Source: Thermoanaerobaculia bacterium
GTDB taxonomy: Bacteria; Acidobacteriota; Thermoanaerobaculia; Multivoradales; JAHEKO01
Assembly (NCBI GenBank): GCA_945787525.1
Contig: CALZJC010000008.1
Coordinates: 1-39,279 of the forward strand
Reading direction: 5' to 3'
Length of the DNA stretch: 39,279 nucleotides
The stretch's first letter is position 1; the number at the start of each line of letters is the position of its first letter. Made by a program: the position numbers and the translations under genes. Positions 1 to 39,279 of the stretch are shown here, in pieces. Under the pieces are notes generated by a model, which made no database searches, was not told the origin of the DNA, and saw nothing but the letters and a program-made list of their open reading frames with translations.

Positions 1-738
1 GCGACCGGCGACCGCCGGCGGCGAGCGCGGATCGTCGTCCGCGCCCTCGAGCGGTTCGCGCCGGCCGTGCGGACCATCCATCCGCTGCGAGCCGAAGCGC
101 CGGAGGAAGACACCTGGCTGCTGGCTCATACCTTCGTCTCGATGACGTTCTCGCTACTGGCGCGCGTCGAGAGCTACTCCGATTGGCTGCGCGATTCCGC
201 CCAGGATGCGCTCCGCCGGGCCTATGACCTCTATCGCCTGGAGCTGCAAGCGCTCGACTGGCAGCGCCCCGGCGGCTTCTGGGTGCTCAAGTCTCCGGCT
301 CATCTGCCGACGTTGGCAGCGCTCCTCGAGCGCCTGCCCGAGGCGCGGATCGTCATGATGCATCGCGACCCGCTCGCCGTCGTACCGTCGACGTGCAGCC
401 TGTTTGCGACCGTGCGTGGCGTCTTCTCCGACGAGGTCGAGCCGCAGCAGATGGGACCGGCTCTGGCCGACAGGCTGGCCGGCTACCAGCACCAGGCGGA
501 GGAGGCGAGTCGGCGCTTTCCGGAGCGGGTGCTCGACGTCCGGTTCGAGGAGCTCGTCGAACGGCCGCTGGAGACCCTGCGCGGCGTCTACCGGCATGCC
601 GGCCGCGCCTTTCGGCCGGAGCTCGAGCGGTCGGCCGAGGCGTGGCTCGCTCGTCATCGGCGTCCACCCGAGCATCGCTACGACCTCGACCAGTTCGGTC
701 TGGACAGGGATCGGGTGCTGGCCGCTTTCGGTCGTTAG
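1..738 (+). CDS. Sulfotransferase family protein, 5'-truncated by window edge
   Basis: The frame is open from base 1, so the true start lies outside the window; about 245 residues are visible. The family transfers sulfate from PAPS to a hydroxyl or amine acceptor. The C-terminal half carries the segment WVLKSPAHL followed about 25 residues later by RIVMMHRDP, the pattern of the 3'-phosphate-binding strand and helix of Sulfotransfer_3-type enzymes. The PAPS 5'-loop (PRSGT-like) must be upstream and is not seen. The tail has the usual RFEELVERP segment ('he pays the loan' region that follows in bacterial members). The acceptor cannot be told from sequence. It ends 120 bases before efp and probably belongs to a separate transcript. 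Confidence 0.85.
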   Translation, partial: ATGDRRRRARIVVRALERFAPAVRTIHPLRAEAPEEDTWLLAHTFVSMTFSLLARVESYSDWLRDSAQDALRRAYDLYRLELQALDWQRPGGFWVLKSPAHLPTLAALLERLPEARIVMMHRDPLAVVPSTCSLFATVRGVFSDEVEPQQMGPALADRLAGYQHQAEEASRRFPERVLDVRFEELVERPLETLRGVYRHAGRAFRPELERSAEAWLARHRRPPEHRYDLDQFGLDRDRVLAAFGR

Positions 739-768
739 CGGCGGCGGGGCCGGTGCCCGCGGGTCTCC

Positions 769-797
769 TTGCCTGCCGCGTCCTTCTCCGACAGAAT
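769..797 (+). promoter_or_regulatory. Candidate sigma-70-like promoter of efp
   Basis: TTGCCT at 769-774 and CAGAAT at 792-797 are separated by 17 bases, about 60 bases upstream of the efp ATG. Each hexamer is only a partial match (3/6 and 4/6), but spacing is ideal and this is the only AT-richer patch in the gap. Confidence 0.4.
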
Positions 798-858
798 AGC
801 TGCTCTGCCGCCGCGCTCCGCGGCATCCGCCCACAACACCCCGGAGTAGGTCCAAGCA

Positions 859-1428
859 ATGGGTACCATAGACGCCAACGCCTGCCGTCCCGGCAAGAAG
901 CTGATCATCGACGGTGAGCCCTACTCGGTCATCGAGCGTGCGCACCACAAGCCTGGCAAGGGCGGCGCCTTTGTCCGCTTCAAGCTCAAGGGGGTCATCT
1001 CCGGCAAGGTGATCGACCACACGGTCCGTGCCGGCACCAAGATGGAGGAGGCCGATGTCACCACCCGGCCGATGCAGTATCTCTATCAGCAGGGTGATGA
1101 CTTCGTCTTCATGGACCAGGAGAGCTACGAGCAGACCACCGTGTCGAAGGACCTGCTGGGCTTTGCGGTGAACTTCCTGATCGAGAGCGCCGAGGCGCAG
1201 GTGACCCTCTACGACGGCCGGGCGATCGGTGTCCAGCTGCCGCAGAAGATGGCCTTCGAGGTCACCGACACGATCGACAACCCGGCGATGGGCAACACCG
1301 CGACCAACGTCACCAAGGACGCGACGATCGAGACCGGATACGTCGCCCAGGTGCCGCCCTTTATCAAGGTAGGCGAGAAGATCCGGCTGCTGACCGAAGA
1401 CGGAAGCTACCTGGAACGCGCCAACTAG
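859..1428 (+). CDS. efp: Translation elongation factor P
   Basis: This 189-residue protein has the normal EF-P length and three-domain layout (KOW-like N-domain, two OB folds). EF-P binds ribosomes stalled on polyproline stretches and stimulates peptide-bond formation. The tip loop reads HHKPGKGGAF, with Lys34 at the place that is post-translationally modified (beta-lysylated by EpmA/EpmB in E. coli). No modification enzyme is encoded in this window. The ATG at 859 is preceded by a modest GGAG at 843-846. The gene lies just upstream of two M16 peptidase genes, with 37 bases to the next start, so co-transcription is possible, though the functional link is not obvious. Confidence 0.97.
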   Translation: MGTIDANACRPGKKLIIDGEPYSVIERAHHKPGKGGAFVRFKLKGVISGKVIDHTVRAGTKMEEADVTTRPMQYLYQQGDDFVFMDQESYEQTTVSKDLLGFAVNFLIESAEAQVTLYDGRAIGVQLPQKMAFEVTDTIDNPAMGNTATNVTKDATIETGYVAQVPPFIKVGEKIRLLTEDGSYLERAN

Positions 1429-1465
1429 CGCATTCGCCGACCCCGAACCCAAGAGGTACTCCAGC

Positions 1466-3034
1466 ATGACGAGAGCCCTGTCGAAGAGGTTGTGGGCGGG
1501 CCTTCTGCTCGCCGCCATCGCCGCCCTGTCATTGGCCCCCGCCGCCGCGGCCCAGGACCTGGCGGCTTTCGAGAAGACGACCACCGTAAAGGTCCTGGAG
1601 AACGGTTGGACGTTCATCATCGTCGAGCGCCCGGTGGCGCCGGTGTTCTCCTTCGCCACCTATGCCAACGTCGGCTCGGCTCAGGAGCTGCCGGGTATCA
1701 CCGGACTGGCGCACATGTTCGAGCATGTCGCCTTCAAGGGAACGCCCAAGCTGGGCACCAGCGACTATGAGGCCGAGAAGGCGGCGATCGCCGACATGGA
1801 GGCCTCCTACAACGCCTACCTCGAGACGCGGCTGGCCATCGGCGCGGACCCGGAGGAGGTCGACCGGCTCTGGCAGCAGTTCAAGGCCAAGGAGGAGATC
1901 GCCAACTCCTACTCGCTGAGCGAGGCGTTCGGCGAGATCCTCAACCGCGAGGGCGCCACGGGTCTCAACGCCTTCACCAACACCGATTTCACCGGCTACT
2001 TCTATTCGCTGCCGGCCAACAAGTTCGAGCTGTTCGCCTATCTCGAGTCGACCCGCTTTCTGAGCCCCGTCTTCCGCGAGTTCTACAAGGAGCGGGACGT
2101 GGTCCAGGAGGAGCGCCGGCTGCGCACCGAGAGCAACCCGATCGGCCGGCTGATCGAGCAGTTCGTCGCCGCCGCGTTCGTGGCCCATCCGTACAAGAAC
2201 CCGGTGGTCGGCCACATGAGCGATCTGGAGTCGTTCACGCTGACCGATGGAGAGGAGTTCTTCCGCACCTGGTATGTGCCCGCCAACCTGGTGACGGCAA
2301 TCGTCGGCGATGTCGACGCCGAGGCCGTGCTGCCGGTCATCGAGCGCTACTTCGGCCGCGTGCCGGAGGGCCCCAAGCCACCGGCGCTGCGCACTGTCGA
2401 GCCGCCGCAGATCGGCGAGAAGACGATCGTGATCCAGGACCCCTCGCAGCCGGTCTACGTCGAGGGGTACCACAAGCCGGCCCAGACCCACCCGGACCAG
2501 CCGGTCTGGGACGTGATCGACGACGTGCTGTCAAACGGCCGCACCTCGCGTCTCTACCGGTCCCTGGTGCGGGACAAGAAGATCGCCGCCCAGGCCGGCT
2601 CTTTCTCCTCCTTCCCGGGCAGCAAGTACCCGACGCTGTGGATCGCCTTCGCCATCCCGTCGCCGGGCATCGCCAACGAGGAGGTGCGCGACGCGATCCG
2701 CGCCGAGATCGAGCGTCTCAAGAACACGGACCTGGCCACTGAAGAGCTGGCCCGCGCCAAGACCCGCGCCAAGGCCGGCCTGCTGCGCTCGCTGCGCAAC
2801 AACTTCGGTCTGGCCAACAACCTGGCCCAGTGGCAGACGCTGTTTGGCGACTGGCGCGAGCTGTTCCGCTACATCGATCGCATCGAGGCGGTGACCGCGG
2901 CCGACGTTCGCCGGGTAGCCGGCGACACTCTGGTGGGGTCGAACCGGACCGTCGGCATGATCGTCACCGAGAGCACCGAGACCGGACAGGACGGCGAGGC
3001 AGCGGCCGACGAAGCGTCGGCGGCGAGCCGCTGA
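1466..3034 (+). CDS. M16 family zinc metallopeptidase, catalytic subunit
   Basis: The product is 522 residues and starts with a signal peptide (hydrophobic core about residues 9-28, cut near AAAAQ), so it acts in the envelope. The inverted zinc motif HxxEH is intact as HMFEH at 83-87; the third ligand lies in the VVQEER segment near 212-217. The distance between them is about 50 residues longer than usual because of an acidic helical insert near 97-160. A second, degenerate M16 repeat follows (residues about 270-490). The next gene encodes a related protein without the zinc motif, 11 bases downstream, which matches heterodimeric bacterial M16B peptidases. Substrates are probably short peptides; this is inferred from the family. 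Confidence 0.92.
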   Translation: MTRALSKRLWAGLLLAAIAALSLAPAAAAQDLAAFEKTTTVKVLENGWTFIIVERPVAPVFSFATYANVGSAQELPGITGLAHMFEHVAFKGTPKLGTSDYEAEKAAIADMEASYNAYLETRLAIGADPEEVDRLWQQFKAKEEIANSYSLSEAFGEILNREGATGLNAFTNTDFTGYFYSLPANKFELFAYLESTRFLSPVFREFYKERDVVQEERRLRTESNPIGRLIEQFVAAAFVAHPYKNPVVGHMSDLESFTLTDGEEFFRTWYVPANLVTAIVGDVDAEAVLPVIERYFGRVPEGPKPPALRTVEPPQIGEKTIVIQDPSQPVYVEGYHKPAQTHPDQPVWDVIDDVLSNGRTSRLYRSLVRDKKIAAQAGSFSSFPGSKYPTLWIAFAIPSPGIANEEVRDAIRAEIERLKNTDLATEELARAKTRAKAGLLRSLRNNFGLANNLAQWQTLFGDWRELFRYIDRIEAVTAADVRRVAGDTLVGSNRTVGMIVTESTETGQDGEAAADEASAASR

Positions 3035-3045
3035 GGAGAGTCGGA

Positions 3046-5208
3046 ATGATGCCAAGAACGAGACCCAACTGGATTCTGTGCCTGCTGCTGACGATCGTCG
3101 CGCTGGCGCCCGCCGCTGCCCAGGTCGAGACCGTCGACGAGCTGACCTACCCGGCGCTGCCCGATTTCGACGTGCCGGAGCCGCGCCGCGTCGAGCTGGA
3201 CAACGGCATGGTGGTGATGCTGCTCGAGGATCACGAGCTGCCGTTGATCGACGTCATCGCCCGGGTCCGCACCGGCGCCCGGCTGGAGCCGGCCGACAAG
3301 GTCGGCCTGGCTTCGCTGACCGGCGCCGTGTTGCGCACCGGCGGCACCGCCTCGATGAGCGGCGACGAGATCGACGACTTCCTCGAGAGCCGGGCGGCGA
3401 GCATCGAGACCTCCATCGGCACGGTGTCGGGGTCGGCTTCGATGAGCTGCCTCGAGGGCGACTTCCGCGAGGTGCTCGGCCTGTTCGCCGACGTGCTGCG
3501 CAACCCGGCGTTCCACGAGGAAAAGCTGGTGGTGGCCAAGAACCAGGCCAACACCGGCATCGCGCGGCAGAACGACCAGCCGCAGCAGATCATGTTCCGT
3601 GAGTTCGGCGAGATCGTCTACGGTCCCGAGTCGCCCTACGCGCGGCAAGAGACCTACACCTCGGTCGATGGGGTGACTCGCGACGACCTTATCGCCTGGC
3701 ATGGGCGTTTCTTTCACCCCAACAACATCATCCTCGGGCTGGTGGGTGTTTTCGACGGCGACGAGGCCCTGGCGATGGTGCGCCAGGCGTTTGGCGACGG
3801 GCCGGCGGGACCGCCGGCGCCGGAGTTCGAAGGCGGCTACCGCACCGAGGCATCGCCGGGCGTCTATGCCATCCGCAAGGACGACATGACCCAGTCGAAC
3901 ATCATCATGGGCCATCTCGGCATCGAGCGCGACAACCCGGACTACCTGGCCGTCGACCTGATGAACGAGGTGCTCGGCGGTAGCTTCGCCTCGCGGCTGT
4001 TCTCCAACGTTCGCACCAAGAAGGGGCTCGCCTATGCCGTTTCCGGCGGCGTGCGCAGCAACTTCGACTATCCGGGCCAGGCGAGCTTCTGGATGACGAC
4101 CAAGACCGAGACCACGGCGGCCGGCATCGATGCCCTGCTCGAGGAGGTCAGGGGCATGACCGCCTCGCCGCCGGACGCGGACGAGGTGGAGAAGGCGCTG
4201 GCCGGCATCCTCAACTCGTTTGTCTTCAACTCCGATTCGCGGCGCAAGATCCTCGGCCAGCAGCTCACCTACGAGTACTTCGGCTACCCGCTGGATTGGC
4301 TGTCGCGCTACTACGAGGGCATCCAGAAGGTCGGCCTGGAGGCGGTCCAGGAGGCGGCCCGGAAGTACCTGCATCCAGACAAGTTCGCCATCCTCGTGGT
4401 CGGCCCGGCCGAGGGTCGCGATCGGCCGCTCGAGGAGTACGGCGAGGTCAGCGAGGTGGATATCACGATCCCCGAGCTCGACGTGGCACAGGTGGCGGCG
4501 ACGGCCGAGTCGCGGGAGCGCGGCGCGGAGCTCATCGCGCGCGCCGTTGAAGCGGTGGGCGGTGCCGAGCGGCTGGCAGCGGTGCGGTCGCTACGTCGCT
4601 CGGCCGCGGCCGTGGCGTCGACGCCGCAGGGAGAGATGCAGATCGGTCTGAGCGAGCTGAACGTCTATCCGGACAGCCAGCGCCAGGAGATGACGTTGCC
4701 CTTCGGCACGATGGCAAGCGTGGTGACCCCGGAGGACGGCTTCATGGTGACGCCCCAGGGAGTACAGGACCTGCCCGGGTCGCGGCTCGCCGAGACCCGC
4801 AAGTCGATGCGCCGCCAGCTGGTGCCGCTGCTGCGCGCCCGCCTCGAGGAGGGCTTCGAGGCCGTGGCCCAGGGCGGCGCCGAGATCAACGGCCGGGCGG
4901 TGGAGCAGGTGCGTGTAGTGCTGCCCGGCGACGGCGACGTGATCACGCTGGCGATCGCCGGCGACAACGGCGACGTCGTGGCGATGTCGTACCGGGGCTC
5001 CGGCTTTACCGGCGCGCCGGGCGAGATCCACCAGGTGTACTCGGATTTCCGCGAAGTCCAAGGGCTGCGTCTGCCGTTCGAGGCCAGCGCGACTTTCGAG
5101 GGCGATCCGTACCTCTCCGTGACGACTTCCGAGATCGAGGTCGACCTCGAGGTGGAGCAGGGCGCCTTCGAGCGCCCGGCGCCCGCGGCGCCCGAGCCCA
5201 CGGGCTAG
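3046..5208 (+). CDS. M16 peptidase-like non-catalytic subunit fused to a LolA-like domain
   Basis: I chose the ATG at 3046 because GAGGAG lies at 3033-3038 and a signal peptide follows (WILCLLLTIVALAPAAAQ); this gives 720 residues. The reading frame itself is open further upstream but that part overlaps the previous gene. Residues about 35-470 are an M16 pair of domains. Where the zinc motif should be the sequence reads LTGAVLRTGG, so HxxEH is absent, while the R/Y substrate-binding segment typical of the inactive M16 half is kept (SRLFSNVRTKKGLAYAV). Residues about 495-715 form a separate beta-rich region with the VYSDFREVQGLRLPF pattern seen in LolA/outer-membrane lipoprotein-sorting-like domains. 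It is likely the partner of the upstream catalytic subunit. Confidence 0.88.
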   Translation: MMPRTRPNWILCLLLTIVALAPAAAQVETVDELTYPALPDFDVPEPRRVELDNGMVVMLLEDHELPLIDVIARVRTGARLEPADKVGLASLTGAVLRTGGTASMSGDEIDDFLESRAASIETSIGTVSGSASMSCLEGDFREVLGLFADVLRNPAFHEEKLVVAKNQANTGIARQNDQPQQIMFREFGEIVYGPESPYARQETYTSVDGVTRDDLIAWHGRFFHPNNIILGLVGVFDGDEALAMVRQAFGDGPAGPPAPEFEGGYRTEASPGVYAIRKDDMTQSNIIMGHLGIERDNPDYLAVDLMNEVLGGSFASRLFSNVRTKKGLAYAVSGGVRSNFDYPGQASFWMTTKTETTAAGIDALLEEVRGMTASPPDADEVEKALAGILNSFVFNSDSRRKILGQQLTYEYFGYPLDWLSRYYEGIQKVGLEAVQEAARKYLHPDKFAILVVGPAEGRDRPLEEYGEVSEVDITIPELDVAQVAATAESRERGAELIARAVEAVGGAERLAAVRSLRRSAAAVASTPQGEMQIGLSELNVYPDSQRQEMTLPFGTMASVVTPEDGFMVTPQGVQDLPGSRLAETRKSMRRQLVPLLRARLEEGFEAVAQGGAEINGRAVEQVRVVLPGDGDVITLAIAGDNGDVVAMSYRGSGFTGAPGEIHQVYSDFREVQGLRLPFEASATFEGDPYLSVTTSEIEVDLEVEQGAFERPAPAAPEPTG

Positions 5209-5236
5209 CTCGTGGTGGAAGTCTGGATGGTGTCGG

Positions 5237-7018
5237 TCAGTCGAGCTGCACGCTGGGCTCGCCCTCGCCGTCGATGAGGATGCGCAGCACGCGGCTGGCT
5301 CCCGCCGGCAGTGACACGTCCAACGTGCGGCGGACCGCGGCGCGATTGGGCAGCGTGACGTAGACCCGCAGCTCGGTGTCGCCGGCCGGCAGCCGCCGCT
5401 TCGCCTCCAGCCTGCCGGCGCCGGTCTTCCTGCGCAGCAGTCCGCTGCGTTTGCCAAAACGGAACCGCTGGTTCATGACCTGCTCGGGGCCCGCGTAGAC
5501 GGTCACCACGCCTCTGGGCATCTGGCTGAACAGATCGATCCGCAGATCGGACCAGTCGGGTAGGACTGGGCGGGGAGCTTCGACCGGCACCGTCGCCGGC
5601 GTTACGAGCTCCGCTGCCACCGGCACCACCGGGGGCTGTTTCTCGGGCTGCCGTCGGCTGGCCAGAGAGCGCTCCCGAGCCGCCTCGAGGCGAGCCAGCA
5701 GCTGCCGCACGGCGGGCTTCTCGGGGTCGAGCTCCGCAGCCTGGCGCAGAGCGTTGATCGCCTGGCTGTTGCGCCCCTGGCGCTGCGCTCGCTGCGCTTC
5801 GAGCAACAGGCGCTCGACGGTGCCGTCGCGCCAGAGAGCGGCGCGCTGGGCTTCCGCCTGGGTCTCCGCGGTGGCGCGGAGCCGGCGGATCTCCGGCCGG
5901 TGAGGCGCCATCTCGACCGCCAGGTCGAGCAGGCGGACGGCGGTCAACGCGTCGCCGGTGACGAGTAGCTCCTCCGCCTCATGCACCAGCTCGGCGTGCC
6001 CGGCGTTCAGCTGGTGAAGCGACACCGCCGGCATGTCGGCGGGCGGCGTCTCGAGCTTCTTCTGCGCCAGACTCCAGCCGCTGGCCGTGGCGAGCAGCGC
6101 GGCGACGCCTGCCGCTATCCACAACAGCGGCCGGCGCCGGCCGACCGGCGGCTCCGGCGGCGGGGGCAGCAGGTCGGAAAGATCGCGGGTGGCGGCCTCC
6201 TCGCGGTCCTCGAAGGCGGCGCGCAGGGACCGAGCCAGGGCGCCGGCAGTGGCCAGGCGGTCGGCTGGGGCCTTGGCCAGAGCCCGGCGCAGCACCTTGA
6301 CGACCGGGGCCGGCAGGGCGGCGCCGTGCTCCTCGGGAGGCGTGAACGGCTCGTTGGCCAGGCGCCGGACGACTTCCTTGAGGTCGGGATGATCAAACGG
6401 GCGCTTGCCGGTGAGCATCTCGTAGACCACGACGCCCAGCGCGAAGACATCGGCACGCCCGTCGACGGCCTCGCCGCGCAGCTGCTCCGGCGCCACGTAG
6501 TGCGGCGTCCCCAGACGGTCGGCGGGCTCGGAAACGGTCGGCGCCGAGGCGATGCCGAAATCGGTCAGCTTCACCCTTTCGTTGGCGGTGATCAAGATGT
6601 TGCCAGGTTTGACGTCGCGGTGGACCACGCCCTTGGCATGGGCGTAGTCGAGGGCGGAGGCGACCTGCTCGGTGACCTTGAGCACGAAGTCGTCGGGTAG
6701 CGGCTTGCCCGGGCGCAGCACCTCTTTCAGGTCGGTCCCCTGAACGTACTCCATGGCGATGAACGGCTGCTCGCCGCCCGCGGCGTCGTGCACCGTGACG
6801 ATGCCCGGGTGGTCGAGGCCACCGGCGGCACGGGCCTCGCGCAGAAAGGAAGGTCCATCTCCGTCCTCGTCGTGGCCGTTGCCGAGATGGCCGTTGAGCG
6901 CCTTGACGGCGACCAGGCGGCCGAGCGCCGGGTCCTGTGCCAGGTAGACGGTACCCATGGCGCCGCGCCCCAGCTCTTCGACGATCTCGTAGCGGCCCAG
7001 GCCTTCGGTCTTCGTCAT
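5237..7018 (-). CDS. PknB-type Ser/Thr protein kinase with TM and extracytoplasmic TPR region
   Basis: The 593-residue protein has a complete Hanks-type kinase domain at residues about 10-270: glycine loop LGRGAMGTVY, catalytic Lys39 in VAVKAL, HRDVKPGN with Asp135, DFG at 153-155 and APE at 176-178. A proline-rich juxtamembrane stretch leads to one transmembrane helix (about 297-314). The outer part has TPR-like helices (about 330-450), then a Pro/Val-rich linker and a beta-rich end rich in basic residues. This is a receptor-kinase architecture common in Acidobacteriota and Myxococcota; the outer ligand is unknown. It converges on the M16 operon, with 28 bases between stops, and is divergent from the helicase gene. 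GGGAG lies a few bases before the ATG. Confidence 0.95.
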   Translation of the reverse strand: MTKTEGLGRYEIVEELGRGAMGTVYLAQDPALGRLVAVKALNGHLGNGHDEDGDGPSFLREARAAGGLDHPGIVTVHDAAGGEQPFIAMEYVQGTDLKEVLRPGKPLPDDFVLKVTEQVASALDYAHAKGVVHRDVKPGNILITANERVKLTDFGIASAPTVSEPADRLGTPHYVAPEQLRGEAVDGRADVFALGVVVYEMLTGKRPFDHPDLKEVVRRLANEPFTPPEEHGAALPAPVVKVLRRALAKAPADRLATAGALARSLRAAFEDREEAATRDLSDLLPPPPEPPVGRRRPLLWIAAGVAALLATASGWSLAQKKLETPPADMPAVSLHQLNAGHAELVHEAEELLVTGDALTAVRLLDLAVEMAPHRPEIRRLRATAETQAEAQRAALWRDGTVERLLLEAQRAQRQGRNSQAINALRQAAELDPEKPAVRQLLARLEAARERSLASRRQPEKQPPVVPVAAELVTPATVPVEAPRPVLPDWSDLRIDLFSQMPRGVVTVYAGPEQVMNQRFRFGKRSGLLRRKTGAGRLEAKRRLPAGDTELRVYVTLPNRAAVRRTLDVSLPAGASRVLRILIDGEGEPSVQLD

Positions 7019-7129
7019 CGTCAGGCTCCCAAACCGAGGGTAGGTGGACCGCCGTCTCTACGCTATGCAGCAATTCACTTTGCAGAGCGGCCAGCGGCGG
7101 GCAGCGTCGGCAGGTACAATGCGGCCGGC

Positions 7130-8344
7130 ATGGAGACGAAGGGCATTCCCCAGCACAGTGCCGCCGAGTCGCTCGGCGGATTTGCCGATCTAGGTGTGAG
7201 CGCGCCGGTGGTCGAGGCGCTGGAGCGGATCGGTTTTCACTCGCCGACGCCGATCCAGGCGGCGGTCATCCCGCCTGCGCTGACCGGGCGAGACGTCATC
7301 GGCCTCGCCGAGACCGGTTCCGGCAAGACCGCGGCCTTTTCGCTGCCGATGCTCGAGCGGACCGAGCCCTCCGGTCGCTGCACCGGTCTCGTCGTCTGCC
7401 CGACGCGCGAGATCGCTCTGCAGACCAAGCGGTTCCTCGACGGGCTGGTCGGTCTCAAGGGGTTGCGCTCGGCCTGTCTTATCGGCGGTGTCAAGCTGCC
7501 GCCCCAGACCGAAAAGCTGCGTGGTGGAGTCGATCTTGTCGTCGCCACTCCGGGCCGCCTGCTCGACCACTGTCGCCGGCGCAATGTGTCGCTGGACGGC
7601 GTCCGCTGTCTGGTCCTGGACGAGGCGGACCACATGCTCGATCTCGGCTTCCTGCCACAGATGCAGGAGATTCTCGACCTGGTGCCCAGCCGCCGGCAGA
7701 CACTGATGTTCTCGGCCACGTTGCCGCAGGTGATCGAGCGTCTCGCCAAGCGCGTGATGAGCGACCCGCTGCGCTTCGACCTGCTGCCCAGCGGCCGCAC
7801 CGCCGAGGGCATCGAGCACCGCCTCTATCTGGTGCACGACCGCGACAAGAAGAGCTGTCTGGTGGCGCTGACCCACCAGCAGGAAGGCAGTACGCTGGTC
7901 TTCATGCGCCGCAAGGTCGATGCCGACTGGGCCTCCAGGCAGCTCGAGCTCGAAGGCGAGTCGGTCGCGCGGCTGCACTCCGATCGCTCGCAGAGCCAGC
8001 GTGTGGCGGCGCTGGAGGGCTTTCGCAAGGGCGGCTTTCGCATCCTGGTAGCCACCGATCTGGCGGCCCGCGGCATCGACGTGCCGCGCTGCGCGCACAT
8101 CGTCAACTACGACCTGCCGGCCACCGTCGAGGACTATGTGCATCGCGCGGGGCGCACCGCGCGCGGCTCGCTCAAGGGGGTCGTCTCCTCCATCGGCACC
8201 TGGCGGGACAAGCAGATGGTGCGCGACATCGAGGCGGCGATAGGCGAGCCCCTGCCGCGCCGGGTGGCGGCGGGCGTCACGCCCCAGGAAGAGCGGCGCT
8301 CGACGATTCGCGGCCGCGAGCGCGTGCGGCGCCGCCTGATGTGA
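7130..8344 (+). CDS. DEAD-box ATP-dependent RNA helicase
   Basis: Starting at the ATG at 7130 gives 404 residues, a minimal helicase core without a long C-terminal tail. The frame is open upstream, but the Q-motif (GFADLGVSAPVVEAL ... PTPIQ, Gln43) begins just after this ATG. Motif I is AETGSGKT (60-67), motif II DEAD, motif III SAT, motif V ARGID and motif VI HRAGRTAR, all intact. The protein unwinds short RNA duplexes in ribosome assembly, mRNA decay or cold adaptation. It is RhlE/DeaD-like, but I cannot assign a specific orthologue. There is no clear Shine-Dalgarno sequence; a TACAAT at 7115-7120 lies only nine bases before the ATG. Confidence 0.95.
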   Translation: METKGIPQHSAAESLGGFADLGVSAPVVEALERIGFHSPTPIQAAVIPPALTGRDVIGLAETGSGKTAAFSLPMLERTEPSGRCTGLVVCPTREIALQTKRFLDGLVGLKGLRSACLIGGVKLPPQTEKLRGGVDLVVATPGRLLDHCRRRNVSLDGVRCLVLDEADHMLDLGFLPQMQEILDLVPSRRQTLMFSATLPQVIERLAKRVMSDPLRFDLLPSGRTAEGIEHRLYLVHDRDKKSCLVALTHQQEGSTLVFMRRKVDADWASRQLELEGESVARLHSDRSQSQRVAALEGFRKGGFRILVATDLAARGIDVPRCAHIVNYDLPATVEDYVHRAGRTARGSLKGVVSSIGTWRDKQMVRDIEAAIGEPLPRRVAAGVTPQEERRSTIRGRERVRRRLM

Positions 8345-8369
8345 GCCGCTTCGAGACGGCTTCGTCGTG

Positions 8370-10022
8370 ATGAAGCCGGGCCGGCAGGTCGTCACGGGCG
8401 CGGTCGCCATGGCGGTGCTGGCCGCGGCGGCGTCGCGAGCGCAGCCGGAACAGCCGGACGGGTGGCTGGCGGTGCGCAGCGCCAACTTCACCGTCTACTC
8501 CGACGCCGAGGCCGAACGCGCCGTCGAGATCGCCAGCGGCCTCGAGCGGCTGCGCGACGCCTTCGCGCGGCTGGCTCCGGAGGTCTCCGTGAGCTCGCCG
8601 GTGCCGACTCGCATCGTCGCCTTCCGCGACGCGGAGTCGTTCGCCGGCTACAAGACCATCGCGGACCGCGACGGAATCAAGATCCTGGGCCAGTTTCTGG
8701 CCCATCGTGACGGCAACTTCATCGCCTTGAACGCCGACCCCAGCCTGGTGGGCGCCCTGGCGACCATCCAGCACGAGTACGTGCACGAGCTGGTGCAGCA
8801 CAACCTGCCGACGGTGCCGCTGTGGTTCAACGAGGGGCTGGCCGAGTACTACAGCACCTTCGCGGTCGAGGGCGAGGTCGCTTTCGTCGGCCGGCCGGTG
8901 GCGCGCCACCTGCGCTGGCTGCAGGCCCATCCGCGGTTCTCGCTCGGCGAAGTGCTCGCCACGACCCGCGCGTCCGCCGCCGAGCATGGCGCCGAGGCCG
9001 CCGGTCAGATGTACGCCGTCTCATGGCTGCTGGTGCACTATCTGCTGTCCGGCGATGCCGACCGGCTGGACGCCGCCGCCGAGCTTCTCTACCTGCTCGA
9101 CAGCGGCGAAGAGCCGGAGGCGGCGGTCTACGCGGCGCTCGATCTCGGCGCCGTCGAACTGACCGAGCGGCTGCGCGAGTACCTGCTGCGGCCGCTGGCC
9201 CAGGCCGGCTGGCGGCTTCCCGCCGGCGCCGGCGCCGCGCCGGCGGTCGAGTCGGTGGACGCCGCCGATCTGCTGAGCCACCTCGGGGACCTGCTGACGC
9301 GGCAGCGGCAGCTCGACGCCGCCGGCCGGCACTACGACCTGGCGCTGGCCTACGACAGCCTTCACGCCGGCGCTCACTCCGGTCTGGCCACGGTGCGCGA
9401 TCTCGAGGGCCGGCTCGAAGAAGCGGCGATCCTGCACCGCGAGGCGATCGCCTTGCGGCCGGTGGCAGCCGAGCCCTATCTGCGCTTCGGCCGTCATCTG
9501 ATCGAGGTGGCGCAGAGCGGGCTGCCCGACGAGACTGCCGCCGCCGAGCTGGCCGATGAGGCGCGCGCCATGTTTGCCATGGCGGCGCGCCGGGCTCCCG
9601 ATTTCGCCGAGTGCCGCGCCATGCTCGGTGCGGCTCAGCTGCTGCCGGGCGGCGCGCCGGAGCGCGGGATCGCGCTGCTCGAGGAAGTCCGCCGTGAGTT
9701 GCCGCAACGCGCCGACATCGTCTTCAACCTGTTGCAGCTCAATCTGGCCGACGATCGCGTCGCGCCGGCGGCGGCCCTGCTCGGTGGCGCCCTGGCGCGG
9801 CTCGCCGACGCCGAGATGCTGGCCCGGGCCCGCGAGGCGGTGGAGCGGACCTCGTACCTCAAGGCGGCGCGCGAGGCGCTGGCCGACGGGCAGGTGGACG
9901 AGGGGCTGCGGCTACTCGATCGGGCGCTCGAAGCGACCAGCGATGCGCAGATGCGGGCGGCGATCGCCGCTCAGCGCGCCACCATCGAGCGTCGCGCGGG
10001 CTACCGCGGGCGCGGCGAATAG
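8370..10022 (+). CDS. Peptidase-MA-like metalloprotease with TPR repeats
   Basis: This is a 550-residue protein from the ATG at 8370 (a GTG at 8367 is directly in front and could serve instead). A short signal peptide is followed by a domain (about 30-225) with HEYVH at 135-139 and, about 15 residues later, WFNEGLAEYYS. This is the HExxH...E arrangement of gluzincin proteases of the Peptidase-MA/DUF1570 type. The rest (about 295-540) is alpha-helical with TPR-like repeats, probably for protein binding. Start and stop of neighbours are close (25 bases after the helicase, 50 before the NfeD-like gene). Substrate unknown; an envelope location is inferred from the signal peptide. Confidence 0.85.
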   Translation: MKPGRQVVTGAVAMAVLAAAASRAQPEQPDGWLAVRSANFTVYSDAEAERAVEIASGLERLRDAFARLAPEVSVSSPVPTRIVAFRDAESFAGYKTIADRDGIKILGQFLAHRDGNFIALNADPSLVGALATIQHEYVHELVQHNLPTVPLWFNEGLAEYYSTFAVEGEVAFVGRPVARHLRWLQAHPRFSLGEVLATTRASAAEHGAEAAGQMYAVSWLLVHYLLSGDADRLDAAAELLYLLDSGEEPEAAVYAALDLGAVELTERLREYLLRPLAQAGWRLPAGAGAAPAVESVDAADLLSHLGDLLTRQRQLDAAGRHYDLALAYDSLHAGAHSGLATVRDLEGRLEEAAILHREAIALRPVAAEPYLRFGRHLIEVAQSGLPDETAAAELADEARAMFAMAARRAPDFAECRAMLGAAQLLPGGAPERGIALLEEVRRELPQRADIVFNLLQLNLADDRVAPAAALLGGALARLADAEMLARAREAVERTSYLKAAREALADGQVDEGLRLLDRALEATSDAQMRAAIAAQRATIERRAGYRGRGE

Positions 10023-10040
10023 AAGAGCCGCCGCGGCGTA

Positions 10041-10046
10041 TAGAAT
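10041..10046 (+). promoter_or_regulatory. Possible -10 box before the NfeD-flotillin pair
   Basis: TAGAAT (part of TATAGAAT at 10039-10046) lies 26 bases before the ATG at 10073 in an otherwise GC-rich gap. No convincing -35 hexamer is present 16-18 bases upstream, so this is weak evidence for an own promoter. Confidence 0.25.
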
Positions 10047-10072
10047 CCCGGGAGACGACACAGGGGCTCGAC

Positions 10073-10660
10073 ATGTTCGATTGGTGGTCGACACTCGGCA
10101 AGGCGCTGCAGATTTTCTACGGCATCGCCATCACCACGTCCGCCGTGATGCTGCTGCAGCTGGTGCTGATGCTGTTCGGCATGGATGGCGATTCCGACTT
10201 CGACGTCGACGACATCGACGACCACGGGACCGGCGGCATCCTCTCGGTGCGCACCGTCACCGCGTTTTTCGTCGGCTTCGGCTGGACCGGGGTGGCGGCC
10301 ATCGAGGCCGGTTGGACCCTGCTGCCGGCGATCGTCGTCTCCACCGGCGTCGGCGGCGCTTTCATGGGCGGCGTCTTCCTGCTGATGCGCACCCTCTACA
10401 GCATGCGCTACACCGGCACCCTCGACTATCACAACGCGATCGGCCAGGTGGGCAACGTCTACCTGCGGATTCCCGCGGCGATGGCAGGACCGGGCCAGAT
10501 CGAAGTGCTGGTCCAGGGCAGGTTGCGTGTGGTGCAGGCTTTTACCCGCGCCGAGCGCCAGTTGGGCAACAGCGAACGCGTTCGGGTGACCGAGTTGATA
10601 GACGAGACGACACTGCTCGTGGAGCCGCTGGAAGGCGAGCCGCGGGCCGAGGAGGACTGA
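10073..10660 (+). CDS. NfeD-like membrane protein, flotillin partner
   Basis: This 195-residue protein has a hydrophobic segment at about 10-38, an acidic loop (GDSDFDVDDIDD) and two more membrane segments (about 60-78 and 83-108). The C-terminal soluble domain of about 75 residues (GQVGNVYLRIP ... VRVTELIDETTLLVEPL) has the small OB-fold pattern of NfeD proteins. In B. subtilis the analogous protein YuaF is encoded next to flotillin YuaG/FloT; here the flotillin gene starts four bases after this stop. AGGGG lies six bases upstream of the ATG. Role by family: partner of flotillin in membrane-domain organisation. Confidence 0.85.
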   Translation: MFDWWSTLGKALQIFYGIAITTSAVMLLQLVLMLFGMDGDSDFDVDDIDDHGTGGILSVRTVTAFFVGFGWTGVAAIEAGWTLLPAIVVSTGVGGAFMGGVFLLMRTLYSMRYTGTLDYHNAIGQVGNVYLRIPAAMAGPGQIEVLVQGRLRVVQAFTRAERQLGNSERVRVTELIDETTLLVEPLEGEPRAEED

Positions 10661-10664
10661 GCTC

Positions 10665-12068
10665 ATGGGTGGACTTGGCTTTCTGTTCCTGGCGGTTTCG
10701 GGTTTTCTGGTTGCCTTCGTGGCCGTCGTCGCGGTACTGCGTCGCTACAAGCGCTGCCCCTCGGACAAGATCCTCGTGGTCTACGGCAAGGTCGCCGGCG
10801 GCGGCAGCGGCGCTTCGGCGAAGTGCTACCACGGCGGCGCCTCGTTCATCGTGCCGGTGTTCCAGGACTACCGCTTCCTGGACCTGGCGCCGATGACCAT
10901 CGACATCAAGCTCGAAGGCGCCCTGTCGCTGCAGAACATCCGGGTCAACACGCCGTCTACGTTCACCGTCGGCATCTCCACGGAGCCCGGCGTGATGGAG
11001 AACGCCGCCGAGCGCCTGCTGCACATGGACATGAACCATGTCGCCGAGCTGGCCCGCGACATCATCTTCGGCCAGATGCGTGTGGTCATGGCGACCATGC
11101 CGATCGAGGAGATCAACGCCGACCGCGACAAGCTGATCGAGAACATCTCCTCGGGGGTCGAGGTGGAGCTCAAGAAGGTCGGTCTGCGGCTGATCAACGT
11201 CAACGTCCAGGACATCACCGACGAGTCGGGCTACATCGACGCGCTGGGCAAGGAGGCCGCGGCGCGGGCCATCAACGAGGCCAAGGTCAAGGTCGCCGAC
11301 AAGGAGCGGGACGGCTCCATCGGCGCCGCCGAGGCGGATCGCGACAAGCGGATCAAGGTGGCGGAGGCCGGCGCGACTGCGGTCGAGGGCGAGAACCAGT
11401 CGAAGATCAAGGTGGCCAACTCGGATGCCCTCAGACGCCAGGCGGAGGCCGAGGCGGAACGGCTGGCCAGCGTCGCCGAAGCGGTCAAGACCGCGCAGGC
11501 GCTGCAGGAGGCCTACACCGCCGAGGAGCTGGCCGAGCGCGAGCGCGCCCGACGCGAGGAGGCGACCCAGGCGGCCAACGTCATCGTCCCCGCCGAGATC
11601 AAGAAGCGCGAGGTCGAGGTGCTGGCCGAGGCCGAGGCCGAGCGAGTCCGACGGGTGCGCAAGGGCGAGGCCGACGGTCTGCTTTCGGTCATGGAGGCCG
11701 AGGCCGAGGGCCTGAAGGCGATCCTGACCCGCAAGGCGGAGGGCTTCGGCCACATCGTCATGGCCGCCACCGGCAAGCCCGAGCTGGCGTCGTTGCTGCT
11801 GGTCACCGAGCAGCTGCCCAAGCTGGTCGAGGAGCAGGTCAAGGCGATCTCCAACCTCAAGATCGATTCGGTGACCGTCTGGGAGGGTGGTGGCAGGAAC
11901 GCCGACGGCAAATCGTCGACCGCGGACTTCGTCTCCAGCCTGGTGGGCGTGCTGCCGCCGCTGCACGAGCTGACGAAAAACGTCGGCGTCGAGCTGCCGG
12001 AGATCCTCGGCCGCTCGCGCGGCGAGCGCGAAGGCGGCTCCGGGGACGGCGGCGACGGTGTCGCCTGA
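10665..12068 (+). CDS. Flotillin family protein (SPFH domain)
   Basis: The 467-residue protein begins with a membrane anchor (residues about 3-24), followed by an SPFH/band-7 domain up to about residue 190 and then a long alpha-helical region (about 195-380). That region is rich in Ala and Glu, with many EAEAE-type repeats, the hallmark of flotillins and the part that drives oligomerisation. The tail (about 390-467) is less charged. Flotillins form large cage-like assemblies at the membrane and affect fluidity and protein complex assembly. Together with the NfeD-like protein it makes a standard two-gene unit. The assignment to the flotillin rather than the stomatin branch rests on the EA repeats and the neighbour. 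Confidence 0.95.
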   Translation: MGGLGFLFLAVSGFLVAFVAVVAVLRRYKRCPSDKILVVYGKVAGGGSGASAKCYHGGASFIVPVFQDYRFLDLAPMTIDIKLEGALSLQNIRVNTPSTFTVGISTEPGVMENAAERLLHMDMNHVAELARDIIFGQMRVVMATMPIEEINADRDKLIENISSGVEVELKKVGLRLINVNVQDITDESGYIDALGKEAAARAINEAKVKVADKERDGSIGAAEADRDKRIKVAEAGATAVEGENQSKIKVANSDALRRQAEAEAERLASVAEAVKTAQALQEAYTAEELAERERARREEATQAANVIVPAEIKKREVEVLAEAEAERVRRVRKGEADGLLSVMEAEAEGLKAILTRKAEGFGHIVMAATGKPELASLLLVTEQLPKLVEEQVKAISNLKIDSVTVWEGGGRNADGKSSTADFVSSLVGVLPPLHELTKNVGVELPEILGRSRGEREGGSGDGGDGVA

Positions 12069-12074
12069 GTGAGA

Positions 12075-12089
12075 AGGTCACTCTGACCT
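12075..12089. terminator. Short hairpin between convergent genes
   Basis: AGGTCA and TGACCT form a perfect 6-bp stem with a CTC loop between the flotillin stop and the stop of the minus-strand hydrolase. There is no T-run on either side, so intrinsic termination is doubtful; it may be a weak bidirectional terminator. Confidence 0.25.
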
Positions 12090-12999
12090 AACCGGTGCGG
12101 TTGCGCGCCAGAAAGGTGCGCATCAGCTCGGCCAGCTGGTCCGGGGCTTCCTCGGGTGGAATGTGACCGACGCCGTCGAGCAGGTGGAACTCCGCCCGCG
12201 GCAGGATCTCCGACGCCTCGCGTCCGTCCTCCGGCACGGTCAGCTCGTCCTTGGCTCCCCAGACCAAGAGCACCGGCAGATCGAGGAGCGCCAGATCGGG
12301 CAGCTCGCGGGGCTCGCGGGTGGGCATCGTGAGACCACGGAAGGCGCGACTGACCCCCTCGATCCGTACCCGTTCGTGGTAGGCGTCCACCAGATCGTCG
12401 CTGATCTGCGAGTCGTCGGCGAAAGATCCCTCCAGGCCTGACACCACGGCGCTGCGCCTGATGGCGCGGGTACGAACGAAGAGGTACGTGAGGGGCCGGT
12501 TGGCGGCCGAGCGCTGCCGCCGCTCCCACGGATACGCGGCGCCGGCGCTGTCGACCAGGATGAGCGAGCGAACCCTCTCCGGGTGGCGCCAGGCCAGGTG
12601 GGTGGCCAGCGCCCCGCCGTAGGAGTGGCCGGCGATGTGAGCGCTGTCGAGCCCCAGCCCATCCATCACCCCGAGTACCAGGGCCAGCTGTCCGGCCACG
12701 GTGTAGGCATCGTAGGAGCGCGAGCGCTCGGTGTAGCCAAAGCCGTTGAGATCGACGGCGATCAGCTCGTATTCACCTGCCAGCGCCGCCGTGACGTGAC
12801 GCCAGGAGTAGGCCGAAGCGCCAAAGCCGTGCAGCAGCACCACCGGCTCACCGCGGCCCGAGCGCACCACGTGAATCGTCCGACCGTCCACCTGGACGAG
12901 ATTCTCGGCCGGCAGCCGAGCCCTCAGCTCCTCGTAGGGGATCAGCGGCACGCAGCCGCCGGCGAGAACCAGGGCGAGGGCGCCCACCAGTGGCCTCAT
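12088..12999 (-). CDS. Alpha/beta hydrolase, probable lipoprotein
   Basis: The 303-residue protein begins MRPLVGALALVLAGGC, a short lipoprotein-type signal with Cys16 as the probable acylated residue (the lipobox AGGC is slightly off consensus). The fold pattern is complete: oxyanion strand VVLLHGFG (53-60), nucleophile elbow GHSYGG with Ser126, an Asp in VWGAKDELTVP and a His in LDGVGHIPPEEAP. It resembles epoxide-hydrolase/haloalkane-dehalogenase-like esterases in layout, but the substrate is not deducible. It is the last gene of a minus-strand group that includes yqiA-like, pepE and a small hypothetical gene. Confidence 0.92.
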   Translation of the reverse strand: MRPLVGALALVLAGGCVPLIPYEELRARLPAENLVQVDGRTIHVVRSGRGEPVVLLHGFGASAYSWRHVTAALAGEYELIAVDLNGFGYTERSRSYDAYTVAGQLALVLGVMDGLGLDSAHIAGHSYGGALATHLAWRHPERVRSLILVDSAGAAYPWERRQRSAANRPLTYLFVRTRAIRRSAVVSGLEGSFADDSQISDDLVDAYHERVRIEGVSRAFRGLTMPTREPRELPDLALLDLPVLLVWGAKDELTVPEDGREASEILPRAEFHLLDGVGHIPPEEAPDQLAELMRTFLARNRTG

Positions 13000-13023
13000 G
13001 GTCGTATCGAGCCGCCGCTCCGG

Positions 13024-13311
13024 CTAGTCCCGGGGCCGCTCGTAGCCGGCTCGGTCGATCCGGGTGCGGGACTCCAGGTCGCGGTCGACGTCCGCCTGCC
13101 AGGCGCCGGCGAGGGCCCTCGGCCCGGCCCACCGGTCGAGGGCCCGTCGCGCCGCTTCGGTGGCCGGTTCGAGCGATGCCAACTCCTCGACCGCCATCGC
13201 CGGGGGCGGCAGGTGGAGTCCGATCGAGGCGATCCCGTCGGCTTCTGGGCGATCGTTGCAGCGGTCATCCGGGCTTCTGCTTTTCTTTCGCTCGTAGCGA
13301 AAGGGAGGCAT
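13024..13311 (-). CDS. Small hypothetical protein
   Basis: A 95-residue frame fills the gap between pepE and the lipoprotein hydrolase on the same strand. The second half (from MAVEELASLEPATEAARR on, start near 13197) has codons with strongly G/C third positions like real genes here, and a charged helical composition ending in RAGYERPRD. The first 35 codons look less coding-like and contain a palindrome, so the true product may be only the last 57 residues. I do not recognise a family. It could also be non-coding. Confidence 0.4.
   Translation of the reverse strand: MPPFRYERKKSRSPDDRCNDRPEADGIASIGLHLPPPAMAVEELASLEPATEAARRALDRWAGPRALAGAWQADVDRDLESRTRIDRAGYERPRD
13285..13303. repeat. Perfect 8-bp inverted repeat
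   Basis: CTTTCGCT and AGCGAAAG are separated by three bases (CGT). The site lies at the beginning of the small frame downstream of pepE. It could be an operator or a short RNA hairpin; there is no T-run for a terminator. Confidence 0.45.
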
Positions 13312-13374
13312 CGTACAGGGGATGGGCGGTGAGGTCTACAACCGGCGTCAGACGCGGCGCAAGACAGGCGCCGG

Positions 13375-14115
13375 TCAGCCAGAGGACGGCAACCGTCGGT
13401 CGATGCGATCGCCGGCGACCAGTGGCTGGGGCTCGGAGCCGCGCAGGAAGAGCTTGCCGCCCGGCTCGCCCTCGATGGTGATCCGCTCGCCCTCGATCTC
13501 CAGCAGGGCGCCTTCGCGCAGGGCCACCACCGGAGTCTCGTTCTCCTCGTGGAACTCCCTGAGCCGTGCATCGCGGGTCTCGCCCATGTGCGTCGAGGTC
13601 GGGTCAGGGTCGATGTAGTGCGGGTTGATCTGGAACTCCACCAGCCCGAGAGCGGTGAACGAGGCGGGCTGCACGATCGGCATGTCGTTGGTGGTCCGGA
13701 TCGTCAGCCCGGCGACATTGGAGCCGGCGCTGGCGCCGAGATAGGGCGTGCCGGCCTCGACGCGGCGGCGGATCGGCTCCACCAGCCGGTCCCGCAGCAG
13801 CCGATCGAGCAGCCTGAAGGTGTTGCCGCCGCCGATGAAGATCGCCGCCGCGCCCTCGACCGCGGCGACCGGGTCGGGCGCCTGGTGGATGCCATCGACG
13901 CCGACGCCGAGGGCGGCGAAGCGCTGCCGCACCTGGCCGAGGTAGCCGTCCAGATCGTGCCCTGCGTAGGGCACGAAGAGCAAGCGGTCGATGCCGGCGA
14001 GCAGCTTCTCGAGATGCGGCTCGAGGTGGTCCAGATAGCCGGTGCCGTGCACCCGCGAGGTGGAAGCGAGAATGAGCCGTCGAGCCGTGGGTGCCACCGT
14101 CCAGACCTCTGCCAT
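13375..14115 (-). CDS. pepE: Peptidase E (alpha-aspartyl dipeptidase, S51)
   Basis: The 246-residue protein matches the size of dipeptidase E, which cleaves N-terminal Asp-Xaa dipeptides in the cytoplasm. The nucleophile motif GASAGSNVAG has Ser129; IFIGGGNTFRLL (92-103) is the conserved glycine-rich strand-turn, and INPHYIDPDP (163-172) carries the catalytic His166. It has no signal peptide. The gene follows the yqiA-like gene with a 6-base gap, so the two are very likely co-transcribed. Confidence 0.93.
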   Translation of the reverse strand: MAEVWTVAPTARRLILASTSRVHGTGYLDHLEPHLEKLLAGIDRLLFVPYAGHDLDGYLGQVRQRFAALGVGVDGIHQAPDPVAAVEGAAAIFIGGGNTFRLLDRLLRDRLVEPIRRRVEAGTPYLGASAGSNVAGLTIRTTNDMPIVQPASFTALGLVEFQINPHYIDPDPTSTHMGETRDARLREFHEENETPVVALREGALLEIEGERITIEGEPGGKLFLRGSEPQPLVAGDRIDRRLPSSG

Positions 14116-14121
14116 GGGCTG

Positions 14122-14793
14122 CTAGACCTCCAGGAAGTCGATGATGCCTTGGCCGATCCGATCGAGTCGGTCGGCCAGGCGGTGATCGGTGTCGAGCAGA
14201 CGCAGCGACACGTTGGGGCGGTCGGCGGCGAAGCGCACGCTCTGCCGGTAGGGCACGCTCTCATCCCGGCGGCCGTGGTAGATCAAGGTCGGCATCTCCA
14301 GGTGGGCCGAGAAGCTGTCGTAGCCGCGCAGATCCTCGACCAGCCCGTAGTGTACGGGGCGCTGGTCGCCGCTGGCCGAATGCGGCAGGTCGAGAAAGCC
14401 GTCGCGCCGCCAGCGTTCGAGCCAGTCATCGTCGAGCTCGCCGCGCTCGCGCCGGCGCTCCGCGTCGCCCAGGAGATCGAGCGCTGGCGCCAGCAGCACC
14501 AGCCGCCGGATCTTCGCCGCGGCGTCTCCGCGGTGTCGATCGACGAAGTGCAACGCCGCCAGGCCGCCGAAGCTGGAGCCCACCAGGTCCAGCGGGCCGG
14601 GTGACATGTCCGTCACCAGCTCGGCCACGCGGTCGACCACCGCGGTCAGGGTGAGTCGCTCGAAGCTGGGTACCTCGAGATCGGGCACCAGGTAGTTGAA
14701 CCCGCGGCGGCGCAGCCGCTCGCCCAGCACGACCGCCTTGGCGGAGGCAGGCGAGGAGCCCAGGCCGTGCAGATGCAGGACGGTTGGCGGCAT
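14122..14793 (-). CDS. YqiA/YcfP-family alpha/beta-fold esterase
   Basis: This 223-residue protein lacks a signal peptide. It starts with VLHLHGLGSSPASAK, the oxyanion segment typical of YqiA/YcfP-like esterases. The nucleophile elbow is VGSSFGGLAA with Ser74; the acid is in YHGRRDESVP and the base in DTDHRLAD near the C-terminus, so the triad is complete. E. coli YqiA hydrolyses short acyl esters; the physiological substrate is unknown. First gene of the pepE group; the next gene upstream is a sulfotransferase-like gene, 110 bases away. Confidence 0.88.
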   Translation of the reverse strand: MPPTVLHLHGLGSSPASAKAVVLGERLRRRGFNYLVPDLEVPSFERLTLTAVVDRVAELVTDMSPGPLDLVGSSFGGLAALHFVDRHRGDAAAKIRRLVLLAPALDLLGDAERRRERGELDDDWLERWRRDGFLDLPHSASGDQRPVHYGLVEDLRGYDSFSAHLEMPTLIYHGRRDESVPYRQSVRFAADRPNVSLRLLDTDHRLADRLDRIGQGIIDFLEV

Positions 14794-14903
14794 CGGTGGG
14801 GTATCGTCTCAGAAGCCTTTCAGGGCGCCAAGATCGGCCTTCGCCCCGGAGTCCGGCAGGACGGGCGCTGGCGCCCGACCACGGCTCGCCGCCGGCCGCC
14901 TGG

Positions 14904-15521
14904 CTAGGACCGGTTGTCGGCCCGGTTGCGGTAGAGCTCGGGGTCGGCGACCGCCGCCATCCCCTCGACGTCCAGGTCGCCGCCCAGGAAGGCGGCCAGG
15001 CGGCGGGCCTGCTCGAGCGGTTCGGCCAGCACCGCGGTGTAGTGCACCGGCAGGACGCGGAACTGGGGCCCGTTCTTGAGCAGGTAGCCGGCCCTCCAGA
15101 GGTCGTTCTCGAAGACCTCCCTCATCTGCTCGTCGCCGGCGTCCGCGTCCTCGCCGCGGCGCTCGAGCATCTTGGCTTGCGAGGCCAGGATCTCGCCCAG
15201 GTCGCGGCGCATGAAGACAACGCGGTAGTTGTGGCGGGCGGGCAGCTCGCGCAGCAGGGTCGAGATGATCTTCACACCCTTGCCCCGCGCCCCGACCAGC
15301 CAGGACTTGTCGGGGTTGCGGGCCAGGTTCATCACCGGCTCGTACTCGAAGTAGCCCTTGGGGTTGTCCTCGTCGGCCTGGCGCTCGCCGTCGGTCAGCA
15401 GGGGCAGGCCGCCGGCCTGCAGCATCTTCATCGCCATCGAGGTGCCCGAGCGGGGCAGCCCCGACACCACGATGATGGGCCGGCCGTAGCGCAGGCGTCG
15501 GTAGGTGTCGCGCAAGCTCAC
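14904..15521 (-). CDS. Sulfotransferase-like P-loop protein
   Basis: The frame is open up to 15692, but I prefer the GTG at 15519-15521 (MSLRDTYRRLRYGRP...), since the upstream part is Arg/Pro-rich and low in coding character; this gives 205 residues. The nucleotide loop SGLPRSGTSMAMKML is the PAPS 5'-phosphosulfate loop, followed by YFEYEPVMNL and the strand-helix RVVFMRRDLGEILASQ, which fits the 3'-phosphate-binding site. The end (VHYTAVLAEPLEQARRLAAFL) corresponds to the usual sulfotransferase tail. Acceptor unknown. It is divergent from the alkaline-phosphatase operon, and such pairs often act on envelope glycans or lipids; that is inference. Confidence 0.8.
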   Translation of the reverse strand: MSLRDTYRRLRYGRPIIVVSGLPRSGTSMAMKMLQAGGLPLLTDGERQADEDNPKGYFEYEPVMNLARNPDKSWLVGARGKGVKIISTLLRELPARHNYRVVFMRRDLGEILASQAKMLERRGEDADAGDEQMREVFENDLWRAGYLLKNGPQFRVLPVHYTAVLAEPLEQARRLAAFLGGDLDVEGMAAVADPELYRNRADNRS

Positions 15522-15704
15522 TGGCGTCTCGAATCCGTGCAGTTTTGATAGGATCTGCTGGCCCGGCGGGGCACCGCGCGGTGGCCGCCGTCGGCAGCCT
15601 GGACACGATACAACAAGACCACCCGGCTTCATCAGAGGGCGGCGAGCTTTACCGGCGGCCGGTCGGCCGTCATTGAATCGACCAACAACCACGACGGGAC
15701 TCAG

Positions 15705-17858
15705 TTGAGAGGGAGAGCTTCATCGACCGCGGCTCGGGCCCTGGCCCTGGCCTGCCTGGTGGCGGTGGCCGCCGCCGTGCCGGCGGTCGCCTATGTCGGC
15801 CCGGGTGCCGGCTTCGCCCTGGTCTCGTCGTTTCTGGTGATCTTCGTCACCCTGATCCTGGCCCTCGTCTCGCTGCTCATCTGGCCGATCAGGACACTCT
15901 GGCGGGTGCTGCGCCGCACCCGCCGCGCCAAGCCGACGATCCGGCGCCTCATCGTCGTCGGCCTCGACGGCCAGGATCCCCGTCTCACCGACCGCTTCCT
16001 GGCCGAGGGCAAGCTGCCCAACTTCCAGAGGCTGGCCGAGGCGGGCTGCTACTCGAAGCTGCGCACGACCTTCCCCTCGGTCTCGCCCGTCGCCTGGTCG
16101 TCGTTCTCCACCGGTGCGAACCCCGCCAAACACAACATCTTCGACTTCCTCGACCGTGATCTGCGCACCTATCTGCCCACCCTGTCGTCGACCCACATCG
16201 GCTCGGTGGACCGGTTTCTCAAGATCGGCAAGTACCGGTTGCCCCTCGGCAAACCGGAGCTGCGGCTGCTGCGCAAATCGAAGCCCTTCTGGACGATCCT
16301 GGGCGAGCAGAACATCTGGAGCACGATCCTGCGGGTGCCCATCACCTTCCCGCCGGACCGCTTCTACGGCGCCCAGCTGGCGGCCATGTGCGTACCCGAC
16401 CTGCTGGGCACGCAGGGCACATTCTTGCTCTTCACCACCCGCCCGACGGGCGAGAAGTTCAAGGAAGGCGGCATGCGGGTGCCCCTGACCGGCGACACCG
16501 ACGGAAACGGCAACGGCCGCTACGAGGCCACCATCGAGGGCCCCGAGAACCTGTTTCTCGAAGACAGCCCGACGATGACCCTGCCGCTGGTGATCGATCT
16601 CAACGGTGACGGCGAGCGCGGCCAGGTGACCCTCGGCAAGGAGACGGTCGAGCTCGAGCGCGGCAAGCTGACCGACTGGGTCACGATGTCGTTCCGCGCC
16701 GCGCCGGGCGTCAAGGTCAACGGCATCTGCAGGATGCTGCTGACCGAGACCGGCGAGCACGTCTCGCTCTATATGACGCCGATCAGCCTGGACCCCGAGA
16801 ACCCGGCAATGCCGATCTCGCATCCCAACTACTACTCGACGTACCTGGCCAAGCTGATCGGCCCTTACTCGGCCCTCGGACTGGCCGAGGACACCTGGGC
16901 TCTGAACGAAGGCGTCATCGACGACAGCACCTTCCTCGAGCTGACCTACGACATCGATGACGAGCGCGAAAAGATGTTCTTTGCCGCCATGGACCGGCTG
17001 CGGATGGGTTCACTGGTCTGCGTTTTCGACGGCACCGACCGTATTCAGCACATGTTCTGGCGCTATCTCGATCCGGACCACCCGGCGGGCGGCGACCGCG
17101 ATCAGGCCGAGCACAAGGACGCCATCGAGAAGCTGTATCTGCGTAACGACAGACTGGTCGGCAAGGTCATGGATCGTCTGCGGGACGGGGATCTGCTGAT
17201 GGTGCTGTCGGACCACGGCTTCACCTCCTTCCGCCGCGGCATCAACCTCAACAGCTGGCTGCTGGCCAACGGCTATCTCAAGCTCAAGGAGGGCGCCGAC
17301 GGCGCCGCCGAGTGGCTCCGGGACGTCGACTGGTCCGGGACCCGTGCCTACGCCGTCGGCCTGACCGGCATGTTTCTCAACCTCGAGGGTCGCGAGTCAG
17401 AGGGCGTTGTCAAGCCGGGCGAGGAGGCGACGGCGTTGAAGGCCGAGCTGATCGCCAAGCTCAATGGGCTCGAAGACGAGGAGAAGGGCGAGATCGGCAT
17501 CACCGAGGTGTTCGACACCGCCGAGATCTACCACGGTCCCTACAAGGGCAACGCGCCGGATTTTCTGATCGGCTACAACTCCGGCTACCGCACCTCCTGG
17601 GATTGCGCCACCGGAGTCGTTGCCGGCCCGGTCTTCGAGGACAACGTCAAGGCCTGGAGCGGCGACCACTGCGTCGATCCGCGCCAGGTGCCCGGCGTCT
17701 TCTTCTGCAGCCGGCCGATCGACTCCGAGGACCCGGCGCTGATCGACGTGGCGCCGACCGCGCTGGAGCTCTTTGGGCTCGAGCCGCCGGCCCACATGGA
17801 GGGGCGATCGCTGTTTGACACCGCCCAGGCGAAGCGCGGCCCCGGAGGTGAATCGTGA
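15705..17858 (+). CDS. Alkaline-phosphatase-superfamily phosphodiesterase, membrane anchored
   Basis: The only start available is TTG at 15705, which places a signal-like segment (about 10-29) directly before AYVGPGAGF and a strong TM helix (about 38-60). The 717-residue product then enters an alkaline phosphatase fold: metal ligand Asp88 in VVGLDGQD, nucleophile region PSVSPVAWSSFSTG (124-137), and further ligands in HMFWRYLDPDHP and LSDHGFTSFRRG. This matches the type I phosphodiesterase/nucleotide pyrophosphatase branch. The catalytic domain is probably extracytoplasmic. Substrate unknown; phospho-glycans or lipid-linked phosphates are possible. The stop overlaps the next start (GTGA). Confidence 0.85.
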   Translation: MRGRASSTAARALALACLVAVAAAVPAVAYVGPGAGFALVSSFLVIFVTLILALVSLLIWPIRTLWRVLRRTRRAKPTIRRLIVVGLDGQDPRLTDRFLAEGKLPNFQRLAEAGCYSKLRTTFPSVSPVAWSSFSTGANPAKHNIFDFLDRDLRTYLPTLSSTHIGSVDRFLKIGKYRLPLGKPELRLLRKSKPFWTILGEQNIWSTILRVPITFPPDRFYGAQLAAMCVPDLLGTQGTFLLFTTRPTGEKFKEGGMRVPLTGDTDGNGNGRYEATIEGPENLFLEDSPTMTLPLVIDLNGDGERGQVTLGKETVELERGKLTDWVTMSFRAAPGVKVNGICRMLLTETGEHVSLYMTPISLDPENPAMPISHPNYYSTYLAKLIGPYSALGLAEDTWALNEGVIDDSTFLELTYDIDDEREKMFFAAMDRLRMGSLVCVFDGTDRIQHMFWRYLDPDHPAGGDRDQAEHKDAIEKLYLRNDRLVGKVMDRLRDGDLLMVLSDHGFTSFRRGINLNSWLLANGYLKLKEGADGAAEWLRDVDWSGTRAYAVGLTGMFLNLEGRESEGVVKPGEEATALKAELIAKLNGLEDEEKGEIGITEVFDTAEIYHGPYKGNAPDFLIGYNSGYRTSWDCATGVVAGPVFEDNVKAWSGDHCVDPRQVPGVFFCSRPIDSEDPALIDVAPTALELFGLEPPAHMEGRSLFDTAQAKRGPGGES

Positions 17859-19831
17859 ACGTGTTCGTCCGGCGCCGCGGCGGGGCGCGCCGTTGGGCCG
17901 TTGTGACGCTGCTGGCGGTGGCCTGCGCGGGGCTCGCGGCCAGCTCTTGCTCCCGATCCGCCGACGGCGGCGGCCAGCGGGTCATCGTTCTGGGTTTTGA
18001 CGGCATGGACCACGGCGTGGTCACGCGGCTGATGGCGGAGGGCCGGTTGCCCAACCTGTCCCGGCTGGCGGAGGCCGGCAGCTTCTCGCCGCTGGAGACG
18101 TCGGTGCCGCCACAAAGCCCGGTGGCCTGGTCGGATTTCATCACCGGTATGGACGCCGGCGGCCACGGCATCTTCGATTTCGTGCACCGCGATCCCGCGA
18201 CCATGCTGCCGTACCTGTCGACCAGCCGGGCCGAGACCTCCGAGGACTGCTACGGCATCGGTAGCTGGAAAGTGCCGGGACCGGGCGGCAAGATCGAGCT
18301 GTTGCGCCGCGGCGTGCCGTTCTGGGAAGTGCTGGAGGACAACGGCGTGGAGAGCTGGATCGTGCGCATGCCGGCCAACTTTCCGCCCTCGGGCAGCGCC
18401 TCGGTCGAGCTCAGCGGCATGGGCACCCCGGACGCGGTGGGCTCGCCCGGCGAGTTCTCGTTCTACACCTCGGAGCTGTTCGCCTTCGAGGGCGAGGACA
18501 TCAGCGGCGGCGAGATCTACCCGGTGGACTACTGGGAAGGCACTGCCGAAGCCACCCTCTACGGACCTCCCAACACCTGCCTTCCCGGCCGGCCTCAGCT
18601 GACGGTGGACTTCACGGTGCACGTGGACCCCGTCGAGCCGGTGGCCAAGCTGGTGGTGGGCGACGAGCAGCGGCTGCTGATGGTGGGGGAGTGGAGTGAC
18701 TGGCTGCCGATCTCCTTCCCCCTGCCCCTGGGTGACCTGCAGGTGATCGCCCGCTTCTACCTCAAGTCGGTGCGGCCCGAGCTCGAGCTCTACGTGACGC
18801 CGTTCCAGATCGATCCTGAGCACCCCGCGATGCCGATCTCGACACCGGACGGCTTTGCCGGCGAGCTGGTCGAGGCGGCCGGGCGCTACTACACCCAGGG
18901 CATGCCAGAGGACACCAAGGCGCTGACCGAGGGCGTGCTCTCCGAGGAGGAGTTCCTCCGCCAGGCGGCCTACACCGGCCGGCAGTTCATCGATCAGTAC
19001 AAGTGGGTGTTGGACCGCTTCGACGGCGGCTTCCTGTTCTACTACTTCGGTAACCTGGACCAAACCTCGCACATGCTGTGGGACACGCTGGATCCCGGTC
19101 ACCCCGCCTACGTCGCCGAGACCGACGCCCGGTTTGCGGATGTCATCGAGTCGCTCTACCAGGAGCTCGATGGCGTAGTCGGCTACACCCTGGATCGCAT
19201 CGGCGACGACACCACGCTGGTCGTGATGTCGGATCATGGCTTCGGCAGCTGGCGCCGGGTGTTCCATCTCAACAACTGGCTCGAGGAGAACGGTTACCTG
19301 GTCCTCAAGGATCCGAACCGCCGGGACCCCGGCGTGTACCGCAATGTCGACTGGAGCCGCACCCGCGCCTACGGGCTGGGGCTCAACGGTCTCTTCATCA
19401 ACCTGCGGGGGCGCGAGAGGAGCGGCATCGTGCCGGCGGAGGATCGCACGGCTCTGTTGGAGGAGATCACCGAGAGGCTCCTGGCTACGGTCGACCCCCA
19501 GACCGGCGAGCCGGCTGTCACCGAGGTCTGGCCGCGCGAGCGGTACCGCGATCGCGGCTATCTGGAGATCGGCCCCGACATCCAGATCGGCTACGCCTGG
19601 GGCACGCGCGGCTCGGGCAAGTCGGCGATCGGCGACTTCACCGACTCGGTCTTCAGCGACAACCTGGACGACTGGCCGGGTGACCACTGCTGGGATCACA
19701 CCACGGTGCCCGGGATCCTGCTCACCAACCGAGACCTCGGCCGGCCGGTGGTCAAGCTGACCGATCTGGCCGGCGCCATCCTCGCCCAGTTCGGCATCGA
19801 AGATTTCCCGGCCGGAACCCCGTCCTCCTAG
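17855..19831 (+). CDS. Alkaline-phosphatase-superfamily phosphodiesterase, probable lipoprotein
   Basis: The GTG at 17855 shares bases with the previous stop and has GGAGGTG at 17844-17850, so translation is coupled. The 658-residue protein is a diverged paralogue of its upstream neighbour. It starts with a signal and two candidate acylation Cys (24 and 32; LAVAC and AASSC), then Asp49 in VLGFDGMD, the nucleophile region VPPQSPVAWSDFITG (84-98), and later metal-ligand motifs LDQTSHMLWD and MSDHGFGSWRR. The first copy has TM anchoring and this one lipid anchoring, so they may face the same compartment. Substrate unknown. Confidence 0.85.
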   Translation: MNVFVRRRGGARRWAVVTLLAVACAGLAASSCSRSADGGGQRVIVLGFDGMDHGVVTRLMAEGRLPNLSRLAEAGSFSPLETSVPPQSPVAWSDFITGMDAGGHGIFDFVHRDPATMLPYLSTSRAETSEDCYGIGSWKVPGPGGKIELLRRGVPFWEVLEDNGVESWIVRMPANFPPSGSASVELSGMGTPDAVGSPGEFSFYTSELFAFEGEDISGGEIYPVDYWEGTAEATLYGPPNTCLPGRPQLTVDFTVHVDPVEPVAKLVVGDEQRLLMVGEWSDWLPISFPLPLGDLQVIARFYLKSVRPELELYVTPFQIDPEHPAMPISTPDGFAGELVEAAGRYYTQGMPEDTKALTEGVLSEEEFLRQAAYTGRQFIDQYKWVLDRFDGGFLFYYFGNLDQTSHMLWDTLDPGHPAYVAETDARFADVIESLYQELDGVVGYTLDRIGDDTTLVVMSDHGFGSWRRVFHLNNWLEENGYLVLKDPNRRDPGVYRNVDWSRTRAYGLGLNGLFINLRGRERSGIVPAEDRTALLEEITERLLATVDPQTGEPAVTEVWPRERYRDRGYLEIGPDIQIGYAWGTRGSGKSAIGDFTDSVFSDNLDDWPGDHCWDHTTVPGILLTNRDLGRPVVKLTDLAGAILAQFGIEDFPAGTPSS

Positions 19832-19844
19832 GAGACGCCCAAGC

Positions 19845-20039
19845 ATGTTTGCGAGCAACAAGATCAAGCTGGACAAGGAGCTGATCGCGCGGATTCGGCG
19901 ATACGCCGAGATCGCCGGCTACTCTTCGCCCGAGGAGTTCATCACCCACGCCCTGGAGAAGGAGCTGGCGAAGCTCGACGGAGCGGAGAGCGAAGACGAG
20001 ATCAAGAAGCGCCTCCGCGGTCTGGGCTACATCTCCTGA
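19845..20039 (+). CDS. Small ribbon-helix-helix-like protein
   Basis: A 64-residue protein with TAGGAG upstream of the ATG. The start NKIKLDKELIARIRRYAEIA followed by GYSSPEEFITHALEKEL has the strand-helix-helix pattern of MetJ/Arc-type ribbon-helix-helix folds. The acidic-basic tail ends in KKRLRGLGYIS. It sits 13 bases after the second phosphatase and 7 before the membrane protein, so it is part of the operon. It could be an autoregulator of the cluster, but RHH-like folds also serve in protein contacts; DNA binding is not shown. Confidence 0.75.
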   Translation: MFASNKIKLDKELIARIRRYAEIAGYSSPEEFITHALEKELAKLDGAESEDEIKKRLRGLGYIS

Positions 20040-20046
20040 CGAGCCC

Positions 20047-20880
20047 ATGTCCGTCCTCAACGCCGTCCTGAGAGCCGCCGTCGACGGCCTGCTCTCTCCC
20101 TTTCGCGGCCTGTCGCCGTGGGTGGGTCTGGCCGTGGTGTCGATCCTGACGGCGGTGCCGATGCTGCTGGTCTTCAGGGCTACCTCCAACCAGACAGCGC
20201 TGGCGGCGGTCAAGAAGCAGATCCACGCCGGGCTTTTCGAGATCCGGCTGTTCAATGACGATCTGCGGGCCATCATGAGGGCGCAGCTCCATATCCTGCG
20301 CCAGAACCTCAGCTACCTCCGCCTCTCGCTGCCACCGATGCTCTGGATCGTGCCGCCGCTGGTGCTGCTGTTCGCCCAACTGCAGTTCCACTACGGCTAT
20401 CGCGGCCTGGAAGTGGGCCAGCCCGCTCTGCTGGAGGCCACTATCCGTGAGAGCGCGCTGGATGGCGCAACCGGCAAGCCGACGCTGCGGCTCGACGTCC
20501 CCGACGGCCTGCGGGTGGAAACGCCGCCGCTGTGGATCGCCTCCGAGAGCCGCTTCAGCTGGCGTATCGCCGCCGAGCGGCAGGGTGACTACACCGTCAA
20601 GCTGGGCTTCGCCGGCCAGGAGGTCGAAAAGTCGGTGCACGCCGGCGAGCGGGTGGTGCTGCGCTCGCCCGAGCGGTTGGCCCCCACTTTCGTCAATCAG
20701 CTGCTCTATCCAGCCGAGCCGCCGCTGCCGGGCGACGGACCGTTCAGCGCGGTGAGTATCGGCTACCCGGAACGCGCCCTGTCTCTCTTTGGCCTCGAGA
20801 CGCCGTGGTGGGTGGTCTATCTCGGCCTGCTGTTCCTCGTCATCCTGGCGTTGCGCAACGCCTTCGGCGTGACGATCTAG
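20047..20880 (+). CDS. Three-TM protein resembling Oxa1/EMC3-group insertase topology
   Basis: I do not recognise a named family. The 277-residue protein has TM1 at about 24-44, a cytosolic amphipathic and charged helical stretch at 48-93 (LAAVKKQIHAGLFEIRLF), TM2 at 94-113 (PPMLWIVPPLVLLFAQL), a beta-rich extracytoplasmic insert of about 120 residues, and TM3 at about 254-270. TM1, a coiled cytosolic hairpin, then a Pro-rich TM2 is the layout of the archaeal DUF106/EMC3/TMCO1 branch of the Oxa1 superfamily. The beta insert between TM2 and TM3 is not usual for it. It is last in the alkaline-phosphatase operon. Function by resemblance only. Confidence 0.8.
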   Translation: MSVLNAVLRAAVDGLLSPFRGLSPWVGLAVVSILTAVPMLLVFRATSNQTALAAVKKQIHAGLFEIRLFNDDLRAIMRAQLHILRQNLSYLRLSLPPMLWIVPPLVLLFAQLQFHYGYRGLEVGQPALLEATIRESALDGATGKPTLRLDVPDGLRVETPPLWIASESRFSWRIAAERQGDYTVKLGFAGQEVEKSVHAGERVVLRSPERLAPTFVNQLLYPAEPPLPGDGPFSAVSIGYPERALSLFGLETPWWVVYLGLLFLVILALRNAFGVTI

Positions 20881-20900
20881 CCTGGACTTCTCACCGATCC

Positions 20901-20918
20901 CCTACGAAACGCCGTAGG
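20901..20918 (+). terminator. Hairpin after the phosphatase operon
   Basis: CCTACG and CGTAGG form a 6-bp stem around a 6-base loop, 20 bases after the operon's last stop. No T-run follows, so it is at best a weak or Rho-assisted terminator. Confidence 0.3.
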
Positions 20919-20946
20919 TGCCTGAATCTGCTGCGTTACGGTCGGG

Positions 20947-21428
20947 TCACAGCGCCGCCGCCAGCAGCCGCCAGGCGGCCTCGACCTGAGCCCTCAGATC
21001 GGCCTCGGGCTCGAGCAGCCGGCGGCGGGCCAGGCCCTCGCACAGCGATGCGGCGAGCTCGGCCAGGGCGGCGGCCGGCGCTCCCAGCGCCTCGCCGAGC
21101 GCCTGCCGTGCCGACTCCCGGCGCCTATCCAACGCTGCAGCGACCCCGGGAGAACGCAGCGCGGCGGTCTCCAGCTCGAGCTGCAGCCGCGCCGGTGGAA
21201 GCCCGGCGGCGGCCGCCTCGAGCAGCCGGTGCAGGCGCTGCGAGGCATCCGCAGCGTCCTCGGTCGCCGCCAGCGCCGCCTCGACGAGGCTCGGCGTCGC
21301 CGCGGCCACGGCGGCAACCAGCTCCTCTTTGCCGGGCCCTCCAGTCCGTTGCGCTGCAGGCAGCGGGCGGCGGCCTGGACGATGCCCCGCTCGCGGGCGA
21401 GCAGGCGTTCTGGAGAGAGCTTTGGCAT
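20947..21428 (-). pseudogene. TetR-family regulator broken by deletion of the HTH
   Basis: The start at 21428 reads MPKLSPERLLARERGIVQAA then RCLQRNGLEG, a normal TetR helix 1 and entry to helix 2. At about 21336 the frame changes: the rest of a TetR protein (GPGKEELVAAVAAATPSLVE to the stop at 20947) continues in another frame. In intact relatives about 26 residues carrying the turn and recognition helix (the T-S-M-x-x-I-A ... G-V-S-x-G-x-x-Y-x-x-F region) lie between these two parts; here they are missing and the frame is shifted. The C-terminal ligand/dimer domain is otherwise uninterrupted. Either a genuine small deletion or an assembly error of about 80 bases. Confidence 0.75.
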
Positions 21429-21432
21429 AAAA

Positions 21433-21442
21433 AACGATCGTT
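21433..21442. promoter_or_regulatory. Palindromic operator at the tetR promoter
   Basis: AACGATCGTT is a perfect 10-bp palindrome lying between the -10 box and the ATG on the minus strand, where an autorepressor would bind. It is embedded in AT-rich DNA, unlike the surroundings. Confidence 0.55.
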
Positions 21443-21446
21443 CGAT

Positions 21447-21475
21447 TTTATATCAAGATCACGAACAGGCGTCAA
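21447..21475 (-). promoter_or_regulatory. Sigma-70-like promoter of the broken tetR gene
   Basis: Read on the minus strand: TTGACG (21475-21470), 17-base spacer, TATAAA (21452-21447). This is one of the two best promoters in the window. Its target is the tetR pseudogene starting at 21428. Confidence 0.7.
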
Positions 21476-21532
21476 GCCGCGGCTGGAGCGGAGAGCGCCT
21501 GGGGAGCGCCGCGGCGCGGCGGCTGGAATCCC

Positions 21533-21940
21533 TCAGCCGACGTGCACGACCAGGCGTCGCGGTCGGGGCCGGCGCCGGTGCTCCCAGAGGAAGACGCCCT
21601 GCCAGGTGCCGAGGGCCAGCCGGCCGTCGATCACCGGGATGGAGAGGGAGGTTGCGGTCAGGGCGGCTTTGACGTGTGCCGGCATGTCGTCAGGGCCCTC
21701 TTCGGTGTGGGTGAACAGCTCGTCCCTCTCCGGCACCAGCCGATCGAGCCAGTTCTCGAGGTCGCGGCAGGCCGCAGGATCCGCGTTCTCCTGAATGGTC
21801 AGGCTGGCGGACGTATGCTGCAAGAACAGGGTGCAGAGGCCTTCGCGCATGCCGCTGGCCGCAACCGCTGCGGCGACGCGATCGGTGATCTCGAACAGAC
21901 CGGCGCCGCCGGGCTCGAGCCTCAGGGTCTCAGTCGACAT
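21533..21940 (-). CDS. YjbQ family protein (UPF0047)
   Basis: The 135-residue protein is full length for the family. Conserved segments are all present: LFLQHTSASLTIQENADP, HTEEGPDDMPAHVKAAL and LALGTWQGVFLWEHR. Some members are annotated as secondary thiamine-phosphate synthases because E. coli YjbQ can complement thiE; the primary role is not settled. The conserved His and Glu residues suggest a metal or phosphate site. It stands alone, divergent from the histidine kinase gene, with only 38 bases between the two starts. A TATGAT at 21962-21967 (minus strand) could be its -10 box, with no good -35. Confidence 0.93.
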   Translation of the reverse strand: MSTETLRLEPGGAGLFEITDRVAAAVAASGMREGLCTLFLQHTSASLTIQENADPAACRDLENWLDRLVPERDELFTHTEEGPDDMPAHVKAALTATSLSIPVIDGRLALGTWQGVFLWEHRRRPRPRRLVVHVG

Positions 21941-21978
21941 GGGGTTTTGCGCGAGGATCGGATCATAGCTGGTCGTCT

Positions 21979-23274
21979 ATGGGTTCCTGTGACGATCTCC
22001 TGACGCTGCCTGACGTATTCTCCACCAAACCCGAGGCGTCGAATACCAGCAACGGCGCCAGCGCGGCGGTTGCGGCGCAGATACTCGGAGGCGGCATCCT
22101 GAAGATCGGCCCACGGATCCTGCTGGTTGACGAGAACGTGGAGGATCGCGCGCTCGCGGCGACGGTTCTGTCGCGCCACCTGCCGGAGGCGCGGCTGGAC
22201 GAGGTGGGGCATGCGGCCGACTTCGCCCGCGCGCTGGGCGCCGGCCGCTTCGACGTTCTGATCAGCGAGTTCCATCTCAGCTGGTCGGAGGGCGACAAGC
22301 TGCTGGCGGCGGTGCGCGACAGTCGTCCCGAGATCCCGGTGCTCTTCTTCTGCGCCGACGCCGAGGTCCAGGAGGTCGTGGAGGCGATGAAGCGGGGAGT
22401 GGCCGACTTTCTCTTCAAGACCTCGTCAGGATATCTCCGATTGCCCCGGGCGGTGGAGCAGGCGCTGGATCTCGCCCGCCGGCGCCAGCTGGCGGCGCGC
22501 AGCGAGGGACGGCGCGACCTCGAGCACAAGATCGCCGCTCTCGAGCAGACCAACGCGCGCCTCGGGGACTTCGCTTCGATCGCTTCGCACGAGCTGCAGG
22601 AGCCGTTGCGCATGGTGGAGAAGTACGGCGCCCTGGTCGCCGAGGGCGGCGGCAAGCTGACGGGTGAGCAGCGGGAAGCGCTGGAGTTCGTCCGTGGCGG
22701 CGCTCGCCGCATGCGTACTCTGGTGGAGGATCTGCTAAAGTTCTCGCGTCTGGAGACAGAAGCGAGGGCTTTCGAAGCCTGTGATTGCAGCAGGCTTGTG
22801 GAAGAGGCGGCGAACAACCTGCTCGCCGCGTTCGAGGAGAGCGGAGCCAGAATCGAGCGAGACGAACTTCCAACGGTGTTGGGAGATCACGCGCAACTTG
22901 TTCAGCTCTTTCAGAACCTGCTGGGCAATGCGGTGAAGTTCCGCGGTGACGCGCCGCCAGAGATCCACATCTCGGCCGAACGAAAGGGTGGCGAGTGGGT
23001 CTTCGCGGTCGAGGACAACGGCATCGGCATCGACCCCGCGCGGACAGAAGAGGTCTTCAAGCTGTTCACACGTCTACGGCCCGAGCTGCCCGGCACCGGT
23101 ATCGGATTGGCGCTGTGTCAGAGAATCGTGGAACGCCACGGCGGCCGGATCTGGGTAGAGTCGCGACCCGGCAAGGGCGCGGCGTTCATGTTCACGTTGC
23201 CCGAGCGCGGCTCCGGTGCGAAAGCGCATCCGGCTGCGGCCGAGGCGCTGGAGCAATCGGGTAGCGAGGCCTGA
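21979..23274 (+). CDS. Hybrid sensor: degenerate receiver plus histidine kinase
   Basis: The 431-residue protein carries an N-terminal receiver (about 45-165), a coiled linker, a DHp domain with His204 in ASHELQEPLR, and an ATPase domain (N-box LGNAVKF, G1 VEDNGIGI, G2 GTGIGLALC). No TM, so it is cytosolic. In the receiver the acidic pocket (Asp51, Glu52) and Lys147 are kept, but the phospho-acceptor is Glu97 (LISEFHL) and the switch Thr/Ser is Cys125. It may be a locked or non-phosphorylatable receiver. The ATG at 21979 has no Shine-Dalgarno; a good GGAGG at 22087-22091 precedes only ATC/CTG codons. The stop overlaps the next ATG by one base. Confidence 0.92.
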   Translation: MGSCDDLLTLPDVFSTKPEASNTSNGASAAVAAQILGGGILKIGPRILLVDENVEDRALAATVLSRHLPEARLDEVGHAADFARALGAGRFDVLISEFHLSWSEGDKLLAAVRDSRPEIPVLFFCADAEVQEVVEAMKRGVADFLFKTSSGYLRLPRAVEQALDLARRRQLAARSEGRRDLEHKIAALEQTNARLGDFASIASHELQEPLRMVEKYGALVAEGGGKLTGEQREALEFVRGGARRMRTLVEDLLKFSRLETEARAFEACDCSRLVEEAANNLLAAFEESGARIERDELPTVLGDHAQLVQLFQNLLGNAVKFRGDAPPEIHISAERKGGEWVFAVEDNGIGIDPARTEEVFKLFTRLRPELPGTGIGLALCQRIVERHGGRIWVESRPGKGAAFMFTLPERGSGAKAHPAAAEALEQSGSEA

Positions 23275-25442
23275 TGGGCGACGCACCGATCCGGGTACTG
23301 ATGATCGAGGACAGCCCGGGCGACGCCCGGCTGATCGAGATCTATCTGTCACAGGCGACCACCACCACCTACCGGTTGACCCACTGCACGACTCTGGATG
23401 ACGGGCTCGGGCGGCTCGACCGGGACGAGTTCGACATCGTGCTGCTGGATCTCAAGCTACCGGACTCGAGCGGCATCGAGACCTTCGAGCAGACCTACGC
23501 TCGCGCACCGGACGTACCGATCGTGGTCATGACCGGTCACGACGACGCCCAGCTGGCGTTCCGGGCTGTGCGGGAAGGAGCGCAGGACTACCTCGTCAAG
23601 AACAACGTCGACGCGCCGTTGCTCAACCGGTCCATCCGCTACGCGATCGAGCGCAAGCACTACGAGGAGGCTTTGCGGGTCAGCGAGGAGCGCTACGCGC
23701 TGGCCATCAGTGGCGCCAACGACGGGCTGTGGGACTGGGATCTGGAAGAGGACCGGATCCACTACTCGACTCGTTGGAAGGAGATGATCGGCTACGACGA
23801 GGACGAGCTGTCGATCCATCCCGAAGAGTGGTTCAGCCGCGTCCACCCCGACGAGGTGGCGCGACTCAAGCAGGAGATCAGCGATCACCTTTCCGGTCGC
23901 AGCCTGCACTTCAAGCACGAGCATCGGATGCGGCATCGTGACGGCAGTTATCGCTGGATGCTGAGCCGTGGCATCGCGGTGCGCGGCGCCTCGGGCAGGC
24001 CCTGCCGCATGGCGGGCTCGTTGACCGATATCAACGCCCGCAAGATGACCGAGCAGCAGCTGCTGCACGACGCGATGCACGACGCTCTGACGGACCTGCC
24101 CAACTGGGCGCTCTTCATGGATCGATTGGGTGTGGCGATCGCCCAGTGCAAGCGGCGTGACGACCACCAGTTCGCGGTGCTGTTCCTCGACCTGGACCGT
24201 TTCAAGAACATCAACGACAGCCTGGGTCACGCCGTGGGCGACCTGTTGCTGATCAGCATCGCGCGTCGCTTTCGCGCCTTCCTGCGCCCCGGCGACACCG
24301 TCGCCCGGTTGGGCGGCGACGAGTTCGCCATCCTGGCCGACGCCATCGAATCGCCGAGCGACGCGACCCGTATCGCCGAGCGCATCAACGAGGAGCTCGG
24401 CCGGCCGTTCGACCTCCAGGGACACGAGGTCTTCACCAGCGCCAGCATCGGCCTCGCGCTGAGCTCCACGGGCTACGATCGGCCGGAGAAGGTGCTGCGC
24501 GACGCCGACACCGCCATGTACCGGGCCAAGTCGCTGGGCAAGGCCCGGCACGCGATCTTCGACCAGGATATGCACCGCCGCGCCGTCGAGCTGTTGAGCC
24601 TGGAGACCGATCTGCGGCGCGCGGTGACCCGCGACGAGTTCCGCGTCCACTACCAGCCGATCGTCGCGCTGTCGACCGGCGTTCTCGAGGGCTTCGAGGC
24701 GCTGGTTCGCTGGCAGCACCCGGTGAAGGGCCTGGTCTATCCCGAGGAGTTCATCTCGGTGGCCGAGGAGACGGGTCTCATCGTGCCGCTCGGCTGGAAA
24801 GTGATGCACGAGGCCTGCGCCCAGACTGCGGCCTGGCAGAAGCGGTTCCCTGCCGGCCAGCCCCTGACGGTCAGCGTCAACCTGTCCGGCAAGCAGTTTC
24901 GCCAGCCCGAACTGGTAAGGCGGATTGGCGAGATCCTGAGCGACAGCGCGCTCGAACCGTCGAGGCTGTGCCTGGAGATCACCGAGAGCATGATCATGGA
25001 GGACGCCGAATCGGCGGTGGACAAGATGCGCCAGCTGCGCGACGTCGGCGTCGAGCTGCACATCGACGACTTCGGGACCGGCTACTCCTCGCTGAGCTAT
25101 CTGCACCGACTGCCGACCCACACCATCAAGATCGATCGCTCCTTCGTGCGGCGGATGAGCGAGCGCAACGGCAAGTCCCAGATCGTCGGTACCATCGTCA
25201 CGCTGGCGCGCAATCTCGGCATGCGGGTGGCCGCCGAGGGCCTCGAGACCGCCGACCAGCTGGCCAAACTGCGTCAGCTCCAGTGCGAGTACGGTCAGGG
25301 CTTCTTTTTCTCCAAGCCGCTCGACCACGGCGACGCCGGCCGGCTGATCGCCAGCACGGCCATCTCGTGGGTGGTGGCGATGCGCTCTTCGATCAGGGCG
25401 ACGAGGGTGTCGCGGCGGGCCATCAATCCACCGATCTCGTAG
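23274..25442 (+). CDS. Response regulator with PAS, GGDEF and EAL domains
   Basis: The ATG at 23274 shares its A with the kinase stop, so the two are coupled and likely form a two-component pair. Of 722 residues, 5-125 form a receiver with Asp59, Thr87 and Lys109 intact. A PAS/PAC domain follows (about 135-260). The cyclase domain has GGDEF at 347-351 and an RxxD inhibitory site (RPGD, 338-341) in the right position. The EAL domain begins LEGFEALVRW (EAL at 475-477) and keeps NLSGKQF, LEITES and DDFGTGYSS. Both catalytic sites look intact, so it may make and degrade c-di-GMP. Its last 148 bases overlap the convergent gene. Confidence 0.95.
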   Translation: MGDAPIRVLMIEDSPGDARLIEIYLSQATTTTYRLTHCTTLDDGLGRLDRDEFDIVLLDLKLPDSSGIETFEQTYARAPDVPIVVMTGHDDAQLAFRAVREGAQDYLVKNNVDAPLLNRSIRYAIERKHYEEALRVSEERYALAISGANDGLWDWDLEEDRIHYSTRWKEMIGYDEDELSIHPEEWFSRVHPDEVARLKQEISDHLSGRSLHFKHEHRMRHRDGSYRWMLSRGIAVRGASGRPCRMAGSLTDINARKMTEQQLLHDAMHDALTDLPNWALFMDRLGVAIAQCKRRDDHQFAVLFLDLDRFKNINDSLGHAVGDLLLISIARRFRAFLRPGDTVARLGGDEFAILADAIESPSDATRIAERINEELGRPFDLQGHEVFTSASIGLALSSTGYDRPEKVLRDADTAMYRAKSLGKARHAIFDQDMHRRAVELLSLETDLRRAVTRDEFRVHYQPIVALSTGVLEGFEALVRWQHPVKGLVYPEEFISVAEETGLIVPLGWKVMHEACAQTAAWQKRFPAGQPLTVSVNLSGKQFRQPELVRRIGEILSDSALEPSRLCLEITESMIMEDAESAVDKMRQLRDVGVELHIDDFGTGYSSLSYLHRLPTHTIKIDRSFVRRMSERNGKSQIVGTIVTLARNLGMRVAAEGLETADQLAKLRQLQCEYGQGFFFSKPLDHGDAGRLIASTAISWVVAMRSSIRATRVSRRAINPPIS

Positions 25443-27460
25443 CCGCCCAGATAGGGCTCGAGCCGGCGCCGCACCTCGGTCTCGTCGAGACCGCGCAACG
25501 CCTGGAAGAGGCGGCGCGAGCAGCGCCCGATCCGTTCCGGAGACGGCAGCTGCTTCATCCGGCCGAAGGTCCGGGTGTGGTCGATGAACCAGAGGTTCCA
25601 GTCGGAGTCGTAGAGGATGTTGCCCTGATTGCGGTCGATGTTGTTGGCCAGGTTGTCGAAGACCAGCATGTCCTTGGCGGTGAGACGCCAGTCGCCCGGC
25701 GGCGCGAGCTTCTTCTGCCGGCGATCGGACTCCGTCTGGGAGCTCTCGATCCAGAGCTGCACCGACCCCTTGTCGCGTCCCACCCTGCGCACGACCGCGG
25801 GCGGCACGTTGGTCATGCCGAGCATCCGACTGAGCTCGAACGCGGCGACGTTGTTGGCATAGTGATCGCGAAAGAAGTTCACCACCCTGCCACCGTGCAG
25901 GCGCTCGCGCCGCTTCTCGATACTCACGGTGTGGAAGATGGCATGCGCCCGCACTCCATCGCGCTCGAGCAGCAGCTTCCTGGGCAGGGTCACGCCGGTT
26001 TCGATGCCGCTGGTCTTCACCACCTTGGCGGTGGCCAGGAAATCGAGGACTTCGTCCACTTCGGCAAACGGCAGCGGCTTGCCGTCCGGGCCGATCCAGA
26101 CGGGTTCCGCCGGTAGGGAAGCGGTCGTCTCGACCTCGTCGCTGCCGGTCGCCGCCGCCGCGGCCGGATCCTGGTGCCCGTTGGTGGATTCGACCGGCTC
26201 GTCACCGTGACCGTTGCTGCCCTCGACCGGATCCGGCGGCGCTTTCCCGACGTCCGGGGTCGGCGCAGCCCCGCCGGCCAGCGGCACGCGTTCGTCGGCG
26301 TAGATCGCCGTCACCCTGTCGCCGTCGATCTCGAGGGCGGCGGCGCGGCCTCCCAGCTCGGCGTAGGCCATGGCGGTGTCGATGAGGTACACGCGGCCGT
26401 CGAAGCGAGAGCGGATGTCGCCCGGCTGCGGCGTGTGGCCGACGGCGATGCGCTTGGCGCCGAAGGCCTCCAGAACGCCCTCCAGCTCAGGCGCCAGGTC
26501 GGTCTCGCCGGCATTCGCCAGGCCCCGGTACCAGAGCGGGCCGCTCTCCTCGGTGGGAAACCAGCCACTCATCCCAGGTAGCCGCGCGTTGAGCTCCGCG
26601 AGGTCCGCGCGCCGCTCCAGCGCCGCGGCGCCGCCGTCATGTTCGAGTCGGGCCATTTCGACGAACAGGGAGCAGTACATCTCCCAGAGGCTGGAGAAGG
26701 GCAGGATGACGGCCTCGTCGAGCAGGCGTTGGCGGTCCTGGTCGAACTGCTCTATCGCCAGCCTGCCGGCCTCGTTGATCGCCGCTACCGACCGATAACC
26801 CTGCTCGACGAGAGCCGGGCTGATGCCGCCGTGCAGAAAGACCGAGCCCTCGATCTCGACAACCAGGCCGAGGCCGCGCAGCCAGCTGCCGTACTCGCCG
26901 GCCGGCGACAGCGCTTCGATGTACTCGACATAACCCGGTGGGTGGTCCTCGAACCAGGCGCCGCGGTCGTCGATCCAGGCCCGGTTACCCTCTTTGACGC
27001 AGCCGGGATAGCGTTTCTGCCAGCCGCGCCACTTCTTGTACCCCGCCTTTTGCCGCCGCCCGGCGTCGGTGCCGGCGAAGTCGCTCCAGATCTCGCGGTA
27101 GACCCTGGCCGGTGTCGACTGCTCGTCGAAGAGGTTGGCCAGGTTGCTGATCTCGTGGTTGCCGAGCAGCCCCACAACGCGGCCGCCGCGGCTCGGCGCC
27201 TGCTCCTGGAGAGAGCGCAGCCGGTCCATCACGGCTCGCACTCGCGGACCTCGATCGGTCAGATCGCCGGTCTGCACCAGGATCGCGTCGCCGCCCACCC
27301 AATTGCCGTCCTGGTCCATCAGGGCTGCCGCCCGGAGCACGGAGTCGAACCCCTCGATCTCGCCGTGCACGTCGCCGACCGCGACGATGCGCGCCGCCCA
27401 GGCGGTGCCTTGAGGAAGCAGCCAGATGAGACCGGCGAGCAGGAGGAGTGCGCGGACCAT
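25295..27460 (-). CDS. Secreted PPP-type phosphatase fused to an atypical kinase domain
   Basis: The 721-residue protein begins with a clear signal peptide (cut near TAWA-A, residue 22). Residues 24-395 are a metallophosphoesterase of the PPP/Shewanella-like phosphatase type: GDVHG (29-33), GDLTDRG (65-71), GNHE (100-103), HGG (210-212), GHTP (341-344). After a Pro/Gly/Ser linker (about 396-455) comes a second domain (about 465-700). It has the LERDGVRAHAIFH strand where kinase-like relatives have a Lys, then LANNIDRNQGNIL (Asp609, Asn614) and FIDHTRTF (Asp627), matching the catalytic loop and metal site of HipA/PI3K/Fam20C-like kinases. The ATP-binding Lys position is His510, so activity is uncertain. 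Start overlaps the upstream stop (TGATG). Confidence 0.85.
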   Translation of the reverse strand: MVRALLLLAGLIWLLPQGTAWAARIVAVGDVHGEIEGFDSVLRAAALMDQDGNWVGGDAILVQTGDLTDRGPRVRAVMDRLRSLQEQAPSRGGRVVGLLGNHEISNLANLFDEQSTPARVYREIWSDFAGTDAGRRQKAGYKKWRGWQKRYPGCVKEGNRAWIDDRGAWFEDHPPGYVEYIEALSPAGEYGSWLRGLGLVVEIEGSVFLHGGISPALVEQGYRSVAAINEAGRLAIEQFDQDRQRLLDEAVILPFSSLWEMYCSLFVEMARLEHDGGAAALERRADLAELNARLPGMSGWFPTEESGPLWYRGLANAGETDLAPELEGVLEAFGAKRIAVGHTPQPGDIRSRFDGRVYLIDTAMAYAELGGRAAALEIDGDRVTAIYADERVPLAGGAAPTPDVGKAPPDPVEGSNGHGDEPVESTNGHQDPAAAAATGSDEVETTASLPAEPVWIGPDGKPLPFAEVDEVLDFLATAKVVKTSGIETGVTLPRKLLLERDGVRAHAIFHTVSIEKRRERLHGGRVVNFFRDHYANNVAAFELSRMLGMTNVPPAVVRRVGRDKGSVQLWIESSQTESDRRQKKLAPPGDWRLTAKDMLVFDNLANNIDRNQGNILYDSDWNLWFIDHTRTFGRMKQLPSPERIGRCSRRLFQALRGLDETEVRRRLEPYLGGYEIGGLMARRDTLVALIEERIATTHEMAVLAISRPASPWSSGLEKKKP

Positions 27461-27888
27461 CAGTCGATCTTCTCATCCCGCTCTCTGCGCTGCTCGAGAA
27501 TGCTGCGGAAGAGAGCCTTGACGATCTCGATGTTGTGCGACAGCAGATCGAAGAAGTCCTCGGCGGTGATCTCCAGCACCAGGCTGTCCTCCTCGGCCAC
27601 CGCGGCGCGCGAGCGCAGCCTGCCGCTGAGGATCTCGCTGACGCCGAAGGTCTCGCCCGGTCCGACCCGCCGTGACCTGCCGCCGTCGATGGTGCTAACC
27701 GCGCCCTCCACCACGCAGTACAGCTCGCCGGCCTCCTCGCCGGGACTGTAAACCTTCTCGCCGGTTTCCAGGCGTCGCTGATGCACGATGGCGGAGATCC
27801 GCAGGATCTGCTCGGCGGTGCAGGCGGAGAAGAAGTCGACGCTCTGCAGGAAGAGAACCGTCTCGATGCGGGGCAGCTGGCTCATCAC
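27460..27888 (-). CDS. Cyclic-nucleotide-binding domain protein
   Basis: A 142-residue single-domain protein of the CRP/cNMP-binding fold without a DNA-binding domain. It starts LFLQSVDFFSACTAEQILRI, then the beta-roll segment GEKVYSPGEEAGELYCVVEG and a phosphate-binding-cassette-like segment GETFGVSEILSGRLRSRAAV; the Arg followed by Ala fits cNMP binding. A C-terminal helix (IEIVKALFRSILEQRRE) closes the fold. It lies between the transporter-like gene (4-base ATGA overlap) and the phosphatase-kinase gene (1-base overlap). In some bacteria similar domains are fused directly to HEAT/transporter proteins. It probably senses cAMP/cGMP or a related ligand for this operon's products. Confidence 0.88.
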   Translation of the reverse strand: MMSQLPRIETVLFLQSVDFFSACTAEQILRISAIVHQRRLETGEKVYSPGEEAGELYCVVEGAVSTIDGGRSRRVGPGETFGVSEILSGRLRSRAAVAEEDSLVLEITAEDFFDLLSHNIEIVKALFRSILEQRRERDEKID

Positions 27889-30707
27889 GTTGGTCGCGTT
27901 ACACCACTGGCGATCCGCTCTTCTGCCCAGCGCGCGGTTTCAGCGACAAAGGGATCGTCTGCCTCGGCCGCCAGGCGGTGCACTTCAGGATATAGCGTCG
28001 AGAGTTTCTCGGCGCAGATTCCGTGCAACGCGGCGACCATCAGGAAGCAGCAGTCCGCGTCATCCCATGCGGGACGGGAGAGGTAGTGGGCGATCACCTC
28101 GGCGAAGTCACGCTGCCGGGTGCCGAAGAGGATCTCCGCCTGTTGCAGCTTGTCGGCCATCGGCTGAGCCTCGATGGCCGCGAAGACCGCCTGCCGAAGT
28201 TTGCCGGTCAGGGTGTTGTCGAGGTACTCCAGAGCGTGGCCGCGGGTGGCCGATCCGCTGGTGGTCAGGCTGCGGTGGGCGTCCCAGATGTGCTCCGGCG
28301 CCCGCAACAGGGCGAGCAGTCCGAACAGGTTCCTCAGGTGGCCTTCCAGCCGGTCGTGGAGCAGCCGGCGGAGCAGGTCCGCAGACCGCGGTCCTCTCTC
28401 CAGGGCGAATACGTCGGCCAGAATCTGCAGGTGGCGCGCCGCCTCACCGATGGCCTGGGCCTCGACTGCGGCCGCCAGCGTCGCCGACAGCGGCTCCGTG
28501 GCGGGAGCGGCGGTGAGCGCCTCGACGATCTTCCGCCGCAGGAAGGGATCGGGCTGCTCGGCCAGGCTCTCGATCAGCGCCGCGCGGGCCGCCGCCGTGC
28601 CGATGCGGATCAGCGTCTTGGGGATGGCGCGGCGCACCCAGACATGCTCATCGGGGTCGTTGAGGAAATGCACCAGCGCCGGGATGGCGACTTCGCCGAA
28701 GGCGACCAGTGATTCGCGTACCTCGTGCTTGAGCTGCCGGTCGCGCAGCAGGGAGATCAGAGTCGGCATGTAGATCGAGCTGACCCCGTCGCGGGCGACC
28801 CGCCGGCGCACCGAAGCGATCGCCTCGCCCACCACCGCCGGCTCCGGGTCGTAGAGCAGCTGCAGCAGGTCGTTGTTGTGGGTAGGCTCGTGCAGGGCAC
28901 CCAGGCAGCGCGCCGCCTCGACGCGGGTCCCGGGCTGCGTGTCGCTCAGCATGTCGCGCAGGGTGCGGCCGGCGCGGGCCGCCATGCCTTCGTCGCCGAG
29001 GTTGGCGAGACAGGCGACGGCGGCAGCGCGCATCGCCGGATCGGGCTCGTCGAGCCGTGGCAGCATCAGCGAGCCCGTGTCCACATGGCGCAGGCTGGCG
29101 AGCACCCGGATCGCCTCGGCGCGCACCTCGGGGTTCTCGTCCCGCAGACGTTTCTCGACCAGCGGCGCGGCGTCGTCGCGCTGGGTGGCGGCGAGGATCT
29201 TCAGGGTCTGATGCCGCACGCCGGCATCGTCGTGATAGAGCAGCACCGGTGGGACCAGGTGCCCCCGGCCGTGGCTGGCCAACAGCTCGAGGGCGTGCCG
29301 CACCTGGCGGCTGTCGGGGCTGCCCAGAGACTGGATCAGGATCTCCAGGGTGCGCGCGTCCGCCAGGTCGATCGGCATGCCGGTGTCGACCGTGTCGCGG
29401 CGCAGCGACTCGCGGTAGGCGTCGACATAGCGGCGATAGACGACCGGCACCACGGCCAGCCAGGCGCCGATCAGCGCCAGGCTGAGCCAGCCGATGTCGA
29501 CCGGCGTCAGCCAGCCGAATACGACTGGCAACAAGAGCAGGGCCGCCAGACCCTTGGCGCCGCGCTGGACCAGCAGGTCGATCACCGCCTTGGCCTTGGC
29601 TCGCAGGGAGTCGGGCACCGGCATGAAGAGCAGCTCGCGGGTCGCCTGGTCGATGGAGTAGCGCAGGCCGTTCTCGCCCACTTTGAGGACCAGCCCGGCG
29701 CCCACGAGCAGGGCGGGGAAGAGGCCGCTGGCGAGCAGCAGCGCGACGGTGCCCGCGCCCAGGGTGACCGGCAGCACCCGCAGGGCGAAACCGACGCCGC
29801 GGCCGCGCTGGATGCGCGACGTCAGCAGGAGCTGGAAGATCACCGCCGCCAGCCCGGTGACGCTGTAGAAGTTGCCGAAGAAGGCGGTGCGCTGGTCGAG
29901 GCCGGTGGTGGCCTGCTGCACCGCCCAGTTGAACTGCAGGTCGACGATCTGGGCGACGACGATCGACAAGACGAAGGCGACCGCCATGATGCGCAGCTGT
30001 GGCGAGCGCGCCACGTCGGCGAGTGCCCGGACCGGTTGGCGCCGCTCGCCGCCGACCGACCGGATGGGCGTGCCGGCGCGGCGCGCGGCGAGCGGCGCCA
30101 GTCCGGCTGCCACCAGCAGCGCGGCGGCGCCGGCCAGCAGCGTGGCGCGGGTGTCGACCAGTCGGCTGACCAGCACGGCGACCTGACCGCCGGCGACGCC
30201 GCCCAGCAGGGCGCCGGCGCCGAGGAAGGCGAAGAGGCGCCGGGCTTGTCTCGGATCGAAGAGCTGCGCCGCCAGGAGCCAGATCTGGCTCAGGTTGAGA
30301 GCGATGACGACGGTGGCCCAGAGATAGAAGACGAACGGCACCCAGGCGGCCGAGAGGCCGTAGAGCCACCAGAAGAGCGCCAGGCTGGCGGCGGTCGAGC
30401 CGCAGGTGAGCGCGGTCAGTCGCGCCGGAGGCAGGCGGTCGGCGAGACTTCCGTAAAGGTAGACGATGGGCAGCGTCAGCAGCGCCACCGCCAGGTAGAC
30501 CACCGGCAGCAGCTCGGCGCCGAAGGTGTCGACGAAGCTCGCCTGGCGAACCGATTTCGTCGCGTACTGGAAACAGACGCAGAAGAAGAAAGTGCCGAAC
30601 AGGGCGAGGACCGTCGGCCCCTCACCGGGATGCAGCTCGACACCGAGGCGGCGCAGGAGGCGGCGGGCGATTCCGGCACCGGGTTCGCCGGGGGGGCTGG
30701 TTCTCAT
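27885..30707 (-). CDS. Npt1/TlcA-like nucleotide-transporter MFS protein with HEAT repeats
   Basis: The ATG at 30707 (GTG at 30710 in front) gives 940 residues. The first ~430 residues are about 12 membrane helices of the ATP/ADP translocase-like (Npt1/Npt2) MFS type, starting FGTFFFCVCFQYATKSVRQA. Residues about 450-830 are HEAT-like helical repeats (for example RHALELLASHGRGHLVPPVL, DENPEVRAEAIRVLASLRHV), a cytosolic scaffold. In intracellular bacteria the transporter part exchanges ATP/ADP; in free-living bacteria the substrate is unknown. First gene of a tightly coupled three-gene operon with a cNMP-binding protein and a secreted phosphatase-kinase. Confidence 0.85.
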   Translation of the reverse strand: MRTSPPGEPGAGIARRLLRRLGVELHPGEGPTVLALFGTFFFCVCFQYATKSVRQASFVDTFGAELLPVVYLAVALLTLPIVYLYGSLADRLPPARLTALTCGSTAASLALFWWLYGLSAAWVPFVFYLWATVVIALNLSQIWLLAAQLFDPRQARRLFAFLGAGALLGGVAGGQVAVLVSRLVDTRATLLAGAAALLVAAGLAPLAARRAGTPIRSVGGERRQPVRALADVARSPQLRIMAVAFVLSIVVAQIVDLQFNWAVQQATTGLDQRTAFFGNFYSVTGLAAVIFQLLLTSRIQRGRGVGFALRVLPVTLGAGTVALLLASGLFPALLVGAGLVLKVGENGLRYSIDQATRELLFMPVPDSLRAKAKAVIDLLVQRGAKGLAALLLLPVVFGWLTPVDIGWLSLALIGAWLAVVPVVYRRYVDAYRESLRRDTVDTGMPIDLADARTLEILIQSLGSPDSRQVRHALELLASHGRGHLVPPVLLYHDDAGVRHQTLKILAATQRDDAAPLVEKRLRDENPEVRAEAIRVLASLRHVDTGSLMLPRLDEPDPAMRAAAVACLANLGDEGMAARAGRTLRDMLSDTQPGTRVEAARCLGALHEPTHNNDLLQLLYDPEPAVVGEAIASVRRRVARDGVSSIYMPTLISLLRDRQLKHEVRESLVAFGEVAIPALVHFLNDPDEHVWVRRAIPKTLIRIGTAAARAALIESLAEQPDPFLRRKIVEALTAAPATEPLSATLAAAVEAQAIGEAARHLQILADVFALERGPRSADLLRRLLHDRLEGHLRNLFGLLALLRAPEHIWDAHRSLTTSGSATRGHALEYLDNTLTGKLRQAVFAAIEAQPMADKLQQAEILFGTRQRDFAEVIAHYLSRPAWDDADCCFLMVAALHGICAEKLSTLYPEVHRLAAEADDPFVAETARWAEERIASGVTRPT

Positions 30708-30730
30708 CACGAGCGGGCAGGAGCCGACTC

Positions 30731-30736
30731 ATTATA
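30731..30736 (-). promoter_or_regulatory. Perfect -10 box of the transporter-sensor-kinase operon
   Basis: The minus strand reads TATAAT, 23 bases before the ATG at 30707. A -35 element is not recognisable 16-18 bases upstream, which is very GC-rich, so an activator may be required. Confidence 0.5.
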
Positions 30737-30774
30737 GGCCGGTCGCCGCCGCCGCCCAGGCCGCTCCCCACCAC

Positions 30775-30807
30775 AAAAAAAACCGCCCCGCCGGGGCGGC
30801 GGGGCGG
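30775..30807 (-). terminator. Intrinsic terminator of hsp20
   Basis: On the minus strand a perfect 10-bp GC stem (CCGCCCCGCC / GGCGGGGCGG, 5-base loop) is followed by eight Ts, 27 bases after the hsp20 stop. It is the clearest intrinsic terminator in the window. Confidence 0.9.
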
Positions 30808-30833
30808 GTTGGAGCGGGCGGATGCCGCGCGGT

Positions 30834-31301
30834 TCAGCTGATGCTGATCTTGCGCGCCTTGGCCAGCTCGGCCTTGGGCACGGTCACCGTCAGCAGGCCG
30901 TTCTCGAAAACGGCGGCGATGCGCTCGGCATCGACGGCGCTCGGCAGCCTGAAGGAGCGCGAGAAGGAGCCGTAGGCGCGCTCGATGCGCCGGTAGTTCT
31001 TCTCCTCGTCCTCCTCGTTGAAGCGCCGCTCACCCTTGATGGTGAGAATGCTGTCCTCGACGGTGATGTCGACCTCGTCCTTGCCGATGCCCGGCAGCTC
31101 CGCCGTGAAGACGAAGGCCTCGTCGCTCTCGCGAACGTCGACCGCCGGCAGCCAGCCGGTCTGACCGAGATCGTCGTTCGGGCGGGTCATGAAGCCAAAC
31201 GGCCGGAAGAGGTCGTCGCTGAACAGCCGATCGAAGTTGCGGAAAAACGGCTCGGCGGTCAGCCCGCTGGGGGTGGTGCGTCGTACCAGGTGCTTTCTCA
31301 T
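30834..31301 (-). CDS. Small heat-shock protein Hsp20
   Basis: The ATG at 31301 has a perfect AGGAGG eight bases before it (31310-31315), giving 155 residues; a longer frame upstream is not coding. The alpha-crystallin domain runs from about 45 to 140 (WLPAVDVRESDEAFVFTAEL, then the typical end VFENGLLTVTVPKAE). The final residues ARKISIS supply the I-x-I motif that docks between subunits. Hsp20 is an ATP-independent holdase that hands clients to DnaK/ClpB; clpB and a dnaJ-like gene are 1-5 kb upstream on the same strand. Its own terminator and an upstream element shared with dnaJ show it is a separate heat-shock unit. Confidence 0.95.
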   Translation of the reverse strand: MRKHLVRRTTPSGLTAEPFFRNFDRLFSDDLFRPFGFMTRPNDDLGQTGWLPAVDVRESDEAFVFTAELPGIGKDEVDITVEDSILTIKGERRFNEEDEEKNYRRIERAYGSFSRSFRLPSAVDAERIAAVFENGLLTVTVPKAELAKARKISIS

Positions 31302-31334
31302 GATCTTGTCCTCCTGAGGTCTCGATGTTGGTCT

Positions 31335-31356
31335 CGGCGGGCACCCATGCCCGCCG
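31335..31356 (-). promoter_or_regulatory. Leader hairpin upstream of hsp20 ribosome site
   Basis: CGGCGGGC and GCCCGCCG form a perfect 8-bp stem with a 6-base loop, ending about 20 bases before the Shine-Dalgarno on the minus strand. It does not cover the ribosome site itself, so it is not a textbook thermometer. Confidence 0.45.
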
Positions 31357-31420
31357 CGGTGTTCTCTCACCGTCATTAGTAGCAAACACTCAGATCCTGG
31401 GGATTATTTCAGAAAAGCGT

Positions 31421-31445
31421 AGAATCTTAGTCGAAGCGACTAAGA
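31421..31445 (-). promoter_or_regulatory. Palindrome with heat-shock-shared element upstream of hsp20
   Basis: Bases 31425-31445 form a 9-bp inverted repeat with a 3-base centre (TCTTAGTCG / CGACTAAGA). The minus-strand 14-mer TCGACTAAGATTCT (31434-31421) recurs with one change upstream of dnaJ. Probably an operator or promoter part; the binding factor is unknown. Confidence 0.5.
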
Positions 31446-31601
31446 AAAGGCCCGATCAGAAGAGCTCGCCTCCACGACCAAGTGGCCTCCCGCCCGAAGC
31501 TGCGCACCGGTCGATCTACAGAGGCCTCGTAAGTGTCTGCAAACGCGCGGCTTGTGGGCGAGGTCGACAAACGCGCCAGGGGCGGGGCCGACAACTCGCC
31601 G

Positions 31602-32324
31602 TCAACCGCTACGAATCACCACGCCGCCCCGCGGGGCCGGGGGCGGCTGGCGCTCGAGGAACAGGCGATACAGCGCGAGACCGGCCAGAAAGCCCCCGAC
31701 GTGGGCCCACCAGGCGATGCCGCCGGCCCCGGCGGCGCCCGAGGCCAGCGCGCTGGCGCCGCTCAGCAGCTGACTGACGAACCAGAAGCCGAGATAGAAG
31801 AGCGCCGGAATCTCGAAGAACAGCGGCCAGAAGAACAGCGGCACCAGGGTCACCACCCGCGACCGGGGGTAGAGCACCAGGTAGGCCCCGAGGACGCCGG
31901 CGATGGCCCCGGAGGCGCCGATGGTCGGCACCGTCGACTCCAGGTTGGTGAGCCAGTGCACCAGCCCGGCCCCCAGGCCGCAGAGCAGGTAGAAGGCGAG
32001 GTAACGGAAGCGCCCCATGCGGTCCTCGACGTTGTCGCCGAAGATCCACAGGGTCCACATGTTGCTCAGCAGATGGAAAAACCCGCCGTGCAGGAACATG
32101 CTGGTGAGGAACGGCAGCGCCAGGCTCTGGGGGTAGCCCGCCTCGGCTGCCCATCCCGGGCTCGAGAATCGAGCCGGCACCATGCCGTAGAGGTGGAAGA
32201 AGCGGGGCAGTCCGCCTTCCGGCAAGGCCAGCTGGTAGGCGAACACCAGGCAGTTGAAGGCGATCAGGCCCCAGGTCACCACCGGTACGCGGCGGCTGGG
32301 GATCGTGTCGCGGAGAGGGAACAT
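31602..32324 (-). CDS. Rhomboid-family intramembrane serine protease
   Basis: The 240-residue protein has about six TM segments. The catalytic pair is visible: Ser138 in GASGAIAGVLGAY and His208 in HVGGFLAGL; the HGGFFHLLSNMW segment (79-90) supplies the conserved His/Asn of the oxyanion region. It cleaves TM substrates inside the membrane. It starts 19 bases after the clpB stop, so it is probably the last gene of a dnaJ-clpB-rhomboid operon, which would place it in the protein-quality-control response. The start at 32324 has only a weak ribosome site. Confidence 0.93.
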   Translation of the reverse strand: MFPLRDTIPSRRVPVVTWGLIAFNCLVFAYQLALPEGGLPRFFHLYGMVPARFSSPGWAAEAGYPQSLALPFLTSMFLHGGFFHLLSNMWTLWIFGDNVEDRMGRFRYLAFYLLCGLGAGLVHWLTNLESTVPTIGASGAIAGVLGAYLVLYPRSRVVTLVPLFFWPLFFEIPALFYLGFWFVSQLLSGASALASGAAGAGGIAWWAHVGGFLAGLALYRLFLERQPPPAPRGGVVIRSG

Positions 32325-32343
32325 CCGGTGAGAAGGTCAGGCT

Positions 32344-34983
<2,640 letters not shown>

Positions 34984-34994
34984 GACGGTCTACC

Positions 34995-35975
34995 TCAGTC
35001 GCTGCGCCGGGCCTCGAAGGGAGACTCCTCGGCGAGCTCGCTGAACAGCTGTTTTTCGCGGTCGGTCAACGCTTCGGGAACGACGATCTTGAGCTCGGCG
35101 TACAGATCGCCCTGCGCTCCGCCGGAGGCCGGGAAACCAAGGCCGCGCAGCCGGATCTTGCGCCCCGAGGAGGAGCCCGGTGGAATCCGCACGGTGCGCT
35201 CGCCCTCGAGCGTGTCGACGGTGACCTTGCCACCCAGGGCCGCCTCCCACGGGCTCAGCGGCAGCGTGGTCATGAGGTCCGAGCCTTCGAGCCGGTAGCG
35301 TGGATGAGGCAGCAGCTCGATCTTCAGATAGAGCGAGCCGCGTTTGCCTCCTGGCGGCGCCGGGCCGCCCTGATCGGCCAGCCGAATACGCTGCCCCGGG
35401 CGCACGCCGGCCGGGATCTTGACTCTGAGCTTGCGTGTCTGGCCGGTCTCCGGGTCGGTCATCTGGATCTCGCGGCTGCCGCCGCGCGCCGCCTCCTCCA
35501 GCGTCAGTCGGATCTGGGCTTCGCGGTCCTGGCCCCGCGACGGTGCTCGTGCCGTCTGGGCTTCGGGCCAGCCGCTCGTCGACCAGGTGGCCTGCTGTTG
35601 GCCGCCGCCGCCCGCGGCGCCGAACAGCATGTCGAAAAAAGAGCTGAAGCCCGAGGGCGCGCCGCTGAACTCGACCCGCGCGCCGCCGGGGCCGCCCATG
35701 CCGAAACCGAAGATGTCTTCGAAGCCCGGCGGCGGGCCGCCGCTCGTCTGCGCCTGCTGCCAGGCGGAGCCGAAGCGATCGTAGTGGGAGCGCTTCTTGG
35801 TGTCCTTGAGCACCTCGTAGGCCTCGTTGATCTCCTTGAACCTGGCCTCCGCCCCGTCACTCTTGTTGACATCGGGGTGGAGCTTTCGCGCCAGCTTGCG
35901 ATAGGCCTTCTGGATCTCGTCCTGGCTTGCCTTCTTGGCGACACCGAGGGCCTTGTAGTAGTCCTTGTAGTCCAT
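34995..35975 (-). CDS. DnaJ/CbpA-like co-chaperone (type II J-protein)
   Basis: The 326-residue protein has an N-terminal J-domain (residues 5-70) with HPD at 33-35, a Gly/Phe-rich region (GFEDIFGFGMGGPGG ...), and two beta-sandwich C-terminal domains (from about 150). The cysteine zinc-finger repeats of classical DnaJ are absent, so it is a type II / CbpA-like J-protein. It stimulates DnaK ATPase and delivers clients. dnaK is not in the window. It is the first gene of a dnaJ-clpB-rhomboid unit, with a shared heat-shock element 63 bases upstream. Confidence 0.93.
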   Translation of the reverse strand: MDYKDYYKALGVAKKASQDEIQKAYRKLARKLHPDVNKSDGAEARFKEINEAYEVLKDTKKRSHYDRFGSAWQQAQTSGGPPPGFEDIFGFGMGGPGGARVEFSGAPSGFSSFFDMLFGAAGGGGQQQATWSTSGWPEAQTARAPSRGQDREAQIRLTLEEAARGGSREIQMTDPETGQTRKLRVKIPAGVRPGQRIRLADQGGPAPPGGKRGSLYLKIELLPHPRYRLEGSDLMTTLPLSPWEAALGGKVTVDTLEGERTVRIPPGSSSGRKIRLRGLGFPASGGAQGDLYAELKIVVPEALTDREKQLFSELAEESPFEARRSD

Positions 35976-36014
35976 CTGGATGCTCGTTTCGCCTGGGCCG
36001 TCCCATCCTCGAGA

Positions 36015-36032
36015 TGCGGCGAGAATGCCGCA
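36015..36032 (-). promoter_or_regulatory. Inverted repeat in the dnaJ leader region
   Basis: TGCGGC and GCCGCA are separated by six bases, forming a perfect 6-bp inverted repeat about 40 bases before the dnaJ ATG. Could be an operator or leader hairpin; GC-rich repeats of this length also arise by chance. Confidence 0.3.
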
Positions 36033-36037
36033 CCCTC

Positions 36038-36051
36038 AGGATCTTAGTCGA
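36038..36051 (-). promoter_or_regulatory. Element shared with hsp20 upstream of dnaJ
   Basis: The minus strand reads TCGACTAAGATCCT, 13 of 14 bases identical to the element upstream of hsp20 and in the same orientation to the gene it precedes. The full palindrome seen at hsp20 is only half present here. Confidence 0.5.
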
Positions 36052-36125
36052 TGACCCTCACATCTGAAAACCCGACGGCACGCCGATTTCATTCCTGAAA
36101 AGCCCAAGAGGCGGCAGACGGGCGA

Positions 36126-36377
36126 TCAGGGCGCTTCGAAGCCGAATGCCGCGAAGTTCCTGGCGGTCCACTCCTGCCACTTTCGCGGCAGCTCCTCCAG
36201 GGGGAAGATCGCTTCCACCGGGCAGGCGTCGACGCACAGCCCGCAATCGATGCACTCCTCGGGGTGGATGAAGAGCGTCTCCCAGCTCTCCTTGTCATAG
36301 ATGCAGTCCACCGGACAGATCTCGACGCAGGCCTTGTCCTTTACTCCGACGCAGGGCTCGGCGATGATGTGGGTCAT
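36126..36377 (-). CDS. fdxA: Seven-iron ferredoxin
   Basis: The 83-residue protein shows the Cys layout of Azotobacter FdI-type ferredoxins: Cys9, Cys17 and Cys52 would bind the 3Fe-4S cluster and Cys21, Cys42, Cys45 and Cys48 the 4Fe-4S cluster; Cys25 matches the free Cys next to the cluster. The start THIIAEPCVGVKDKACVEIC is typical of FdxA. It is a cytosolic low-potential electron carrier. It stands alone, with TATAAT about 40 bases upstream and GGGAAGAG before the ATG. Confidence 0.96.
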   Translation of the reverse strand: MTHIIAEPCVGVKDKACVEICPVDCIYDKESWETLFIHPEECIDCGLCVDACPVEAIFPLEELPRKWQEWTARNFAAFGFEAP

Positions 36378-36417
36378 GCGGCGCTCTTCCCGGGGCTCGG
36401 ACGCGAGCCGCCGGCGG

Positions 36418-36423
36418 ATTATA
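36418..36423 (-). promoter_or_regulatory. -10 box of fdxA
   Basis: The minus strand reads TATAAT 41 bases before the fdxA ATG. No TTGACA-like hexamer is found 16-18 bases upstream. Confidence 0.45.
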
Positions 36424-36460
36424 GCGGCGCCGGCGCTCCCGATTCCCTGCTTGTAGACAT

Positions 36461-36644
36461 TCAGCCCACCTTTCTCGCCGAGGCCCTACTGCGCAGCCAA
36501 GTGCACCCGAATCTGCGCCACTTGACTCGCTTGGGCATCCTCGACGTACCTCGAGTACGCCTGCGGTGCCCGCGGTCGTCAAGCAGCGCATCTCCAGGCG
36601 CCCAAGGCCGCTCGCTACGGGCCTCGGTGAGAAAGGCGTGCTGA
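36461..36644. repeat. Long imperfect palindrome (about 185 bp)
   Basis: The two halves are reverse complements with about 62 of 89 bases matching, centred on CGTACCTCGAGTACG at 36545-36559. The outer ends are best conserved: 36461-36486 pairs with 36619-36644 at 23 of 26 positions (left end TCAGC, CTTTCTC, CCGAGGCCC). One extra base in the right arm aligns the whole. It fills the gap between fdxA and the ArsA pair and runs over the likely GTG start of the latter. It resembles a palindromic dispersed repeat or a structured RNA more than a terminator. Confidence 0.7.
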
Positions 36645-37519
36645 CTCAGCTAGCAGGCCGGCGGCTGCTGGTCGTCACCGGCAAAGGCGGCGTCGGCAAG
36701 AGCGCCGTCGCGGCCACGCTGGGCACTCTTCTGGCCCGCGCCGGGCGGCGGGCCCTCGTGCTCGAGGTGGATCCACGCGAGAACGTGCACCAGATGCTCG
36801 ACGTGCCGCCGTCGGGCGGCGACATCGTCGAGGCCGCCGAGCGCCTCTTTCTGCAGAACCTGCAGCCACGTCAGGTGGTCGACCAGCTGGTGCGGGATCG
36901 GGTGCGGATCGAGCTCATCGCGCGCCGCATCCTCGCCAGCCCGCTCTACCACAACTTTGTCGAGGGGGCTCCCGTGTTGGAAGAGGCGGCGATCCTCGGC
37001 CATTGCCTGCTGCTCGCCGAGGGTCGCAGCCGCGGAGCGCCGCCGCTGGACGTCGTGGTGCTCGACGCCCCCGCCACCGGCCACGGAGTGTCTTTGCTGT
37101 CGGCGCCGTCACTGGTCTCGGCGGCGATCGCCGCCGGCCCGCTAGCGGAGCTCACCGGCGAGGTTGCAGAGCTGATCGGCGACACCGAGCGGTCGGCGGT
37201 GGTGGTGGTGACCCAGGCCGAGGAGATGCCGGTGACCGAGGCCCTCGAGCTGCGGACCGAGTTGGCGGCACGTCTGGATCGCTCGCCCGAGCTGCTGGTG
37301 GTCAACCAGCTGCTGCCCGGCGGACCGCCCCGGCCGCGGGCCGGCGAGAGCGCCGCGGCGAAGCTCTGGCGCCGGCGGCGGAGGCTGCAGGACCACGAGG
37401 TCGGCCGTCTTGCCGCGGCCTGGCCCGGGCGGCGGTGGGAGCTGCCCTTGCTGCCCTTCGACCGCGGCCCGGAGTTGATCGAGGCCCTGGCGGCGGCCGC
37501 GGCGGGGCAGGACGCATGA
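36638..37519 (+). CDS. ArsA/Get3-like ATPase, first of a pair
   Basis: The frame opens with GTG at 36566, but I prefer GTG at 36638 (VLTQLAGRRLLVVTGKGG), since the upstream codons lie within the palindromic element; this gives 293 residues. The deviant Walker A is GKGGVGKS with signature Lys16 and Lys21 present, followed by LVLEVDPRENV (switch-I-like Asp) and VVVLDAPATGHG (switch II). Relatives are the anion-transporting ATPase/Get3 family. The stop overlaps the next start by four bases (ATGA). The paired arrangement recalls mycobacterial Rv3679-Rv3680 (BagA/BagB), a heterodimeric Get3-like complex. Role here unknown. Confidence 0.88.
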   Translation: MLTQLAGRRLLVVTGKGGVGKSAVAATLGTLLARAGRRALVLEVDPRENVHQMLDVPPSGGDIVEAAERLFLQNLQPRQVVDQLVRDRVRIELIARRILASPLYHNFVEGAPVLEEAAILGHCLLLAEGRSRGAPPLDVVVLDAPATGHGVSLLSAPSLVSAAIAAGPLAELTGEVAELIGDTERSAVVVVTQAEEMPVTEALELRTELAARLDRSPELLVVNQLLPGGPPRPRAGESAAAKLWRRRRRLQDHEVGRLAAAWPGRRWELPLLPFDRGPELIEALAAAAAGQDA

Positions 37520-38589
37520 CTACCGGCTTCGAGTGGCCGCGCCTCCTGGTCGTGGTAGGCGCCGGCGGGGTAGGCAAGACCACCCTGGCGGCGGCCCTCG
37601 GCCTGCTGTCGGCGCGCGGCGGGACCGATACCCTGGTCATGACCTTCGATCCATCGCATCGCCTCAAGGATGCGCTTGGAGTCGGCGCAGAGGCGGGGGT
37701 CGAGACCAGGGTCGAGCTCGGCGATGCCGTGACCGGGCGGCTCGATGCCAGCCTGCTGGACGCCCGGCGCACGTTTGATGGTCTGGTGGATCGCTACGCT
37801 CCGGATCCGGCTGCCCGCGACCGCATCCTGGGCAACCGCTTCTACCGTCATCTGGCGGGCAGCCTGGCGGGAATCCTCGAGTACATGGCGGTCGAGCGGC
37901 TGCTCGAGGTGTGGCGGGCCGGCGAACACGAGCGCATCATCCTGGACACGCCACCGACCCGGCAGGCGCTCGACTTTCTCGGCGCGCCGCGGCGCATGGT
38001 CAGCTTTCTCGAGAGCGGCGCCATCAAGGTGAGCACGCGTCGCTGGTTCGTCGACGATGGCCGCCTGCGCGGGGCTCGGGCGCTCGGTCCGCTGGGGCGC
38101 CGGTTCGAGAGTTTTCTCGACGACGTGGTCGGCCTCGAGCTGCTGCGCGACATGGGGGAGTTCTTCCAGGCGTTCGGACCGCTCTACGAAGGCTTCAGGC
38201 AGCGGGCCCGGCAGGTCGAACAGCTGCTGGTGTCTCGAGACACGGTCTTCTTTCTGGTCTCGGGCGCCGGCGAGGAGAATGTGCCCGACACCCTCTTCTT
38301 TGCCCGCAAGCTGGAGGAGACCGGACACCACCTCGGTCCCGTCCTGGTCAACCGGCTGCACCCCCGGGCTGGCCTGGCGGCCGACCGCGAGGCGGCCGTG
38401 CGCGGCGACGGCGCCGCTCTGCTGGCCTGGCTGGCCGAGCGCGATGCTCGCGGTCTCGAGCACCTGCGCACGCTGCTCGGCCCCGAACGGCCGCTCTACG
38501 ACCTGCCGCTTCTGCCCGAGGCGCCCAGTGAGATCCAGTCCCTGGCGCGCCTTGCCGAGCTGCTGGCCGAGCGTCTGCGAGGAGTCTAG
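37516..38589 (+). CDS. ArsA/Get3-like ATPase, second of a pair, lacking the signature Lys
   Basis: The ATG at 37516 overlaps the previous stop and gives 357 residues; a much longer open frame upstream is just the shadow of the first gene. The P-loop reads GAGGVGKTT: the P-loop Lys21 is kept but the intermonomer signature Lys is Ala16. Switch I is TFDPSHRLKDALG, as in Get3/ArsA, and switch II is IILDTPPTRQALDFL. A helical insertion (about 110-240) could form the client-binding part. It probably forms a heterodimer with the upstream subunit, with asymmetric ATPase sites. Confidence 0.9.
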   Translation: MTTGFEWPRLLVVVGAGGVGKTTLAAALGLLSARGGTDTLVMTFDPSHRLKDALGVGAEAGVETRVELGDAVTGRLDASLLDARRTFDGLVDRYAPDPAARDRILGNRFYRHLAGSLAGILEYMAVERLLEVWRAGEHERIILDTPPTRQALDFLGAPRRMVSFLESGAIKVSTRRWFVDDGRLRGARALGPLGRRFESFLDDVVGLELLRDMGEFFQAFGPLYEGFRQRARQVEQLLVSRDTVFFLVSGAGEENVPDTLFFARKLEETGHHLGPVLVNRLHPRAGLAADREAAVRGDGAALLAWLAERDARGLEHLRTLLGPERPLYDLPLLPEAPSEIQSLARLAELLAERLRGV

Positions 38590-38602
38590 ACGGGCCAGGC
38601 CT

Positions 38603-38617
38603 TGCCGCACTGCGGCA
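38603..38617. promoter_or_regulatory. PhaR operator candidate 1 (perfect)
   Basis: TGCCGCA-C-TGCGGCA is a perfect 7+1+7 palindrome just upstream of the -35 box of the phaR promoter. PhaR proteins of other bacteria bind TGC-rich palindromes, so autoregulation is likely. Confidence 0.65.
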
Positions 38618-38620
38618 CTC

Positions 38621-38649
38621 TTGACAATTTTGCCGCATCGCGGTATAAA
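38621..38649 (+). promoter_or_regulatory. Strong sigma-70-like promoter of phaR
   Basis: TTGACA at 38621-38626, a 17-base spacer, and TATAAA at 38644-38649: the best promoter in the window, 48 bases before the phaR ATG. Confidence 0.88.
38631..38645. promoter_or_regulatory. PhaR operator candidate 2 (between -35 and -10)
   Basis: TGCCGCA-T-CGCGGTA matches the perfect copy at 12 of 14 arm positions. It fills the promoter spacer and touches the -10 box, so binding would block RNA polymerase. Confidence 0.6.
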
Positions 38650-38662
38650 TTCTCCGTGACGA

Positions 38663-38677
38663 CGCCGCAGGGCGGCA
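38663..38677. promoter_or_regulatory. PhaR operator candidate 3 (leader)
   Basis: CGCCGCA-G-GGCGGCA matches at 12 of 14 arm positions, in the leader just before the ribosome site. Confidence 0.5.
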
Positions 38678-38696
38678 AGGCTCCAGGAGGTTGACG

Positions 38697-39164
38697 ATGG
38701 TCCGACTGATCAAAAGGTACGAAAGCCGCAAGCTCTACGACACGGAGGAGAGCCGCTACGTCTCCCTCGACCAGATCGCCAATTGGGTGCGGAGCGGCCA
38801 GGAAGTGCGCGTGGTGGACAACGCCTCGGCCGAGGACGTCACCGCTCAGACCCTGACCCAGGTGATCCTCGAAGAGGGCCGCGACGGTCGAACCAAGATC
38901 TCGGCGGAGTTGATGCATGAGCTCGTGCGGTTCGGAGAGAAGGCCTGGAGCTCGAGCGTCGAGCACGTTCAGAGCGGTGTCGACCGCGTCGTGCAGGCCT
39001 CGATCGACCGGCTGGCGCCGGTACGGCAGGCGCGCGCCGAGATGACGCGGCTGCGCAGCCGCCTCGAGGAGCTCGAGGAGTCGCTTAGCGATCTCGAAGC
39101 CGGTCGGCAGCCGACAAAGAAGGCAAGGACGGCCAAGACGGCAAAGAAGAAGACCCGGGCCTGA
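38697..39164 (+). CDS. phaR: PHA synthesis regulator PhaR
   Basis: I chose the ATG at 38697, six bases after AGGAGG (38685-38690); a TTG six bases earlier is less likely. The 155-residue protein begins VRLIKRYESRKLYDTEESRY and continues VSLDQIANWVRSGQEVRVVD, the PHB/PHA accumulation regulator DNA-binding domain. The rest is helical, with a coiled coil (about 105-135) and a Lys-rich tail. PhaR represses phasin and its own gene and is released when it binds polyhydroxyalkanoate granules. The promoter carries three matching palindromes, and a fourth lies before the next gene, so the regulon can be read directly. Confidence 0.9.
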   Translation: MVRLIKRYESRKLYDTEESRYVSLDQIANWVRSGQEVRVVDNASAEDVTAQTLTQVILEEGRDGRTKISAELMHELVRFGEKAWSSSVEHVQSGVDRVVQASIDRLAPVRQARAEMTRLRSRLEELEESLSDLEAGRQPTKKARTAKTAKKKTRA

Positions 39165-39172
39165 GGGGCCCG
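39156..39172 (+). terminator. Hairpin over the phaR stop codon
   Basis: CGGGCC and GGCCCG pair around TGAGG, which includes the phaR stop. No T-run follows, so termination is uncertain. Confidence 0.25.
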
Positions 39173-39187
39173 CGCCGCGCTGCGGCA
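39173..39187. promoter_or_regulatory. PhaR operator candidate 4, before the next gene
   Basis: CGCCGCG-C-TGCGGCA matches the consensus at 12 of 14 arm positions, with a perfect right arm, 83 bases before the ATG at 39270. It suggests the next gene is in the PhaR regulon. Confidence 0.5.
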
Positions 39188-39269
39188 GCCGGCAACGCCG
39201 ACGGCCGCCCGCGGCGCAAAGATCGAATCAGTACCAACCTACACAAAGCCATAGACACAGGAGGTCACC

Positions 39270-39279
39270 ATGGCCAAGA
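39270..39279 (+). CDS. Start of a gene, cut by window end; probable phasin
   Basis: ATGGCCAAGA follows a perfect AGGAGG at 39259-39264 with five bases between. Only three codons (M-A-K) are visible, so the product cannot be read. A phasin is likely from position: it is next to phaR and has a PhaR-like palindrome upstream. That is inference from context only. Confidence 0.5.

Follow-up and report, generated by a model that had tools for sequence, protein, structure and literature searches.

Short bacterial repeats generally have a narrow host range, and as a rule their interiors are ignored. Structured MITEs such as bcr1, ERIC and RUP are short elements with inverted repeats, and their transcripts would fold. 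To our knowledge these MITEs, and those of the QMITE2 type, are confined to narrow host groups. QMITE2 (PMC10969869) is likewise a short inverted-repeat element with a folding transcript. In 2009, 24 'predicted short RNA elements' of G. metallireducens were reported and left unexplained (PMC2700814); the main text and legends of that paper are limited to Geobacter and Desulfotalea and contain no structure model, mobility or other phyla. MRSC-65-2 (Narunsky 2024, PMC11109978) is, in the main account of it, a single long covarying stem found in dozens of copies per genome in diverse phyla, and was judged selfish, with the question of an RNA or a DNA form left open.

Here we describe a hairpin family that differs from bcr1, ERIC, RUP and QMITE2 in that its core spans several phyla, and of which a diverged copy lies in the window, the whole 39,279-nucleotide stretch of DNA analysed. 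We consider it likely that this copy is an old MITE-like element with IS1380 ends, inserted in trans at CTAG and built around a conserved, strand-specific core. The unity of the family across phyla, its loop architecture, its IS1380 ends and its landing at stop codons appear to be new relative to the main accounts in PMC2700814 and PMC11109978, and partial overlap with the element lists of those two papers is possible.

The palindrome in the window

The palindrome occupies positions 36461-36644 (184 bp), with the element on the minus strand. A preliminary description had given it as an imperfect palindrome of about 185 bp, matching at 23/26 in the outer arms and at roughly 70% overall, and these figures hold: the 5' outer arm in the element's orientation (36619-36644, an IS1380-like terminal repeat) and the 3' outer arm (36461-36486) are 26 nt each and 23/26 (88%) complementary, and the self-match of the whole palindrome extends over 186 nt at 68.8%. 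The center that it had singled out, CGTAC-CTCGA-GTACG, lies at 36545-36559 and on the minus strand forms the apical hairpin CGTAC-TCGAG-GTACG, the most strongly conserved stem in the family. Its judgement that the palindrome is far beyond chance is borne out by folding against shuffles, with the minus strand at -127.8 kcal/mol (z -11.19), the plus strand at -99.5 kcal/mol (z -6.76) and 0/200 shuffles matching the fold energy on either strand. It was also right that several mismatches would be G-U pairs on one strand, and the fold energies identify the minus strand as the RNA-like one.

The conserved folding core of 118 nt is found at 36494-36611 on the minus strand (R1, 110.7 bits; R2, 96.9 bits, E 1.9e-22), where R1 is a covariance model built on the inner 118 nt of the hairpin. 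The window copy is a diverged member of the family, at 71-83% to its own best matches by BLAST in the same genome. Its CTAG ends are absent, the element ending in TCAGC...GCTGA where the family has CTAGCC...GGCTAG. Its apex, GGCGTAC...GTACGTC, is related to the palindrome GRCGTAGCGCTGCTACGCC of Geobacter but does not reproduce it exactly.

Copies and distribution of the family

BLAST of the palindrome segment returned ~30 clear copies in the window's own genome (550 contigs totalling 4.43 Mb, with a completeness of 89%); full-length copies measure ~183 bp, and in every alignment to the query the two arms keep the same orientation. Model R1 finds 62 core matches in this genome (E below 1e-9), and the end sequence CTAGCCTG[AC][AC]CTTCTCACC, with at most two mismatches, occurs 235 times compared with 0-1 for the reversed control. 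Relics, either truncated or internally deleted, account for most of the excess of ends over cores. The median nearest-copy identity is 95%, and the family has therefore spread fairly recently in this genome.

The family is present in 32 of the 59 genomes of the same order and, with model R2, in 43/247 Acidobacteriota genomes, the relatives carrying dozens of copies per genome. The assignment to this phylum follows from a match between L043, a sequence of the same family, and L109, a contig named as Thermoanaerobaculia. Exact matches to the core pattern were found in Deltaproteobacteria (Geobacter, Myxococcales, Syntrophobacterales), Treponema vincentii (Spirochaetes), Omnitrophota and Thermincola, and the copy counts with R2 are 48 for T. 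vincentii, 74 for Geobacter sp. AOG1, and 50 and 112 for one MAG each of Spirochaetaceae and Myxococcales, respectively. Contamination of MAGs could blur single records, but the genomes of Treponema and Geobacter come from named isolates. Within the genus Treponema, five of seven genomes hold 34-68 copies and two hold none (R2), which shows the model to be selective. The exact core pattern had no match in viral contigs, blastn of plasmids and phages gave no copy, and the Rfam 15 covariance models gave no relevant match (MIR2933, E 0.028, falls far below its cut-off). A literature search with the core sequence returned only apparent chance matches to primers.

In Thermincola (L129, 2806-3408), a copy lies downstream of four clustered tRNA genes, at a distance of ~60 bp. 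The T. vincentii copies at L217-L236 and other palindromes, among them GTGTACATCCGTGTACAC and CACGGACATCC.TGTCCGTTCTGA units, together form mosaics that resemble composite repeat clusters. An integron-like array was considered and set aside, the T. vincentii copies being spread round the whole chromosome.

At the apex of the R2 match, the published central palindrome GRCGTAGCGCTGCTACGCC of the Geobacter predicted short RNAs (Fig. S1 of PMC2700814) is found in all 12 of the 12 Geobacteraceae loci tested, and on this ground these elements are very probably of the same family as the hairpin. MRSC-65-2 is an element of the same kind but, going by its main description (PMC11109978), of a different family: its hallmark UYCCGG repeat occurs once in 105 hairpin-family sequences, below the chance expectation of 7.3.

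A conserved fold on one strand

The core of ~118 nt is a long, strand-specific hairpin of nearly constant length, mostly 110-121 nt. In an alignment of 46 core sequences from many genomes, 92.7% of cells pair and compensatory double changes occur at 35/36 pairs; 341 cells are double-changed vs 96 after shuffling, the covariation score is 0.612 vs 0.194, and the signal is lost when the partner is slid by one column. Unpaired or non-standard features keep their positions, AGAUGCNAGGC facing AACGCAGCAGAU and CCGCAGGCG facing CGUCGAGGA and, farther out in close relatives, CGUAGCGA facing CGCAGUAG. Entire stems vary in sequence between Treponema copies within one genome, and these motifs are unchanged.

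The fold is better on this strand in 15/16 full copies, by a mean difference of 16 kcal/mol, and core pairs show G-U rather than A-C at 168 vs 24, a G-U figure that is inflated by a consensus built with G-U allowed; the comparison of strand energies is independent of that. Between phyla the core is better conserved than the ends. Across phyla it is the interior that is conserved, nearly every pair showing changes that preserve the structure, and the ends vary by host group, so that what binds the fold becomes a testable question.

The preliminary description had weighed a dispersed palindromic repeat against a structured leader or sRNA, and had named the lack of any second copy and of covariation as the result that would speak against it. 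Both copies and covariation were found. The former alternative is correct, given the many copies in the same genome and in relatives and the strong compensatory change, and the occurrence of copies in all orientations to genes lends the latter no support.

Compared with L240-L243, the orthologous site in L239 (Treponema, G303) lacks the core and has a short, perfectly paired hairpin. Judging by its sequence, this hairpin is a likely product of template switching in which one arm was copied onto the other, and template switching in the hairpin may explain part of the matched arm change without selection.

Ends and target site

The 62 copies in the window's own genome have the features of MITEs: they are short (~183 bp), with terminal inverted repeats and without a conserved ORF or neighboring gene. 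Copies of the lineage typically start CTAG|CC and finish GG|CTAG, with an end of the form CTAG|CCTGCCCTTCTCACC. In their ends they resemble IS1380, whose terminal repeat CCCGCATTTCTCAC is preceded by CTAG at both ends; they differ from it in having no transposase, and IS1380 in turn lacks the folding core. Annotated IS1380s on plasmids of Pseudomonas putida and Bradyrhizobium have inverted ends CCCGCATTT[CT]TCACA with CTAG before both. IS1380 transposases were identified in relatives (PF13701 and NF033539), with ends of the same kind as those of the hairpin, CTAGCCCGCATTTCTCACC (L148) and CTAGCCTGCATTATTCATGA, and deltaproteobacterial hairpins start with CTAGCCCGGATTATTCATGA (L121) and TTAGCCCGGATTATTCATGA (L116). 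Most element ends are 3-4 positions in 14 off the IS1380 repeat, a closeness reached by 15 of 20,000 random 14-mers. At L146, 1265-3125 (G001), an IS1380 has inserted into a hairpin copy at the CTAG end of the latter, and this IS1380 carries CTAG at both its own ends. No IS1380 transposase was found in the window's own genome, an assembly that is 89% complete, and a literature search returned no paper on IS1380 with CTAG.

CTAG occurs 12 times in the window vs 114 expected from base composition, a tenfold depletion, with gene stops at eight of these sites. Among intact CTAG ends of the copies in this genome, 19 of 50 coincide exactly with the stop codon of the neighboring gene. In genome G012, a gene terminates in the CTAG of an element, and the orthologs of two congeners, free of the element, stop at the same codon with TGA. 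The gene calls behind these stop-codon counts, and behind the orientation and Treponema-context counts given below, come from simple scoring scripts made for this analysis. The presence of CTAG at both ends is compatible with a target-site duplication, but CTAG is itself a palindrome, and no clean empty site was found. A search for empty sites in Treponema showed gain and loss with rearranged flanks. The copies of Treponema and Geobacter are without IS1380-type ends, and IS1380 therefore fails to explain their spread.

Taken together, we propose that the element would be non-autonomous, with terminal inverted repeats of IS1380 type, and that IS1380-family transposases acting in trans would insert it at CTAG, leaving CTAG on both sides. 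With CTAG presumably rare in these genomes and mostly located at TAG stop codons, insertions would fall on gene ends and the protein would usually be spared. Such a rule would offer a simple reason for a harmless high-copy element, its target word being both rare and concentrated at stop codons. The conserved core between the ends forms a long hairpin from just one of the strands, with conserved internal loops at fixed places, and the folded single strand, whether DNA or RNA, may be bound by some protein relevant to the spread or tolerance of the element. The core probably predates the IS1380 ends, because the Treponema and Geobacter copies have other ends.

What the core may do

Two readings of the core's role are compatible with IS1380 mobility, because both concern only that role. 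The strand asymmetry, the G-U pairs and the conserved internal loops would all be expected if the core acts as RNA, either as a ncRNA or as an element of mRNA 3' ends, with its loops binding a conserved protein and the transposon ends carrying it, and the Geobacter copies are indeed annotated as predicted short RNAs. In tandem-gene contexts, however, the folding strand is antisense in 15 cases and sense in 6 (further contexts comprise 20 convergent and 4 divergent), there is no rule of orientation to genes in Treponema, and no conserved sequence flanks the copies beyond their ends, so that no shared promoter is seen. When a conserved neighboring protein was sought, most of what emerged was the element itself in translation. 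We regard a role as RNA as plausible, somewhat short of probable. The lack of an orientation rule speaks against the usual role of a 3' UTR, and it puts the RNA and single-stranded DNA readings on about the same footing.

The second of these readings is that the fold matters as single-stranded DNA, recognized during spread by a nuclease, a recombinase or a replication protein. IS1380-type transposition would be expected to require only double-stranded ends, the T. vincentii positions show by eye no strand bias relative to replication, and copy number does not vary with the HUH family Y1_Tnp; nevertheless, a strand-specific fold without a rule of gene orientation is consistent with such recognition, as is the one site with an internally deleted perfect hairpin, which is expected if a DNA hairpin forms. 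This, too, we hold to be a serious candidate without quite believing it.

More speculative, and in our view doubtful, is a broader proposal that sees in the core a structured nucleic acid of ancient origin that moves horizontally, a bacterial counterpart of SINE-like parasites. It would be kept because the folded strand binds a conserved partner, and it would borrow the transposon ends of its host, IS1380 here and others in Treponema and Geobacter.

Were the element an ordinary MITE with a functionless core, template-switch repair of the hairpin would have to be the sole source of the matched arm changes. The many internally deleted and truncated relics, and the likely template-switch product at the orthologous Treponema site, agree with this, but such repair would erase internal loops, and the loops and their spacing persist across phyla; moreover, G-U lies far above A-C, and it is the core, not the ends, that is better conserved between phyla, which together make this account improbable. 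Transposition of a REP-like element through a Y1 (RAYT-type) transposase, suggested by dispersed imperfect palindromes at gene ends, is very improbable given zero Y1_Tnp matches in the window's own genome despite 62 copies, a copy number that does not follow Y1_Tnp across 59 genomes, and ends that match IS1380 instead.

Neighboring genes and relics in the window

The window copy sits between divergent genes, a 4Fe-4S ferredoxin gene on the minus strand (36126-36377; Fer4, E 2.5e-12) and a pair of ArsA ATPase genes on the plus strand, the second of which spans 37516-38589 (E 1.2e-20). The likely start of the first ArsA gene, which the preliminary description had placed in overlap with the palindrome, is indeed inside the element's edge: the probable start codon is GTG at 36638-36640 on the plus strand (ArsA_ATPase, E 7.2e-23 from here), and a possible Shine-Dalgarno sequence, GGTGAG, lies at 36626-36631 on the same strand, also inside the edge. 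The insertion of the copy, or its decay, may have set the start signal of this gene.

A truncated second copy is found at 20877-20948 on the minus strand, its CTAG containing the TAG stop of the preceding gene. At 32327-32347, also on the minus strand, lies a solo end relic, CTAG AGCCTGACCTTCTCACC, whose CTAG provides the ClpB gene with its stop; the stop is followed by the solo element end and then by the likely ATG of the next gene, and the solo end is a scar serving as intergenic spacer.
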